DNA of 64,000 nucleotides. It comes from Paludisphaera rhizosphaerae (lineage in GTDB: Bacteria; Planctomycetota; Planctomycetia; Isosphaerales; Isosphaeraceae). Of the stretch, positions 1-64,000 are shown piece by piece. The stretch is from positions 62,001 through 126,000 of the forward strand of contig NZ_JAALCR010000011.1 in NCBI RefSeq assembly GCF_011065895.1, in the 5' to 3' direction. The position numbers and the translations under genes are program-made. The notes under the pieces are model-generated. The model had not been told where the DNA came from and ran no database searches. It was given only the letters and a program-made list of their open reading frames with translations. Every line of letters starts with the position of its first letter. The stretch's first letter is position 1.

Positions 1-95
1 CGCGAGGCCAGGCGAGATCCGAAGGACTCCGCCTTCCCCTTGGCTCTAGGCTTGGCCGCAGCCTTGCCCTTGGTTGTGGTATCGCCTTTCTTCAC
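1..95 (-). CDS. HigA-like antitoxin, N-terminal part (runs off the window)
   Basis: A GTG at 95 opens a frame that overlaps the end of the toxin-like gene to its right by about 50 bp and continues past base 1. It encodes a Lys/Ala-rich lead (VKKGDTTTKGKAAAKPRAKG) and then ESFGSRLAS. That start is typical of XRE-type helix-turn-helix antitoxins encoded after RelE/HigB toxins (family knowledge, recalled). Only about 31 residues are visible, so the helix-turn-helix itself is outside the window. Order (toxin first, antitoxin second) and overlap fit a HigBA-type operon. The alternative is chance reading-through of a Lys-rich stretch; the neighbour makes that less likely. Confidence 0.55.
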   Translation of the reverse strand, partial: MKKGDTTTKGKAAAKPRAKGKAESFGSRLAS

Positions 96-504
96 GATCC
101 GCGTACTCCTTATCCAATTCCGCCTTGATTGTCGCCGCGAAACCGGCGATCACATTCCGCTCGGCCTTGGTCAGGTTGTCCTTCTCGCCCTTGGCCAGCG
201 TCATGGCGAGGACCACGACGCCGTATTCAGGAAGGGCGATGTAGAAGACGCGGTAAGAGCCTCTTTTGCCTCGACCCGACCCCGGCGCCGTGAACCGGAC
301 CTTGCGGACGCCGTTCGTCCCGGCGATCACGTCACCGGCCGTCGGGTGGGCGGCGATTTCCAACTGGAGGATGTGGAGATCGGCCTCGCTGAGGGCTAGG
401 TCTTCCCCTTCGTCGCGGAACCCAACGGCCTCAATGAAGAGCGGCAGCCGATCCAGGGGGATGAGATGCGAGGCCAGCTTCCTGAAGTGGTGTTCGCTGT
501 ACAT
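46..504 (-). CDS. RelE/HigB-family type II toxin
   Basis: About 152 residues starting at MYSEHHF. The middle carries the pattern HPTAGDVIAGTNGVRKVRF followed by GRGKRGSYRVFY. This matches the RelE-type toxins paired with downstream XRE antitoxins, in which a basic core (RK...GKRG.YRV.Y) forms the mRNA interferase surface. A further 15 codons lie upstream of the chosen start but read as low-complexity sequence. The C-terminal part (AKGEKDNLTKAERNVIAGF) also fits the family. Its antitoxin appears to start inside the 3' end of this gene at 95. Likely cytoplasmic, cleaving mRNA when free, and autoregulated with its antitoxin (inference from family). No inactivating change is visible. Confidence 0.8.
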   Translation of the reverse strand: MYSEHHFRKLASHLIPLDRLPLFIEAVGFRDEGEDLALSEADLHILQLEIAAHPTAGDVIAGTNGVRKVRFTAPGSGRGKRGSYRVFYIALPEYGVVVLAMTLAKGEKDNLTKAERNVIAGFAATIKAELDKEYADREERRYHNQGQGCGQA

Positions 505-625
505 CGCCCATCCCCGCGGCGTCCTACCCACGGCCGCACTATATCCCATTGGGATAGATTAAGTCGAGAGGGGAGCAGCAGGGTTTGTATCCCGAGGAAA
601 CAACTTCCCCAGGACTGCTGGCCAG

Positions 626-685
626 TCACAGGGAAGGCTCTTCCAGATCTTGCTGGGCGAGTGGCATGCGAGTGCCCGTCGCCAT
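626..685 (-). pseudogene. ParE-like toxin remnant, stopped after 19 codons
   Basis: The ATG at 685 overlaps the TGA of the ParD-like gene (TGATG), the usual coupling for parD-parE. The reading begins MATGTRMPLAQQDLEE, which resembles the ParE opening (basic start, then A..DL.E), but a TGA follows at codon 20. Reading through that stop gives LASSPGEV, still ParE-like, before the resemblance fades and the frame closes near 540, just upstream of the HigB-like gene. I infer a toxin inactivated by a nonsense change and 3' loss. It could instead be a very short unrelated frame. Confidence 0.4.
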
Positions 686-954
686 CAGGCCCCCTTGCAA
701 CCGTTCCTTCGGCGGCTCCGGACCTTGGCGAGCGTCCCCGTGACGTCGAGGGCGGCGACCTCGCCCCGGTCTGCCTGGTCGATGCCGAGCTGGATTTCCT
801 TGCGGATCTCCTCGCACTTTATCGCTTGAGGCTTGTCCCGCTCCTCAAGCAGGCGCAAGGCTTCGCGAACCACCTCGCTCGCCGAAAGGTAAAGTCCGGA
901 CTCAACCTTCCGGTGGACGAGTTGCTCGAGTTCGGGAGTGAGCGACACGTACAT
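685..954 (-). CDS. ParD-family ribbon-helix-helix antitoxin
   Basis: This 89-residue protein has the classic ParD layout: an N-terminal beta strand (MYVSLTPELEQLV), then KVESGLYLSASEVVREALRLLEERD, which is the ribbon-helix-helix dimer and DNA-binding segment. The tail from about residue 45 (EIRKEIQLGIDQADRGEV) normally wraps the toxin. An AGGGG lies six bases before the ATG. Its 3' end overlaps the start of a broken ParE-like frame, so it seems to be an antitoxin left without its own toxin. It may persist as a repressor of its own promoter or as an anti-addiction factor against related ParE toxins (inference). Confidence 0.85.
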   Translation of the reverse strand: MYVSLTPELEQLVHRKVESGLYLSASEVVREALRLLEERDKPQAIKCEEIRKEIQLGIDQADRGEVAALDVTGTLAKVRSRRRNGCKGA

Positions 955-1083
955 GAGAAGCCCCTGGGCGAAATCGAACTCCTAGCCAAGAGATATCAGG
1001 AGTCGCAAGGATTGTCAGAGCTTGGCATCGACGTGTTCGCGAGCTAGCGCCATGCGCATCGCCTTCCTTCTACCCGGAAGTTA

Positions 1084-1100
1084 GGACTGACACCGACGGG
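1084..1100. repeat. Short dispersed repeat ACTGACACCGACGGG, left copy
   Basis: ACTGACACCGACGGG occurs here at 1086-1100, just downstream of the Cys-rich hypothetical gene. It occurs again at 2135-2149 upstream of that gene, in the same orientation. The second site continues into a tandem of its core. Confidence 0.6.
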
Positions 1101-1106
1101 CTCTTG

Positions 1107-1808
1107 CTATTCCTCATCCATGACCTTGAATCCGGCTTCTTCGGATCGTCGCTTCGCCCCTGGCTGTAATCCGAATGTCGAGTTGTACGTCCATTCGGCG
1201 CTGTTTGCGACATCCCATCGCTCCAGAATGGTGATCTGGCTGTTCGGGTTTTCCTTCAGGAGACGCGCATAGAGCGGCTCGATCTGCATGAGCTTTCGCA
1301 GTCGATGCTGGCTCAGCGTTCTCAGCTTCGGTTGCTGGGAGGCAGAAGCCCTCACAGGCACTTTGATCGCGAACGACCCTTCTTCCTCGAACGCCGGCTT
1401 TCGGAAGATGTTGAGAAGCAGCACCGCGGTCCAGCCGAAGATCATGGCGATCTTCCAATCGTCGCTGGCTTGATCTTTGAAGAACCGAGGGATCAGGATG
1501 TTGGCGGTGACGACGTCCTCGGTCGCCTGTTTCGACAACAAACACTTCTCGACCGACGGAAGGCATCCAGACCGGATCATCCGTTTGATCTCGTCCACGA
1601 CGCCTGCTTCGTAGCTGTCCTTGCCGGAAAGAGTCCTGAGGACGCTGAGGCTCGGGACCTTGACCGATTTGCCACAGTCGCAATTGAGTTGAGACCCGGC
1701 CTGGGAGGTGGAAATAGGCGTCGTGACGCCGCAGGGACAAGAGTAGCTGTAGCCGTTGCCCGGACCGCTGAACCATTCAGTCAGGGCTTCGTTGGCGGAA
1801 TCTAACAT
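1107..1808 (-). CDS. Hypothetical protein with CxC...CxC zinc-finger-like motif
   Basis: I chose the ATG at 1808 because AGGGAG lies six bases upstream; an ATG at 1814 and a much longer open frame exist but lack such a site. The protein is about 233 residues. Near residues 20-45 it has CPCG, about 18 residues, then CDCG and the phrase VPSLSVLRTL. Similar Cys-pair segments followed by 'VPxLxxLR' recur in planctomycete hypotheticals (recalled, not searched). A hydrophobic stretch (IAMIFGWTAVLLLNIF) near the middle could be one membrane helix. The rest is basic and unplaced. Function unknown. Codon and base usage look less GC-rich than in the neighbours, and repeats bracket the gene, which suggests transfer. 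Confidence 0.65.
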   Translation of the reverse strand: MLDSANEALTEWFSGPGNGYSYSCPCGVTTPISTSQAGSQLNCDCGKSVKVPSLSVLRTLSGKDSYEAGVVDEIKRMIRSGCLPSVEKCLLSKQATEDVVTANILIPRFFKDQASDDWKIAMIFGWTAVLLLNIFRKPAFEEEGSFAIKVPVRASASQQPKLRTLSQHRLRKLMQIEPLYARLLKENPNSQITILERWDVANSAEWTYNSTFGLQPGAKRRSEEAGFKVMDEE

Positions 1809-2302
1809 CGTCATCTCCCTGGCTATCTCAAGCCTTTGCAGTCGCGCCCGAGTATCCCCTTTCTTTGGAGATGTTTCAATTCTTTCGTTGCGCTCCCCCA
1901 CACTCCGTGATACCACTCTCTTCAGCGGGGGCATAAGAGGGTGGGAGCAAATCCACTCGACGGCCGACGAGGGTGTGGCCACCAGCCGTCTAAGCACGCA
2001 CTGCGGCCAGGAAGTTTGAATGGACCAGGCAGAACAAACCACGGCCCGACCTGCTCCATCCTTTCAATTTTCGTGCACGCCCGGTTAAGTTATCCGACGA
2101 GCGTCTGGATGCCATCATTCTCCCAGAAAACGGAACTGACACCGACGGGTGCCAACACCGACGGGTGCCCACACGGTCTGCCGACCCTTTGCTAGGCAAG
2201 AACCACGCGTTACGATGAGCAGGGTCCTGGGCATCCGGACAAATCCCCCTCGGCGGAACGTCGCGCCGCATGCTGTTGACGACCCATACGCCAGGCGAGC
2301 CG
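1809..2302. other. Intergenic gap with short tandem repeat
   Basis: Between a leftward and a rightward gene. No convincing coding frame is present. The only clear structure is the direct repeat at 2135-2170. Promoters for both flanking genes should lie here, but I see no strong -35/-10 pair. Confidence 0.5.
2135..2170. repeat. ACACCGACGGGTGCC tandem repeat, right copy of dispersed element
   Basis: The unit ACACCGACGGGTGCC is repeated nearly back to back (about 2139-2153 and 2155-2169). It is preceded by ACTGAC, giving the same 15-base string that lies at 1086-1100. It lies in non-coding sequence. Confidence 0.65.
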
Positions 2303-3364
2303 ATGTCAACGAATCCTGATCATCTGAGTCGACGTCAGATCCTCCGCGCCACGGCCTTCGGCCTCGCTGGAGCTTCCCTCGCCCCGATTCCGGTCTTTCC
2401 GGCCGAGGATACGTTCCGCGATGACGTGGCGATCAACGAGAGTACGGCCCTGATTTTTCCCGAGCAGGCCCCGCTACGGCCGCAGGGAGACCTGAAAGAC
2501 GCGCGGGCGGTCTGGTGCCATACGCCCAAAGAGCCTGCTCGGAGCGTCCTGCTCTACTTCCACGGCCACAACGGCTACGTCACCGTGGATGCCAAGGGTC
2601 GTTCGCGCGTGCCCGATTGGGCGGCTAGTGACGCCTTGGCGCGGGCGGGTGCTTCGGGGAAGGACGCGGCACCTCTCGTCTACGGGCTGGACACCCTCAG
2701 TCCGAGGCTCAAGAACGAACCGATGGTGCTGGCCCCCGAGGTCAGCACGCTCGCGACGGGGTCCTTCTGGGCGAAGGAGCCTTCGGGTCAGTACGACGAC
2801 CCCGCGAGGCTGAAGTTGCTCGTCGAGGACTGCCGTCGTCATTTGGCCCGCCTCCCGAGGCCGGATGGCAGCCATTTCCTCCCTCCCGATTTTGAGAAAG
2901 AAGCGATCGAACGGGTCTACCTCTGCGGCCACTCCGGCGCGGGCATTCCGCTGGAAGAAGCGGCCGGATCGGCCATGATCCTGCCGGGAGGCGGCGTACC
3001 GACCGACCTGTGGCTCTTCGATTGCACCTATTGGTCCAAGGTCGAGAGGTTCGTCAAATTTTGCGAGCGATGGCACGCCGTCGACCGCCTTGCCGGTGGA
3101 CGTCCAGACGCCTCGCGCTTCGTTTGCGTGTACCGCCCGAAGACTCAAACCGAAGAAGTCGCCGACGAGTTGAGGACCGCCATCGCCAAGAGCCTGGGCG
3201 TTGACGCTGGGACGCTCGTGATGAACCACTCAGACGAGGATCACGCAGCCGCGATACAGCCGGCCTTCAAGAAGTCGGGGGTCGTGTTCGTGCGAACGAA
3301 GCTCTCTCACGATGAGATCCCGAAGTTCTTCATCCCGGGCCTGATCGAGACCGCAGGCTCGTGA
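2303..3364 (+). CDS. Tat-exported alpha/beta-hydrolase-like protein
   Basis: About 353 residues from MSTNPDHL, with AGGCGAG before the ATG. Residues 9-35 form a twin-arginine signal (SRRQILRATAFGLAGASL, then a PAE cleavage region), so the protein is expected outside the cytoplasmic membrane. The mature part has a strand followed by YFHGHNG, resembling the oxyanion region of alpha/beta hydrolases. Later comes LCGHSGAG, the nucleophile-elbow pattern GxSxG with the central serine. A late His (NHSDEDHAA) could complete a triad. Substrate unknown; no close named family comes to mind. It stands alone, with no clear operon. Confidence 0.7.
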   Translation: MSTNPDHLSRRQILRATAFGLAGASLAPIPVFPAEDTFRDDVAINESTALIFPEQAPLRPQGDLKDARAVWCHTPKEPARSVLLYFHGHNGYVTVDAKGRSRVPDWAASDALARAGASGKDAAPLVYGLDTLSPRLKNEPMVLAPEVSTLATGSFWAKEPSGQYDDPARLKLLVEDCRRHLARLPRPDGSHFLPPDFEKEAIERVYLCGHSGAGIPLEEAAGSAMILPGGGVPTDLWLFDCTYWSKVERFVKFCERWHAVDRLAGGRPDASRFVCVYRPKTQTEEVADELRTAIAKSLGVDAGTLVMNHSDEDHAAAIQPAFKKSGVVFVRTKLSHDEIPKFFIPGLIETAGS

Positions 3365-3451
3365 TCGTCACCTCGATTCGCGATTTCGCATGAGATGCGG
3401 ATACTCGTCCGGAAAGTTGTGCGCCGAGACGCTGCAAGGCGTGTGAGGCGA

Positions 3452-3700
3452 TCACGGTTTGACCACCCAATGGCCTGACTTTGGATCTCTCTCCCAACGG
3501 CCCGACTTCCCATTCTTCTCCCTGAAGGTCCCATCGGCATAATAGGCCCGATAGTTGGTCTGACCGGAACGCGTCGGGAACTCCTGATAGGAGATCGGGA
3601 CGTTCTTTCGTGCCCAGGAGACGACCCCCAGCAGAATCGAGATCACACCGATCCAGAGCATCGCCCCCCGCATCGAGATGCGTAGTTTGGGGAGTCGCAT
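3452..3700 (-). CDS. Small single-pass membrane protein
   Basis: 82 residues. The opening MRLPKLRISMRGAM followed by a hydrophobic helix (LWIGVISILLGVVSW, about residues 15-30) resembles a planctomycete opening of the type 'R(F/I)xxRxxMxxxxxxxLLG' found on many small membrane proteins (recalled). The C-terminal 45 residues are polar and rich in Tyr, Lys and Trp (TFREKNGKSGRWERD), probably facing the periplasm. Function unknown. It converges with the Tat hydrolase gene, leaving about 90 bp between them. Confidence 0.6.
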   Translation of the reverse strand: MRLPKLRISMRGAMLWIGVISILLGVVSWARKNVPISYQEFPTRSGQTNYRAYYADGTFREKNGKSGRWERDPKSGHWVVKP

Positions 3701-4659
3701 GTTACATACTTGCCTCGCGCTGATATTAGACCGGGGATTGCTTCGGTTGAGGATGGCTCAGGGTCATTCGTCGCCGACTCACGATACTTGCCCATCGATT
3801 CCGAAACCTCATTTTGGTGCGTGGCCCGCTGAGTGTCGCCCCGGTTTGGACCTTGGACTCCACGAACCTTCCAAGCTCGGGGGGTCAGCGAAAAGTTCAG
3901 AGCGTGGCTCCTGACACTGGTTCGCAAGCTCCTCAGCGTCGCACCAATGGCAAAAGTGGCACTTTTTAGATATTGAGCGCCAGAAAGCCCGTCACGACTC
4001 GCCCGGCTCCTTCGTTGCTGCGGCTCTCCCCTCCGTCCTCACCGCTTCCACTCTCACATTCGTCGAATCCGACAGGCCGACCTGGCTTCGGAGAGCTTCT
4101 CCTCGATCGGAATTGTGGTCTTGAGACCCCAATAATACAGAGGGAGGTTGCCCCCTGGAGCGATCGGCGAGGCTGTGTCAACGCCGTCGATCGCGAGACA
4201 GGAAGCTGCCGAAGGTGATCCCATCTGAGGAAAGACGAGACGATCAAATCAGGCTAAATCAGCCGAACGAAGCCAGCCGCTCAGTCAAACGCAAAACTCA
4301 TGAACACAAGCATTTGCATCGCACCCACAACGTTCACACTCGCGACGAACGAACCCGTCTCGAACACAATCGCGTCGATACGCGGTCGATTGGCGACGGG
4401 CGGCGGCCGGTCCTTGGATGATTCGGTCGGAGCGGCGGCAGCGTTATGGGGAGCATGCGAAACCGCGCGATCGAAGCCAAGGCTGATTCAGACACAAACA
4501 CCATAATCGCAGACGACTTACGACATCCTGTCGGCACACGAACGAAGCCGAATCGAAGCCGATGACTCTGGGCACTCGCGAACCGGGCGGCGAGGGAATA
4601 GAGTGGGGCGAGTGCGAGGGTCGACAATTCGCAGCGGGAACCGTCGAGAGGGTCACCAC
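3701..4659. other. 959-bp gap without a supported gene
   Basis: Several short open frames occur on both strands but none has a recognisable product, SD site or codon bias. The part from about 4200 to 4570 is less GC-rich than the surroundings and contains several 'GAAGCC' words (CGAACGAAGCC at about 4264 and 4542). The same word recurs near 55895. A perfect palindrome AAAAGTG-G-CACTTTT lies at 3952-3966. No RNA gene recognised. Confidence 0.5.
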
Positions 4660-6000
4660 ATGGATCGTCGCAGGTTTCTCAAGTCGGGTGCGATGGGGAT
4701 GGCGTTGTCGCCGGCGTTCCGCGCCATGGCCGAGCAGGCGGCCGATCAGCCGGTGAAGCGGGTGGGGGTCATCGGGCCGGGCTGGTACGGCAAGATCGAC
4801 GTGCTGCGGCTGATCCAGGTGGCCCCCGTCGAGGTCGTTTCACTGGCCGACGTCGACCGGAACATGGTCAACGGCGCGGCTGACATCATCGCGTCGCGCC
4901 AGGCCTCCAAGAAGCGGCCCCGGACCTACGGCGACTACCGCGAGATGCTCAAGGAGAAGGACCTGGACATCGTCCTGGTCGCCACCCCCGACCACTGGCA
5001 TGCCCTGCCGATGATCGCCGCCGTCGAGGCCGGGGCCGACGTCTACGTCCAGAAGCCCATCAGCCACGACATCGCCGAAGGGACCGCGATGCTCCGCGCC
5101 GCGAGGGCCCACAACCGGGTCGTCCAGGTCGGCACCCAGCGCCGGAGCACGCCGCACCTGATCGAGGCTCGGAACGATATCGTGAAGGCGGGGAAGCTCG
5201 GCAAGGTCGGGTTCGCCGAGACCTACTGCTATTACGGGTCGAAGGGGAATACCCCGCCGAACTCCGACCCGCCGGACTACCTCGATTGGGACATGTTCGT
5301 CGGGCCGGCGCCGATGCGGCCTTTCAACTCCAGCATCCACCCCCGCGGCTGGCGAGGATATCAGGAGTTCAGCAACGGCACCCTCGGCGATATGTGCATC
5401 CACATGCTCGACTCCGTGCGCTGGATGCTCGACCTGGGTGCGCCCAAGACGGTCTCCTCGGCCGGAGGGATCGTGATGAATCAGCGCGGGGCCCGAGACA
5501 CGACCGATACTCAGGTCGCCACCTTCGCGTTCGACGACCTCGACGTCGTCTGGCAGCACCGCACCTGGGGCTCAGCGCCCGACCCAAAGTATCCCTGGGG
5601 CGCGACGCTCTACGGCGACAAGGGGACGCTCAAGTTCAGCGTCTGGGGGTACGACTTCATCCCCACCAATGGCCCGGCGGTCCATCGCGACGTCACCATG
5701 GAGCTGGACAAGTACCCCGAAGACCAGACCGAGAAGGACATCGAGAAACACGTCGCCCCGGCCGTCCGCTACCACATGCTCGACTTCCTCGCCGCCATCG
5801 CCAACCGAGGCAAGCCGGTGGCCGACATCGAGCAGGGATACATCTCAACGACCGCCTGCATCCTGGCCAATATGTCGCAGCGACTCGGCCGATCGCTGGC
5901 CTGGGACGCCCAGAACCACAAGATCGTCGGCGACGACGAGGCCAACGCCCAGATCAAGAAGGCCTACCGCAGCCCCTGGGTTCATCCGGCCTCGGTCTGA
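4660..6000 (+). CDS. Tat-exported Gfo/Idh/MocA-family oxidoreductase
   Basis: 446 residues from MDRRRFLKSG, with GAGAGGG upstream. A short twin-arginine signal is followed by the Rossmann segment VGVIGPGWYGKIDVLRL (GxGxxG-like), ending in ASP-rich strand SLADVD. The family signature is VLVATPDHWHALPMIAAVEAGADVYVQKP, with the EKP motif of typical members reading QKP here. A C-terminal alpha/beta domain contains GDMCIHMLDSVRWML, where the conserved His after D probably lies in the active site. These enzymes oxidise or reduce sugars and cyclitols with NAD(P). Exported planctomycete members are numerous and mostly uncharacterised. The next gene starts 50 bp downstream and encodes a sugar isomerase-like protein, suggesting a shared catabolic step (inference). 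Confidence 0.88.
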   Translation: MDRRRFLKSGAMGMALSPAFRAMAEQAADQPVKRVGVIGPGWYGKIDVLRLIQVAPVEVVSLADVDRNMVNGAADIIASRQASKKRPRTYGDYREMLKEKDLDIVLVATPDHWHALPMIAAVEAGADVYVQKPISHDIAEGTAMLRAARAHNRVVQVGTQRRSTPHLIEARNDIVKAGKLGKVGFAETYCYYGSKGNTPPNSDPPDYLDWDMFVGPAPMRPFNSSIHPRGWRGYQEFSNGTLGDMCIHMLDSVRWMLDLGAPKTVSSAGGIVMNQRGARDTTDTQVATFAFDDLDVVWQHRTWGSAPDPKYPWGATLYGDKGTLKFSVWGYDFIPTNGPAVHRDVTMELDKYPEDQTEKDIEKHVAPAVRYHMLDFLAAIANRGKPVADIEQGYISTTACILANMSQRLGRSLAWDAQNHKIVGDDEANAQIKKAYRSPWVHPASV

Positions 6001-6049
6001 TCCACCCTCGGTTTCCCACATCCGCCTCATCCCCTGGAAGGACTCGACG

Positions 6050-6934
<885 letters not shown>

Positions 6935-6966
6935 GGACACGCCGCCTTCTTTGGCGCGCAAAAAAA

Positions 6967-6997
6967 GCAGGCGGCGGGAGTTCATCCCGCCGCCTGC
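6967..6997 (-). terminator. 13-bp hairpin with A-tract on its left side
   Basis: GCAGGCGGCGGGA pairs perfectly with its complement across a 5-base loop. Seven A residues precede it on the + strand, so it reads as a hairpin plus U-tract only on the - strand. It follows the isomerase gene and may act as a simple stop hairpin there as well. Confidence 0.6.
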
Positions 6998-7436
6998 TCA
7001 CCCTCGCCAGGCATCAGGTCGTCGTCGATCGGAATAGCAGGTCGTCTCGAGAGAGCGATCGATGCAGCCGTGGGAGTAAATCCGAAAGCCCGTCTACCGC
7101 ATGGTTTCCGTCTCGCCTCACCCTCGAAGAGAGGCTTCGACCGCAGAACCGCTGACGTCAGAGCGCCGATGCATCCAGAGATCAATCGGCTCACTCACCC
7201 TCCGTCTATCTAAACGATAGACCGCAAAGTTCGTGACGTCAACTTAGTCTTGACGGCGAAAATCGACTTCTTGCAGCGGCACCTGGAGGAGTCGGCGTCG
7301 ACGCAATCGCACAACCGCTGCAATCCTTAAGTTCCTCCCGATCGTTGCCGAAACCAGATAACACCTCTAACGCCGTGCGGACGTCGTCCGACGCCCGGCG
7401 CGCGGTGGGGCAGGCTGATCGACGAGGACGTATCCC
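6998..7436. other. Gap upstream of the LysM gene
   Basis: No convincing gene. A small inverted repeat GTCTATC-TAAAC-GATAGAC sits near 7205-7223. The promoter of the LysM gene should be here but no clear hexamers were seen. Confidence 0.4.
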
Positions 7437-8768
7437 TTGAACTGGATCCGACGCATAAGACCATATCTGCCGGCCCTGGGCCTGTGGTTCGCGGCGGGCC
7501 TCGTCGATCCCCTGGCCCGCGCCGAGGACCCCGCAGCCGCGTCCCCCCCATCAACGGCCTCCGCAGATGCGGAATCCGCTAAGGTCCACGGGACGATCAC
7601 CGTCGACTTCGACAAGGTCACCATCTCCGAGTTGCTCAAGCTCGTGAGCGTCGTGGAGAAGGTGGACGGCGTCATCCACATCGTCTCTTCCCATCCTCGT
7701 GAAGGGGAGGAGGCCATCGTGGTCAGCAGCGCCCAGGGCGCGGTGGCGCTCGCTCGCACCTCCTCGCCGTCGTCGCCGAAGTTGGTCATCGGCTCAGTGA
7801 AGCAGGCGGCCCCCGCCCCCTCCCACGTTCACCAGCGACCCGTGAGTCCGGCGGCCTCAGGGCCTGAGTTCCCCCGCATCGCCGCTCTTGCTCGCTTGCT
7901 GGGAATGGAAAAGAACCCCGAACCAGCTCTGCAGCCCAGGGTCATGGCGGCGACGACCGCCGGCACGATTCCCGCGTCCAGAGTGATCCCGCTCGAAGTC
8001 GAGCCCGCCCCATCGGCCCCTGTTGTGGAGTCCTCACCGGCTCCTTCAACGCCGCAAGGGTCTGCGACGGCTCTGGAGGCGGGGTCGCGTATTGGCTCAC
8101 TGGCGGGCGGCGAGCCGATCATCGTCGGGAAGTTCCACTCTCCCTGGCCGGCTTCAGAGAACCTGCAGGGTTCGACCAACCGCACCGCCTCGGTTCGAGA
8201 CGCCGAAGTCTCCCAGGCGAGCCATAGCAGCCATCGGGCCGCCGTCTCCGTAAGCCCTCAAAAGTACACCTCGATGAGAGGCGACACGTTCGAGAGCCTC
8301 TCCCAAAAGTTCTACGGGGATGCACGATACGCCTCCGCCCTCTGGTGGGCCAACCGAGGTCAGGTCACATGGCCCGACGCCCTGACCGCTGGTAAGACGA
8401 TCAAGATCCCCGGTCTCGGCCAGCTTGAACCCAAGGCGGTCATGGCCCAGGCCCACGCGAAGAACAACGCTCTCCCTCCACTCGAATCGATCGGCCCCCG
8501 TCGTGACCCCGAAACGGTTCGGACGTCCTTCGAGAAAGCCTCTACCGACCCCGCCAGTCCATCGACGACGAACGCCGGCGGATTCGCAGTCTACGTCGTG
8601 CGGCCCGAGGACACTCTCCGGATCATCGCCCGCGAGAAATGCGGCGACGAACGGAAGGCCCTGGAAATCATCGCGCTGAACCGCGACGCCCTCAGCGTCG
8701 AAGGGCGGCCTCGAGTGGGCCAATGCCTCATCCTCCCGGCCCCAGCGACGGCTTCGCCCACTCACTGA
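7437..8768 (+). CDS. Secreted protein with two LysM domains
   Basis: Starts at TTG with GAGGAC about eight bases upstream; 443 residues. Residues 1-29 form a signal peptide (WIRRIRPYLPALGLWFAAG, then ARAED). The middle 240 residues are Pro/Ser/Ala-rich and probably disordered. A first LysM-like domain lies at about 274-325 (RGDTFESLSQKFYGDARYA, then IKIPGL). A second lies at about 385-435 (RPEDTLRIIAREKCGDERKA, then LILPAP). LysM domains bind N-acetylglucosamine polymers, so a wall- or envelope-associated role is expected. No catalytic domain is seen. It could be a scaffold or a FimV-like organiser; the substrate is unknown. Confidence 0.8.
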   Translation: MNWIRRIRPYLPALGLWFAAGLVDPLARAEDPAAASPPSTASADAESAKVHGTITVDFDKVTISELLKLVSVVEKVDGVIHIVSSHPREGEEAIVVSSAQGAVALARTSSPSSPKLVIGSVKQAAPAPSHVHQRPVSPAASGPEFPRIAALARLLGMEKNPEPALQPRVMAATTAGTIPASRVIPLEVEPAPSAPVVESSPAPSTPQGSATALEAGSRIGSLAGGEPIIVGKFHSPWPASENLQGSTNRTASVRDAEVSQASHSSHRAAVSVSPQKYTSMRGDTFESLSQKFYGDARYASALWWANRGQVTWPDALTAGKTIKIPGLGQLEPKAVMAQAHAKNNALPPLESIGPRRDPETVRTSFEKASTDPASPSTTNAGGFAVYVVRPEDTLRIIAREKCGDERKALEIIALNRDALSVEGRPRVGQCLILPAPATASPTH

Positions 8769-8789
8769 GACGTCTGTCGTTTCCTTACA

Positions 8790-8835
8790 ACGCGATGGGC
8801 CTTGCCTCGGCGTCCCGAGGCAAGGCCCATCGCGT
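8790..8835. terminator. Bidirectional terminator hairpin, 21-bp perfect stem
   Basis: ACGCGATGGGCCTTGCCTCGG pairs in full with its complement across a 4-base loop (8811-8814). It has AA on the left and TTT on the right. It lies between two convergent genes (LysM protein and CAP-domain protein), so it can serve both. Confidence 0.8.
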
Positions 8836-8864
8836 TTCGAAGTCGCTCAAACCCAGCCGAAGGT

Positions 8865-9473
8865 TCAGCGGGCGTTGAGCGTCCAGTAAGGCCCCGGGCC
8901 GAAGGCGATGCCGAAATGGGTCGCCGAGGGAGAAAGCATGTTTTGGCGATGCCCCGGCGAGTTCATCCAGCCCTGGGCGGCCGAATTCGCGTCGCCGTAG
9001 TTGTAAGCGCAGTTCTGGATGCCCGCCGGATTGACGTGATGACCCAGCCCGCGACGGCACTGCTCAGCGTTGTTCTGCTGAGCCCAGGAGGAGAGGTTCG
9101 GATCGTAGACGAGCGGGTGCAGACCGACAGACGCCCGGATCTGGTTCAGGATCGGGGTGAAACCGTAAGGGTCGCTCCCCATCGCGTACGCATCGTAGAC
9201 GGGAGCAGCCTCCGGTTCGGCGGCGACGGCCGGAGCGGCCTCCGCGGGGAGTTCCTGCTCGACGGCTTCCGTCGCCGCGGGCTGAGCCTGGCTATAGGTG
9301 TAGTCGTACGCCGGAGCGGCCGGAGCGGTGTGAACGTGCTGGTGGGTGTGGGCAGGTTCGCGGAACCGGCTCACCAGTCGGGCGATCGGCCCGTCGGAGT
9401 CCTGGGCGGAAGCGGTCGAGGAAACGGCGGCGAAGAGGAGCGCAAGGATCCAAGGGGAGCGGATGTTCGACAT
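8865..9473 (-). CDS. Exported CAP/SCP-domain protein
   Basis: 202 residues from MSNIRSPW, with AGGA five bases before the ATG; a longer open frame upstream lacks these signs. Residues 1-23 are a signal peptide (ILALLFAAVSSTASAQ). A linker rich in Ala, Pro, Glu and His follows to about residue 95. The C-terminal 100 residues are a CAP (SCP/PR-1) domain: ILNQIRASVGLHPLVYD, then GLGHHV and the hallmark WMNSPGHRQNML. Bacterial CAP proteins are secreted and bind ligands or the wall; catalytic activity is mostly unproven. It ends almost directly after the CAP core, so no C-terminal anchor is present. Confidence 0.88.
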   Translation of the reverse strand: MSNIRSPWILALLFAAVSSTASAQDSDGPIARLVSRFREPAHTHQHVHTAPAAPAYDYTYSQAQPAATEAVEQELPAEAAPAVAAEPEAAPVYDAYAMGSDPYGFTPILNQIRASVGLHPLVYDPNLSSWAQQNNAEQCRRGLGHHVNPAGIQNCAYNYGDANSAAQGWMNSPGHRQNMLSPSATHFGIAFGPGPYWTLNAR

Positions 9474-10070
9474 GGAGTCCTGCCTTTCTCGATGATGAAG
9501 ACTCGTATAGGCGCACCGGGGACGCTCCGAACCCCACGACCGCCCCACAAGAGGGACGGACCAGAAGGACCGGGTCGGCGAGGACGAAGCGGCCGGAAAT
9601 CAATCAGAGCCGGAGGAAATCACTGCGGGGTGAGACTGTCGGCTGGCTGCGGACGCCATCGGAGGACGTCGGCAGCCGTTCGGCGAAGACGCTCCCCCTT
9701 AGAGCAACCGGCGTGCCGAAGCCAAATCGGAAAGAAATAGGCCCAAACGGGTTACGACTGAAACGACTATAACGGTCATGCCGCCGGAATCAGCGCCGGC
9801 CGGGAATTCGAGGGCGAAATCTTACAAAGCAAGTGAAATCTCATCCCAAAGTATGGCTCTGACGTGCGAAGTACGAGGAGGCGGACCGGCGTTGGGTGTC
9901 GGCCGGCCTGTTTCGACGGACGATCGACTGGGACAATAAACCCTGGGGCCCGTCGAATCACTTGTGTAAGGCGGTCGAGACGCAAAGCGACGACCGCCGA
10001 TCGGTCCTCACGACCTCAAGTCAAGTCGGACGCGGACGACACCTCGGCCTTCGGATTCAGGAGACTCAGC
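9474..10070. other. Divergent intergenic region
   Basis: 597 bp between the leftward CAP gene and the rightward coiled-coil gene. Open frames here are unconvincing. Promoters for both genes are expected; I could not identify reliable hexamers. Confidence 0.4.
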
Positions 10071-10898
10071 ATGGCCTGCTCATTGATCAAGAAATCGCTC
10101 GTCGGCGCGGCGCTCGGCGCCGGTACGCTCTTCATGGTGTTCGGCACGCACGCTCCCAGCTACTTGAAGACCGGCATCAGGAAGATCCGCCACGACGCCC
10201 GCGACATGGTGCCGCTGCCGTTCGACATCGAACGAGCCCGCCAGCAGATCGCCGATCTGGAGCCCGCCATCCGCGAGAACATCGAGCGGCTGGCCCGCGC
10301 CGAGGTGGACGTCGAGCACCTCGACAAGGAAATCGTCAAGATTCGCACCAACATGGACGTGGAGAAGACGGCGATCGTCTCCCTGCGTGAGAGCCTCAAG
10401 ACGGGCGAATACCGCCTGGCCGGCCACAGCCGGGTCGCCTACACCGAGGATGAGGTCAAGAACGACCTGGCCCGGCGTTGGGACACCTTCAACACCAGCA
10501 AGAGCATCCTCGAAGCCAAGGAATCGACCTACAAGGCCAAGCAAGGCGAAATCGTGGCCTTCCGCCAGCAGCTCACCGGCATGATGGCGCAGAAGAAGGC
10601 GTTGACGACCAAGCTCGACGAAATCGAGGCGAAGCTCCATCAGATCGAGGCCACCCAGGCCACCAACGACGTCCAGCTCGACGGCAGCGCCCTGGCCCGC
10701 GCCAAGGAGACGGTGAGCGACCTGGAGAAGCGGCTTGAGGTGATGGCCCGCACCGCCGAGATGGAAGGCCGATACGCCGAAATCGGCGTCCCGGTCGAGA
10801 TCGCCCCGACCCGCGACGTGGTCGAGGAGATCGACGCCGAGTTCAGCCCGACGTCGGCGCCGTCCCATGAGGTCAAGCCCAGCGGTAAGAGCCTCTGA
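10071..10898 (+). CDS. Membrane-anchored coiled-coil protein
   Basis: 275 residues from MACSLIKKSL, with AGGAG seven bases upstream. A hydrophobic segment at about 9-26 (VGAALGAGTLFMVFG) looks like an uncleaved anchor. Residues 45-235 are almost wholly charged heptads (IADLEPAIRENIERLARAEV, KLDEIEAKLHQIEATQ), predicting a long coiled coil. The C-terminus is acidic and Pro/Ser-rich. It resembles PspA-like or generic planctomycete coiled-coil proteins, but I cannot assign a named family. It precedes the FHA/kinase genes by 140 bp in the same direction, so it may belong to that signalling group. Confidence 0.75.
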   Translation: MACSLIKKSLVGAALGAGTLFMVFGTHAPSYLKTGIRKIRHDARDMVPLPFDIERARQQIADLEPAIRENIERLARAEVDVEHLDKEIVKIRTNMDVEKTAIVSLRESLKTGEYRLAGHSRVAYTEDEVKNDLARRWDTFNTSKSILEAKESTYKAKQGEIVAFRQQLTGMMAQKKALTTKLDEIEAKLHQIEATQATNDVQLDGSALARAKETVSDLEKRLEVMARTAEMEGRYAEIGVPVEIAPTRDVVEEIDAEFSPTSAPSHEVKPSGKSL

Positions 10899-11038
10899 TT
10901 CGACGCCCGCGAGGAGGAGGACCCCCGAGGCCGTCCGGACGCCCGACTCGTGGCGGACGGCCGGCCTCGTCCGGTTCCCTTCTGGGTCCCGACGAGGCGG
11001 CTTTCGACGGTTGAGCGGCGCAAGGCGTCCAGCGTAAG

Positions 11039-12598
11039 ATGTCGGAGATTGAAAACCCCATGGCCACTCCGGGCGGCGAATCAACCATGATGGGGCAATG
11101 GCGGGTCGTCCTGCGGCAGGCCGAAGAGGCCGCCCGGGCCGGCAAGTATGAAGAGGCGTTCGCCCTGGCCGGTCGGCCTGAAGTGGTCGACCACCACCAG
11201 GCGGTCCAGTTCCGCGGCCGGATCGGCCTGGATCTGATCGCCCGAGCCTCGCGACGAGCCTCGTGCGACGACGTGGCGGGAGCCATCGACGACCTGCGGT
11301 TGGCCGAGCGTATCGGCGCGCCGCCCGACTCGTTGGCCGCCGCCCGCCTGAGCCTGGCCGATCAGGTCGCCGCCGAGATCCGCGGCGATCTCGACGTCGG
11401 CGAGCCGGTCCGCGCCCTCGAGCGGATCGAGGCGCTGGCCAAGGACAAGATCAGCGGGCCAACCCTGCGACGCTATCGCGAGGTCGCCGAGGCCTGGCGG
11501 ACGGCGACGGCCGAGGCCCGCCGCGGCGAGTTCGGCGAAGCGATGGAGAACCTCGACCGGGCCGAGCGCCTGGCCGCCGGCTCGGACGCCGAGGCCGCCC
11601 AGCAGGCGATCGCCGCCGCCCGCCGCGAACTGGAAGCCCGTCAAAAGACCACAGCGCCCATGGTCGAAGCGCTCTACGCGGCCCTCGGCGGCGGCGAATG
11701 GCCCAAGATCCTCGCCGCCGCCGAGGCCCTCGTGACGGCCGTCCCCGAACACCCCGCAGCCCGACAGGCGCGGGCGAAGGCGTGGCAGCAGATCGCCGCC
11801 ATCGGTCCTTCGAGCGGATCGCAATGGTCGCGTCGCGATAAGGGACCGTCGCGCCCCGTCCGAAGCTCCGAGCCGGCCGACAGGGGCGAGCCGCCCCCAG
11901 TCGACCTGACGATCGGCCGCGTCTTTCCGGCGCTTGGACCGACGGCCCGCCCCGATCCGGGACCAGCCCGGCCGCTGGCGAATCCCTCGGCGAGCGGTCC
12001 GCAGGGTCGTTTCCTCCTCTGGGCCGACGCCGTGGGCGGCTATCTGGTCTGCCTGAACGACCGAGTCGTTCTGGGCCGCGCCGGAGCCGACAGCCCGGCC
12101 GACGTCCCCTTAATGGGCGACCTCTCCCGCGAGCACGCCGTCCTGGTTCGCGGCAGCGAGAGCTACATGATCGAGCCTCGCCGCGACACCTTCGTCAACG
12201 GCCGGCGGATCGCCGAGCCGACCGTCCTCCGCAACGGCGACGTGATCCGCCTGGGTTCGACGGTCGAGTTGGAGTTCCGTCAGCCCAGCCCGTTCAGCGC
12301 CACGGCCCGGCTGATGATCGTCAGCCGCCATCGGCTGCCGATCGCCGTCGACGGGGTCCTGCTCATGGCCGACACCTGCATCGTCGGCCGGGAGAGCCAG
12401 GCTCACATCCCGGCACCGGCCCTGCGGGATTCCATCGTCCTTTATCGCCAGGGCGCCGCCATCTGGTGCCGGGCCAAGGGCGGGTTCGAGGTCGACGGCC
12501 GTCCGTGCGTCGCTCGCGCCCCGCTGACCATGACCTCCAGCGTTCTGGGCGAGGGCTTCTCGTTCAGCCTGGAGCCCCTGAGTTCCAACTCGGTCTGA
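11039..12598 (+). CDS. FHA-domain protein with helical N-terminal repeats
   Basis: 519 residues if the first ATG is used (an ATG seven codons later is equally possible; neither has a strong SD). Residues 1-250 are Ala/Arg/Glu-rich helices reminiscent of TPR-type repeats (YEEAFALAGRPEV, EAMENLDRAERLA). A Pro-rich linker follows. The FHA fold lies at about 335-420: VVLGRAG, then DLSREHAVL with the Ser/His pair, and FVNGRR, which are the phosphothreonine-binding loops. A second, degenerate FHA-like stretch (CIVGRESQAHIP, then FEVDGRP) fills the C-terminus. Located 118 bp upstream of a Ser/Thr kinase, it is likely an effector or substrate of that kinase (inference). Confidence 0.85.
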   Translation: MSEIENPMATPGGESTMMGQWRVVLRQAEEAARAGKYEEAFALAGRPEVVDHHQAVQFRGRIGLDLIARASRRASCDDVAGAIDDLRLAERIGAPPDSLAAARLSLADQVAAEIRGDLDVGEPVRALERIEALAKDKISGPTLRRYREVAEAWRTATAEARRGEFGEAMENLDRAERLAAGSDAEAAQQAIAAARRELEARQKTTAPMVEALYAALGGGEWPKILAAAEALVTAVPEHPAARQARAKAWQQIAAIGPSSGSQWSRRDKGPSRPVRSSEPADRGEPPPVDLTIGRVFPALGPTARPDPGPARPLANPSASGPQGRFLLWADAVGGYLVCLNDRVVLGRAGADSPADVPLMGDLSREHAVLVRGSESYMIEPRRDTFVNGRRIAEPTVLRNGDVIRLGSTVELEFRQPSPFSATARLMIVSRHRLPIAVDGVLLMADTCIVGRESQAHIPAPALRDSIVLYRQGAAIWCRAKGGFEVDGRPCVARAPLTMTSSVLGEGFSFSLEPLSSNSV

Positions 12599-12716
12599 CC
12601 TCGGAGTCGTTGCGACTGCCATGAGGACGACAACCGATCGATCCGGAATCCGTCCCCGGTCGCTCAACATTTCCCCATCCTCGGCGAACAGACCATAGGC
12701 CGGGAAGGACTACGAC

Positions 12717-14582
12717 GTGGCCCGACGCGAACCGCCCCCGGACTCCGGAGCTGAACCACCGATGAACGCCATGGCCGACGCGCGGCTTCGGCCCGACATC
12801 GACGAGACGGTCCCTTATCGCGGCGACGACGCGTCGCCCCGCGGCGACGTCCTGCTGACGGGAATTCCTTCCATGATCGAAACCAGCCCTCCTCGGCAGG
12901 CCGGCGGCCGGTTCGCCTTCGGTTCCGGCGACCGTCCCCTCGACGGCTACACCATCAAGCGGGCCGTCGGCCGCGGCGGCTTCGGCGAGGTCTATTACGC
13001 GACCTCGGACTCGGGCCGCGAGGTGGCCCTGAAGCTGATCCTCCGCAACCTGGACGTCGAGCGCCGGGGCGTCGTCCAGTGCATGAACCTCAAGCACCCG
13101 AACCTGCTGTCGATCTTCGACCTGAAGTCGAACGACGCCGGCGATTCGTTCGTGATCATGGAGTACGTCGCAGGCCCTAGCCTGGCCCAGGTGCTCCGCC
13201 GGCACCCTCGCGGCCTGCCGATGGACGAGGTTCGACACTGGCTCAAGGGACTGATCGAGGGCGTGGCCTACCTCCACGACCACGGCGTCGTCCACCGCGA
13301 CCTCAAGCCGGCCAACCTCTTCATGGAAGAGGGCGTCGTCAAGATCGGCGACTACGGCCTGGCCAAACTCATCACCGCCAGCCACGGCAGCGAGCACTCG
13401 GAGAGCATCGGCACCTGTCACTACATGGCTCCGGAGATCGGCTCGGGCAAGTACAACCGGCCGATCGACGTCTACGCCGTGGGCGTCATCCTCTATGAGA
13501 TGCTCGCCGGGCGTGTGCCGTTCGACGGCGAGACCGTCAACGAAATCCTGATGAAACACCTGACGGCCCGTCCCGACCTGACGCCGCTCCCCGAGGCGTA
13601 TCGCGGGATCGTCGGCCGGGCGCTCGCCAAGGACCCGAACCAGCGGCCGACGAAGCTCTACGACCTGCTCCTCCCCGCCGACGCCCCTCGCGATCCAGAG
13701 ATCCGGATCATCGGCGACAAGGACTCACACCCGGCGGCTGTCGCCGAGGACGTCCTGGTCATCAAGGCCGAGGAGCCCGTCTTCTACATCGGCCCGGACA
13801 CGGTGCCTCCGCGCCAGCAGGCGTCGCTCCAGGATCGCCTCAAGGCGGACTGGCGGCGGATGCGGGGGGGGAGCGGATCGAAACGGCCGCCGGTCCGGCA
13901 GGCCGGTTTCGTCCGCGCCGGGGTGGAGTCTCCGGCGTTCACGCCGCGCCAGGCGTTCGTCGAACCCGTCGAACCGCCGCTCGCCGCCACCGGCCGAGCC
14001 CGAGTCGCCGAGGCGACTGCGTCGATGCTCTGGGCGGCGTTTCTGGTGGCCCTGCTGATCCTGCCGGCGGCGGCCTTGCTCCACATCGACCCGGCCCATG
14101 AGGTTCCCCGGCTCGTCTTCCTTTATGGAACGGCCCTGCTTGGAACGTGGGCCTCGATCATCGTGAACAAGTCCCTGGAGGGACGGGATCTCGACGCCGT
14201 GGGCCGTCGCGTCGCGGCGATGGCCGCCGGCGCGGCCGTCGGCGGGGGCGCGTTCCTGCTGGAACAGGGGTTGATGCTCTCGCCGACCGCGACGCTCGCT
14301 CCTGTCTACTTCGCCGCCATGTACACCGTCACGGCCGGCTGGAACGGCCAGGCCGCTCGCGACCGCTCGCGGCGATTCCGCGTTCTCCCGCTGATCTGGA
14401 CGCTCCTGCTGGCCGGCGTGCTGAGCCCGTTGTGGCAGCAAGACCCGGGCCAGGGCGCCGTGATCGCGGGGATCATCGCCCTGGTCGTTCAGCTGGCCAG
14501 CCCGTGGAGCGAGCCGGCCGCCCGATACAACCAGTACGTGAAGGCCGTTGAAAAGGCCCGAGCCAAAGGCCGTGTCGCCTGA
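12717..14582 (+). CDS. Ser/Thr protein kinase with C-terminal membrane domain
   Basis: 621 residues from GTG, with AAGGA seven bases upstream. The kinase domain spans about 78-335: glycine loop GRGGFGEVY (85-93), Lys106, HRDLKPAN with Asp195, DYG (212-214, replacing DFG), then MAPE. After a basic linker (335-430) come about five or six hydrophobic helices ([62 protein letters not shown]). The usual layout is kinase, one helix and a sensor, so this multi-pass tail is unusual and may sense membrane state. It sits between an FHA protein and a membrane protein 60 bp downstream. Confidence 0.92.
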
Positions 14583-14642
14583 CAGCGTCTCATCGTGCGA
14601 GGGCCTTGAACGGACCCCGTCGTCGGAGATGGACCTAATCCC

Positions 14643-15281
14643 ATGAAACGTCTGATTGAAATCCTGCTTCTCCTCGGCCTCGCGGCGTTCGTTCTGCTGT
14701 CCACGGTCCACGTCGTTCGAGAGGACCGTTTGGGACCGCGAGGCGGCCGGAGCGTGCACGTCCGATTCGGACGCCCCGGGGAGCCTCGCCAGACTCGCCT
14801 TCAGGTCTCCCACCGCGTTGAGCCCGTGATCCGGCAGGTCGCCGGCCGGGTCTCCGCGACCGAGGAGCGCGCCAAGGACGACGCCCTGCGGACCCTCGAA
14901 ACCGAGGTCGCCGACTGGCTGGGACCGCAGGTCGCTTCATCCTGGCACGCTCCCGCCCCCCTGCTCCGCGACATGGTTGAGGAGACCCGCGTGACGCCCA
15001 CGGAGAAGGACTACGGGACCGTCTACACCGCGGTCCTCGACGCCGACTTCAGCGACTCCCGGCGGAACTTCCTGATCGACTCGTATCGCCGCGAGGTCGG
15101 CCGCGACCGGACGATCAAGCTGGGAGCCGGATTCGGGTTCCTGCTCGCCTGCCTGGCCGCCGTCTCGGGGTACATCCGCGCCGACGAGGCGACCCGAGGC
15201 TACTACACCAATCGGCTGCGTTTGGCCGCAGCCGCGGCGGTCGGAGCTTCCGGCGTCATCCTGTACCGTTATCTCGTCTGA
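14643..15281 (+). CDS. Three-helix membrane protein of unknown function
   Basis: 212 residues. A hydrophobic N-terminus (LIEILLLLGLAAFVLLSTV, about 4-22) could be an anchor or signal. Residues 25-155 form a polar domain with no recognised fold (RVEPVIRQVAGRVSATEERA; VTPTEKDYGTVYTAVLDA). Two more helices close the protein (LGAGFGFLLACLAAVSGYI, LAAAAAVGASGVILYRYL). It follows the kinase by 60 bp, probably in the same transcript, and may be its membrane partner or substrate. Confidence 0.75.
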   Translation: MKRLIEILLLLGLAAFVLLSTVHVVREDRLGPRGGRSVHVRFGRPGEPRQTRLQVSHRVEPVIRQVAGRVSATEERAKDDALRTLETEVADWLGPQVASSWHAPAPLLRDMVEETRVTPTEKDYGTVYTAVLDADFSDSRRNFLIDSYRREVGRDRTIKLGAGFGFLLACLAAVSGYIRADEATRGYYTNRLRLAAAAAVGASGVILYRYLV

Positions 15282-15403
15282 ACTCCGCTCGGCTCCGAGT
15301 GGGTTTTCGTGGTCATGGGCCCCCGACCGGAGTTACAATCATCCGTGGGGGTCCATGGCGCACCGCTGGACAGGGCCCCGATCCAGGCGGGACACTTCCA
15401 CCG

Positions 15404-16033
15404 ATGGCGATGTCCGAATCCGACGGCCTCCTCGTCCGACAGGTTCGCGCCGGCAATGCCCTGGCGTGGCGACAACTCATTGAGCGCTTCGAGGGGCGGC
15501 TGCTGGCCTTCGTCGACAGTCGGCTCCGCGACAGGGCCGCCAGCGAGGACGTCGTTCAGGAGACGTTCATCGGCTTCCTCACCAGCCTCCCGCATTACGA
15601 TGAGAAGCGGGACATGGAAGCCTACCTCTTCTCCATCGCCGCCCACAAGCTGACCGATCACCTGCGCAAGCAGGGACGGCGGCCGATCGACCAGTTCGGC
15701 TCCGACGACCATGGCCGTCCGCTCGACGAGGTACCCGGCGGCGCCCGCGCCGCTTCCAGCATCGCCCGCAGCGGCGAACGCCGTCGGGAAGAGGAAAGGG
15801 TTCTGAGCGAATCGATGGGCCAACTCATCCGCGAGTGGCTCGGCCGCGGCGACTTCGACCGGATTCGATGCTTGGAGTTGCTCGTCGTCAAGGGCTGGGC
15901 CAACAAGGACGTCGCCAAGAGCCTGGGTCTGACCGAACAGGCAGTGGCCAGCTACAAGTTCCAGACGATCGCCCGGCTCAAGGAAATGGCCCGACGCGCC
16001 GGGACGAGCCTCGACGACCTGAACCAAGGGTGA
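15404..16033 (+). CDS. ECF-type RNA polymerase sigma factor
   Basis: 209 residues from MAMSESDG; 35 further open codons upstream look non-coding. Region 2 is clear: LVRQVRAGNALAWRQLIERF, then DRAASEDVVQETFIGFL and AYLFSIAAHKLTDHLRKQ. Region 4 has a helix-turn-helix (NKDVAKSLGLTEQAVASYKF). The linker is longer than usual and basic/acidic (about 105-140), as in some planctomycete ECF groups. A small zinc-finger-like protein follows seven bases downstream, the usual position for an anti-sigma factor. The regulon is unknown. Confidence 0.9.
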   Translation: MAMSESDGLLVRQVRAGNALAWRQLIERFEGRLLAFVDSRLRDRAASEDVVQETFIGFLTSLPHYDEKRDMEAYLFSIAAHKLTDHLRKQGRRPIDQFGSDDHGRPLDEVPGGARAASSIARSGERRREEERVLSESMGQLIREWLGRGDFDRIRCLELLVVKGWANKDVAKSLGLTEQAVASYKFQTIARLKEMARRAGTSLDDLNQG

Positions 16034-16040
16034 CGGCGTG

Positions 16041-16487
16041 ATGAATCGTGAGGAACCGCTCCCAGCCCCCGCCCTGATCGACGAGGAGACGCTCCGCGGC
16101 TACCTGGCCGACCGTCTCCCGTCCGAGTTGATGGCGCGCGTCGAGAAGGCGTTGCGCGAGTCGGCCTCGCTCCGGGCGCGTCTCGAAGACGTGCGTAACG
16201 ATCGCGAGGACTTCCAACTCCACAGCCTCGGCGCGATCTGGCGGCGCTCCCGACTGACCTGCCCCACGCGCCAGCAACTCGGCAGCTACCTGCTCGACGC
16301 GCTCGACCCGGACCTGGGGGAATACTTCAGGTTCCACCTGGAGATCGTGGAATGTCCATTCTGCCAGGCGAACCTGGCCGACCTGGAAGCTCAGAGCGTC
16401 GCTCCCTCCGCCGTTCACGAATCACGGCATCGGCAGCAGCGCATCCTCAAGTCGAGTGAGCATCTGCTCAACGAAGACGGGAACTGA
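16041..16487 (+). CDS. Probable anti-sigma factor-like protein
   Basis: 148 residues; an in-frame GTG lies just before the ATG (16038). The start is seven bases after the sigma-factor gene, implying translational coupling. The sequence is polar and helical (LIDEETLRGYLADRLPSELM), then CPTRQQLGSYLLDALDPDL, then FHLEIVECPFCQANLADL. The last piece resembles the His/Cys/Cys core of zinc-binding anti-sigma domains, although the His spacing is wider than the classic HxxxCxxC. No membrane helix is present, so the protein should be soluble. Assignment rests on context plus that motif. Confidence 0.65.
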   Translation: MNREEPLPAPALIDEETLRGYLADRLPSELMARVEKALRESASLRARLEDVRNDREDFQLHSLGAIWRRSRLTCPTRQQLGSYLLDALDPDLGEYFRFHLEIVECPFCQANLADLEAQSVAPSAVHESRHRQQRILKSSEHLLNEDGN

Positions 16488-16494
16488 GGCGACT

Positions 16495-19071
16495 TTATTT
16501 CCAGGGCTTCGTCCCGACCAGCTGGGGGTCAGCCCCGGGCCGAGTGGCGTCTGGTCGGACGAGCGAATAGGCGTTGGGAGTCAGGCGGCCGTCGACGGCC
16601 GCCGGCGCCATCGAGAACTGGACCCCCGTTCGGATCGCCCCCGTCTCCTGGAAAGCCTTCGACCAGTCGTCGAACCCAGCGACCGCGGCGACGCCGTTGG
16701 GCCCCGCGACCCAGGCGTCGCCGATGACGTCGAGTTGATTGTCAACGCCGGACCATTTCAGCAAGCCGGGCTTCCAGGGGTCGTCCGATTGAGCAGGCGT
16801 CCAGTCGATCAACCGATCGACCTTCGCGGCGCATGAGACGACGTCCAGCAGGAGCGGTGCGTTCTCGGAAAAGCCGGCGATCTGGAAGATCCCCTCGCCG
16901 GCCACAGTGCAATGTTCCATCCTGATCGAGCGGCCAGCGTCTCGAACCCCGCCTCCCCCAAACGCGATCTTCGCCGCCCATCCCCTGCGCACTGATTTCT
17001 CAGCCTGGACGGCCTCGGTCGGGGTCCCGCCGGGGACGAACATCGACTGCCGAATGGTGTGCTGAGGCCCCGCCATCGCCTGGATCTCCAGGGCTGTCGC
17101 GAAACCCTCGAACCAGCAATCGGACACATCCAGAACCGCTCCATCGGAGACGACCGCGCGCGAGCCCTGGTAGCCTTCGAAAGGCGCGGTCCGAAAAGCG
17201 CAGTGGTCGATCAACCCTTTCCCCGCCAGCAGCAAAACCGGGGGAGACGAAGCAGCCGGCGACTTGGTGCGATTGACCTCGAAGATCAAGTTCCGGAGTT
17301 CAAGGTTGACCCCCGGTCCAACCGAGATGAACGGCTGATCGCCGTCGAGCTCGACCTTGACGACTACGGGTGCTTCTCCGCCCCCCTTGATCAGGAGGTT
17401 CCCTCGCCCCGACACCATGCGCCCCGGGCCTGATTTGAACTCGATGGGCGTTCCAGGCTTGAGAACGACGATCCCCTTGCCCGCGATCGCCGCCTCCATC
17501 GCCTGAAGCAGGTCCGGAACTGGCTTGGGGGAATGATCCGCCGACTGGACGGCGATCGAGGAGTCTCCCCAGTCGATCGGCGCAGGTCGGGGCGTCGGCT
17601 GGACGAGCTTTCCACCGACCAAGTTCGTTGGAGGCGTTTGAGCATGCCCGGCCCCGGCTCCACCCCCTCGCCAGAAAACGGCCAGGCCGACGGCCCCAAG
17701 AGCGAGCAACCCCAGCAGGACGCCGGCCGCCATCTTCCGCCGGCCGGAGAGGATCGTCTCAAGCGTTGACGAAACCGAAGCCGAGCCCGCGTCCGATACA
17801 GCCGAGCCGCCGTCCGACCCGGATGAGGGTTTCGAACCACTGGAGCTGAACCAGGACCGATTGGGTCGCACCGAGTCCAGTAGCGCCGGCTCGCGGAGAT
17901 CGACGTGGATCGGGAACTCCTCGGAAACGTCGGCCTCGCTGCCGGTCTCCCCCGTGGAGCCCACGGCGGGCGCATCCGAGGGGAGTTCCGTTCCACGAGA
18001 CTCAACGCTCTTCGCTCCCACAGCCAGGACAGGGCGGCGTTCGGAGCTCTTGTCGGCGAAAGGCTTCAACGCGACGGCGACTTCGTATGGGGTTTGGAAC
18101 CGCTCCTCGGGCTTCTTCCGCATCATCGTCCGGACGACCTCGCCGAGTCCCGGGGGAAGCTCCGGAACCAGGTCCTCCAGCCGCGGAGGCTCCTGCGATT
18201 GATGCGCGAAGAGCTTCTCCGCCAGGCCCGGATGGGGGAAGGGCACCTGGCCGGCGATCATGTGGTAGAGAGAGCATCCCAGCGAGTAGATATCACTACG
18301 GATGTCTGCCGAGTGCGAATGGCGAGCCTGCTCCGGGGCCACGTAGTCAAAGGTGCCGACGGTCGCGCCGTCGCGCGTCACCTTCGCCTCGTCGGCCAGA
18401 TCGATGGCCAGTCCCATGTCGGCCAGTTTGGCGATCCCGTCGTGGGTCACGATCACGTTGTACGGGTTGACGTCGCGATGGATCAGCCCTTTGTTATGAG
18501 CGTGGTCGAGCCCCAACGCCACCTGCCGGCCGAACTGTGCGGCCGCGCTCGGCGGGATCCTCCCCTGAACCGCGATGTGGAAGCCGAGGGTCTTCCCCTC
18601 GATGAACTCCATGACGAGGTAGTGGCGGCCCTGCGATTCACCGAAATCGTACAGCCGCACCAGGTTCTCGTGCTGGAGTTGGGCCCCCACCTTGGCCTCT
18701 CGGCGAAATCGCGCGATCGCTCGAGGGTTGTTGATCCGGTCCGGCGAGAGGATCTTCAAAGCCACCTGGCGATCGAGACGCGTATCTCTCGCGCAGTAGA
18801 CGCGTCCCATGCCCCCCTGCCCGATCAGATCCTCGAGCACGTAACGGTCGACCCGAAAGCCCGTGATGCGGCCTGCGAGGAGCTGCTGCGCCTGCCAAAG
18901 GGTCAACAAGTCCAGCAACACCGCCTGGCGGCCGAGACGTCGGTCGATGTGCTCGGGCGCGTCGCGCTTCTCGGGAGGGATCGCCTCCCAGCACGCCGCC
19001 AGCGCCTCAGCGTCAAGAAGACTGCTCTGAAGCGCCGCCTGCCAAAATCGCGATGTCGTCGGATCGAGCAT
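16495..19071 (-). CDS. Membrane Ser/Thr kinase with beta-helix-like extracytoplasmic domain
   Basis: 858 residues from MLDPTTSRFW, with AGGA before the ATG; 40 more open codons upstream are unlikely to be used. An N-terminal helical module (10-75) typical of planctomycete kinases precedes the kinase domain at about 77-340: GQGGMG (84-89), Lys106, HRD (198-200) followed by VNPYN instead of LKPxN, and DMG (218-220). A Ser/Glu-rich linker leads to one membrane helix (about 448-467, AAGVLLGLLALGAVGLAVF). The outer 390 residues have short repeated turns such as GNLLIKGGG, LELRNLIFEV and ISVGPGV, resembling a pectin-lyase-type right-handed beta helix. It converges with the anti-sigma-like gene, leaving only seven bases. 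Confidence 0.9.
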   Translation of the reverse strand: MLDPTTSRFWQAALQSSLLDAEALAACWEAIPPEKRDAPEHIDRRLGRQAVLLDLLTLWQAQQLLAGRITGFRVDRYVLEDLIGQGGMGRVYCARDTRLDRQVALKILSPDRINNPRAIARFRREAKVGAQLQHENLVRLYDFGESQGRHYLVMEFIEGKTLGFHIAVQGRIPPSAAAQFGRQVALGLDHAHNKGLIHRDVNPYNVIVTHDGIAKLADMGLAIDLADEAKVTRDGATVGTFDYVAPEQARHSHSADIRSDIYSLGCSLYHMIAGQVPFPHPGLAEKLFAHQSQEPPRLEDLVPELPPGLGEVVRTMMRKKPEERFQTPYEVAVALKPFADKSSERRPVLAVGAKSVESRGTELPSDAPAVGSTGETGSEADVSEEFPIHVDLREPALLDSVRPNRSWFSSSGSKPSSGSDGGSAVSDAGSASVSSTLETILSGRRKMAAGVLLGLLALGAVGLAVFWRGGGAGAGHAQTPPTNLVGGKLVQPTPRPAPIDWGDSSIAVQSADHSPKPVPDLLQAMEAAIAGKGIVVLKPGTPIEFKSGPGRMVSGRGNLLIKGGGEAPVVVKVELDGDQPFISVGPGVNLELRNLIFEVNRTKSPAASSPPVLLLAGKGLIDHCAFRTAPFEGYQGSRAVVSDGAVLDVSDCWFEGFATALEIQAMAGPQHTIRQSMFVPGGTPTEAVQAEKSVRRGWAAKIAFGGGGVRDAGRSIRMEHCTVAGEGIFQIAGFSENAPLLLDVVSCAAKVDRLIDWTPAQSDDPWKPGLLKWSGVDNQLDVIGDAWVAGPNGVAAVAGFDDWSKAFQETGAIRTGVQFSMAPAAVDGRLTPNAYSLVRPDATRPGADPQLVGTKPWK

Positions 19072-19588
19072 GCCGGATCCTGAACCGCCCAGGGGAGCCT
19101 GGCGGACGGGAGAAAAGAGGAGAAGACGCCCGCCTTCATCGCCGGGACAGCGTGGCCCTCCTTTTAATGTAACCTTTCCCCCCCTGCGCACTCAAGCATT
19201 CCAGAGATGCGAAAGGGCGAGCCGCCCCGCAAAGTCCGGTGGAAAACGTCGGAAAAGGCTCGCGAGAGAGCCATCGTCCGAACGCCCGATCAAGGCGGAC
19301 CGGCGAGGTCGGGAACCGCACCCCGGCCTGGAAAGCTCGGGGGTTCCGGCTATTTGTCGCATGCTGAATGTCGTTTCTAGGCAGCATACGCGCCGACGTG
19401 ATTTAACATGGGCCACTCGACAGTCACCGAACGCCTGGGCCCTTCGTTAAACCATCGCGTTCATTTCGACAATGAAGTCAACCGTCGGCGCCTCCGAGGG
19501 GGGGCGGCATCGGAGTGAAGGAGACTCGCGGGGATTCATGGTGGTAGGGAGGCCGCACGTACCCGAACCGAATCAGGAGGTTCTCGGC
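19072..19588. other. Divergent intergenic region
   Basis: 517 bp between a leftward kinase and a rightward small zinc-ribbon gene. It is less GC-rich around 19370-19470. No gene or RNA recognised; both promoters are expected here. Confidence 0.4.
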
Positions 19589-19870
19589 ATGTCGCCTCAG
19601 ATGATTCGACCCGTCTTCGATCCGGAGTGTCGGCGGGTCTTCCATGTCGACCGGCAGGGCGCGCGGGCGCACCTCATCGCGTTAGAGATCTGGAATCGGG
19701 CCACAGGACGTGACCTTCAAGGCCGTCGACTGATCATCTACCGCTGCCTTCGATGCGGCGGCTACCACGTCGCGACACGATCGGCCACAACGGAAACCAC
19801 GACGACGGCTCCCCCCTCGGAGACGTCGGCGAGCTTGACGACCGAGCCTGGGAGCCCGCCGTTCCACTGA
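19589..19870 (+). CDS. Small zinc-ribbon-like protein
   Basis: 93 residues from MSPQMIRPVF, chosen because a perfect AGGAGG lies eight bases before the ATG; the open frame runs further upstream without other support. The core is YRCLRCGGYHVAT, similar to the single CxxCxxWH knuckle of small planctomycete and phage-like zinc-ribbon proteins. Only one Cys pair plus His is visible, so zinc binding would need dimerisation or additional ligands. The C-terminal 30 residues are Thr/Ser-rich and probably unstructured. Function unknown. Confidence 0.65.
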   Translation: MSPQMIRPVFDPECRRVFHVDRQGARAHLIALEIWNRATGRDLQGRRLIIYRCLRCGGYHVATRSATTETTTTAPPSETSASLTTEPGSPPFH

Positions 19871-19910
19871 CCGGCGGGCTCTCAAGCCGACCATGATTGA
19901 TTCCAACACC

Positions 19911-20393
19911 TCACCGCGAGGTCGCGGCCAGGTCTTCGGCCAAACGCTCGACGACCTCGCGGGTCAGGTGGCACGTGGTCCGGCGGCGGCGGCGGTCGGC
20001 CGGGTCGTAGGCGAAGCGCTCGACGCGGCAAATCCCGTCGCGACTCAGACGCACCTCATAGTAATTGCGCGCATCGCCCCGGCTGGTCGGGGTCTGGCTG
20101 CGAAGCTGCACTTCGCCCCGGCCGCCGTCGACCTCCAGGACGTGGAGCGGCTCCATCAGATAGGTGACCCTACGCGCGATGCGCTCGCCCCAGGCGTTCA
20201 ATTCCGGGGGCGACCATTCCTTGCGGTCGGTCGTCGCAAATTCGAGCCCGTCGAGAGCAACGCCCACAGCGTCCAGGGCGGCGATCTCCAGTGTTACTCG
20301 GTCGGGACCCTCGTCCACCGTGACGGAGCACGGCAGGTTGTAGGCCCGAGTGTTCTCGTCAAGCGCGGCGGCGATCTTTCGGCTCAGTGTCAT
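19911..20393 (-). CDS. Hypothetical protein coupled to SpoVR gene
   Basis: 160 residues from MTLSRKIAAALDENTRAY, with GGGAGG about eight bases upstream. The start lies 35 bp inside the end of spoVR in another frame, so translation is likely coupled. The sequence is a mixed alpha/beta protein (SVTVDEGPDRVTLEIAALD; YLMEPLHVLEVDGGRGEVQL; YYEVRLSRDGICRVERFAYD) with repeated strands, no Cys pairs and no membrane helix. I do not recognise the family. Its position as last gene in the PrkA/DUF444/SpoVR run suggests it works with SpoVR. Confidence 0.75.
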   Translation of the reverse strand: MTLSRKIAAALDENTRAYNLPCSVTVDEGPDRVTLEIAALDAVGVALDGLEFATTDRKEWSPPELNAWGERIARRVTYLMEPLHVLEVDGGRGEVQLRSQTPTSRGDARNYYEVRLSRDGICRVERFAYDPADRRRRRTTCHLTREVVERLAEDLAATSR

Positions 20394-21915
20394 GGGAAAC
20401 ACCTCCCAAGGGTCGGATCGAGTGATCGGTTCCGTCGAACGACAGCAAAGTGGGCCGCCCGTCGACGGTCGTCTCCAGGTGGACCGGGCGCGTCCAGAGG
20501 CGGTGAAGATGACGGAGAGTGTCCTGCGCGTAATCCAGCCGCAGGTCGACGCCGAAATGCTCCTGGCCCAGGTACATCTCACCGCGGTTGCGGTAGTTGC
20601 CGTCCCGAACTCGGATGATCGGCTGACCGAAGTTCGTCAGGTTGAAGAGAAGACGCTCCTTGATCTTCTTGAATTCGCGGCTTTCGATCTCGTACAGGTC
20701 GTTCTGCTCGTTGTGCTTGAAGCTGAAAAGGTTGTGGCGTTTGCAGAAGTCCTGCGTCAAAAACGTGTCGATGAACGTCACGTCGTTATGGATTCGACGA
20801 ACCTCGAAGATCTTCTGACGGCCGAGACCGAGCTGTTTATCCCAGCGTCGCTTCTCCTCGTAGTCGTCGCATTCCTCCCACTCGGCGCCGAACTGGCCCT
20901 TGTTCCAACGCTCCTCAATGTCGCGGAGCAGTTCGATGCCAATCTTGTACGGGTTGAGACGCCCGGGCTGGGTCGCCATCGTCCCCGAGTGGTGGTCGGC
21001 GTAATCAAGAAGCTCTGAGGAGTGCAGGAGCTTCTGGGTCATCATCGTCGAGTGCCAGAACGAGGCCCAGCCCTCGTTCATGATCTTGGTCTGGCCCTGG
21101 GGGGCGAAGTAATACGCCTCCTCGCGAATGATCGCCAGGACGTCGTGCTGCCACGGCTTGAGCGGGGCGTGCTCCAGCAGGAACAGAAGAACGTCGCGTT
21201 CCGGCCGTTCCGGGAACGACATCGGTTTGGCCTTCTGACGCTCGGCCTCCTTGAGCCGTTGTTCTTCCTTGAGAACGCCTGGCGGGTTGATGAAGTCGTC
21301 CATGTACGACTTGCTCTGGAACTTCGAGGGCCGGCTCTCCGCCTCGACACCCTCCTCGTCGAAGTCGTAGCGGCTGACGGGATCTCGCCGCTTGATGAGA
21401 GGCGAGTAGACGTCGATCAGGTTTTCCAGCGACAGGCACGAGTCGATGAAGCTCTCGACGGCGTCCTCGCCGAACCGCTCCATGTACGAACGGATCCGAC
21501 TGCCGTGGTTGGCCGTCTCGTCCATCATCTTGCGGTTCGTCTGGCTGAACCAAATGTTGTTCTTGAAGAAGTCGTTGTGGCCGTAGACATGGGCCATGAC
21601 CAGCTTCTGATCGACCAACTGATTGCAGCGCAGGAGGTAGGCGTAGCAGGGGTCGTTGTTGATGACCATCTCATAGATCTTCTGGAGCCCGTAGCGGTAG
21701 CCCTTGGAGAGCTGCTGGTACTCCATCCCGAACCGCCAGTGAGGGTAGCGGGTGGGGAATCCGCCGTAAGCGGCGATCATCGAGATCTCGTCGTAGTCGC
21801 AGACCTCGAAGATGCACTCATAGAAGTCGAGCCCGTACTCGCGGGCGTGGCCCTCGGTCTCGACCTGGATGGCCCTGAGGTCGGCGGGAAGGTCGTGGGT
21901 GTTGACGGTCGACAT
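20359..21915 (-). CDS. spoVR: SpoVR-family protein
   Basis: 518 residues, close to the family length. Recognisable stretches are GLDFYECIFEVCDYDEISMIAAYGGFPTR (pattern near the N-terminus), QKIYEMVINNDPCYAYLL, VMAHVYGHNDFFKNN, and a central HDVLAIIREEAYYFAPQGQTKIMNEGWA. These match SpoVR/YcgB proteins, named for a spore-cortex defect in Bacillus and found with PrkA and YeaH-type proteins in most Gram-negative bacteria; the molecular activity is unknown. Soluble, no signal peptide. Here it is fourth in the prkA-led series, with a Uma2 gene inserted before it and a small gene overlapping its 3' end. Confidence 0.95.
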   Translation of the reverse strand: MSTVNTHDLPADLRAIQVETEGHAREYGLDFYECIFEVCDYDEISMIAAYGGFPTRYPHWRFGMEYQQLSKGYRYGLQKIYEMVINNDPCYAYLLRCNQLVDQKLVMAHVYGHNDFFKNNIWFSQTNRKMMDETANHGSRIRSYMERFGEDAVESFIDSCLSLENLIDVYSPLIKRRDPVSRYDFDEEGVEAESRPSKFQSKSYMDDFINPPGVLKEEQRLKEAERQKAKPMSFPERPERDVLLFLLEHAPLKPWQHDVLAIIREEAYYFAPQGQTKIMNEGWASFWHSTMMTQKLLHSSELLDYADHHSGTMATQPGRLNPYKIGIELLRDIEERWNKGQFGAEWEECDDYEEKRRWDKQLGLGRQKIFEVRRIHNDVTFIDTFLTQDFCKRHNLFSFKHNEQNDLYEIESREFKKIKERLLFNLTNFGQPIIRVRDGNYRNRGEMYLGQEHFGVDLRLDYAQDTLRHLHRLWTRPVHLETTVDGRPTLLSFDGTDHSIRPLGGVSHDTEPKDRRRA

Positions 21916-21978
21916 GGCTCGGGTCTCTCGTCTCGGGAACTCTCGCGAATCTCAAGCCCGCGGTCGTGTCATCTCACT

Positions 21979-22659
21979 TCACGTCGCCGGCCCTCGAGGG
22001 CGTTTGGCGACGACCTCGGCGGCCCAGCGGCGGACCTCGTCCGCCCAGGCGGTGACGCCCGCCTCCATCGGCCGATTGATCCAGGAATGGACCTCGATGG
22101 CGCTGACGCCCGGGACGGCGATGCTCGCCTCAGTCTTGGCGTACCGGCCGTCCTCGCCGAGCGTCAGCATCACGATCTCGGTCGGGGTACAAATCCAAAC
22201 CTCAGGAACGCCCAGTCGACGGTAGACCTCAATCGCGTCGTCCGCGTCGTGGGTGACGACCACCTCCACGGCCAGGTCGGGAGGGGGATCGATCCGCAGA
22301 TCGATAACCGCTTTCCCCTGGATAAGGGCCCGGTTCGCGAGGTAGTAGGTCTCATCCCCTTCAACTCCACCTCGCTTACGCTTGCGGCGGAAGGTCGTCG
22401 ACCCGGCTGGAAGGAACGGCACGCCAAGCCCGGCGAGAGCCGACGCGATGAAATAGTCGAGAAGCTTTTTCAGGGTTTCATGCCGATAGGACGGGGACCC
22501 GAGCGACAGCCTCCCGTCGAGGTAGGTCATTCTGGGGAGGCTGCGTCCACCGCGAAGGCGGAGCATCGCGGCGTAGCCGGCCCAGTCGATCCCCTCAAGG
22601 GCGACGAGTTGGTCGCTCTGGGTCTCGGCCGTCGTCTCAGACGTCGTGATGGTCGCCAT
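21979..22659 (-). CDS. Uma2-family putative endonuclease
   Basis: 226 residues. The family core is present: YEAM-like entry (WAGYAAMLRLRGG), GSPSYRHETLKKLLDYFIASAL, then DLRIDPPPDLAVEVVVTHDADD with the catalytic-type D...EVV pattern of PD-(D/E)XK folds, and RLGVPEVWICTP. Uma2 (DUF820) proteins are abundant in planctomycetes and cyanobacteria; nuclease activity is predicted but rarely shown. It lies between DUF444 and spoVR, with 63 bp to the spoVR start, which is not part of the usual cluster and looks like an insertion that kept direction. Confidence 0.88.
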   Translation of the reverse strand: MATITTSETTAETQSDQLVALEGIDWAGYAAMLRLRGGRSLPRMTYLDGRLSLGSPSYRHETLKKLLDYFIASALAGLGVPFLPAGSTTFRRKRKRGGVEGDETYYLANRALIQGKAVIDLRIDPPPDLAVEVVVTHDADDAIEVYRRLGVPEVWICTPTEIVMLTLGEDGRYAKTEASIAVPGVSAIEVHSWINRPMEAGVTAWADEVRRWAAEVVAKRPRGPAT

Positions 22660-22711
22660 GAATCCTTCCTCTCCGTGTCACGCTCGGGTCCCTTCTCACC
22701 TCGATGGGCCC

Positions 22712-23815
22712 TTAACGCCCGCGCCCCAGGAATTCCTTGATCGATTCGTAGATGCCTTCCTTATTACGGATCTCGGACAGCGCCAGGTTCGGGACCTCGT
22801 CAAAAGCTTCTTCGAGTTCCCGGTAGAATTCGCCGGAGCCGTAGGGGCTTTCGACCTGGCCGTAGCAGAAGAGGTTGCACTTGGGGAGCAGTTGCTCACG
22901 GAGCAGCCCGATGCACTGGCGGTTGTCCTCTCCCCAGTTGTCGCCGTCGGAGAAGTGGAGGACGTAGATATTCCAGTCCATCGGCGAGTGATGCTCGTCG
23001 ATGATCTTGTTGGCCAGGTTGTAGGCGGAGCTGATCCGCGTGCCGCCGCTCTCGCGTGTGTGGTAGAACGTGTGCTCGTCCACCTCGCGGGCGACGGCGT
23101 CGTGGATGATGTAGCGGGTCGTCACCCCGTCGTACTGGCTCTTCAGCCAGGCGTCGATCCAGAAGGCCTCGGTCCGAACGATCTCCTTCTGGTCGTCGGT
23201 CATCGACCCGGAGACGTCCATCAGGTACAACACCACGGCGTTGAACTGGGGCGAGATGATCGGGTTCCAGGACCGGTAGAGCTTGTCCTCACGGATCGGA
23301 ATGACCAGCGGGTCGCGCGGGTCGTACTGGCTGGACGCGATCTGACGCCGAAGCGCTTTCTTGTAGGTGCGCTTGAAGTGGCGAAGGCTCTCGGGGCCGG
23401 TCTGGCGGATGCCCGTGTACTTGTCCTTCTCCTCGATGATGTTGGCCCGCCCTTTGGGCTCGATTCGCGGCAGCGCGAGTTCCTCGCCGAGGATCTGGGC
23501 GAGGTCGTCCATCGTCAACTCGACTTCGAGGATGTGCTGACCGGGAGCCTCGCCCGCGCCGGGGCCGGCCTCGCCGTCGCCGCCGCGGCCGATGGGCGTG
23601 CCGACGTCGCCGGGGCCCTGCCCCACACCGCCCCGGTTCTTCTCGCCGTAGCGGAATTCAGGGATCTCGATCTGGGGCAGAGGAATCGACACGAACTCGC
23701 CGCCGGTCTTGCCGATCATCTCGCCGTGCGTGATGTACTTGCGAAGATCGGATTTGATCTTGCCCCGAACGATTTGTTTGAAGCGACTGGCGTCGCGATC
23801 GATTTTTCGCACCAC
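22712..23815 (-). CDS. DUF444 (YeaH/YhbH) family VWA-like protein
   Basis: Starts at GTG 23815 ([16 protein letters not shown]), where homology to the family begins; the open frame extends 55 low-complexity codons upstream and an adjacent GTG is also possible. 367 residues. After an N-terminal basic region and Gly-rich loop, the von Willebrand A-like domain shows a complete MIDAS: DVSGS at about 200-204, GGTRISSAY, and FSDGDNW. YeaH-type proteins partner the PrkA kinase in stress and sporulation responses (family knowledge). It is 476 bp downstream of prkA, an unusually long gap, with a hairpin between. Confidence 0.93.
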
Positions 23816-24291
23816 GGCTGTAGAGCCCCCGCCGCTCGCTGGTTTGTTGGGTTTCCCGTCCTCGCGAAGTCCGACCGCGGCGCGACCGGGACGAAAACGC
23901 ACCCGCCGCGTCGGCCCGGCGCACGCGGAACGACGAACGCTCCGGGGATCGCCTGAGATCCGCCGGATTCCACTTGGCAAAGAGCGATGAAAAGTTCGTA
24001 GGTGATGACGACTGGAACGAGTCGAGACGGGCCGGACGACGAAGGGGTGGGCTTGAATTGCGGCTCGCGTCGAGGCTACTGGGCTCCAATCCCGGGGATC
24101 TCCGTCTCCTCAGCAAATTGTAGGCCGCGCGCCCAGGCGTCTTCAAGACGTCCCGTCTCTTCCGGCCTTACCGCATGGCGCGCGTGGTTTTCCGGCATCA
24201 CGACGCCCGACTTTCGGGCTCGTTCTGCCTAGTCCGCGTGCGGCCCGCGAGAAGGTCGGTGAGACCGTCGCGGGCCGCGCGAGGTGAAGCC
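23816..24291. other. 476-bp gap between prkA and DUF444 gene
   Basis: Frames here read as Arg/Ser-rich low-complexity products and are not supported. A GC-rich hairpin sits at 24240-24278 right after prkA. The DUF444 gene may have its own promoter in this gap. Confidence 0.4.
24240..24278 (-). terminator. GC-rich hairpin after prkA
   Basis: GCGGCCCGCGA (24240-24250) pairs perfectly with TCGCGGGCCGC (24268-24278) around a 17-base loop. There is no T-run, so it may attenuate rather than fully terminate. Confidence 0.5.
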
Positions 24292-26352
<2,061 letters not shown>

Positions 26353-26930
26353 GACGGGGATCCTCCTGAAGGTCGTTAATTCAGGCTGTATTGCGTCCGA
26401 GGGGGAGTCGATGCGGGCGGCGTCGGTCGCTCAAGGGGCGGGGTCGGCCTAAGGGCGCGGGGGGGCGTACGCCCCGTTCCGGCTGAGAGGCGCGACCGCA
26501 TTGCCAATGAGAACGACGCGACGGGAGGCTGGCTCGACCGGTTCGGATCTCCCACGGCGGTCGACGAGCGAGCGTTGGTCCGGAAGGGGGACGAAAGGGT
26601 CTCCGAAGAGGAAGGAACGCCGACCGGGCCGCCGTCGCGCGACCCGGGGTGGTCGATCGTCATTACAACCCCGTTCTCGCGAATCTGTCAAGCGTAGCGG
26701 AGGCCGTCGACCCGCCTCCCAGGGCCGTATCAACCGCCGCACTTACCTCAATGGTACGACCCAATCCCTGATTCTGACCGACGGCGTCATAAAAAACCGG
26801 ACGATCGAGGGTCCAGACCTTGGAGTCGCAACGAAAATCGGGGGTGTAAAGAGACGACGCGAGCGAGGCGTCGATGCAACGCACCCTCTCTTAATGATGA
26901 CGCCGCAACGCCCGCAGGGGTTCGAGCAAA
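26353..26930. other. 578-bp gap upstream of prkA
   Basis: No supported gene; open frames are Arg/Pro/Ser-rich shadows. An AT-richer patch lies at about 26750-26850. No clear promoter hexamers seen. Confidence 0.4.
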
Positions 26931-28337
26931 TCAGCCGGCGTTCGGGATTGGCGCGGCTTCGATCTCGGACTCGGGCGACTCGGCGGCCCTCTCGACCTCC
27001 GCTGATCGAGCGACGGGCAAAACCTGTTCGGCCAGGACGATGAAGACGGCGAGAGTCCAGAGACCGACGGGGAGCGTCGCGTAGTGGGCGTAGGCGTCGG
27101 CGGCGGGAAGAACCCAGCCGGCCGGAGGAAGTATCTGAACCAGAGCGTAAGCGACCGCCGAAAGCCCCGCGCACGCAACGACGGCCATCGCCGTCGCGAC
27201 CGCCATTCTTCCACCCTCGCGGCGGAGGCTCCGGCGGAACCCCAGCCAGGCCTCTCCCCATCCGCCGCCGCTCCAGGCGATCGCCCCGACGATCCCCATC
27301 ACCACCAGCGAGGCGGTCTGAATCCAGACCAGTCCCGGCCCCAGGCTCCACCGCAGAACTCGGCCTGGCTCCGTCGCCATCCAGGAGGCCGGGAAATGCT
27401 GCGAGGCCAGCACCAACGCCGTCGCCGCATACCGGCCCGGCAAGGCGGCGAGGCATCCCAGACAGGCGGCTGGCATCAACCCGAACGCCCGTGAAGGATC
27501 GAAGCGCGAGCTGAAGTCCTCGCTCGGCTCGCCGTCGCGGATCTCCACGAGCACCCAGGCCAACAGAAAGCCGTCGCAGACCAGCATCAGAAAAGGAATG
27601 ATCGCCACTTCAATGAGCAGACAGTTTCCGACCGGAAGATCGCCGCCTCCCGCCAACCGGCAAAAGAGCCGGTACAGCAATTGGAGTCCCAGACATGTGC
27701 CGACGACGCCCTGCCACGCCGAGACGCCTTCCTGCTCGAAGCCGTTGAGCCTCAACGGTCCTCCCGCCGGACCGAGGCCCTTCGAGACCGCCCGGAGCCT
27801 CCCCGCCGAGAGGACGATCGCCAGGGCCGTGGCGAGAATCGGCAGCGAATCACCCAGTCCCGCCACGTCGCGCAAGGGTGTGACGGCGGCCGTCGCCGCG
27901 TGTTCGGCGACGAGTTCGACGGGCGTCCGCCCGCGCTTGAGCATCAGGAGATCCGATCGACCGCGCTCGGCGTCCTCGAAGAAAAAGCCGACGCACTGGG
28001 AGGCCGTCCAGGAAAGGACCGTCAGCGTCAGCAGAACCGTGACCATGCCGGCCGCCCGCCAGACGCGCGTCATGGCTTCGCGAACGAGCCGAACGTGTCC
28101 CGGAACATCCACGAGTTGCCGCAAGACGGCCCCCGGCCCCTGCACCAGCGTCGCCAGCAACGCCAGCAGCAGCGGCCCCACGACGATGATCCAGAGGATC
28201 TCCCAATCCGGAGCCGGCCGCGACGGCGAAAGCGTCAGGCCGCCGCACCATCGCCTTAAAGCGAGATAGGCCGCGGCCGCCGGGCTTCCGGCTCCCGTCG
28301 CCTGCGCCCAGATCCAGGGGGAGCCCAACGAACCCAT
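26931..28337 (-). CDS. Multi-pass membrane protein
   Basis: 468 residues from MGSLGSPWIW; 41 more open codons upstream are compositionally unlike the rest. About seven to nine hydrophobic helices are visible (ILWIIVVGPLLLALLATLV; AAGMVTVLLTLTVLSW; CLLIEVAIIPFLMLVCDGFLL, split across 20; AAACLGCLAALPG-type; VATAMAVVACAGLSAVAYAL; GLWTLAVFIVLAEQVL). Loops contain no known motif. The acidic C-terminus ends in the cytoplasm or periplasm. Function unknown; it could be a transporter-like or envelope protein. It is divergent from the next kinase gene. Confidence 0.75.
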   Translation of the reverse strand: MGSLGSPWIWAQATGAGSPAAAAYLALRRWCGGLTLSPSRPAPDWEILWIIVVGPLLLALLATLVQGPGAVLRQLVDVPGHVRLVREAMTRVWRAAGMVTVLLTLTVLSWTASQCVGFFFEDAERGRSDLLMLKRGRTPVELVAEHAATAAVTPLRDVAGLGDSLPILATALAIVLSAGRLRAVSKGLGPAGGPLRLNGFEQEGVSAWQGVVGTCLGLQLLYRLFCRLAGGGDLPVGNCLLIEVAIIPFLMLVCDGFLLAWVLVEIRDGEPSEDFSSRFDPSRAFGLMPAACLGCLAALPGRYAATALVLASQHFPASWMATEPGRVLRWSLGPGLVWIQTASLVVMGIVGAIAWSGGGWGEAWLGFRRSLRREGGRMAVATAMAVVACAGLSAVAYALVQILPPAGWVLPAADAYAHYATLPVGLWTLAVFIVLAEQVLPVARSAEVERAAESPESEIEAAPIPNAG

Positions 28338-28641
28338 CGGTTCACCGCCCGAAGCAGCCCCGGCCGCGGGTCGGGGACGCCCGCCGCGGCCCCCTTGCGC
28401 CTCGCCCCGCCTAACCTGCGACGAGTGTAATCGGCTCGGGTCGGCGACGCCAGCGCGCATCCCGCACGACCATCGGATTCCGCGATTGCGACCGTGCGAG
28501 ACGCGACGCGCGATTTGACGCCTGACCTTGAATATCGGCGCAACATCTGCTCAAAACAGAGGTTCGATGCCTGATTTCGTCCTGGCGGGCTTCAAGGCCT
28601 TCGCTTCCGGATCCTCGACCGCCGCCCGAGAGGTGTCGACA
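28338..28641. other. Divergent promoter gap
   Basis: 304 bp between the leftward membrane protein and the rightward kinase. An alternative kinase start at 28567 (ATG after AGAGG) lies within it. No other gene seen. Confidence 0.4.
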
Positions 28642-29895
28642 ATGCCCCCAACCGACGCAGCTTCGGAAACGCCGCCGACGATCCCGGGCTATGAGGTCCT
28701 CCGCCTCATCGGCATGGGAGGCATGGGTCGCGTGTACCTTGCGCGCCAGCGGACGCTGGGGCGAAACGTCTGCGTCAAATTCCTCGCCAGTCCGACCGGA
28801 GGGCCCACGGCTGAGGCCCGCGAGCGGTTCAGCCGCGAGGCGAAGATCCTGGCGATGGCCGCGCATCCTCACGTGCTGACCATCCTCGACTTCGGCGCCT
28901 CCCCCGAGGACGGCACGCCCTTCCTCGTCACCGAGTACATCGAGAACGGCGACCTCCGCAAGCTCCTGCGCGACGGTCGGCCGATTCCCACGCCCCGTCG
29001 CCGCGCGATCCTGATCCAGATCGGCCAGGCCCTCGTCTACCTCCACAACAAGGGAATCCTCCACCGCGACCTGAAGCCGGAGAACATCCTGACCCCGACC
29101 GACTCGCTCGTCAAAGTGGCCGACTTCGGCCTGGCCGTGCTCCAGGAGGATCGCGGCCTGTTGACGCAAACCAACCGCGGTCTGGGAACGCTGGTCTACG
29201 CCTCCCCCGAACAACAGGCTGGACGGGTCGTCGACGAGCGGTCCGACCAGTATTCACTGGCCGCCATCGCCTATGAGATGACGACCGGGAAACGTCCGGT
29301 GGGCTCGTTCAAGCCCCCTTCCGAGGTCTCCCCGGGAGGCAACGATCGACTGGACGCCGTCCTGATGAAAGCCCTGGCGCACGACCCTGAAGGACGTTAC
29401 GCCGATCTCGAGGTATTCCTCACCGAACTCGATCAGGCTCTGACGCCCGCCTCGGGAGTCCGCCGCCCGATCCTGGCCGCGGGCCTCGCCGCGGTCGTCC
29501 TGGCGACGGCCGCCCGATGGGCGTCGACTCTCAACGCCCCCGCCCCGGCGCCCCCGCCGATCGTGGCGCCGAAGGTGGACCCGCCCGCCCCTCAGCCCGA
29601 CCCCGAATCTCCCGAGCGCCACAAGCTGATCGCGTTGCGAGCCCTCGAGATCTGGAAAGCGCAGGGGGCTCCGGAGGGAGAAGCGGGCCGGGCCGTCGCC
29701 GATGAGAACTGGGCCAAGGCCTCACGCGAAATCCACGAGGCCATCCAACTTCGGGCCTTCAAAATCTGGCAGTCCCAGGGGAGCCCCCAGGGCGAGGCCG
29801 GTGCCCGGGTCGCCGATCCGAACCAGCGCAGGGCGGAGGTGGAGCTTCTCCAGGAAGCCCTCAACGCGGCCCCGCCGGCTCCCCCCGCCCCATAG
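28642..29895 (+). CDS. Ser/Thr protein kinase with two C-terminal DUF2934-like repeats
   Basis: 417 residues from MPPTDAASE, with GAGAGGTG six bases upstream; an upstream ATG at 28567 also has AGAGG. Kinase domain about 17-270: GMGGMGRVY (23-31), Lys46, HRDLKPEN with Asp143, DFG (161-163), ASPE. One membrane helix (about 276-292, ILAAGLAAVVLATAA) follows, then a Pro-rich spacer. Two repeats close the protein at about 326-358 and 366-402, each with (R)ALEIWKAQGAPEGEA or RAFKIWQSQGSPQGEAG. This helix plus 'GxPxGxx' turn resembles DUF2934, usually a short stand-alone domain. The kinase and repeats are on opposite sides of the membrane by this topology. Confidence 0.92.
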   Translation: MPPTDAASETPPTIPGYEVLRLIGMGGMGRVYLARQRTLGRNVCVKFLASPTGGPTAEARERFSREAKILAMAAHPHVLTILDFGASPEDGTPFLVTEYIENGDLRKLLRDGRPIPTPRRRAILIQIGQALVYLHNKGILHRDLKPENILTPTDSLVKVADFGLAVLQEDRGLLTQTNRGLGTLVYASPEQQAGRVVDERSDQYSLAAIAYEMTTGKRPVGSFKPPSEVSPGGNDRLDAVLMKALAHDPEGRYADLEVFLTELDQALTPASGVRRPILAAGLAAVVLATAARWASTLNAPAPAPPPIVAPKVDPPAPQPDPESPERHKLIALRALEIWKAQGAPEGEAGRAVADENWAKASREIHEAIQLRAFKIWQSQGSPQGEAGARVADPNQRRAEVELLQEALNAAPPAPPAP

Positions 29896-30228
29896 GACCG
29901 TCGCGTCGAAGCCGGCCCATCCCGGCGCAATCTTTGCGACAAACCGAATCGTCGCCGTGCCATTCGCCAGAAAAACAGACGGCGACTGTCGCTCATTGTT
30001 CTTATTTTTCGATTTTTTAATGTCGACTTGTCAGGCCGGCCTCGGAATCGCGTAATGTCAAGCGAGGCCGTCGCGAACACGTCGACTTGCACGACCTCGA
30101 ACAGACAACCAGCGGACGTGCACCTAAATCCTCCCAGCGAAACACGCATCCACGGATTTGCGGTGATTCGTCATGGGTCGACGGCGTCTGCTCTCCCCGA
30201 CGATCTCGACCACCAGGAGCAACATCCC
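29896..30228. other. Gap upstream of the secreted protein gene
   Basis: 333 bp. An AT-rich run (TTATTTTTCGATTTTTTAAT) lies at about 30001-30020. TTGTCA followed about 19 bases later by TAATGT is a weak promoter candidate near 30028-30058. No gene is supported. Confidence 0.35.
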
Positions 30229-30897
30229 ATGAATAAGCACCGATTCGTCCCCGAGGGCGTAGCCCCGATGGAGGACCGCGTCGTCCTCAACGGCGGCGGA
30301 TTCAAGTTCCCGGCCGTCGCGGGCGGGGCCAATTCCCTGGGGATGCACGGCGCGTTCGTGCTCACGAGCAAGACCTACGCGGAGGTCCAGGCCGCGGTGA
30401 ACACGGCGATCGTGAACTTCACCCGCAACGCCCTGGCGCTCTATGACAAGGAAGGGGGCTTCACCGACGCCTTCAACTCGAAGGTCGGCGTCGGGACGCT
30501 CGGGAGCGGCTCGGCATCGTACCTGTATGCGTCGGGCACGGCCCTGGCCCACATCGACGCTCGGATGGCCGCCCTTGAGGCTCGCCTCCCCTACGGCCGC
30601 GGCCTGGGGACGAACAACCCGACGGGAGGCGCCGGGCTCTCCAACTTCACGGCCCAGACGAGCACAAACCCGGCGCTGACGGACGACGGCGGCCAATCGG
30701 TGGCGGAACTGCTTGAAACCGCGATCACCACAGCCACGACCCGATCCGAGCTGGCCGCGAACCTGGCGAGCGTCCGGACCGAGGTTCTGAGCTGGGGGAA
30801 CAACGGGAACACGGTGGGGATCCTTCCCGAGTACGTCGTGGCCTTCGGTCCAGCCGGCTCGAAAGACTTCGGCACCATGAACTCGAAGTCGCATTAA
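30229..30897 (+). CDS. Secreted-type protein with N-terminal MEDRVVLN motif
   Basis: 222 residues from MNKHRFVPEG, with AGGAG nine bases upstream. The N-terminus reads EGVAPMEDRVVLNGG, a form of the 'LExRxxLS' motif found near the start of many planctomycete extracellular proteins instead of an ordinary signal peptide (recalled). The remainder is a helical, Ala/Thr-rich region (YAEVQAAVNTAIVNFTRNAL; AELLETAITTATTRSELAAN) of unknown fold. No catalytic motif. Probably surface-exposed. Confidence 0.7.
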   Translation: MNKHRFVPEGVAPMEDRVVLNGGGFKFPAVAGGANSLGMHGAFVLTSKTYAEVQAAVNTAIVNFTRNALALYDKEGGFTDAFNSKVGVGTLGSGSASYLYASGTALAHIDARMAALEARLPYGRGLGTNNPTGGAGLSNFTAQTSTNPALTDDGGQSVAELLETAITTATTRSELAANLASVRTEVLSWGNNGNTVGILPEYVVAFGPAGSKDFGTMNSKSH

Positions 30898-30987
30898 CCT
30901 CCCCGGGGCGGCCCATGTTCGCCCTGGATCGCGGGCGGGCCGCGCAGCGGAATCCCCTGGGCCTCCGCTGTTCGCGGCCTCGCCGTC

Positions 30988-30996
30988 TGCTATGAT
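30988..30996 (+). promoter_or_regulatory. Extended -10 promoter TGcTATGAT
   Basis: TG-C-TATGAT lies 66 bases before the first ATG of the reductase-like gene. No good -35 is seen at the expected distance, which is acceptable for extended -10 promoters. Confidence 0.4.
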
Positions 30997-31061
30997 GTCG
31001 GCCTCGATCGGCCGCCGTTCGCTCTCGGACCGCGGCCGAGCCAGGCGACTTCGGAGGTCGG

Positions 31062-32048
31062 ATGTCATCAGATTTCTCGATCGCGCGGCCCGACGCTCTC
31101 GCCTCTCGCGAGGGGACCGCGAAGGAACGGATGAAGGCCCTCGTCGTCGGGGGCTCGGGACAGATCGGCGGCTGGCTGCTCCGCTACCTCGAAGCGCGAG
31201 GGCATGAGGCGACGGGGACGTACTCCACCCGGTCCTTTCCCGGGCTGACCCCGCTCGACGCCGCCGACGGTGACGCCGCCGCCAGGCTCATCGATGATCT
31301 CCACCCGGAGGTCGTCTTCTATCCCGCCGGCTTCACCTGGGTCGACGGCTGCGAACGCGATCGGGCCAAGGCCTACGGCGCGAATCTGGAACAGCCTCTA
31401 ACCGTCGCCAAGGCCGCCGCCAGGGCCGGCGCGCGGTTCGTCTACTTCTCGACCGACTACGTCTTCGACGGGAAGTCCGGCCCCTACGCCGAGGCCGACC
31501 CGGTCAATCCGCTGTCCGTCTACGCGCAGGCCAAGCGCGACGCCGAGGATGCACTCGAGGCCGCGATCGGCGACCGGCTCTTGACCGCCCGCACCTGCTG
31601 GGTTTTCGGCCCCGAACGACAGGGGAAGAACTTCGCCTATCAGCTCATCCGCAACCTGATGCAGGGCAAATCCATGCCCTGCCCCAGCGATCAGGTCTCC
31701 AGCCCGAGCTACGGCCCCGACGTCGCCCACGCCGTGCTGGCTCTGACTGAGGCCGGAGCCTCCGGAATGGTCCACGTGGTCGGTCCCGAGGTCATGGACC
31801 GCGTCGCCTTCGCCCGCGCAATCGCCCGCGCCTTCGGGTTAGACCCGTCGCTGATCGTCGGCAGACCAACGGCCGAGATCGCCCAGGGCGCCCCCCGACC
31901 ACTGGATTCAGGCCTGAAGATCGACCGGCTGGAATCCGTCCTGCCCGGGATGATGCGACCGCTCGACGCGACCCTGGCCGACTTCCGAGCCAAGCTCGAA
32001 GACCCGGCCCTGCAGGACTGGGTCGAGCCCACGACCCCAGGAGCCTGA
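31062..32048 (+). CDS. RmlD-like NAD(P)-dependent sugar-nucleotide reductase (SDR)
   Basis: 328 residues from the ATG after GGAGG; a second start at 31131 (MKALVVGG, after AAGGA) would begin directly at the Rossmann fold and is a real alternative. The fold shows VVGGSGQIGGWLLRYLEARG, then FYPAGFTWVDGCE and the active-site STDYVFDGKSGPYAE with YAQAK (YxxxK) about 20 residues on. This matches dTDP-4-dehydrorhamnose reductase and related extended SDRs. No other rml genes are nearby, so the substrate is unproven; the protein may reduce a different sugar nucleotide. Confidence 0.85.
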   Translation: MSSDFSIARPDALASREGTAKERMKALVVGGSGQIGGWLLRYLEARGHEATGTYSTRSFPGLTPLDAADGDAAARLIDDLHPEVVFYPAGFTWVDGCERDRAKAYGANLEQPLTVAKAAARAGARFVYFSTDYVFDGKSGPYAEADPVNPLSVYAQAKRDAEDALEAAIGDRLLTARTCWVFGPERQGKNFAYQLIRNLMQGKSMPCPSDQVSSPSYGPDVAHAVLALTEAGASGMVHVVGPEVMDRVAFARAIARAFGLDPSLIVGRPTAEIAQGAPRPLDSGLKIDRLESVLPGMMRPLDATLADFRAKLEDPALQDWVEPTTPGA

Positions 32049-32254
32049 GCCACTGCCACGCAGAGATGATTTTCGCATTTCGAAATCTTCCTCCCTGGAG
32101 GGGGAAGACAGACCGCGAAGCGGTCAGATGAGGGGGATGACCGGCGCGGGATTGCGAACGCCCGTCGGAAGCGCATCCGAAGCCGATCATCCTTCCTCTG
32201 TACACCGAGCCCAAAGCGCTCCGCACCGTCCTTCGAAGCCGAGGAACGTCAACG

Positions 32255-33421
32255 GTGGATGCGACGCCCGACCAACCCCCGGCAGCACCGGACGACACGC
32301 CTCCCCAGGCCGCGGACGACGCGGCGGGCGCGCTGAACGAGGTCGCGGCGGGCGGACTGCTCGAACGCGCCCCGGGGGCGGGCGAGGTCCGAACGCTGGC
32401 CTACGTGCTGATCGTCGCGGCGACTTCGCTCTACCTGCTTGAACGCCTGGAGCCTGTGCTTCGGCCCCTGCTGATCGCCGTCCTCCTCTGCTACCTCTTC
32501 CTCCCGTTCTACAACAGACTGCGGAAGCGGGTGCAGCCCGTGGTCGCGTTCATCATGATCGCGGGAGGGTTCACGATCGGCGTCCTGGCCCTGGGCCGAA
32601 TGGTCTTCCATGACGTCGTCACGATCGACCAGAACCGCCCTCGCTATCAGGCGCGTGAGACAGAGTTGGAACAGGGCTTCCGCAAAGCGGCCGCCGGCCT
32701 GACCCCCGCCTTCGCCAGACACCGCACCTCAGGCGACGCTGCGTCTCCGGACGATTCGCTCTCCGCTGAGCTGTCCGACCGGCTGGTCCGGGGAGCGGCG
32801 ACGGCCTTCGTGTCGATCGGCCTGGAGTCGATCGTGGTCGCCTTCTACATGATCTTCCTGTTGCAGTCGGCGGCGGGGCTGCCGGACCGCATCCGCTCCA
32901 GCTTCTCGTCCCAGCGAGCCGGGCGGATCATGAAGATTGTGGATTCGATCAACCTCGCGGTCTCGGAATACCTGGCGGTGAAGGTCAAGGCGAGCCTGCT
33001 GGTGGCTGTGCCGGTGGGCCTGCTCTGCCTGGCGTTCGGAGTCACCGGCGCGGCGACGTGGGGAGTGCTGACGTTCTTCGGCAACTTCCTTCCTTACATC
33101 GGCCCGCTGGTCTCCATCCTGCCGCCGCTGGCGATCGCCCTTCTGGAGTTCTCCACGATCGGGCCCCCACTGGCGTTCGCGGCCATTCTGCTGACGATCC
33201 ACGGCGTGACATCAAACGTCATCGAGCCGGCGATGACCGGACGGGCGCTCGGGCTCAACCCGCTCGTGGTGCTGGTCGGGCTGGCCTTCTGGAGCCTCCT
33301 CTGGGGGTTCGTCGGCCTGGTTCTGGCCGTGCCCCTGACCGTGATTTTCAAGATCATCCTGGAGCACACCCCGGCGACTCGCCCGTTCGCCCGCTTGATC
33401 TCGGAACAGGATTTGCCGTAA
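32255..33421 (+). CDS. AI-2E family permease
   Basis: 388 residues from GTG, with GAGGAA about nine bases upstream. The layout is that of the AI-2E/PerM family: an N-terminal pair of helices (VLIVAATSLYLLERL; LLIAVLLCYLFLPFYNRL), a helix (VAFIMIAGGFTIGVLAL), a large polar central loop (about 130-190), then a C-terminal set including VPVGLLCLAFGVTGAATWGV, FFGNFLPYIGPLVSILPP and LVVLVGLAFWSLLWG. The 'GNFLPYIGP' motif is characteristic. Family members export small molecules or exchange ions; autoinducer-2 export is shown only for one. It is 100 bp upstream of the carotenoid-type operon and may not belong to it. Confidence 0.88.
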   Translation: MDATPDQPPAAPDDTPPQAADDAAGALNEVAAGGLLERAPGAGEVRTLAYVLIVAATSLYLLERLEPVLRPLLIAVLLCYLFLPFYNRLRKRVQPVVAFIMIAGGFTIGVLALGRMVFHDVVTIDQNRPRYQARETELEQGFRKAAAGLTPAFARHRTSGDAASPDDSLSAELSDRLVRGAATAFVSIGLESIVVAFYMIFLLQSAAGLPDRIRSSFSSQRAGRIMKIVDSINLAVSEYLAVKVKASLLVAVPVGLLCLAFGVTGAATWGVLTFFGNFLPYIGPLVSILPPLAIALLEFSTIGPPLAFAAILLTIHGVTSNVIEPAMTGRALGLNPLVVLVGLAFWSLLWGFVGLVLAVPLTVIFKIILEHTPATRPFARLISEQDLP

Positions 33422-33521
33422 TTTCGGTCCATCCCACTCGTCCAGGCGTTTCCGCAGGGAGGCACGCCGAGGGGATGGAGCGGCGACCACTCGTCGCCGC
33501 TGTCGAAGGAGCGTACAGCCG

Positions 33522-35108
33522 ATGCGCGACAAGAGACGGGTCGTTATCGTCGGAGCGGGTCCGGGAGGGCTGGCCGCGGCGATGCTTTTGTCGGCGGCGG
33601 GGATGTCGGTCAAGGTCCTGGAGCGGATGCCGCGTCCGGGGGGCCGGACCTCGGCGCTGGAGGCGGAGGGCTTCCGGTTCGACGTGGGGCCGACGTTCTT
33701 CCTCTATCCCCGCGTCCTGGAAGCCATCTTCTCAGCAATAGGCCGCGACCTGCACCGAGAGACGACGATGGTTCGTCTCGACCCGCAGTATCACCTGGTC
33801 TTCGGCGACGGCGGCGAGATCCGGGCGACCCCCGACCTGGCCCGGATGGAGCGGGAGATCGCGGCGCTCTCCCCTGACGACGCGAGCCAGCTTCGGCGGT
33901 TCCTGGCGGACAACCGGGTCAAGATGGACCAGTTCCGTACCGTCCTGGAAACGCCCTTCCTCCGGCTGCGCGACATGATGTCGCCCTCCCTGGCGAAGAT
34001 GCTCCCCCTGCTCCGCCCCTGGCTCTCGCTCGACGGCGAGTTGAAGCGATACTTCCAGGACCCTCGCGTCCGATTGGCGATGACCTTCCAGTCCAAGTAT
34101 CTGGGGATGTCCCCCTTCAACTGCCCGAGCCTGTTCTCGATCCTCTCGTTCCTGGAGTACGAATACGGCGTCTTCCACCCGCTCGGAGGCTGCGCAGCGG
34201 TTTCCGAGGCGATGGCGAGGGTCGCCGAGGATCTGGGCGCCTCGATCTCGCTCGACGACGAGGTCGAGGAAATCCTCTTCGACGGCCGCCGGGCCGTCGG
34301 CGTTCGGTCGCGGTCGGGCGTCCATGAGTGCGACGCCCTGGTGATCAACGCCGATTTCGCCCGCGCCATGACGCGGCTCGTCCCCGAACGGCTCCGCCCC
34401 CGATGGACGAACCGCAAGATCGCCCGCAAGCGGTTCTCGTGCTCGACCTATATGCTCTACCTGGGGATTGAGGGCCGCTACGACGACCTGGCGCATCACA
34501 CGATCTACCTCTCCGAGGACTACCAGGAGAATCTCCGGGACATCGAATCGCGCCACGCCCTGTCGCGCGATCCGTCGTTTTACGTCCAGAACGCCTGCGT
34601 CACCGACCCATCGCTCGCCCCGAAGGATCGCAGCACGCTCTACGTCCTGCTGCCGGTGACCCACCAGCACGAGAACGTCGACTGGTCGCGCGAGGCGCCC
34701 GCCTTCCGCGAACTGGCCCTCCGTCAGTTGGCCAAGGTCGGGCTCAGGGACGTCGAGTCGCGGATCGTCTACGAGCACCAGACGACCCCGGCCGACTGGG
34801 ACCACCGTTACGAGATCCATCTTGGGGCGACCTTCAACCTGGCTCACAGCCTTTCGCAGATGCTCTACCTGCGGCCCAGGAACCGGTTCGAAGGACTGAG
34901 GTCCGTGTATCTGGTCGGCGGGGGGACGCATCCCGGCAGCGGCCTGCCGGTGATCTTCGAGTCGGCCCGGATCACGTCGAGGCTGGTGGGAGAGGACCTG
35001 GGAGTGACGGTCCCGATCGGCCGCGACGACGGTCTGCTCGATCCCGGGCGGCTGGCCGTACCGTCGCTGACCGGATTGACCAGCATGGCGCGAGGAGTCG
35101 ACGCATGA
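33522..35108 (+). CDS. CrtI/CrtN-type phytoene/diapophytoene desaturase-family oxidoreductase
   Basis: 528 residues. An FAD-binding start (VVIVGAGPGGLAAAMLLSAA) is followed by LERMPRPGGRTSALEAEGFRF-type sequence and DVGPTFFLYP, the typical CrtI N-terminus. The C-terminal signature VYLVGGGTHPGSGLPVIFES closes the FAD domain. Such flavoproteins desaturate or oxidise isoprenoid chains. First of a four-gene operon whose next gene overlaps by ATGA. With a second desaturase, acyltransferase and glycosyltransferase behind it, a C30-carotenoid (staphyloxanthin-like) route is plausible. No HpnCDE or squalene synthase genes are in this window. Confidence 0.92.
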   Translation: MRDKRRVVIVGAGPGGLAAAMLLSAAGMSVKVLERMPRPGGRTSALEAEGFRFDVGPTFFLYPRVLEAIFSAIGRDLHRETTMVRLDPQYHLVFGDGGEIRATPDLARMEREIAALSPDDASQLRRFLADNRVKMDQFRTVLETPFLRLRDMMSPSLAKMLPLLRPWLSLDGELKRYFQDPRVRLAMTFQSKYLGMSPFNCPSLFSILSFLEYEYGVFHPLGGCAAVSEAMARVAEDLGASISLDDEVEEILFDGRRAVGVRSRSGVHECDALVINADFARAMTRLVPERLRPRWTNRKIARKRFSCSTYMLYLGIEGRYDDLAHHTIYLSEDYQENLRDIESRHALSRDPSFYVQNACVTDPSLAPKDRSTLYVLLPVTHQHENVDWSREAPAFRELALRQLAKVGLRDVESRIVYEHQTTPADWDHRYEIHLGATFNLAHSLSQMLYLRPRNRFEGLRSVYLVGGGTHPGSGLPVIFESARITSRLVGEDLGVTVPIGRDDGLLDPGRLAVPSLTGLTSMARGVDA

Positions 35109-36664
35109 GCCGTTCGGAACGCATCGGAGTGATCGGCGGCGGACTGGCGGGGCTGGCCTCGGCCTGTGTGCTGGGGGCGCGAGGGTACGACGTCGTCCTG
35201 TTCGACAAGAACCCCTGGCTGGGGGGCAAGGCGGCCGTGCTCACTGAGGCCGGCTACCGATTCGACATGGGGCCGACCATCTTGCTGATGCCCTCGGTCC
35301 TGGCCCGGATCTTCGCCGAGGCCGGCCGCGACCTGAAGGACGCCCTCGAACTGGTCCCGCTCGACCCGCAGTGGCGGTCGTTCTTCGACGACGGCAGCGT
35401 GCTGGACCTCCACGCCGACCGCGACGCCATGACCCGGGCGGTCGACGCCTTCGCCCCCGGCGGGGGCGAGCAGTACGGGCGGTTCCTCGACTTCTCCGAG
35501 CGTCTCGACGACATCTCCCAGCGGTTTTACTTCTGGAAGGCGATCGGCTCCGTTCGCGACATGTTCGACCCGTCGTCGACGTTCAACCTCGCCATGCTCT
35601 CCGACCTGATCGCGATGCGGCCGTGGAGCACGGTGGGCAAAACGATTCGCGGATACGTGAAGGACGCCCGCGTCGCGCAGATGCTCGACCACTTCACCCA
35701 GTACGTCGGCTCGTCGCCCGACCTCTCGCCGGCCATCCTCTGCGGCATCGCCCACATGCAGACCGGCGAAGGCGTCTGGTATCCCCGAGGCGGGACGCGG
35801 GCCGTCGCCGAGGCTCTGGTGAAGCTCGCCTCCGAGCTGGGGGTCGAGTTGGTCACAGGGACGAGCGTGGAGTCGATCCGAACGGACGCCGCCGGGAAAG
35901 TTTTGGGCGTCGTGCTGGGCGACGGGAGGGAAATCCCGCTGGCCGCCGTCGTCTCGAATTCGGACGCCGTCCGCACACATCGTGAACTGCTCGCCGGCCG
36001 AGGCGCAGCCGATCGCTTTGAGGCCCGCCGCAAGTACGAGCCGGCCTGCTCGGGCGTCGTGATGTACCTGGGCCTCGACCGCCGCTACGAGCAACTGGCC
36101 CACCACGACTTCGTCTTCTCGCGCGACCCGCACGAGGAGTTCGACTACATCTACAACAAGGGCGAACCGGCCCCCGACCCGACCTGCTACCTCTGCGCCA
36201 CGGCTGGGACCGAGCCCGAGACGGCCCCCGAGGGGGGCGAGGCTCTGTACATCCTCGTCCACACGCCCTACCTCCGGCCGCACCACGACTGGAAGGCCAT
36301 GTACCCGGAGTATCGTCGGACGATCCTGGACAAGCTCGCCCGGACCGCCGGACTCACGGACCTGGAGAAGCACATCAAGTTGGAGCGTTGGCTGACTCCC
36401 CAGGACATCCACGACCGTTACCGGGTGCTCAACGGGGCGATCTACGGTCTGGCCAGCCACGGCCGGCTGAGCGGCGGGTTCAAGCCGTCGAACCGGAGCC
36501 CGGACGTCCCGGGCCTGTATCTCACCGGCGGGGCGGCTCATCCGGGGCCGGGGATGCCGATGGTCCTCATGTCGGGCTGGATCGCCGCCGACGCCCTCGA
36601 TACCGATGGGATCGTCGACCGGATCCGCGAGCCGATGGCCTCTCAGACGGCGGGCGCCCGGTGA
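35105..36664 (+). CDS. Second CrtI/CrtP-type carotenoid oxidoreductase
   Basis: 519 residues; starts at ATGA overlapping the previous stop. N-terminus IGVIGGGLAGLASACVLGARG, then DMGPTILLMPSVL; C-terminus LYLTGGAAHPGPGMPMVLMSG. It is homologous in layout to its neighbour but distinctly diverged, so the pair may act in sequence (desaturation, then terminal oxidation), as CrtN and CrtP do in staphylococci. That division is inference. FAD-dependent, probably membrane-associated. The next gene overlaps by GTGA. Confidence 0.92.
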   Translation: MSRSERIGVIGGGLAGLASACVLGARGYDVVLFDKNPWLGGKAAVLTEAGYRFDMGPTILLMPSVLARIFAEAGRDLKDALELVPLDPQWRSFFDDGSVLDLHADRDAMTRAVDAFAPGGGEQYGRFLDFSERLDDISQRFYFWKAIGSVRDMFDPSSTFNLAMLSDLIAMRPWSTVGKTIRGYVKDARVAQMLDHFTQYVGSSPDLSPAILCGIAHMQTGEGVWYPRGGTRAVAEALVKLASELGVELVTGTSVESIRTDAAGKVLGVVLGDGREIPLAAVVSNSDAVRTHRELLAGRGAADRFEARRKYEPACSGVVMYLGLDRRYEQLAHHDFVFSRDPHEEFDYIYNKGEPAPDPTCYLCATAGTEPETAPEGGEALYILVHTPYLRPHHDWKAMYPEYRRTILDKLARTAGLTDLEKHIKLERWLTPQDIHDRYRVLNGAIYGLASHGRLSGGFKPSNRSPDVPGLYLTGGAAHPGPGMPMVLMSGWIAADALDTDGIVDRIREPMASQTAGAR

Positions 36665-37476
36665 CGCGGAAGCCTGCGGCCGATGCTGTCCCACGGTCCA
36701 CCCCGTGGTTCTTTCGGGGCTTCCGCAAGTATGCGCGACGCTTCGTCGGCCGGAACTTCCACGCCCTCCGAATCGATCGCGACGGCCGGCCCACCAATCC
36801 CCCAGGGCCGGCGATCGTCGCCCTGAACCACGCCTCCTGGTGGGACCCAATGACGGCGCTGCTGGCGACGGAGTTGTTCCCACCGTCGCGCATCCACTTC
36901 GCACCAATCGACGAGCTGGGGCTGAAACAGTATCCGATCCTGGAACGTCTCGGCTTCTTCGGCGTGCAGTTGGAGACGCCCCGAGGCGGGATCGCCTTCA
37001 TGCGGCGGGCTTCGGCGATCCTGGCTCGCACGGAATCGATGCTCTGGATCACTCCCCAGGGTCAGTTCGTCGACCCTCGCGACCGGCCGGTGCGATTCAA
37101 GGAGGGGCTCGGCCGGCTTCTGCACCGTGAGCGAGGGATCTTCATCGCACCGATGGCCGTTGAATATCCCTTCTGGAACGACCGCCGACCGGAGGCGCTT
37201 GTCCGGTTCGGCCCGTGGATTGCAATTGGAGATGGCGCATCGCAGCCGGCCGACGCCTGGACGCGTCAGATGGAGGCGGCCCTGGAAGACTGCCAGGACC
37301 GCCTGATGGAATCGAGCCGATCGCGAGACGTCGACCGGTTCGAGACGTTCGTGCGCGGCTCGGCGGGCGTCGGAGGAATCTACGACATCGGCCGTCGCCT
37401 CCGATCGATGTTTCGCGGCGAGACGTTCTCGCCCGAGCACCAGGTCCATCAGCACCAGGATTCCCCTCCGTCATGA
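36661..37476 (+). CDS. PlsC-like acyltransferase
   Basis: 271 residues from GTG, overlapping the preceding stop. The HX4D motif is present as NHASWWDP (His57, Asp62). A second motif resembles the acyl-acceptor region (GIAFMRRAS), and WITPQGQFVDPRD resembles the PEG motif region of 1-acyl-glycerol-3-phosphate acyltransferases. Hydrophobicity is low, so it is probably peripheral. In this operon it may attach a fatty acid to a glycosylated carotenoid, analogous to staphylococcal CrtO. Phospholipid synthesis is the alternative. Confidence 0.85.
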   Translation: MTRKPAADAVPRSTPWFFRGFRKYARRFVGRNFHALRIDRDGRPTNPPGPAIVALNHASWWDPMTALLATELFPPSRIHFAPIDELGLKQYPILERLGFFGVQLETPRGGIAFMRRASAILARTESMLWITPQGQFVDPRDRPVRFKEGLGRLLHRERGIFIAPMAVEYPFWNDRRPEALVRFGPWIAIGDGASQPADAWTRQMEAALEDCQDRLMESSRSRDVDRFETFVRGSAGVGGIYDIGRRLRSMFRGETFSPEHQVHQHQDSPPS

Positions 37477-38636
37477 CCGCGACGCTCGTCGCCTGCCTGC
37501 TCCTGGCGCTCGTCCCCGCCATCCTCTTCGCGATCAACCTCCGCGCGTATCGCCCGCCGCCAGAAGTCGGACCTGATGAGCAAATGCCCGCCGTCTCGGT
37601 TCTCATCCCGGCAAGGAACGAGGAAGCGTCGATCGGGGAAGCCGTCGAGTCCGTGCTGGCGAACCGGGGATGGATCGAAGTGCTGGTGCTCGACGACCGC
37701 TCGGAAGATGCGACGGCCGAGGTCGTCCGCGCAATCGCCGCGCGTGACGATCGCGTCCGGCTGATCCAGGGCGACGGCCCCCCGCCCGGTTGGTGCGGCA
37801 AGCAGCGTTCGTGCTGGCTGCTGGCGAACGAGGCCCAATACGACCTGTTCGTCTTCCTGGACGCCGACGTCCGCCTCGCGCCCAACGCCCTCGCTCGAAT
37901 GGCCCGGTTCATGAACGAAACGGGTGTGGACCTGGCCAGCGGGATCCCGCGGCAGGTGACGGTCGGGCTCATGGAACGGCTGTTGATCCCTCTGATTCAC
38001 TTCGTGATGCTAGGCTTCATGCCGATCCCCAGCATGCGGCGAACGCGGATGCCGTCGCTCTCGGCCGGTTGCGGGCAGCTTTTCATCGCTCGGCGGGAAG
38101 GTTATTTCCAGGCCGGAGGGCATTCGGCGATCCGCGCATCGCTCCACGACGGCATCAAGCTTCCAAGAGCCTTCCGCGCCGCGGGCCTGAGAAACGACCT
38201 GTTCGACGCCACGGACGTCGCCTCGTGCCGGATGTATCGCACGGCGGGCGAGGTCTGGCGGGGGCTCTCCAAGAACGCCGGCGAGGCTCTAGCAGCGCCG
38301 GGATTGATCGTACCGACCTCGGCCATGCTCCTTTGCGGTCAAGTCGCGCCCTTCTTGATGCCGGCGGCGATCCTCGCGGCCTGGCCTCGGGTCTGGACGC
38401 GGGGCGAGATCGCGGCAGCGGTGGTTGCCCTGGCGGCGGCCTGGCTGCCGAGGTTCGCCGCCGTCGCGAGGTTCCGACAGCCGTTCCTCGGCGCCGTGTT
38501 GCATCCGATCGGCGTCGCACTGCTTGTGGCGATCCAGTGGCAGGCGTTCGTCCGCAACGCTCTGGGTCGGCCGATCGAGTGGAAAGGGCGCGGGTATGGA
38601 TCGCCGGGATCGGGGACGCTGTCGGAACAACCCTGA
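37473..38636 (+). CDS. Family 2 glycosyltransferase with membrane helices
   Basis: 387 residues, starting by ATGA overlap. An N-terminal helix (LVACLLLALVPAILFAINL) precedes the GT2 catalytic part: VSVLIPARNEEASIGEAV, VLVLDDRSEDAT, and FLDADVRL with the DxD metal site (Asp130, Asp132). Later come SAGCGQLFIARREGYFQAGG and three or four C-terminal helices (ILAAWPRV...; VVALAAAWLPRF; VLHPIGVALLVAIQW). This layout matches CrtQ-type and hopanoid/carotenoid glycosyltransferases. As last gene of the operon it would add a sugar to the carotenoid product. Confidence 0.9.
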   Translation: MTATLVACLLLALVPAILFAINLRAYRPPPEVGPDEQMPAVSVLIPARNEEASIGEAVESVLANRGWIEVLVLDDRSEDATAEVVRAIAARDDRVRLIQGDGPPPGWCGKQRSCWLLANEAQYDLFVFLDADVRLAPNALARMARFMNETGVDLASGIPRQVTVGLMERLLIPLIHFVMLGFMPIPSMRRTRMPSLSAGCGQLFIARREGYFQAGGHSAIRASLHDGIKLPRAFRAAGLRNDLFDATDVASCRMYRTAGEVWRGLSKNAGEALAAPGLIVPTSAMLLCGQVAPFLMPAAILAAWPRVWTRGEIAAAVVALAAAWLPRFAAVARFRQPFLGAVLHPIGVALLVAIQWQAFVRNALGRPIEWKGRGYGSPGSGTLSEQP

Positions 38637-38638
38637 GC

Positions 38639-39076
38639 TTACGGCCCGGGTGCGAAGACGATCGCCAGCGCCAGGAGCGTCGTGACGAAGAGAATCCCCC
38701 ACGCCTTGACCTGGCTGCTCACCCGGGGAGGGAAGAACGGTTCCTCCTCGGTCATGCTCCGATGGACGACCGCCGGACAGACGTGCCGGCGCGATCGGAG
38801 GATGAAATCGGTCCGGCCGCAGTCCAAACAGTGGTATTGAATCAACATCAACGAGACGAAACCCGCGAACAGGCTGGCCAGGAAGAGGTAGACGTTCCGA
38901 ACCTCCAGCGAATTCCAGAGAAGCGTCCAAACCCCCAGCAGCGCAAGGACTGTCAGCAGCGGGTTGACGACCAGCCGCTGATATAACGCGACGTCCTCCG
39001 CGGCCACCGGTCTCGGCCGAGCCGTCATATCGAGATCGGGATCGAACCGGGCCATGTGCACCTCTGGGGCCTCCAT
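38639..39076 (-). CDS. Small membrane protein with Cys-rich loop
   Basis: 145 residues from MEAPEVHMAR, with GGGAGGG five bases upstream; the open frame extends upstream but its composition changes. Two helices in the middle (LLTVLALLGVWTLLWNSLEV; LASLFAGFVSLMLI) precede a cytoplasmic-type loop YHCLDCGRTDFILRSRRHVC with a CxxC pair and a third Cys, possibly metal- or redox-related. A final helix (AWGILFVTTLLALAIVF) ends the protein. Function unknown. It converges with the glycosyltransferase gene, leaving only two bases, and is divergent from metH. Confidence 0.75.
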   Translation of the reverse strand: MEAPEVHMARFDPDLDMTARPRPVAAEDVALYQRLVVNPLLTVLALLGVWTLLWNSLEVRNVYLFLASLFAGFVSLMLIQYHCLDCGRTDFILRSRRHVCPAVVHRSMTEEEPFFPPRVSSQVKAWGILFVTTLLALAIVFAPGP

Positions 39077-39099
39077 CGGCCCTCCCCTCTCAAGTCCGC

Positions 39100-39129
39100 T
39101 TGACACTCCCGCGCACCGGCCGAGATAAT
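39100..39129 (+). promoter_or_regulatory. Sigma70-type promoter of metH
   Basis: TTGACA at 39100-39105, an 18-base spacer, then GATAAT at 39124-39129. It points toward metH, whose GTG lies about 126 bases downstream. No riboswitch-like fold was recognised in the leader. Confidence 0.65.
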
Positions 39130-39255
39130 TCCCTCTCGAATGGATGAGGCTCGTCGTCCGCCCCCGCCCCAGGGCTCGTCCCCGCTCTCGACCCCGGCCT
39201 CCTCGTCGAAGGGGTCTTCCGGCCGGGCCGCCCGCCGCCGACTGGATCGACCATC

Positions 39256-42972
<3,717 letters not shown>

Positions 42973-43014
42973 TCAACCGCGTTCCAACAGACGCACCGGA
43001 CGACGCTGAAAGTG

Positions 43015-43140
43015 CCCTCTCCCACCGGGAGAGGGTGCCGCGCAGCGGCGGGTGAGGGTCGTGGGATTTCGGTAAGAACCTCGGTCCGGCGAGCCGCAAC
43101 TCCAGGCGTGCCTGCCTCAGCTGTAACCGATTGCTTAATC
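43015..43140. repeat. Palindromic dispersed element, copy 1
   Basis: Core at 43015-43072: CCCTCTCCC-ACC-GGGAGAGGG arm pair, then GCGCAGCGGCGGGTGAGGGTCG and GGATTTCGG. Similarity to the copy at 43832 continues for about 65 more bases (CGGTCCGGCGAG..., ending TGTAACCGATTGCTTAATC). Confidence 0.75.
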
Positions 43141-43157
43141 CTGCAGCGGGGCTGCAG
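43141..43157 (-). terminator. Small hairpin CTGCAGC-GGG-GCTGCAG
   Basis: A seven-base perfect stem with a 3-base loop, three bases downstream of the stop of the leftward Imm26-like gene. There is no U-tract, so termination is tentative. Confidence 0.3.
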
Positions 43158-43159
43158 CG

Positions 43160-43630
43160 CTAGACGTCGACGACTCGGGGACGAAGCGACAACGTCAATC
43201 GACACGGGACGCCAGCGTAATGGGACTTCAGCCGACTTTCGACGTGTTCTGGGTCCCAGACGGCAGCGCATTCCAGGCCCTCGCAGTCTGTTAAAGACCC
43301 AAGCGGCCCGTTGCAGCCATCAAAAGTGATGCGGATGTCCTGAGGTCGAAGAGGATCTTGGTTGTACCGCCAGACCGGCTCCTGCAGCGTTGTTAGAATC
43401 GGCGCGACTCCAATCTTTGGCCAGCGGCCCGTGGAGTGGGCGTACCTCATGACCCAGAGCCGGAACAGAAGCGGTCGACTGACAACGGTCACTGCCGGCA
43501 ATGCGTCCTGGGTCTTGCAGTCGAAGAAGGCGTACTCGGGATCCTCGAGCATCTGAGCGTAGGTGTGGAAGCCATCGCCTAATGGTACTGTCACAACCGC
43601 TCCACGAGTCCATTTCTGACGCTTTCCCAC
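43160..43630 (-). CDS. Imm26-like orphan immunity protein
   Basis: About 156 residues from GTG at 43630 (VGKRQKWTRG), with GGGAG eight bases upstream; the open frame extends to 43732 with a TTG but that part is not family-like. The opening WTRGAVVTVPLGDGFHTYAQ and FFDCKT match Immunity protein 26, a family found next to polymorphic toxins and as orphans. Less GC-rich than its neighbours, with repeat copies on both sides. No toxin gene is adjacent, so this looks like an orphan antidote acquired by transfer. Confidence 0.7.
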   Translation of the reverse strand: MGKRQKWTRGAVVTVPLGDGFHTYAQMLEDPEYAFFDCKTQDALPAVTVVSRPLLFRLWVMRYAHSTGRWPKIGVAPILTTLQEPVWRYNQDPLRPQDIRITFDGCNGPLGSLTDCEGLECAAVWDPEHVESRLKSHYAGVPCRLTLSLRPRVVDV

Positions 43631-43831
43631 CCCGTCGTCTCCCGAGCCGCCTAACTTTGATTGGACAGAATTGGCACCGCCTACAACACCGAGATTTATT
43701 CTATAGCTAGAGCCGGGGATTGGTAGGATCAATGAATAGCGATACTACCTGACGGGTACCATCACACGTGGTAGGGGCGACGCCAAAGGTGTACAGCATG
43801 GATTGTTCGAGCCGAACTACTGGATCGGTAA

Positions 43832-43926
43832 CCCTCACCCGGCACGGGTGAGGGTCGTCGGATTTCGGCAGGCGTATCGGCCCCGCGAGACGCGGATACC
43901 TCTGCTGTTACCGCTTGCTCATCAAT
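43832..43926. repeat. Palindromic dispersed element, copy 2
   Basis: CCCTCACCC-GGCAC-GGGTGAGGGTCGTCGGATTTCGG (43832-43868) followed by a downstream part similar to copy 1 (CGGCCCCGCGAG..., ending TGTTACCGCTTGCTCATCAATC). The first arm is shorter than in copies 1 and 3. Confidence 0.7.
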
Positions 43927-43945
43927 CGAACAAGGTTCAAGTCGC

Positions 43946-44410
43946 TTACCGCCGCAGGGGCTCCGCCTTGACGTAGAGAGCCTCGGGGGGCGTCTTGTAG
44001 TACCTGAACATCGCCGGACAGATCCAGCCCTCCATCGGAGGGTCGTCGAGCTTGTAGTAGTTGCCTTCGGAACTGCCGCGGAGCCAGGTCAGCTTCTTCT
44101 GATGGCCGGGGAACGGTCGCCCGGAGAAGAGCAGTCTGAATCCGTTCTTCGCGTCGTCGACGTCTTTGACGAGGACGTCGATCATCTCCGGAATCCCCGC
44201 GACGAACGGCTCGCGTCGCAAGCCGACGGCCGGATCATCGAAGACCCATGTGCCGTTGTACCAGTACGGGGCGACCACCATGATCGCGTTGCTCGGCGGC
44301 CCGCCCTGGTTGCCGGCCCACGTCATGTAGCCCCAGACCCCAACACCAGCGAGCAGGGCCGAGAGGACGGCCGTCAGCACCGGCCAGCGGACCTTCCAAG
44401 GGGTTGGCAT
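43946..44410 (-). CDS. Membrane-anchored hypothetical protein (DUF6717-like)
   Basis: 154 residues from MPTPWKVRWP, with GGAGG six bases upstream. A single helix (VLTAVLSALLAGVGVWGYM, about 11-29) is followed by a compact domain with IMVVAPYWYNGTWVFDDP, LRREPFVAGIPEMID and NGFRLLFSGRPFPG. I recall the phrase 'PYxYxGxWVFDDPxxGLxxEPFVxG' as a widely distributed uncharacterised family (DUF6717 from memory; to be checked). Function unknown. Possibly faces the periplasm. Confidence 0.7.
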   Translation of the reverse strand: MPTPWKVRWPVLTAVLSALLAGVGVWGYMTWAGNQGGPPSNAIMVVAPYWYNGTWVFDDPAVGLRREPFVAGIPEMIDVLVKDVDDAKNGFRLLFSGRPFPGHQKKLTWLRGSSEGNYYKLDDPPMEGWICPAMFRYYKTPPEALYVKAEPLRR

Positions 44411-44474
44411 CGCGGACCTCCGAAATCGGCCGACTAACGAAAACACTCAGCGAATTCGCACCGCCGAGCCAGCG

Positions 44475-44483
44475 ATCATAACA
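44475..44483 (-). promoter_or_regulatory. Extended -10 promoter TGtTATGAT
   Basis: Read on the - strand, TG-T-TATGAT lies about 65 bases before the start of the DUF6717-like gene. No convincing -35. Confidence 0.35.
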
Positions 44484-44505
44484 CGACACCCGCCGCGACA
44501 TGAGG

Positions 44506-44808
44506 TTAGGAGTCGGCCGCTACAAGGTCGGAGTCGAGCCTCGCCCGATGCCCCTCCGCCCTTCGCCGGAACTTGCTCGCAATCTCCCGATCCCACGCGG
44601 CTCGCTCCTGCCAATAAGCAACGACACCCATCAATTCTTCAGCATCAGCGCGGAGATCGAGAGCCTCTGGGTGTTCCGCAGCCACGCGCACTCTGTGCAC
44701 AGCCACACGAGAGAATTCGTCCGCTTTCGAATCGTTCTTCTCCGCGGCGCATTCGAATTTCGCCGCCAGATGCTCGCACTTGAGGGCGAGCTCCTCCTCG
44801 GTCGGCAT
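44506..44808 (-). CDS. Small helical hypothetical protein
   Basis: 100 residues, with AGAGGT five bases before the ATG. Entirely charged and helical (ALKCEHLAAKFECAAEKND; EEFSRVAVHRVRVAAEHPE-like; YWQERAAWDREIASKFRRRA), predicting a coiled-coil or helical hairpin. No membrane segment or known motif. Function unknown. The SD site supports reality; it could still be a spurious frame. Confidence 0.5.
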   Translation of the reverse strand: MPTEEELALKCEHLAAKFECAAEKNDSKADEFSRVAVHRVRVAAEHPEALDLRADAEELMGVVAYWQERAAWDREIASKFRRRAEGHRARLDSDLVAADS

Positions 44809-44926
44809 CGATACCTCTGGCGGCTTCCCGCCGCCTAATGTTGATTCGATGGAGGCAACCTCTCTCCGTGGGAAAGGGGCTAGGCTCGAAACGGCCGCGA
44901 GTCGAGCTTCCGACCGAGACGGTCGC

Positions 44927-45724
44927 TCAGAAATCGTCGTCGCTCCGCCCCTTCCTGGCCGGGGCGTCCTTCTTCTTGGGCTCGTCGGCCGTACCGTTCG
45001 CGGCGGCGGCGGCGAGCTTCTTGAGGTACTTCTCGGGCGACTCCATAAACTCGTCGCGGCAACCCGAGCAGCAGATGGGGTATGACTTTCCCTGGTAGGT
45101 GAGCGACTGTGTCGCCGCGCCTCCCGTGACGACGCACTTCGCGGCCTGGACGGTCGAGGATCCAGCGGCGAAGGTTTCGCCCTCCTTCGTCAGGCCGACT
45201 TCCAGGAGTCGGGTGGTCGTCGTGCCTCGCGCTGACTTCCGCTCGAAGCTCAGGGTGTAGCGGATGTAGTTGGCGTTGGGGCGGAGTGTCAGCCGGTCGG
45301 GAAACTTGCCCGCCGCGGCGGCTGGCGTCGTCCGGTCGAGCGTCAGCAGTTTGCCCGTGCCGTCGAGGGCCCCCTCGTAGAGAACCTCGCCTCCCTTGTC
45401 GGACTCGATCGGCGAAGCCTTCAGGGCGAACTTCTTGCGGGCCTCGTCGTAGGTCAACGTGGCCGAGCGGATGATCTTCGAGCCCTCGACCTTCACCGCC
45501 ATGCCGGTCGGTTTGCCGCTGGCGAAGGTCCAGGCCCAGGCGTGAGTCTCGGTCCAACCCCGGACGCGCTGGGCTGGGTCCTCCAGCGGGATCGCCTGGC
45601 CCTTCCAACTGCCGACCAGATACTCCAGAGGAGCGAACGGCGGGGGAATCTGCCGGTCGTCGCCGACGGCCGAAGCTGCGACAGGGGCGAGCAGGAGCAA
45701 GGCGAAGAGAGGTCGTCGGCGCAT
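44927..45724 (-). CDS. Exported protein with C-terminal YHS-like domain
   Basis: 265 residues, with GAGGGA before the ATG. Signal peptide at 1-21 (LFALLLLAPVAASAVG). A beta-rich middle (35-190) is unassigned; it starts FAPLEYLVGSWKGQAIPLE, recalling heme-binding/DUF1579-type lipocalin folds ('LxGxWxG'). The C-terminus (about 196-240) has AKCVVTGG, LTYQGKSYPICCSGCRDEF and SPEKYL, the pattern of YHS/TRASH metal-binding domains with Cys residues suited to copper or other soft metals. Lysine-rich tail. A role in metal binding outside the cytoplasm is inferred. Confidence 0.8.
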   Translation of the reverse strand: MRRRPLFALLLLAPVAASAVGDDRQIPPPFAPLEYLVGSWKGQAIPLEDPAQRVRGWTETHAWAWTFASGKPTGMAVKVEGSKIIRSATLTYDEARKKFALKASPIESDKGGEVLYEGALDGTGKLLTLDRTTPAAAAGKFPDRLTLRPNANYIRYTLSFERKSARGTTTTRLLEVGLTKEGETFAAGSSTVQAAKCVVTGGAATQSLTYQGKSYPICCSGCRDEFMESPEKYLKKLAAAAANGTADEPKKKDAPARKGRSDDDF

Positions 45725-45853
45725 CGTTCGTCCCTCGGTCGGTCTGGGAGACCGTCCTGGAGGCTACAGAGCGACCTTTCCGAACGGACGTCTTCCCCCC
45801 GGGGAAGCAGTCATGGCGGCACAACCTGTCGACTACGCTCGGCTGCTAAGGCC

Positions 45854-45912
45854 CCCTCTCCCGCCGGGAGAGGGCAGCCGCGCAGCGGCGGGTGAGGGTC
45901 GTCGGATTTCGG
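45854..45912. repeat. Palindromic dispersed element, copy 3
   Basis: CCCTCTCCCGCCGGGAGAGGG, then GCCGCGCAGCGGCGGGTGAGGG, TCGTCGGATTTCGG; nearly identical in order to copy 1. Non-coding. Confidence 0.75.
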
Positions 45913-45959
45913 AGGGCACATCGGTCGCGCAGGCCATAGATCGAGGCTATGCCTACAGT

Positions 45960-46010
45960 CCGACGACCCTCACCCGGCCCTTCGGGCCACCCTCTCCCGG
46001 TGGGAGAGGG
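45960..46010. repeat. Palindromic dispersed element, copy 4 (inverted)
   Basis: CCGACGACCCTCACCCGGCCC...CCCTCTCCCGGTGGGAGAGGG: the same element in opposite orientation, 48 bases from copy 3, making a large inverted pair that could form a long hairpin. Confidence 0.75.
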
Positions 46011-46135
46011 GACTTGAATGCGGCCGGCTATCGGGAGATCACCCTCATTGAAGACGTTGTGAAGCCATCACTGCTTCTCAAAGCGGGAGGGCCGTTATGA
46101 ACAGGTCGCCCGCCTCCTTCCGGAACGGGCTCTGA

Positions 46136-48109
46136 CTACTGCGGCTTTGCTTCCTTCCGTTCCTCCCCGCGACGACGATTGCCGAGGAGACCTCCGAGAT
46201 TCTGGAGGCCCGGCCGGGGTTCCGGCCGCATCGCTCGGCGGTCGAGGCGGACGCCCACCGGGACGTCCACGTCGATGTAGCCGATCATCATCTCTTCAAA
46301 AGTCTGCTGTCCCCAGCGCACGGTCTTGGTCGGGTCGGGGTTCGCGGGGTTGTCGGCCGAGTTGTCGAAGTGGGCCAGGCAGTCGATCACGGTCCCCTTC
46401 GGCAGAGTCATCGGCTCCTTCAAAGTATAGTAGCTCTGCCAACCGAAATCATAAGCCGGAACCGACAAAGCGACTTCCGGCTTGCCGCCGGGCTTGGTGA
46501 TCGTGTACTGGAAGTCCTTGCCCCGAACGTGCATGTGGGGCATGAACGCGAGCAGCCGCATCTCCGCGGGGACGTTCATCGAGGCCGATACCGGGACATT
46601 CGGATTCCCCGGCGGAATGATAAAGCCGGCCTCGGCGATCGGCAGAGTCAAGGCTTCGCGGGTCACTTCCCCCTTGGCGAAGATCAGCCCCAGCTTGGAG
46701 CGGTCCTCGCGGAGCTTGCCGTTGGGCGTGTAGTGAATCTCGAACAGCAGGTCGGAGCCGGCGGGGATCTTCTTGGCCGTCCCCTGGGCGTAGACCGAGG
46801 GCATGTCCCCCGGCGCGTAGCCGCAGAGGTGAGCGCCCCCCAGCCCCTGGCGACTCTTCCCGGTGTGATCGTCGACGTAGACGATGATGTGGTGGACGAC
46901 GGTGCGGTCGCCGGGCATCGCCTCGGCCGCGCTGACCCAGACGTCCTCCTTGAAGTTCGAGGGGACCTTGACCCGGACGTAGTCGAGCACGCCCTGCGCC
47001 GGGACGACGTTCGCCTCGGGAATCTCGAAAACGACGTCGGGTTTGCCGATCGTCCAGCCTTCGGGGAAGGTCTTCGGCGACGGGACCTTGGCGGCGTCTC
47101 CCAACGGCGTCCCCTGGTCGACCCAGGCCAGGATCTTCGCCCGCTCTTCGGCGGATAGGCTGCGGTCGTTGGAGAAGACGCCGTGACGCGGGTCGGCGTG
47201 CCAGGGGGGCATCCGGCGGTCGTCGACGACCTCCCGGATCATCGCCGAGTGCTTCCGGGCCTCGTCGTACGTCAACAACGAGAACGGGGCGACCTGCCCC
47301 GGCCGATGGCACGACTGGCATTTCTCCTGGATGATCGCCGCAGCGCCCGAGGCGTACGTGACCGATCCGACATCGGCGACCTTGGGATCCATCGCCTCGC
47401 GGGCGGCGCGAATCTCGGCCGACGGGGCGCGGACGCGCGGAGGCTCCGGCTTCGAAGCGGTCTGGGTCGATTCGGCTCGCTCGATCAGGCAGCCGGCGAC
47501 CTCGGTCGCCTTGACCTCGACCGCCTTGCGGGCGAGCACGGCGTCGATGGCCTCTTTGAGGTAACTCCGTGTCGGGGCAGGCTTCCGCGAGCCCACGGAA
47601 TACTGATCGTCGATCGCCCCTCGGTAGCGGATCCGGGCCGTTCCGTCGAGCATCAGGACCTCGGGCGTGCGTTCGGCCATCACGGAGTCGGCCACGACGT
47701 TGCCGCGGTCGCGGAGCACGGGGAAATCGACCTTGAACTCGCGAGCGTGGGCGGCGATCTCGTCGTCGGAGTCGCCGGCGTTGGCGTTGATCGCCAGGAA
47801 GACGATCCCCTTCGACGCATATTCGCGGTTCATCTCGACGAGCGTCGGCAGATAGAGATCGCCGACGGGGCACTGCGTCCCCGTGAAGACGATCACGACC
47901 CCCGCCTTGCCGGCGAACCCGTATAGGCGGACGTCGCGCTTGGAAAGGACGTCCGGCAGCGTGAAGTCCCCGATCCGACGGCCGACCATACGGTCGACGG
48001 CCGAAGCCTTTGGGGCGTCCTCGAAGGCGAGGCAATCTGGCGCCCCGCCGACGGCGGCGCAGGCGATTGCGATCGGCATCCACGCCCAAAACCATGCGTA
48101 TCGCTGCAT
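46136..48109 (-). CDS. Exported redoxin / cytochrome c / copper-monooxygenase-like fusion
   Basis: 657 residues from ATG 48109 (a TTG two codons earlier is possible), with GGGGG six bases upstream. Signal peptide 1-28. A thioredoxin-like redoxin domain (about 40-195) contains VVIVFTGTQCPVGDLYLP with one conserved Cys rather than CxxC. A cytochrome c site CQSCHRPGQ lies at about 260, with MPPW as a likely Met ligand. The C-terminal 300 residues carry HHIIVYVDD, LLFEIHYTPNG and FMPHMHVRGKDF, the His pairs of type-2 copper monooxygenase (DBM/PHM) folds. Planctomycetes and Acidobacteria often have this trio; the substrate is unknown. Confidence 0.88.
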   Translation of the reverse strand: MQRYAWFWAWMPIAIACAAVGGAPDCLAFEDAPKASAVDRMVGRRIGDFTLPDVLSKRDVRLYGFAGKAGVVIVFTGTQCPVGDLYLPTLVEMNREYASKGIVFLAINANAGDSDDEIAAHAREFKVDFPVLRDRGNVVADSVMAERTPEVLMLDGTARIRYRGAIDDQYSVGSRKPAPTRSYLKEAIDAVLARKAVEVKATEVAGCLIERAESTQTASKPEPPRVRAPSAEIRAAREAMDPKVADVGSVTYASGAAAIIQEKCQSCHRPGQVAPFSLLTYDEARKHSAMIREVVDDRRMPPWHADPRHGVFSNDRSLSAEERAKILAWVDQGTPLGDAAKVPSPKTFPEGWTIGKPDVVFEIPEANVVPAQGVLDYVRVKVPSNFKEDVWVSAAEAMPGDRTVVHHIIVYVDDHTGKSRQGLGGAHLCGYAPGDMPSVYAQGTAKKIPAGSDLLFEIHYTPNGKLREDRSKLGLIFAKGEVTREALTLPIAEAGFIIPPGNPNVPVSASMNVPAEMRLLAFMPHMHVRGKDFQYTITKPGGKPEVALSVPAYDFGWQSYYTLKEPMTLPKGTVIDCLAHFDNSADNPANPDPTKTVRWGQQTFEEMMIGYIDVDVPVGVRLDRRAMRPEPRPGLQNLGGLLGNRRRGEERKEAKPQ

Positions 48110-48277
48110 CGACAACCCCCAGGCTGCGTCGCCACTGGGCCCTGATTCTCACACCTGGAATTCAGGATAGCCCGAAGCGCCCTTGTACGAAATCGGAATT
48201 CCCCTATAGATGCACGTCGACGCGCGCACGCGGAAGGAACCGCGGAACGCCCCCTTCGTCAAGCCGAGCCGAGCCGG

Positions 48278-49972
48278 ATGGAACCGGAACCGCCCCTCCA
48301 ATCGCGACCCCTCCCGGGCCCGTCGACCTTCGACGCGCCCCAGCGGAGGCTGCGTCGGCGCCGGCTGGGGGATTTCCCAGGGCCGGAGGAAGACCACGCT
48401 CCGATCGGGATCCTCTCCCCGCGTGCGGTCCTCATCGCCCTGGTCGCGCTGGGGATGGTGGCGCGGCTCGTCCGGTACGCCCAGGGAATACCCTTCTGGT
48501 CGGACGAATGTTTCCTGGCGGTCAATTTCATCGACCGTGGCTACCTCGACCTCATGAAGCCCCTCGAGAACGGCCAGGTCTGCCCGCTGCTCTTTCTCTG
48601 GATCGAGCGCACGGCCGTCCTGGCGTTGGGGTATTCGGAGTGGTCGCTGCGACTGTTTCCGCTCGCCTGCGGGCTAGCGTCGGTCGTGCTGTTCGAGCGC
48701 GTGGCCCGTCGCATCCTCACCGGCCCCGCGCTGCTGGCGGCGGTGGGGATCTTCGCGGTGAGCGTCCACCCGATCCGGCACGCGGCCGAGGTCAAGCCCT
48801 ACGCGTCCGACCTCCTCGCCGCCCTCGCGCTGCTCGCCCCGGCAACGGCCTGGCTGATCGATCGCGACGGCCCTCGGCGGCTCTGGCTGTTGCTGTTCGT
48901 GCTCCCCTTCGCGCTGGCGATTTCCAACCCGGCCCTCTTCGTCGCGGCCGGGATTCTGCTTGGCCTGGCGGTCCCGGTCTGGAAGACCGGGCGAGCGGCC
49001 GAACGCCTGGCGCTGGCCTCCTGCGCCGCGGTGTCGATCGGGTCGTTCCTGGTGCTCCACGTCGGCTTCGGCGGCGAACAAAGCGCTGCGGCCATCGAAG
49101 GTCTCAAGCGGTACTGGGCGGCTGGCTTTCCGCCGCTGGACAGGCCGTCGGCCCTTCCGGGCTGGCTCCTCTCGGCGCTGACGGGAAGCGTCTTCGCCTA
49201 TCCGGGAGGCGGCGCGCGAGGGGCGAGTTTCGCGACTTCCCTGGCGTGTCTCGTCGGGGCGATCGCGATGATCCGTCGCGGTCGGCCGGCGCTGGTCGTC
49301 GCCTTGCTCGCCCCGATCGGGCTGAATCTGATCGCCGCGGCTTTGCGACGCTACCCGTTCGGCCCCGAGGCTCGTCTCGCTCAGTACGCCGCTCCGGCGA
49401 TCTGCCTGCTGGCCGGGGCGGGGCTCGGCGCGATGTTCGAGGCGATCCGCCGACCGAGGCTCCGCACCACACTGGTTCGCGTCGGGGTCGTTGCCCTGAT
49501 CTTGTGCGTTCTGCTTCCCCAGGCGGCCAGTTGGCAGCGGCCCTATCGGATGGTCCACGATCGCGAGGCCCGAGATTTCGCCCGGGCGTTCTGGCCCGAG
49601 GTGGGCCGCGACGCCGTCGTCGCCTGCACGTACCTGGACTTCGGCCTCGGCCGCTCCGGGCTCTGGCAGGGGAAACGGGCCTGGTATCTCTGCAACCAAG
49701 CGATCTGTTCGCCCCAGCGCCGGGAGGGCCGGCCTCGGTTCGAGGACGTTTCGGGGGCCCGCCCGCTGCGCTGCGTGGCCTTCGACGAGGATCCTGAAAA
49801 TCCTGAAATGATCGCCTGGCTGGCCCGGATGCAGTCGATCTACGGATTACGTGCCGTCCGATCGATCCCCGTCGCCGGCACGTTCGGCGACGACCCGCGA
49901 ACGATCGTTGAGACCTGGCGAGTTTACGAATTCGCCCCCCTCGCCCAGACGACCCAAAGGATAGCCGAATGA
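48278..49972 (+). CDS. GT-C-type membrane glycosyltransferase (ArnT/PMT-like)
   Basis: 564 residues. After a basic, Pro-rich N-terminus, about ten helices follow (AVLIALVALGMVARLV; LALGYSEWSLRLFPLACGLASVVLF; LWLLLFVLPFALAISNPALFV; and others). Between the first two is IPFWSDECFLAVNFIDRG, with the acidic pair expected for polyprenyl-phosphate-sugar-dependent GT-C enzymes. The C-terminal 110 residues are soluble. It overlaps the next gene by ATGA, and that gene is its paralogue. Probable acceptor: a lipid or surface protein; not determinable. Confidence 0.85.
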   Translation: MEPEPPLQSRPLPGPSTFDAPQRRLRRRRLGDFPGPEEDHAPIGILSPRAVLIALVALGMVARLVRYAQGIPFWSDECFLAVNFIDRGYLDLMKPLENGQVCPLLFLWIERTAVLALGYSEWSLRLFPLACGLASVVLFERVARRILTGPALLAAVGIFAVSVHPIRHAAEVKPYASDLLAALALLAPATAWLIDRDGPRRLWLLLFVLPFALAISNPALFVAAGILLGLAVPVWKTGRAAERLALASCAAVSIGSFLVLHVGFGGEQSAAAIEGLKRYWAAGFPPLDRPSALPGWLLSALTGSVFAYPGGGARGASFATSLACLVGAIAMIRRGRPALVVALLAPIGLNLIAAALRRYPFGPEARLAQYAAPAICLLAGAGLGAMFEAIRRPRLRTTLVRVGVVALILCVLLPQAASWQRPYRMVHDREARDFARAFWPEVGRDAVVACTYLDFGLGRSGLWQGKRAWYLCNQAICSPQRREGRPRFEDVSGARPLRCVAFDEDPENPEMIAWLARMQSIYGLRAVRSIPVAGTFGDDPRTIVETWRVYEFAPLAQTTQRIAE

Positions 49973-51645
49973 GCACCGACGCTCCGTCGACGACGCCCGA
50001 CACTCCGCTCGCGCCCCTTCGAATCGGCGCCGGCTCGGAAGCCGACGACCGCTGGTTCGAGCGTGTGAGCTGGATGCTCGTGGCTCTCGGCGTGGCCGTC
50101 CGACTGGTCCGGTTCCTGGTGGACTACCCCATCTGGCACGACGAGGCGTTCCTGGCCGCGAGCCTCTGGGATCGGAACTTCCTCGAGTTGGCCCGACCGC
50201 TGGAGTACGGACAGGTCGCCCCCTGGATGTTCCTGGTGATCGAGCGGCTGTTCGTCCTCGCGCTGGGTTACAACGAGTTGACCCTCCGCCTCTTCCCGAC
50301 GCTCTGCAGCATCGCGAGCGTCGTCGTCTTTCGGCATCTTGCGTCGCGGGTCGTCCGGGGCTGGGGGCTTGTGCTGGCGACCGGGATCCTGGCGGCGGCC
50401 TGGTATCCGATCCGCCACGGGAACGAGATCAAGCCCTACGGTTCGGACCTTCTGGCCGCGCTTCTGATCCTGACCTTCGCCGTTGAATACCTGCGACGGC
50501 CGGAATCCGCCCGATGGTGGTGGATCGGCGCGGCGGCTCTTCCGTTGCTGCTGGCGGTTTCCTATCCGGCCGTTTTCGTCGCCGGCGGCGTGGTCGCGGC
50601 GGCGGCCCCGGCGATCCTCCTGCGGGGGAACAACCGCGTCCGGGTCGCCTGGACGGCTTACGGCGCGGTGCTCCTGGCGTCGTTCCTCACCATCTACCTG
50701 GCGGCGACCTCCGCGCAGCAGCAGGCGATGGGGACGCACTATCGCGAGGGCTACTGGAAGGAGTCGTTCCCGCCGCTCGACCAGCCGGCCTGGATCCCCG
50801 TCTGGTTGATTGACCAGCACGCCGGAAACCTCATGGCGTATCCGGTCGGCGAGCGCAAGGGGGGGAGTTCGGGAACCCTGATCTGCGCACTGGTCGGCCT
50901 GCTGGCGCTTTGGCGTTCGGGCCGGAAGACCCTGGCCGCGACACTGACGGCCCCGTTCGCCCTGGGGATCGTCGCGGCCTTCCTCGGCAAGTATCCCTAC
51001 GGGGGCGAGGCGCGGATCGTGCAATATCTGGCACCTTCGGCCTGTTTAGCGGCCGGGCTGGGAATGGCCGTCGCGGCCTCTCGGATCCGACGGCCGAGTC
51101 TCGCGGCGCGGGTGCCGAGGCTCTTGCTGACGGCGATGGTCCTCCTGGCGGTGGGTCTGATGGTCAAGGACCTGGCGATGCCCTACCGCGTCTACAAGGA
51201 CGTGCACGCCCGCGAATTCGCCCGCTCGTTCTGGACCGAGCAGGCGCGCGACGCCGACCTGGCCTGTCTCAAGGCGGACTTCGGCCGGGAGATTGAGGCC
51301 CACACCTGGGAAGCAGGGATGTCGGCCGTTTATCTGTTCCACCAACGGCTTTACTCGCCCCGACACCGCGAGAAGATTCCGTTCCAGCCCGATCCCTCCC
51401 AGTGGACCGACGCCCATCCCTTGCGGGTCGTCCTCTTCCGCGATTACGAGGCCGAGGATCCGGCGGTCCGCGAATGGCTGGCGGAGATGGGCCGGGAGTA
51501 CGAACTCCGGAACTCGCAGTCGTTCGTCGTCGATCCGGCCTCCTCGCGCGAGTCGTGGCTCCGCGACGCTTACGGCGTCTTCGACTTCGTTCCCCGCGGC
51601 GACGCTCGCGCAGCGGATCGGGGCGGCGATGCAAGGCGTTTATGA
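49969..51645 (+). CDS. GT-C-type membrane glycosyltransferase, second paralogue
   Basis: 558 residues, starting by ATGA overlap. It aligns along its length with the preceding protein: PIWHDEAFLAASLWDRN replaces PFWSDECFLAVNFIDRG, and ALGYNELTLRLFPTLCSIAS and IKPYGSDLLAALLILTF match ALGYSEWSLRLFPLACGLAS and VKPYASDLLAALALLAP. The conserved acidic pair is kept. The soluble C-terminus has FSR-type and DYEAEDP elements. Tandem duplication followed by divergence is the simplest reading, with possible different sugar donors or acceptors. Confidence 0.85.
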   Translation: MSTDAPSTTPDTPLAPLRIGAGSEADDRWFERVSWMLVALGVAVRLVRFLVDYPIWHDEAFLAASLWDRNFLELARPLEYGQVAPWMFLVIERLFVLALGYNELTLRLFPTLCSIASVVVFRHLASRVVRGWGLVLATGILAAAWYPIRHGNEIKPYGSDLLAALLILTFAVEYLRRPESARWWWIGAAALPLLLAVSYPAVFVAGGVVAAAAPAILLRGNNRVRVAWTAYGAVLLASFLTIYLAATSAQQQAMGTHYREGYWKESFPPLDQPAWIPVWLIDQHAGNLMAYPVGERKGGSSGTLICALVGLLALWRSGRKTLAATLTAPFALGIVAAFLGKYPYGGEARIVQYLAPSACLAAGLGMAVAASRIRRPSLAARVPRLLLTAMVLLAVGLMVKDLAMPYRVYKDVHAREFARSFWTEQARDADLACLKADFGREIEAHTWEAGMSAVYLFHQRLYSPRHREKIPFQPDPSQWTDAHPLRVVLFRDYEAEDPAVREWLAEMGREYELRNSQSFVVDPASSRESWLRDAYGVFDFVPRGDARAADRGGDARRL

Positions 51646-51790
51646 ATCGAAAACGGAACTCTTCGGTCTGTTCAACAGGCCGCCGTCAAGATAAGCTGGA
51701 GAGTGAAGTGAGCGTGAAGGAACCGCCGCAAGGCTTTTCCTTCGCGACTCGAGGCCGACGATATCACAATTCGACGTGACGGGGTTCGCC

Positions 51791-52108
51791 ATGCGCCTGG
51801 AGGCTGTCATCCTTCCGGAGCTGGGGACTGATCCCGACATGCCGATCATCGTCAGCCACTGGTACGCCGCGCGGGGGTCGCACGTCCTGGAAGGCGAGCG
51901 CCTGGTCGAGATTTCGGCCGGCCCGCTGATCTTCGACGTCTCCGCGCCCGCGACCGGGCGCCTCGTGGAGATCCGCGGTCGAGAGGACGACCTGGTGACA
52001 CCGGGATCCATCCTCGGCTACGTCGATCCGATCGAGGAGCAGGACGGTGGCGGCGAGGGGTCGGGCCGCAACGGGGGTTCCGGCGGTCGCGGCGAAGTCA
52101 CGCGCTAG
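51791..52108 (+). CDS. Biotin/lipoyl-like domain protein lacking the modification lysine
   Basis: 105 residues from MRLEAVILPE (GTG five codons earlier possible). It has the hammerhead fold pattern: ILPELG, VSHWYAARGSHVLEGERLVEI, then IFDVSAPATGRLVEI and a glycine-rich tail. At the hairpin where family members have a DKA/MKM lysine, this protein reads SAGPLIF, so it cannot be lipoylated or biotinylated in the usual way. It could be a decoy or a structural subunit. No 2-oxoacid dehydrogenase genes are next to it. Confidence 0.7.
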   Translation: MRLEAVILPELGTDPDMPIIVSHWYAARGSHVLEGERLVEISAGPLIFDVSAPATGRLVEIRGREDDLVTPGSILGYVDPIEEQDGGGEGSGRNGGSGGRGEVTR

Positions 52109-52127
52109 GGTAGGTCGCCGCCGGAAA

Positions 52128-52631
52128 ATGACGACGTTTCACGAACGATCCGCTGGCGTCATCCCCTTCCATCGCGGAGAAGGCCTGGTCTACAGGTTCC
52201 TGGTCCTGCACTCCGCGACGGTGCGGAACCCGCGCGCCAAGTGGGAGTTCCCCAAGGGGGGCGTCGAGGCCGGCGAGACTCCGCGCCAGGCCGCCGGTCG
52301 TGAGTTCCAGGAAGAGACCAGCCTCCCCGACTGGACGTTCCGTGAGGGCTTCGAACGCAGCCTCTCTTACACCTACATCCGCCGAGGCCGCAAGGTCGTC
52401 AAGACCGTCACGTACTTCGTCGTCGACGTCCGCGACCCCATCGAGCCCACCCGCTCCGCCGAGCACATGGAAGACCCCCACGGCCACTGGTTCCACTGGG
52501 GGACCTTCGACGAGATCAACCGCCTCCTCTACCACACCAAGATCCGCCAGGTCTTCGCCGAGGCCAAGGCCTGGATCGAAAAAGCCGACGAGCCCCCTCC
52601 TCCGGCTGAAGCTCTCGTCACCGGTTCTTGA
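52128..52631 (+). CDS. Nudix hydrolase
   Basis: 167 residues from MTTFHERSAG. The Nudix box is at about 44-66: GGVEAGETPRQAAGREFQEE (then TSL, where the usual Gly is Ser). The Ap4A-type opening (SAGVIPFHRGEGLVYRFLVL; KWEFPKGG) suggests a diadenosine-polyphosphate or (d)NTP hydrolase. It lies 19 bases after the lipoyl-like gene, so the two may be co-transcribed. Substrate unproven. Confidence 0.88.
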   Translation: MTTFHERSAGVIPFHRGEGLVYRFLVLHSATVRNPRAKWEFPKGGVEAGETPRQAAGREFQEETSLPDWTFREGFERSLSYTYIRRGRKVVKTVTYFVVDVRDPIEPTRSAEHMEDPHGHWFHWGTFDEINRLLYHTKIRQVFAEAKAWIEKADEPPPPAEALVTGS

Positions 52632-52719
52632 CCGCCTTCAATCCCGCATTTACCATCCCGACAGCCGGCGTCGTGCCGCAAGCGAGCGATGCGACTTTGA
52701 TGACTGAAGGGGGCCTGTG

Positions 52720-52932
52720 ATGTCTTCCGTGCCGATCGAAGACCGTCTGGCCGCGCTCGAACGCGACATGGCCCGCCTCAAAGCGCAGGTGGCACGAGAT
52801 GATCGCCCATGGTGGGACGCCGTCGCTGGGACGTTCGCCGACGATCCGATCTACGACCAGATCGTCCAGCTAGGCCGCGAGTACCGAGAGTCGCTGAGGA
52901 CCAAACGGCCCCGAGCTGGAAGGAAACCCTGA
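52720..52932 (+). CDS. Probable antitoxin of a VapBC-like pair
   Basis: 70 residues from the ATG after AAGGGGG (an in-frame GTG lies immediately upstream). An N-terminal coiled coil (IEDRLAALERDMARLKAQV) is followed by a Trp/Asp-rich segment (RPWWDAVAGTFADDPIYDQI) that usually contacts a PIN toxin. It ends one base before the PIN gene. No DNA-binding fold is evident, unlike classic VapB; some cyanobacterial and planctomycete PIN antitoxins share this layout (recalled). Confidence 0.7.
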   Translation: MSSVPIEDRLAALERDMARLKAQVARDDRPWWDAVAGTFADDPIYDQIVQLGREYRESLRTKRPRAGRKP

Positions 52933-52933
52933 G

Positions 52934-53356
52934 GTGTTCATCCTGGACACCGACCATTTCTCGTTTCTCCAACAAGTTCACAGCACCGCGTCTTCCAGGC
53001 TGCGGGCCAGGTTGCAGGAGCAGGAGACGTCCGCAGCCGTCACCATCATCTCCCTCGAGGAACAATCCCGAGGATGGCTGGCCTATATCAAGAAGGCTCG
53101 TAACCTCGACGCCCAGGTGGACGCCTATGCCCGTCTGAGGCGTATGCACGAGAACTTCTGCCGTGTCCCGATCCTCGATTTCGACGATATGGCCGCCGTT
53201 GAATACGGCCGACTCAAACGCTCATTTCCGCGCACAGGATCTATGGACCTCAAGATCGCCGCCATCGCCATCACTCGAGAGGCGGTCCTGCTCACCCGGA
53301 ATCGAGCCGACTTCGACAACATCCCTGGACTGATGATCGACGACTGGTCCGTCTGA
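52934..53356 (+). CDS. PIN-domain toxin (VapC-like)
   Basis: 140 residues from GTG. The acidic PIN set is complete: Asp5 (FILDTDHF), Glu42 (VTIISLEEQ), Asp105 (TGSMDLKIAAIA) and Asp126 (RNRADF). PIN toxins are Mg-dependent RNases that target tRNA or rRNA. It follows a small coiled-coil gene with one base between. The spacing supports translational coupling with that antitoxin. Confidence 0.88.
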   Translation: MFILDTDHFSFLQQVHSTASSRLRARLQEQETSAAVTIISLEEQSRGWLAYIKKARNLDAQVDAYARLRRMHENFCRVPILDFDDMAAVEYGRLKRSFPRTGSMDLKIAAIAITREAVLLTRNRADFDNIPGLMIDDWSV

Positions 53357-53422
53357 CAGACTGATCCTCGCAGTTCTGCTGGAACCGTTTGCCAGGCCTC
53401 CAGGAGGCTTGTCGGATTCGGC

Positions 53423-53719
53423 TTAGCTTGTCCTGGGTGTCTCAAGGAGTCCGAGGGCGGCAATTTCCTCGACGAACCGATCGTATGTAGGCTCGGGGAT
53501 GCCTTCGATCTCGAAGATCAATTCGTGATACCACGGGTTGTCGTGGCTGGAGTCAGTGCTGAAGCGGTGGCGAAATTGGTTCGGATATTCCGAGACGATC
53601 CGAAGGGCATAGACGAGGTCATCACCAGCATCGTCGAGGTTGTCACTGCCATAGACTCGTCTGATCGTGCGGTAGGGGATTCGGATCGCTCGCCATGTGT
53701 ATCGATCCGGGCGAGGCAT
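53423..53719 (-). CDS. Small acidic hypothetical protein
   Basis: 98 residues, with GGAGA eight bases before the ATG. The sequence is polar with aromatic residues (RYTWRAIRIPYRTIRRVYGS; YALRIVSEYPNQFRHRF; WYHELIFEIEGIP) and has no membrane helix or known motif. It converges with the PIN toxin gene. Real by SD and composition, unknown in function. Confidence 0.6.
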   Translation of the reverse strand: MPRPDRYTWRAIRIPYRTIRRVYGSDNLDDAGDDLVYALRIVSEYPNQFRHRFSTDSSHDNPWYHELIFEIEGIPEPTYDRFVEEIAALGLLETPRTS

Positions 53720-53742
53720 AACGAGAGTTCTCCGCTTAAGTC

Positions 53743-53765
53743 GTGATCAGATTCTGTTATCACGG
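53743..53765. promoter_or_regulatory. Inverted repeat CGTGAT-N11-ATCACG
   Basis: Six-base perfect arms, 11-base spacer, in the divergent gap between the small acidic gene (starts 53719, leftward) and the dipeptidase gene (starts 53954). A possible operator. Confidence 0.3.
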
Positions 53766-53953
53766 ATTCGGAGGTGACGCGTCGCGAATCGGGGCCTCTC
53801 AGTAGTAAACGACTCGCCTTTGCCCAGCGCACGGGAGGGGAACCGGTATATGTCCAAGGACCGGTTAACATACGGCAGCCTGCCGTCTCTCGAATAGGAC
53901 TTCGACGAGTCTTCTCCTCCACGTCATCCTCACGATACGGAACGAAACCCTCG

Positions 53954-55351
53954 ATGATTCCTCTTCCTGAATCGGTCTCGGACGCCGCGAATCCCTCTCA
54001 TGATTCCTCCCGGCGCATGTTTCTCAAGACGGCCGGCGCAGCGACGATATTATCGAGACGACGGCAGGCCGACGCCGCGGAAGGCCGGGCCCAGGAAGCT
54101 GACGCCAAGCTTCCGGCGGGTGGCGATCCGCTGATGGCTTCGGACCACCCGGGGATCGCCAGGGCCCGCGATGAGGCGCTCGAGGTCCTGAAACCGACGC
54201 CGGCCCAGTTGCAGCGAGGGCTGGAGCTGCACCGCGACTGCCTGGTGTTCGACGCCTACGGCTTCGCTCCGCGAGCGGCCATCGATGGGGCCGCGATGGC
54301 CCAGGCCGAGGCGGAGGGGGCGTCCGACGCCGAACTCAACCTCCTGCGGCAGGAAATGGCGATGACCCGCCCGGCGCTCGTGGCCCAGGAACGGGAAGAG
54401 TTCCTGAACGCCATGAAGGTCGCGGGCGTCGCCTGCATCTTCCAGAATGCCGGCGAGGAAAGCTCCGATCCGCTCGTGCTGATGAAGCGACTGGCCCACT
54501 TCACCTACCTGGGCGACATGATGCGCGGCGGTCTCGCGCGAGCGACGCTTCCGGAAGACATCGAAGCCGCGAGGGCCGCGGGTCGGCATTGCCTGTACCT
54601 GACGGGCAACGGGGTCCCGCTGGCCGGTCACTCGACCAGCATGCAGGCGGACCTCGGATTCGTGCGGCTCTTCTTCCAGCTCGGCATCCGCATGATGCAC
54701 GTCACCTACAACCGCCGCAACCTGCTGGGCGACGGCTGCGCCGAGGCGGCCAACGGCGGTCTGAGCGACTTCGGCCGCGCGGCCGTCAAGGAGATGAACC
54801 GACTGGGGGTGATCGTCGACGTGGCCCACAGCGGCTGGCGGACCAGCCTCGAAGCGGCCCAGGCTTCGACGAAGCCGATGGTGGCCAGCCACACCACCTG
54901 CGCGGGGGTCCATTCCCACATCCGTTCCAAGCCCGACGAAGTCATCCGGGCGATCTGCGACACGGGAGGCCTGGTCGGCATCTGCTGCATCCCCGACTTC
55001 CTGGCCGGCAACGGCGACATCGCCCGCCTGGTGGATCACATTGACTACGTGGTCAAGAAGTTCGGCGCTGACCACGTCGCGATCGGCACCGACGCGGCCC
55101 ATGAGTCGCGTTATGCGGCGGCCGAGAACGCCAAGGTGAAATCCCGAGGCCGCCGCCGCGCCCCGTTCGCGTCCCTCTGGCCCGAGGGTGCGCTTGGGGG
55201 CAACTGGCCTCGCGCCCGGCCCCTCGCCTGGACGAACTGGCCCCTCTTCACCGTCGCGATGGTCCAACGCGGCTACACCGACGACCAGATCCGAAAAATC
55301 CTCGGCGGAAACATTCTGAGGGTCTGCAAGGACGTGCTCGTGAAGTCCTGA
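53954..55351 (+). CDS. Divergent M19-like membrane dipeptidase, Tat-type N-terminus
   Basis: 465 residues from MIPLPESVSD; no strong SD is visible and 60 upstream codons are open but unlike the rest. SSRRMFLKTAG suggests Tat export. The TIM-barrel signatures are present: DLGFVRLFFQLGIRMMHVTYN, DVAHSGWRTSLEA (His292), VASHTTCAGVHSH (His313) and GADHVAIGTDAAH. The first HxD metal motif is replaced by DAYG (100-103), and the Glu of the EGG-type loop reads GNG (about 218). Three of five zinc ligands therefore appear missing. Renal dipeptidases cleave dipeptides; this protein may be non-catalytic or use another metal. Confidence 0.8.
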   Translation: MIPLPESVSDAANPSHDSSRRMFLKTAGAATILSRRRQADAAEGRAQEADAKLPAGGDPLMASDHPGIARARDEALEVLKPTPAQLQRGLELHRDCLVFDAYGFAPRAAIDGAAMAQAEAEGASDAELNLLRQEMAMTRPALVAQEREEFLNAMKVAGVACIFQNAGEESSDPLVLMKRLAHFTYLGDMMRGGLARATLPEDIEAARAAGRHCLYLTGNGVPLAGHSTSMQADLGFVRLFFQLGIRMMHVTYNRRNLLGDGCAEAANGGLSDFGRAAVKEMNRLGVIVDVAHSGWRTSLEAAQASTKPMVASHTTCAGVHSHIRSKPDEVIRAICDTGGLVGICCIPDFLAGNGDIARLVDHIDYVVKKFGADHVAIGTDAAHESRYAAAENAKVKSRGRRRAPFASLWPEGALGGNWPRARPLAWTNWPLFTVAMVQRGYTDDQIRKILGGNILRVCKDVLVKS

Positions 55352-55578
55352 GACAGATCCGACTTGAGGCGAGCTTGGAACCGGCGCCCGCTCCCGACAA
55401 CCCGAGCCTGCTCGGCCGGGTTCTCGCGGAGGAAGTCTCCCGACCCTTACGACCAATGCCTCGACCAGCGGAATCGGCCGGGGTCCTCCATCGTACCGAA
55501 ACTCGGTGAGTAGCGTATCGATATAGAGGCGGCCTCTTTTTTTCGATTCGGCGGCCTCATCCGCGTTCCTCGGGTGCC

Positions 55579-55600
55579 ATGGCCACGCTTGCGTGGCCAT
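55579..55600. repeat. Palindrome ATGGCCACGCTTGCGTGGCCAT, left copy
   Basis: Perfect 9-10-base arms around TT/AA (GGCCACGC-TT-GCGTGGCC core). The left flank CGGGTGCC and right flank GAACCGACG match the reverse complement of the copy at 55841. Confidence 0.75.
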
Positions 55601-55840
55601 GAACCGACGAGGGACCCACCACCAGGCGTTGCCCCATCCCCCCGGGACCAAGGGGGGACGAAACGCCCGGGGAAAGACGACGTTTCTCGACGATCGAAGC
55701 CAACTCCGTCAATCGACGCAAACTCATTAAACAAAATCACTTACCAGCGACAAAACGGACCATGAAGTGCGACGACCGAACCCATTTCGGACCCAATCCC
55801 GATTGTGGCTCGTCGGTCTCGCGAACAACCGACGGCGGTT

Positions 55841-55864
55841 CATGGCCACGCAAGCGTGGCCATG
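55841..55864. repeat. Palindrome, right copy (inverted)
   Basis: CATGGCCACGC-AA-GCGTGGCCATG. Flanking GACGGCGGTT and CCACCCG are the inverse of the left copy's flanks, so about 38 bases are shared in inverted orientation, roughly 240 bp apart. Confidence 0.75.
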
Positions 55865-56063
55865 CCACCCGATATGAGCGATCGGCGGAAGAGTTGCCGA
55901 ACGAAGCCACCGTCAGGACCTGGGAAATGAGTCCCCAACTCAATAATCGAAAAGCACTTGCGTCCGACGGCTTCGATGCACGTTGTGCGCAAACGAAGCC
56001 GCCGGGCGCAGGCTCGCCTTCGATGGGAATCACGGATAGGATGCCTTCCAGGAGGATCCCGAC

Positions 56064-56747
56064 GTGACGCACAAGGACACGGTGGACGACACAACCCGAC
56101 TTCGGCCGCATCCCGGCTTCTTCCTCGTCTTCGAAGGGCCCGACGGCGGCGGGAAGTCGACCCAGGCGGCGCGGACGATCGAGTGGCTGCGTGAAGAGGG
56201 CTTCGACGTCGTCGCCTGCCGCGACCCCGGGGGGACCAACCTGGGCGAGCGGCTCCGTACCGTGATCCTCTCCGACGAATCGGTCCACCCGACGATGCGG
56301 GCCGAGATGCTCCTTTACATGGCCAGCCGCGCCCAACTCGTCGACGAGGTGATCCGGCCGGCCCTGGCGGCGGGACGGATCGTCGTCTCCGACCGGTTCG
56401 TCCTCTCCAACATCATCTATCAGGGTGTGGCCGGAGGACTATCCGTCGACGAGATCGCGGATGTCGGATTGGTCGCGACGGGGGGGCTGATGCCCGACCT
56501 GACCCTCCTGCTGGACGTTCCGCAGGAGGTCGCCCGCTCTCGGACCGGCCCCGCCCGCGACCGGATCGAGAAACGGCCGGCCGAGTATCAGGACCGCGTC
56601 CGTGCGGGGTTTCTCCTCGCACCGGCGGATCGTTCCATGTATTCGAGCCCGCTGACCGTGATCGATGGCGGCCTCGAAGCCGACGCCGTCTTCGCCCTCA
56701 TCCGGAAGGAGGTCCAGGATGCCCTGGCACTCGATCCGCGGCCATGA
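56064..56747 (+). CDS. tmk: Thymidylate kinase
   Basis: 227 residues from GTG, with AGGAGG eight bases upstream. P-loop FEGPDGGGKST (24-33), the DRFVLSN segment (DR(Y/F/H) motif) and the LID-region Arg residues (ARSRTGPARDRIEKR) identify dTMP kinase, which makes dTDP for DNA synthesis. An N-terminal extension of about 18 residues is unusual but short. It overlaps holB by 29 bp, a pairing common in bacteria. Confidence 0.95.
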   Translation: MTHKDTVDDTTRLRPHPGFFLVFEGPDGGGKSTQAARTIEWLREEGFDVVACRDPGGTNLGERLRTVILSDESVHPTMRAEMLLYMASRAQLVDEVIRPALAAGRIVVSDRFVLSNIIYQGVAGGLSVDEIADVGLVATGGLMPDLTLLLDVPQEVARSRTGPARDRIEKRPAEYQDRVRAGFLLAPADRSMYSSPLTVIDGGLEADAVFALIRKEVQDALALDPRP

Positions 56748-57756
56748 CCGAGTCGTCGAATCGCTGCGGGCAGGCCTCAATTCGGGGAGGTTCCCGCACG
56801 CCTTCCTGTTCGTCGGCCCCGAGGGGATCGGCAAGCGTTACTTCGCGTTGACGCTCGCCCAGGCCCTGCTTTGCGAGACCCGCGCGGAGTCCGAACTGGA
56901 CCCCTGCGGCGTCTGCCCGGGCTGCCTCCAGGCTGAGGCCGGCACCCACCCGGACCTCATCACCGCCGGCCGTCCCGAGGACAAGCAGGAACTCCCGATC
57001 AAGGTCGTCCGCGACCTCTGCGACGAGTTCGCCCTCAAGCCGGCGCGAGGGGGTCGGAAGGTCGCCGTCGTCGACGACGTGGACACGATGAACGACGAGG
57101 CGGCCAACGCCTTCCTCAAGACGCTGGAAGAACCCCCGCCGGGCGCGGTGCTCATCCTGATCGGCACGTCCCCCGAGCAGCAGCTTGAGACGGTCGTCTC
57201 GCGCTGCCAGGTCGTCCGCTTCGAGCCGCTGGCGACCGACGAGTTGGCGTCTCTGCTGCTGGAGAAGGGCGTGGCCAGCGAGCCGGCCGAAGCGCTGAAG
57301 CTGGCGACCCTCGCCGACGGCAGCGTCGGCCGCGCGGTCGGGCTGGCCGACCCGGACCTCGGCCGATACCGTCGCGACCTGATCGACGGCCTGGCCGGAG
57401 AACGGGGGTTCGACCCGGGCGAGCACGTCAAACTGCTGGACGCTTTTGCCAAACAGGCTGGGAAAGAAGCGTCGGCCCAGCGGCGACGGGTCCGGCTGAT
57501 GGTCTGGGAACTGGCCAGGCTCTTCCGCGGAGTCCTCTGGCAGACCGCCGGCCTTGAGCCCCCCTCCCCCGATCCCGACGACCGCCGCGCCATCGCCCGG
57601 CTCGCCGAACGTCTTGAGCCGGAGGACGTCTTCATCCTGGCGGACCGCGCGATGGAGGCCGACTACCACCTTCAGCGCAACATCTATATGTCTCTGGTCC
57701 TCGAATCCCTGTTCCACGACCTGGCGAAAGTCATCAACCCCCGGGCACGCGGCTGA
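56719..57756 (+). CDS. holB: DNA polymerase III delta-prime subunit
   Basis: 345 residues from MPWHSIRGHD, with AAGGAGG seven bases upstream, inside the end of tmk. AAA+ features: FLFVGPEGIGKRYFA (Walker A), a zinc-binding CGVCPGCLQ module (about 75-85), KVAVVDDVDTMNDEAANAF (Walker B-like), TLEEPPPGAVLILIGT and SRCQ (sensor/Arg finger region). It is part of the clamp loader; delta-prime usually does not hydrolyse ATP. Co-transcribed with tmk. Confidence 0.93.
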   Translation: MPWHSIRGHDRVVESLRAGLNSGRFPHAFLFVGPEGIGKRYFALTLAQALLCETRAESELDPCGVCPGCLQAEAGTHPDLITAGRPEDKQELPIKVVRDLCDEFALKPARGGRKVAVVDDVDTMNDEAANAFLKTLEEPPPGAVLILIGTSPEQQLETVVSRCQVVRFEPLATDELASLLLEKGVASEPAEALKLATLADGSVGRAVGLADPDLGRYRRDLIDGLAGERGFDPGEHVKLLDAFAKQAGKEASAQRRRVRLMVWELARLFRGVLWQTAGLEPPSPDPDDRRAIARLAERLEPEDVFILADRAMEADYHLQRNIYMSLVLESLFHDLAKVINPRARG

Positions 57757-57790
57757 CGCCGCGACGCTTTGGGGCCGAGGAGGCAGTCCC

Positions 57791-59449
57791 ATGGCCGAAT
57801 CGTCGCCTTCCGTTGGACGCTACCTGATCGAACGCATCTCCGACCTGGGCGTGAAGCACGTCTTCGGCATTCCGGGCGACTACGTCCTCGGTCTGTACAA
57901 GATGCTCGAAGAGAGCCCGTTGAAACTGGTCGGCACCACGCGCGAGGACAACGCCGGCTTCGCGGCCGACGCGTACGCGCGGGTGAACGGACTGGGGTGC
58001 GTCTGCGTCACGTACTGCGTGGGTGGGCTTTCGGCCGCCAACAGCATCGCCGGGGCGTTCGCCGAGAAGTCGCCGGTGATCGTCCTGAGCGGTTCGCCAG
58101 GGATCGGCGAGCGTGCCCGCAACCCGCTCTTGCACCACAAGGTCAAGACCTTCGACACCCAGTTCGACGTCTTCCAGCACCTGACGGTCGCCTCGGCGAT
58201 CCTCGACCGTCCCGAGACGGCCTTCTCCGAGATCGACCGCGTCCTCGACGCCGCCCTGAGATACAAGCGGCCCGTCTACCTGGAGCTGCCGCGCGACCAG
58301 GTCCACGTCGTCCCCGACGCCCCGCACCACCGCCGGACGACGGTCGTCGAGAGCGATCCGGACGCGCTCCGTGAGGCGCTCGATGAAACCGAGGCGATGC
58401 TGACCGCGGCGAAACGGCCCATGATCCTGGCCGACGTCGAGATCCACCGCTTCCACCTCCAGGACGAGCTGATCGAGCTGGCCGAGTCCACCGGCATGCC
58501 GATCGCCACCACCATCCTGGGCAAGAGCGTGGTCTCCGAAGCCCACCCGCAGTTCGCGGGCGTCTACGAAGGAGCGATGGGAAGGCCCGAAGTCACCAAG
58601 CTCGTCGAATCGTCCGACTGCCTGCTGATGCTCGGCTGCTTCCTCACCGACATCAACCTGGGGATCTTCACGGCCAAGCTCGACCCGTCGAAGTGCATCG
58701 ACGCGACGAGCGAAGACCTGCAGATCCGCCGCCACCACTATCGGGACGTCCGTCTCGACGACTACATCCGGGGGCTGATCAAGCGCCGGGTAAAGGTCGC
58801 CCAGACGCCCGTGCCGAAGCGGGAAGGCGCGTTCGAGGACGTCGAGATCGGCCCGCCGAGTTCACAGGCCACGTCTTCGAAGGTCTTCGCCCGGCTGAAC
58901 CGGCTGCTGCGAGAGACCACCGACACGACGGTGATCGCCGACGTGGGAGACTCCCTCTTCGGCGCGACCGACCTGGAGATGGAGCGGCGCACGGAGTTCC
59001 TCAGCCCGGCGTACTACACGTCAATGGGCTTCGGCGTGCCGGCGGCGGTCGGGGCGAACATGGCCAACCCGTCGTCGCGGGTGCTGGTGCTCGTCGGCGA
59101 CGGGGCCTTCCAGATGACGGGCATGGAGCTGTCGACGATCGCCCGTCACGGCTTCAACCCGATCATCGTCGTCCTGAACAACCACGGCTACACAACCGAG
59201 CGGTTCATGCTGGAAGGCTCGTTCAACGACGTGTTCAACTGGGAATATCACCGGATCCCCGAGGTGCTGGGGGTCGGCCTGGGGATGGAGGTCCGGACGG
59301 TCGCCGAGCTGGACGCCGCTCTCGATCGGGCCTGGGCCAACACGGGGAGCTTCAGCCTGCTGAACGTCCACCTGGACCGCTACGATCACAGCCCGGCCCT
59401 GGAACGTCTGGCGACCCGGATGGCTGAGCGCGTCGGCAAGAAGAAGTGA
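57791..59449 (+). CDS. ThDP-dependent pyruvate/indolepyruvate decarboxylase-family enzyme
   Basis: 552 residues, with GAGGAGG upstream. ThDP-activating Glu52 (TTREDNAGFAADAYAR), the His pair NPLLHH typical of pyruvate/indolepyruvate decarboxylases, and the cofactor motif VGDGAFQMTGMELSTIAR ending in VLNN are all present. That separates it from acetolactate synthase and benzoylformate decarboxylase. It would turn a 2-oxoacid into an aldehyde plus CO2. It lies 35 bp after holB in the same direction, a context with no obvious functional link. Confidence 0.9.
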   Translation: MAESSPSVGRYLIERISDLGVKHVFGIPGDYVLGLYKMLEESPLKLVGTTREDNAGFAADAYARVNGLGCVCVTYCVGGLSAANSIAGAFAEKSPVIVLSGSPGIGERARNPLLHHKVKTFDTQFDVFQHLTVASAILDRPETAFSEIDRVLDAALRYKRPVYLELPRDQVHVVPDAPHHRRTTVVESDPDALREALDETEAMLTAAKRPMILADVEIHRFHLQDELIELAESTGMPIATTILGKSVVSEAHPQFAGVYEGAMGRPEVTKLVESSDCLLMLGCFLTDINLGIFTAKLDPSKCIDATSEDLQIRRHHYRDVRLDDYIRGLIKRRVKVAQTPVPKREGAFEDVEIGPPSSQATSSKVFARLNRLLRETTDTTVIADVGDSLFGATDLEMERRTEFLSPAYYTSMGFGVPAAVGANMANPSSRVLVLVGDGAFQMTGMELSTIARHGFNPIIVVLNNHGYTTERFMLEGSFNDVFNWEYHRIPEVLGVGLGMEVRTVAELDAALDRAWANTGSFSLLNVHLDRYDHSPALERLATRMAERVGKKK

Positions 59450-59476
59450 CGAGGTCCCTCGGTTCGAAAAGCCGAC

Positions 59477-59508
59477 GGGCCGGCCCTCTCGTGCGAGAGG
59501 GCCGGCCC
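59477..59508. terminator. Bidirectional terminator hairpin, 14-bp stem
   Basis: GGGCCGGCCCTCTC pairs with GAGAGGGCCGGCCC around GTGC, between the convergent decarboxylase and FG-GAP genes. Confidence 0.75.
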
Positions 59509-59533
59509 GGAGCAGCCAGACTGGACCCGAGGG

Positions 59534-62179
59534 TCAGCCCGGCAGGTGGTTGTTGACGCGGTTGTACTTGACGTACTTGTTCTGGATCGGCACGACGTTG
59601 CCGGCGTGAGTCCAGGTGTAGGTCTTGCCGTTGTGGAACCGGCTGCGGGTGAAGACGCTGCGGCCGAGCGTCCAGATCCCCGAACCCGTATCGGAGTTGC
59701 GGCTCCGGTTCTGGTTCCGTCCCTGGATCTTCATGCCGTGATAGGCCTGGATCCGCTGCCGGAAGCCGCCCTGAGGCAAGTACTGGCTGATGGCCACGCT
59801 CACCGGAATCGGAGCGTAGTTGAACTGCGAGAGGGACGACAGCGAGGGGACGAACGAGCTGCCGAACGGCGAGACGAAGGTCGTGCTCGTGGTGGCGCCC
59901 GGGGGGACCGCCGCCGAGAGCCCCGTGCCGCCGCCGCCGCCACCCCCTCCGCCACCGCCAGTCGTGACGGTCGTGGTCGCCGTCCAGGGCTGGTTCGGGT
60001 CCGAAGCCGTGGAGTTCGTCAGTCCGCTGACCGTGAACGCCGTGGTCCCGCTGCTGGGAAGGTTGAGCGACGACCGCGGCGTGATCGTGATGATCGCCTG
60101 CGAGGAGTTGGCCGGATCCACGGCGACGGTCGCCGTCGGGAAGGCCACGCCGTTGACGACGATCGTCGTCGGGTCGATGTCCGTCGCCGGGTTGAAGGTG
60201 CCGCCAGTCGGGGTCGTGGCGCTGGTCACGTAGATCTGCACCGTGGCCGGCGTCGTGGCGCTGATGCTAAAGGGCGCCGTGGTCGCACTGTCGATCCGAA
60301 CGATCTGGCTGGTGATCACGTTCGTCGCCGGCGGGATGCCTACGCTGATCTCGGCTCCCTGAACGATGAACCCGGCGCCTGCCAAGTTGCCCGAGTTGAT
60401 GACGGTGAAACCCGGGGCGCCGATGATGAAGTCGCCCAGCCTGTCGCCGTCGGCCGTGAAGGTCTGGCTGCTCGACAGGAGCCGACCCGAGACCGCCGCA
60501 CCGAACCGCGGGGCGTTCGTCGAGACGGAGAAGCCCGGCGTCGTCCCGAAGAGCTGGAGCCCGGCCAGGGTGCCGGAATTTTCAGCGTCGGACAGCAAGA
60601 ACGTACCGGTGTAAAGCCCGCCGTGGCCGGGCAGGTAGTAGGCCGTTCCACGGTCGGAGAGATAACCCGGCGAGCCGACCAGGATGCCGTTCGGCTGTCC
60701 ACTGTTGACCGCGGCGGCCAGCGACAGAGCGTAACCGGCCTCGTCCCCTTCGGCCGTGCCGATGAGGGTCATGGAGCTGATCGAGCTGGGGATGGTGTCG
60801 GCGGTGAAGATCCCGCTCACGACGTTGTTGGCGCCGCCGTAGAGGAGGATCGCCCGACCGGTGCTGGTGCTATAGCCCGGTCCGCCGATGAGGACGTCGC
60901 CGAAGCCGTCGTTGTTGAAGTCGCCCGCGCTGGCGACCGCGAAGCCGAGCTGCTCGCCGGACGAGCCCGTGATCGCGGCGCCGGCGACCGGGGTCGGCGT
61001 CGAGCCGGTGGCCGTCCCGACGCGAGCCAGGGACAGCGAGCGATAGCTGTTGGTGACGATCGTCTGGCTGACCAGGTTGCCGCCGTAGACGAGGTAGGCC
61101 GTCCCCGCGCCGCCGCTGGTGCCGGAGGCGCCGATGACCATGTCGGCCAGACCGTCGCCGTTGACGTCGACGCCGTCGCCGCCGACCGCGGTCCCCGTCT
61201 GACTGCCGCCGCTGGGCCCGGCGATCACCAGGCCGTTCACGCTCCCCTGGCCGATCTGCGTGACGTCGATGGTCGAGTTGGACCCGGGCAGGTTGTTGCC
61301 CGTCATAACGTACACGGCGCCGGAGGTCACCGTGCCGCTGATCGACGCGTTCGGGGCACCCAAGGCGATGCCGTTGGAGCCGTCGTTGAGGAAGTTGCCG
61401 ATCCCAGCGACCGAGTCGCCCAGGCGGGCTCCCAACGCCGAGCTGACGAACGTGATGACCTGAACGCCCGCCGCCGCCGCCGACGCCGGATCGTCAAGGT
61501 CGATCGTCTTGTTCGCCAGGGTGGAGAGGTTGGAGGCGCCGTAGACCAGGTAGGCGCGGCCGGTTCCCGCTCCACTGGTGAACGACCCCGCCTCGGTGCC
61601 ATTGGGGGCGCCGATCAGGAACGCCTGCGTCCCGCGGATCGTCCCGGCGTTGGCCACGGAGTAGCCAAGCTGCGAGTTCGTCTGCTGGCTGGTGATGAAC
61701 GTCACGCCGTTGAAATTGTAGGCGTTCGTCGTCGTCCCCGTGATCGGGTTGGATTGAGTCACGCCGCCAAGCTGCGTCAGGTCGCCGACGCGCCCGTTGG
61801 GCACATTGTTCAACCAGTCCGAGATCGCCGGCCCGGACGTCGAGTTCGCCTGCGAACCAAACACCAGGTAGGCGGCGGACGTCGTGTTCGTCCCCGTGTT
61901 GTTGATCGCCGGCGCGCCGACCAGGAAGGCGTCATAGCCCGTACCGTTGACGCTCCCCAGGTTCGCCACGCTGTAGCCGGCGTTCTGAAGAGGCGTACTG
62001 GTACCGACCATCGCGACGCCCACGTTCTGGCTGGCGATGTTGGGCAGGGCCGGCGGCGCCGTCCCCCCCAGGTCAATGGACAGCAGGATCTTCGCCTCGA
62101 GACTTTCCGCTCGCGGGAGGCACTTCGCAGCCTTGCGCTTCGAAGGGCCGAGCCGAGGTCCGCGCTTGCCAATCAGCAT
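59534..62179 (-). CDS. Large secreted FG-GAP/integrin-like beta-propeller protein
   Basis: 881 residues from MLIGKRGPRL, with GGGAG eight bases upstream; the open frame extends 236 further codons upstream but that region is basic low-complexity. Near the start, RAESLEAKILLSIDLGG is the planctomycete LExRxxLS-like motif. Residues 60-620 are FG-GAP repeats (FLVGAPAINN; FLIGAPNGTEAG; IALGAPNASISG; DVNGDGLADMVIGASG; DFNNDGFGDVLIGGPG), some with DxNxDG calcium loops, making a propeller. A Thr-rich Ig-like stretch (about 640-730) precedes an 11-Gly run and a basic, Asn/Arg-rich tail. Surface adhesion or structure is inferred. Confidence 0.88.
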   Translation of the reverse strand: MLIGKRGPRLGPSKRKAAKCLPRAESLEAKILLSIDLGGTAPPALPNIASQNVGVAMVGTSTPLQNAGYSVANLGSVNGTGYDAFLVGAPAINNTGTNTTSAAYLVFGSQANSTSGPAISDWLNNVPNGRVGDLTQLGGVTQSNPITGTTTNAYNFNGVTFITSQQTNSQLGYSVANAGTIRGTQAFLIGAPNGTEAGSFTSGAGTGRAYLVYGASNLSTLANKTIDLDDPASAAAAGVQVITFVSSALGARLGDSVAGIGNFLNDGSNGIALGAPNASISGTVTSGAVYVMTGNNLPGSNSTIDVTQIGQGSVNGLVIAGPSGGSQTGTAVGGDGVDVNGDGLADMVIGASGTSGGAGTAYLVYGGNLVSQTIVTNSYRSLSLARVGTATGSTPTPVAGAAITGSSGEQLGFAVASAGDFNNDGFGDVLIGGPGYSTSTGRAILLYGGANNVVSGIFTADTIPSSISSMTLIGTAEGDEAGYALSLAAAVNSGQPNGILVGSPGYLSDRGTAYYLPGHGGLYTGTFLLSDAENSGTLAGLQLFGTTPGFSVSTNAPRFGAAVSGRLLSSSQTFTADGDRLGDFIIGAPGFTVINSGNLAGAGFIVQGAEISVGIPPATNVITSQIVRIDSATTAPFSISATTPATVQIYVTSATTPTGGTFNPATDIDPTTIVVNGVAFPTATVAVDPANSSQAIITITPRSSLNLPSSGTTAFTVSGLTNSTASDPNQPWTATTTVTTGGGGGGGGGGGTGLSAAVPPGATTSTTFVSPFGSSFVPSLSSLSQFNYAPIPVSVAISQYLPQGGFRQRIQAYHGMKIQGRNQNRSRNSDTGSGIWTLGRSVFTRSRFHNGKTYTWTHAGNVVPIQNKYVKYNRVNNHLPG

Positions 62180-62590
62180 CTTGGAGACTCCCTTCTCCCA
62201 GGCATCCTTCCGCGTTCCGCCCCGAGTGCTCTCGCACGGGCCTCGCGGCGGGCGTCCCTCGTGAGTCTCGCCCGCACCGGGCGGCTTCAGCCGTCGGCGA
62301 GGGCGGGTTCGGCGCGAATCCGCCGCCAAGGGTCCCTTACTACCACTGAGATTTCGGCCTTGACGCGTCTCGGCCTCCACTCCAATCCACCCCGGGCGCA
62401 TCCCCTGGAGTGGGAAGCCGTCGCACCTTCGATTCAACTCGGACAATCCGCAGACCCGATACAACCTCTGTCGCGGCCCGCGAGGTCGTCCGCGTCCCCG
62501 TTCCCTGGAGGCCCGGGACGCCCGCCGAGCAACGCGACGCGCCCCCACCGGGCGGTTGTCCCACGGGATGCCAGTCGTCGAGGCGAAAAA
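62180..62590. other. Divergent gap between FG-GAP and TolC-like genes
   Basis: 411 bp. GC-rich, with no supported gene. Promoters of both flanking genes are expected; none identified confidently. Confidence 0.4.
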
Positions 62591-64000
62591 ATGGCCGAAT
62601 TTACGCATAAGACCCCCCGCACGCCCCTCAAGCGGCTGGGCGCCCTGCCGGCCCTGCTCGCAGCGACGCTGGGCGTACTCCCTGGATGCACCCGCGAATT
62701 CTTCCGCGAGTGGGCAAACCAGGACGTCTCCGAAGCGGTCTTCGAAAAGAGCCGCGACCCCCGATGGCGGCTGGACACGTTCTCGGTCGAGCCCCCCGCC
62801 CTCTCTCGGTTCGCCGACCCCTACGATCAGGAATTCCCGCCAGCCCCTCCTGACGACCCGGCCGCCGAGGCCCTCTCCCCGGTCCCCCAATCGCCGGACA
62901 ACCGGCTGATGATCCCGGTCGAGGGGACCGGCTACACGGCCATGCTCGAAGGGTGGCGGGAAGAACGCGAGGCAATGCGCCAGGACGAGCCGACCCCAAC
63001 CGCCCCGCCCGGCCCCTCCGGCGGCCCCTCGCCGTTCTCGCCGCCTAACCCGGCGACCTCAACGCCGGGGCCGAACACGTTAAAGCTCAACCGTCCCGCC
63101 CCCGGGCGAGATCCCAAGGCTTCTCCGGAACTTATGGCCGACGCTCGTACCGGAGGGATCCCTCGGCCACGATCGGCCGAGAGCTTCAAGCCGGTCATCC
63201 CGCCGCCGCAGCGGCAGGGAGACCCGGCCCTGACACGCACAGCCTATCAGGACGCCTTGCAAGACCCGCAGCGTCCCCTCACGCCGGCGCCGGCGGTCCC
63301 CCTGGACCCGAACCCCCGCGGCCGCGACGAGGCCGATCCGAACCTCCCGAGGCCGGGACAGATGGTCCCCGGCCGGGGCGACGGCGCCTTCACTGAGGGC
63401 CAGGCCGCCGAGCTGGCAGGGCTCCTCGTCCCCGAGACGACCCCGCTCGACGAGGAAGTCGCAGGCGGTCTGCCCAAGGGGTCGAAGTACTACAAAGTCA
63501 ACATGCAGCAGGCCTTCACCCTGGCCCTGATCAATAGCCGCTACTATCAGACCAACCTCGAAACGCTCTACAGCTCCGCGTTGGCTGTCACGCTGCAGCG
63601 GTTCGCGTTCCAGCCTCAGTTCTACGCCGGCATGTCGCCCCAGACCTCACCTCTGGGTGCCGGCTTCCCGGCCCTGAACCCCAGCAACGTCTTCAATTAC
63701 CAGACGCGGTACACCCCCGGCGGTCAGGTCTCGGCCTATCAGATCAGCGAGGTCGCCGGCGTCGGCAAACTACTCAACTCGGGCGGTCGAGTCCTGACCG
63801 GATTCGCCAACCAGCTCGTCTTCAACTTCGTGGGGAACAAGCCCTTCCAACCGACCGTCCAGTCGTCGCTCCCGCTGACTTTCGTTCAGCCCCTCCTCAG
63901 GGGAGGCGGCCGAGCCGTCACGCTGGAAGCCCTCACGTTGGCTGAGCGTTCGCTGCTCTACCAGGTCCGCGCCTTCGCCAAGTTCCGTCAGGAGTTCATC
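62591..64000 (+). CDS. TolC-family outer-membrane lipoprotein, 5' part
   Basis: Open from ATG 62591 to the window end (470 codons, no stop), with GAGGCG upstream. Residues 1-33 are a lipoprotein signal: basic start, hydrophobic run (LPALLAATLGVL) and lipobox PGC with Cys33. About 260 residues of Pro/Arg/Asp-rich, probably disordered sequence follow. From about 300 the outer-membrane efflux protein fold begins: VNMQQAFTLALINSRYYQTN, then TLQRFAFQPQFYAGM and LPLTFVQPLLRGGGRAVTLE, with 'QPLL(R/G)GG' typical of TolC proteins. The long spacer before the barrel domain is unusual. The remainder lies beyond the window. Confidence 0.85.
   Translation, partial: MAEFTHKTPRTPLKRLGALPALLAATLGVLPGCTREFFREWANQDVSEAVFEKSRDPRWRLDTFSVEPPALSRFADPYDQEFPPAPPDDPAAEALSPVPQSPDNRLMIPVEGTGYTAMLEGWREEREAMRQDEPTPTAPPGPSGGPSPFSPPNPATSTPGPNTLKLNRPAPGRDPKASPELMADARTGGIPRPRSAESFKPVIPPPQRQGDPALTRTAYQDALQDPQRPLTPAPAVPLDPNPRGRDEADPNLPRPGQMVPGRGDGAFTEGQAAELAGLLVPETTPLDEEVAGGLPKGSKYYKVNMQQAFTLALINSRYYQTNLETLYSSALAVTLQRFAFQPQFYAGMSPQTSPLGAGFPALNPSNVFNYQTRYTPGGQVSAYQISEVAGVGKLLNSGGRVLTGFANQLVFNFVGNKPFQPTVQSSLPLTFVQPLLRGGGRAVTLEALTLAERSLLYQVRAFAKFRQEFI

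Follow-up and report, generated by a model that had tools for sequence, protein, structure and literature searches.

The window analyzed here is a stretch of 64,000 nt from Paludisphaera rhizosphaerae, and Table 1 shows the layout of one of its ORFs, which in the window translation opens with ATG and encodes 417 residues; an alternative, longer reading begins at a TTG codon at 28528. The protein is assigned to the Hanks-type Ser/Thr kinases by its match to the Pkinase profile (Pfam, E 9.8e-43) together with the glycine loop, HRD, and DFG motifs, which are marks of catalytic kinases. HRDLKPEN, DFG, and the glycines of the loop are invariant in the alignment of the nine kinases of the same architecture described below, whose start codons, like those of the other relatives, were picked by one rule of this analysis. 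Since the glycine loop, HRDLKPEN, and DFG are all present, the window kinase is probably active.

Table 1. Features of the kinase gene in the 64,000-nt window (window coordinates).
Feature	Position	Strand	Basis
Whole ORF of the Hanks-type Ser/Thr kinase (417 aa): kinase domain first, then one predicted membrane helix, a linker rich in proline, and the DUF2934 pair	28642..29895	+	Translation, Pfam
Pkinase domain, residues 17-221	28690..29304	+	Pfam; glycine loop, HRDLKPEN, and DFG in translation
Predicted membrane helix, residues 277-295	29470..29526	+	Hydropathy
Proline-rich linker, poorly conserved	29527..29607	+	Pairwise identity over residues 268-320
DUF2934 repeat 1, residues 325-365, NWxxA kept before helix 2	29614..29736	+	Pfam, whole-genome search
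DUF2934 repeat 2, about residues 366-405, second Trp replaced in 9/9 same-architecture proteins	29737..29856	+	Alignments

The initial annotation read the protein as a kinase ending in two DUF2934-like repeats and named a profile comparison as the check. The whole protein indeed matches DUF2934 in Pfam at 35.1 bits against a cut-off of 22 (E 1e-8), with repeat 1 as the best stretch. Two stretches are found at E<=1 and a single one at E<=0.01, so repeat 2 taken alone appears to be a weak DUF2934 match. Its assignment is supported by the alignment with repeat 1 (score 100; 2000 shuffles of repeat 2 gave 51 at most) and by its conservation in the nine same-architecture proteins. Low complexity, which would have spoken against the repeats, does not describe the tail, because the nine proteins agree fully in 20 of its 89 columns. 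The mean pairwise identity among these proteins (36 pairs) is 61.2% for the kinase domain, 27.2% for helix plus linker (residues 268-320), 53.6% for repeat 1, 49.7% for repeat 2, and 30.1% for the C-end; the repeats thus come close to the kinase domain in conservation, whereas the helix and linker diverge. Ahead of the second helix all nine proteins have NW in repeat 1 and N without W in repeat 2, which shows that each hairpin keeps a form of its own. A model of the tail from the single sequence (pLDDT 73, pTM 0.38) places helices at about residues 324-340, 347-378, 385-391, and 393-409, which predicts a helical tail broken at both GxPxG turns. A fold search with this model returned one PDB match, at E 3.9, and nothing convincing. 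Against the sequences of solved structures, the best hit of a tail profile was a coagulation-factor-binding protein (E 0.26), taken as chance, and that of a profile of 60 DUF2934 domains was a partial match to a protease inhibitor (E 0.021), also rejected; a PHROGs search gave no match.

Topology was judged from hydropathy: in each of 14 proteins, residues 200-400 were scanned for the 19-mer of highest hydrophobicity. This 19-mer sits directly after the kinase domain in all 14 and scores at least 1.9 (Kyte-Doolittle) in 12 of them, compared with best values of 1.0-1.54 elsewhere in the same proteins. The window protein has the lowest value of the set, 1.65 in a range of 1.65-2.78. It has two basic residues in the 15 positions before the stretch and zero in the 15 after it; an excess of basic residues before the stretch is seen in 10/14 proteins, the reverse in three (G028, G029, and G043), and a tie in one (G011). 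In the main text of a survey of planctomycete kinases, 70-80% of these enzymes have transmembrane regions, mostly single, with kinase domains predicted to face the cytoplasm and the sulfatase-modifying domain placed mostly in the periplasm (PMC11032199). DUF2934 is not named in that main text, where DUF1080 is the sole DUF-word (PMC11032199).

The search for other kinases with this tail, also proposed in the initial annotation, bore fruit. Forty-five genomes of the family were searched with the whole protein, and the loci of the best matches, the ones that were read, yielded nine proteins with the order kinase, helix, linker, and two DUF2934 repeats: the window protein and others from eight further genomes. 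Carriers comprise 6/6 genus genomes searched (the window's and G028-G032), two of three genomes in group g2 (G001 and G002), and one of two in group g6 (G008). Of the four DUF2934 places at E<=0.001 in the window's genome, the one described here is the only one in a kinase. Run against the 45 family genomes, the DUF2934 profile matched in 30. This profile search is poorly sensitive to the tail: it lists four of the nine kinases and misses those of G002, G008, G028, G029, and G032, so that further ones could be missed. Among 32 family DUF2934 loci read besides the window's, a kinase motif occurs in two, those of G040 and G042, whose proteins consist of a kinase followed by DUF2934 (two and three stretches) and then an FGE-sulfatase domain (Pfam). 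When 14 aligned relatives were scanned at E<=0.01, DUF2934 was present in 11 and the FGE-sulfatase family PF03781 in five; the related kinases at L014, L015, and L017 have the FGE domain without DUF2934. In a further Planctomycetota kinase, L071, the outer position gives a weak NUDIX match (E 2e-4, 21.8 bits with a cut-off of 21.1). In this kinase (L071:5989-7404) the NUDIX-like domain comes after the hydrophobic stretch, an odd site for a nucleotide hydrolase.

A kinase-domain tree of 37 rows places these 15 rows in one supported set (100/99), within which the outer part is a DUF2934 pair, two to three DUF2934 stretches plus FGE, FGE, or a NUDIX-like domain. Because cousins carry DUF2934 with FGE, FGE alone, or a NUDIX-like domain, this kinase subfamily appears to swap its outer part. 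Eight of the nine paired-DUF2934 kinases form a supported clade (100/97), and the ninth, from G008, groups with the FGE kinases with weak support (85/83). The presence of DUF2934 on the tree takes at least three changes, and the AU test does not reject a topology that unites all 11 DUF2934 kinases in one clade (p-AU 0.08). In a wider search, a tail profile matched 7/392 genomes of a phylum sample at E<=0.001, a sample with few family genomes and, in the rows listed, at most 13 candidates scored per genome; the six matches besides the window's were weak, reaching 31 bits at best in frames of 60-149 aa. These low-sensitivity searches found no paired-DUF2934 kinase outside the family, and absence is not proven by them. 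The catalytic cysteines of FGE are expected in the region after GGS[WF]. In the FGE-like outer domains of the cousins (L016, L063, L014, L015, and L017) the 13 residues that follow GGS[WF] are free of cysteine, and two of the five have one at the 14th residue. With the expected catalytic cysteines missing, these domains may serve in binding rather than in catalysis.

Among known systems, the best NCBIfam match of the window kinase domain is the family of PknB/Stk1 PASTA kinases (NF033483, E 3.7e-67), which it falls short of joining at 227.6 bits with a cut-off of 450 and a match that spans residues 17-270. PknB is a single-pass protein with a repeated outer PASTA module behind the membrane helix. 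The window protein resembles it in its predicted single-pass layout with a repeated outer module, and differs in that no PASTA is among its Pfam matches and DUF2934 takes that place. Apart from the paired-DUF2934 set, its nearest relatives among the tree rows are the kinases with FGE-sulfatase (SUMF1-like) domains; it has no PF03781, whereas two of these cousins carry both DUF2934 and FGE. With the small DUF2934 proteins (PF11154) it shares, above the Pfam cut-off, a hairpin motif with a GxPxG turn, but those proteins are short and free-standing and here the motif stands in tandem behind a predicted helix, with repeat 2 diverged.

The gene neighborhood of the kinase, in which seven neighboring proteins were also scanned with Pfam, is kept in 5/5 same-genus genomes and in 0/5 of the other genomes compared. 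The flanking genes were dropped as a functional clue since their conservation is limited to the genus. Genes for SpoVR, DUF444, and PrkA (Pfam) adjoin each other near the kinase (20359-26352, minus strand), and PrkA plus DUF444 follow the same pattern of 5/5 same-genus genomes and 0/5 others. The kinase is flanked by a probable membrane protein of 509 aa (26931-28460, minus strand) and a 221-aa protein (30232-30897, plus strand), both without a Pfam match at E<=0.001 and both kept in 5/5 same-genus genomes. Inspection by eye of the window ORFs of at least 250 aa between 16000 and 44000, together with the Pfam scan of the seven neighbors, revealed no glycogen gene beside the kinase.

We also examined DUF2934 in other proteins. 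The statement in the initial annotation that the family is normally small and free-standing is borne out outside the window's phylum. DUF2934 occurs in 49/200 genomes of Pseudomonadota (the phylum of a Ramlibacter genome), where the listed places do not exceed 309 aa, and in 21/119 genomes of the phylum of an Acidobacteriaceae genome (G450), with frames of at most 268 aa. In the window's own phylum it was found in 45/292 genomes. The commonest DUF2934 protein in the family has about 300 aa and CxxC pairs (24 of the 32 loci read); L001:1408-2340 (plus strand) and 23 similar loci have an N-terminal DUF2934 followed by the CxxC pairs, and L001 gives a weak HNH_5 match (E 0.008, below its cut-off). 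Ten long frames were fetched, namely eight others of at least 395 aa listed for the phylum, L198 from the family, and L200, and none of the ten has a kinase HRD motif. At Pfam E<=1e-4 the fusion partners are a P-type ATPase (L192), a 4-alpha-glucanotransferase (L193), PRC-barrel (L196), PAS-GAF-SpoIIE (L198), and Hsp20 (L200); L191, a masked frame resembling an ATPase, matches a HAD hydrolase, DUF2934 stands alone in L194, L195, and L199, and nothing was found in L197. The long frame of L195 may have arisen by chance. Fused to such different partners, the module looks promiscuous. The PAS-GAF-SpoIIE phosphatase with its N-terminal DUF2934 (L198:1386-3236, minus strand) is a second signaling protein with the module, and the 4-alpha-glucanotransferase with a C-terminal DUF2934 (L193:1948-3807, minus strand) agrees with the glycogen gene link described below. 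At some plasmid places DUF2934 genes adjoin stress-type genes (for example CsbD, CBS, universal stress protein, and catalase). The published mentions retrieved by a literature search, each made in passing, give no function for DUF2934.

The initial annotation took the fusion to a kinase as a hint that DUF2934 acts in signal input. What stands of this is the position, the tail occupying the site that input domains take in receptor kinases. Fusion by itself proves no sensory role and is too common to disclose one, because other partners of DUF2934 include a P-type ATPase, Hsp20, MalQ, PRC-barrel, and a SpoIIE phosphatase, and several of these are not signal-input proteins. From position, conservation, and domain swapping we infer that the tail could provide signal input. 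We observed which domains are present, that their order and both hairpins are conserved, and that related kinases exchange their outer parts, and we regard it as moderately probable that the window protein is a single-pass receptor-type Ser/Thr kinase. Its N-terminal kinase domain would lie in the cytoplasm, a single helix would cross the membrane, and two diverged DUF2934 helical hairpins would form an input module on the outside. The hairpin pair may bind an envelope ligand or a partner protein, and such binding would alter dimerization and, through it, kinase autophosphorylation. Against this layout, DUF2934 outside the membrane would be unusual, as its other recognizable fusions, to MalQ, Hsp20, SpoIIE, PRC, and the N-terminus of a P-type ATPase, look cytoplasmic. 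The least hydrophobic helix of 14, the reversed charge bias in 3/14, a tail model built on one sequence with a pTM of 0.38 and a sole fold match at E 3.9, and a gene order kept within the genus alone also count against it.

The DUF2934 pair could instead be a general adaptor or dimerization module that sets the location or assembly of the kinase and senses no small ligand. The very different fusion partners, the predicted helical structure, and the stress-type gene neighbors at some plasmid places are what such a module might show, but in these kinases the pair stands beside or instead of other outer domains, and repeats 1 and 2 keep their own, separately conserved differences; on balance we consider the adaptor role rather unlikely. 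If the hydrophobic stretch were no true membrane span, or the tail otherwise cytoplasmic, the hairpins would dock substrates by the kinase. The weak window helix (1.65), the charge bias reversed in 3/14, and the presumed cytoplasmic setting of DUF2934 in other proteins fit this, yet the stretch occupies the same site in 14/14 proteins, with at least 1.9 in 12 and a kinase-side basic excess in 10, and we hold docking to be highly improbable. Least credible of all is a tail left over as a stalk or spacer after an ancestral kinase-DUF2934-FGE protein lost its FGE domain: DUF2934 plus FGE cousins exist and the AU test allows one clade of the 11 DUF2934 kinases (p-AU 0.08), but a spacer should drift like the linker (27% identity) and the repeats stay at 50-54%.

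Returning to the receptor layout, a lead on the type of ligand came from DUF7067 (PF23229), a family of the plant alpha-glucan water dikinase with weak similarity to DUF2934. Four of the 14 kinases match DUF7067 at E<=0.01, all below its cut-off (best E 0.0014, 18.8 bits against 27). In a test set of 60 domains drawn at random from 117 DUF2934 domains, with the kinase tails left out, DUF7067 is matched at E<=1 by 20 domains (best 1.8e-5) compared with 0/60 shuffles; the 20 are mutually related and do not count as 20 independent results. DUF2934 itself aside, no other family matches more than 2/60 of these domains. The reverse search with DUF7067 against the 45 genomes gave three matches at E<=0.01 and none above the cut-off. 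Two fall at DUF2934 places, namely the kinase tail of G008 and a small protein of G037, and the best of the three (2.7e-4) is a frame of 886 aa from the window's genome that is not DUF2934. Among 14 control genomes one had a match, Thermus composti, below the cut-off. Homology between DUF2934 and DUF7067 is likely on these profile matches, though not proven.

Gene context was examined with a panel of GlgX, TreZ, MalQ, TreY, TreS, and GlgB (tblastn, E<=1e-15, at least 120 residues) at the best-scoring DUF2934 place of each of 40 of the 49 Pseudomonadota genomes with a match, eight of the regions being shortened by contig ends. In 8/40 genomes malQ, treY, or glgX lies within about 610 bases of the DUF2934 gene, and in 0/40 regions did a panel match occur solely beyond 3 kb. 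Four of the eight have the order treZ-malQ-treY-[DUF2934]-glgX; in the other four malQ adjoins [DUF2934] with glgX and glgB near. The DUF2934 gene shares its strand with the nearest neighbors in all eight glycogen-type places. In a paired control of 20 genomes, with control regions at hand-chosen round-number positions on long contigs, glycogen-type genes were present in 2/20 DUF2934 regions and 0/20 control regions, a small contrast. For small DUF2934 genes on plasmids, glgX is adjacent in 3/13 places, read by eye from annotation tables, and the rest of the 13 places opened show no common theme. The glycogen link concerns part of the DUF2934 family, and most members lie elsewhere. One could propose that bacterial DUF2934 is related to a module of the plant glucan water dikinase and acts in alpha-glucan metabolism by binding maltodextrins or the enzymes that handle them, and that the window kinase and its orthologues are envelope receptors for glucans or a glucan-bound partner; taken together we judge this distinctly unlikely, and a glucan-type ligand for the window kinase is only a lead.

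The architecture of the window kinase is genuine and conserved, and the protein is probably a variation on an established type of receptor kinase. For most planctomycete membrane kinases no input is known. Planctomycete genomes are rich in such kinases according to the main text of the survey (PMC11032199). A conserved kinase with two small hairpins of an uncharacterized family on the outside, if the topology is as predicted, offers a compact test case. The most useful outcome is the alpha-glucan lead on DUF2934, since its position in some glycogen-trehalose clusters and its likeness to a plant starch-phosphorylating enzyme give a concrete hypothesis for the family. DUF2934 is widespread yet uncharacterized, and this by-product may matter more than the kinase itself.
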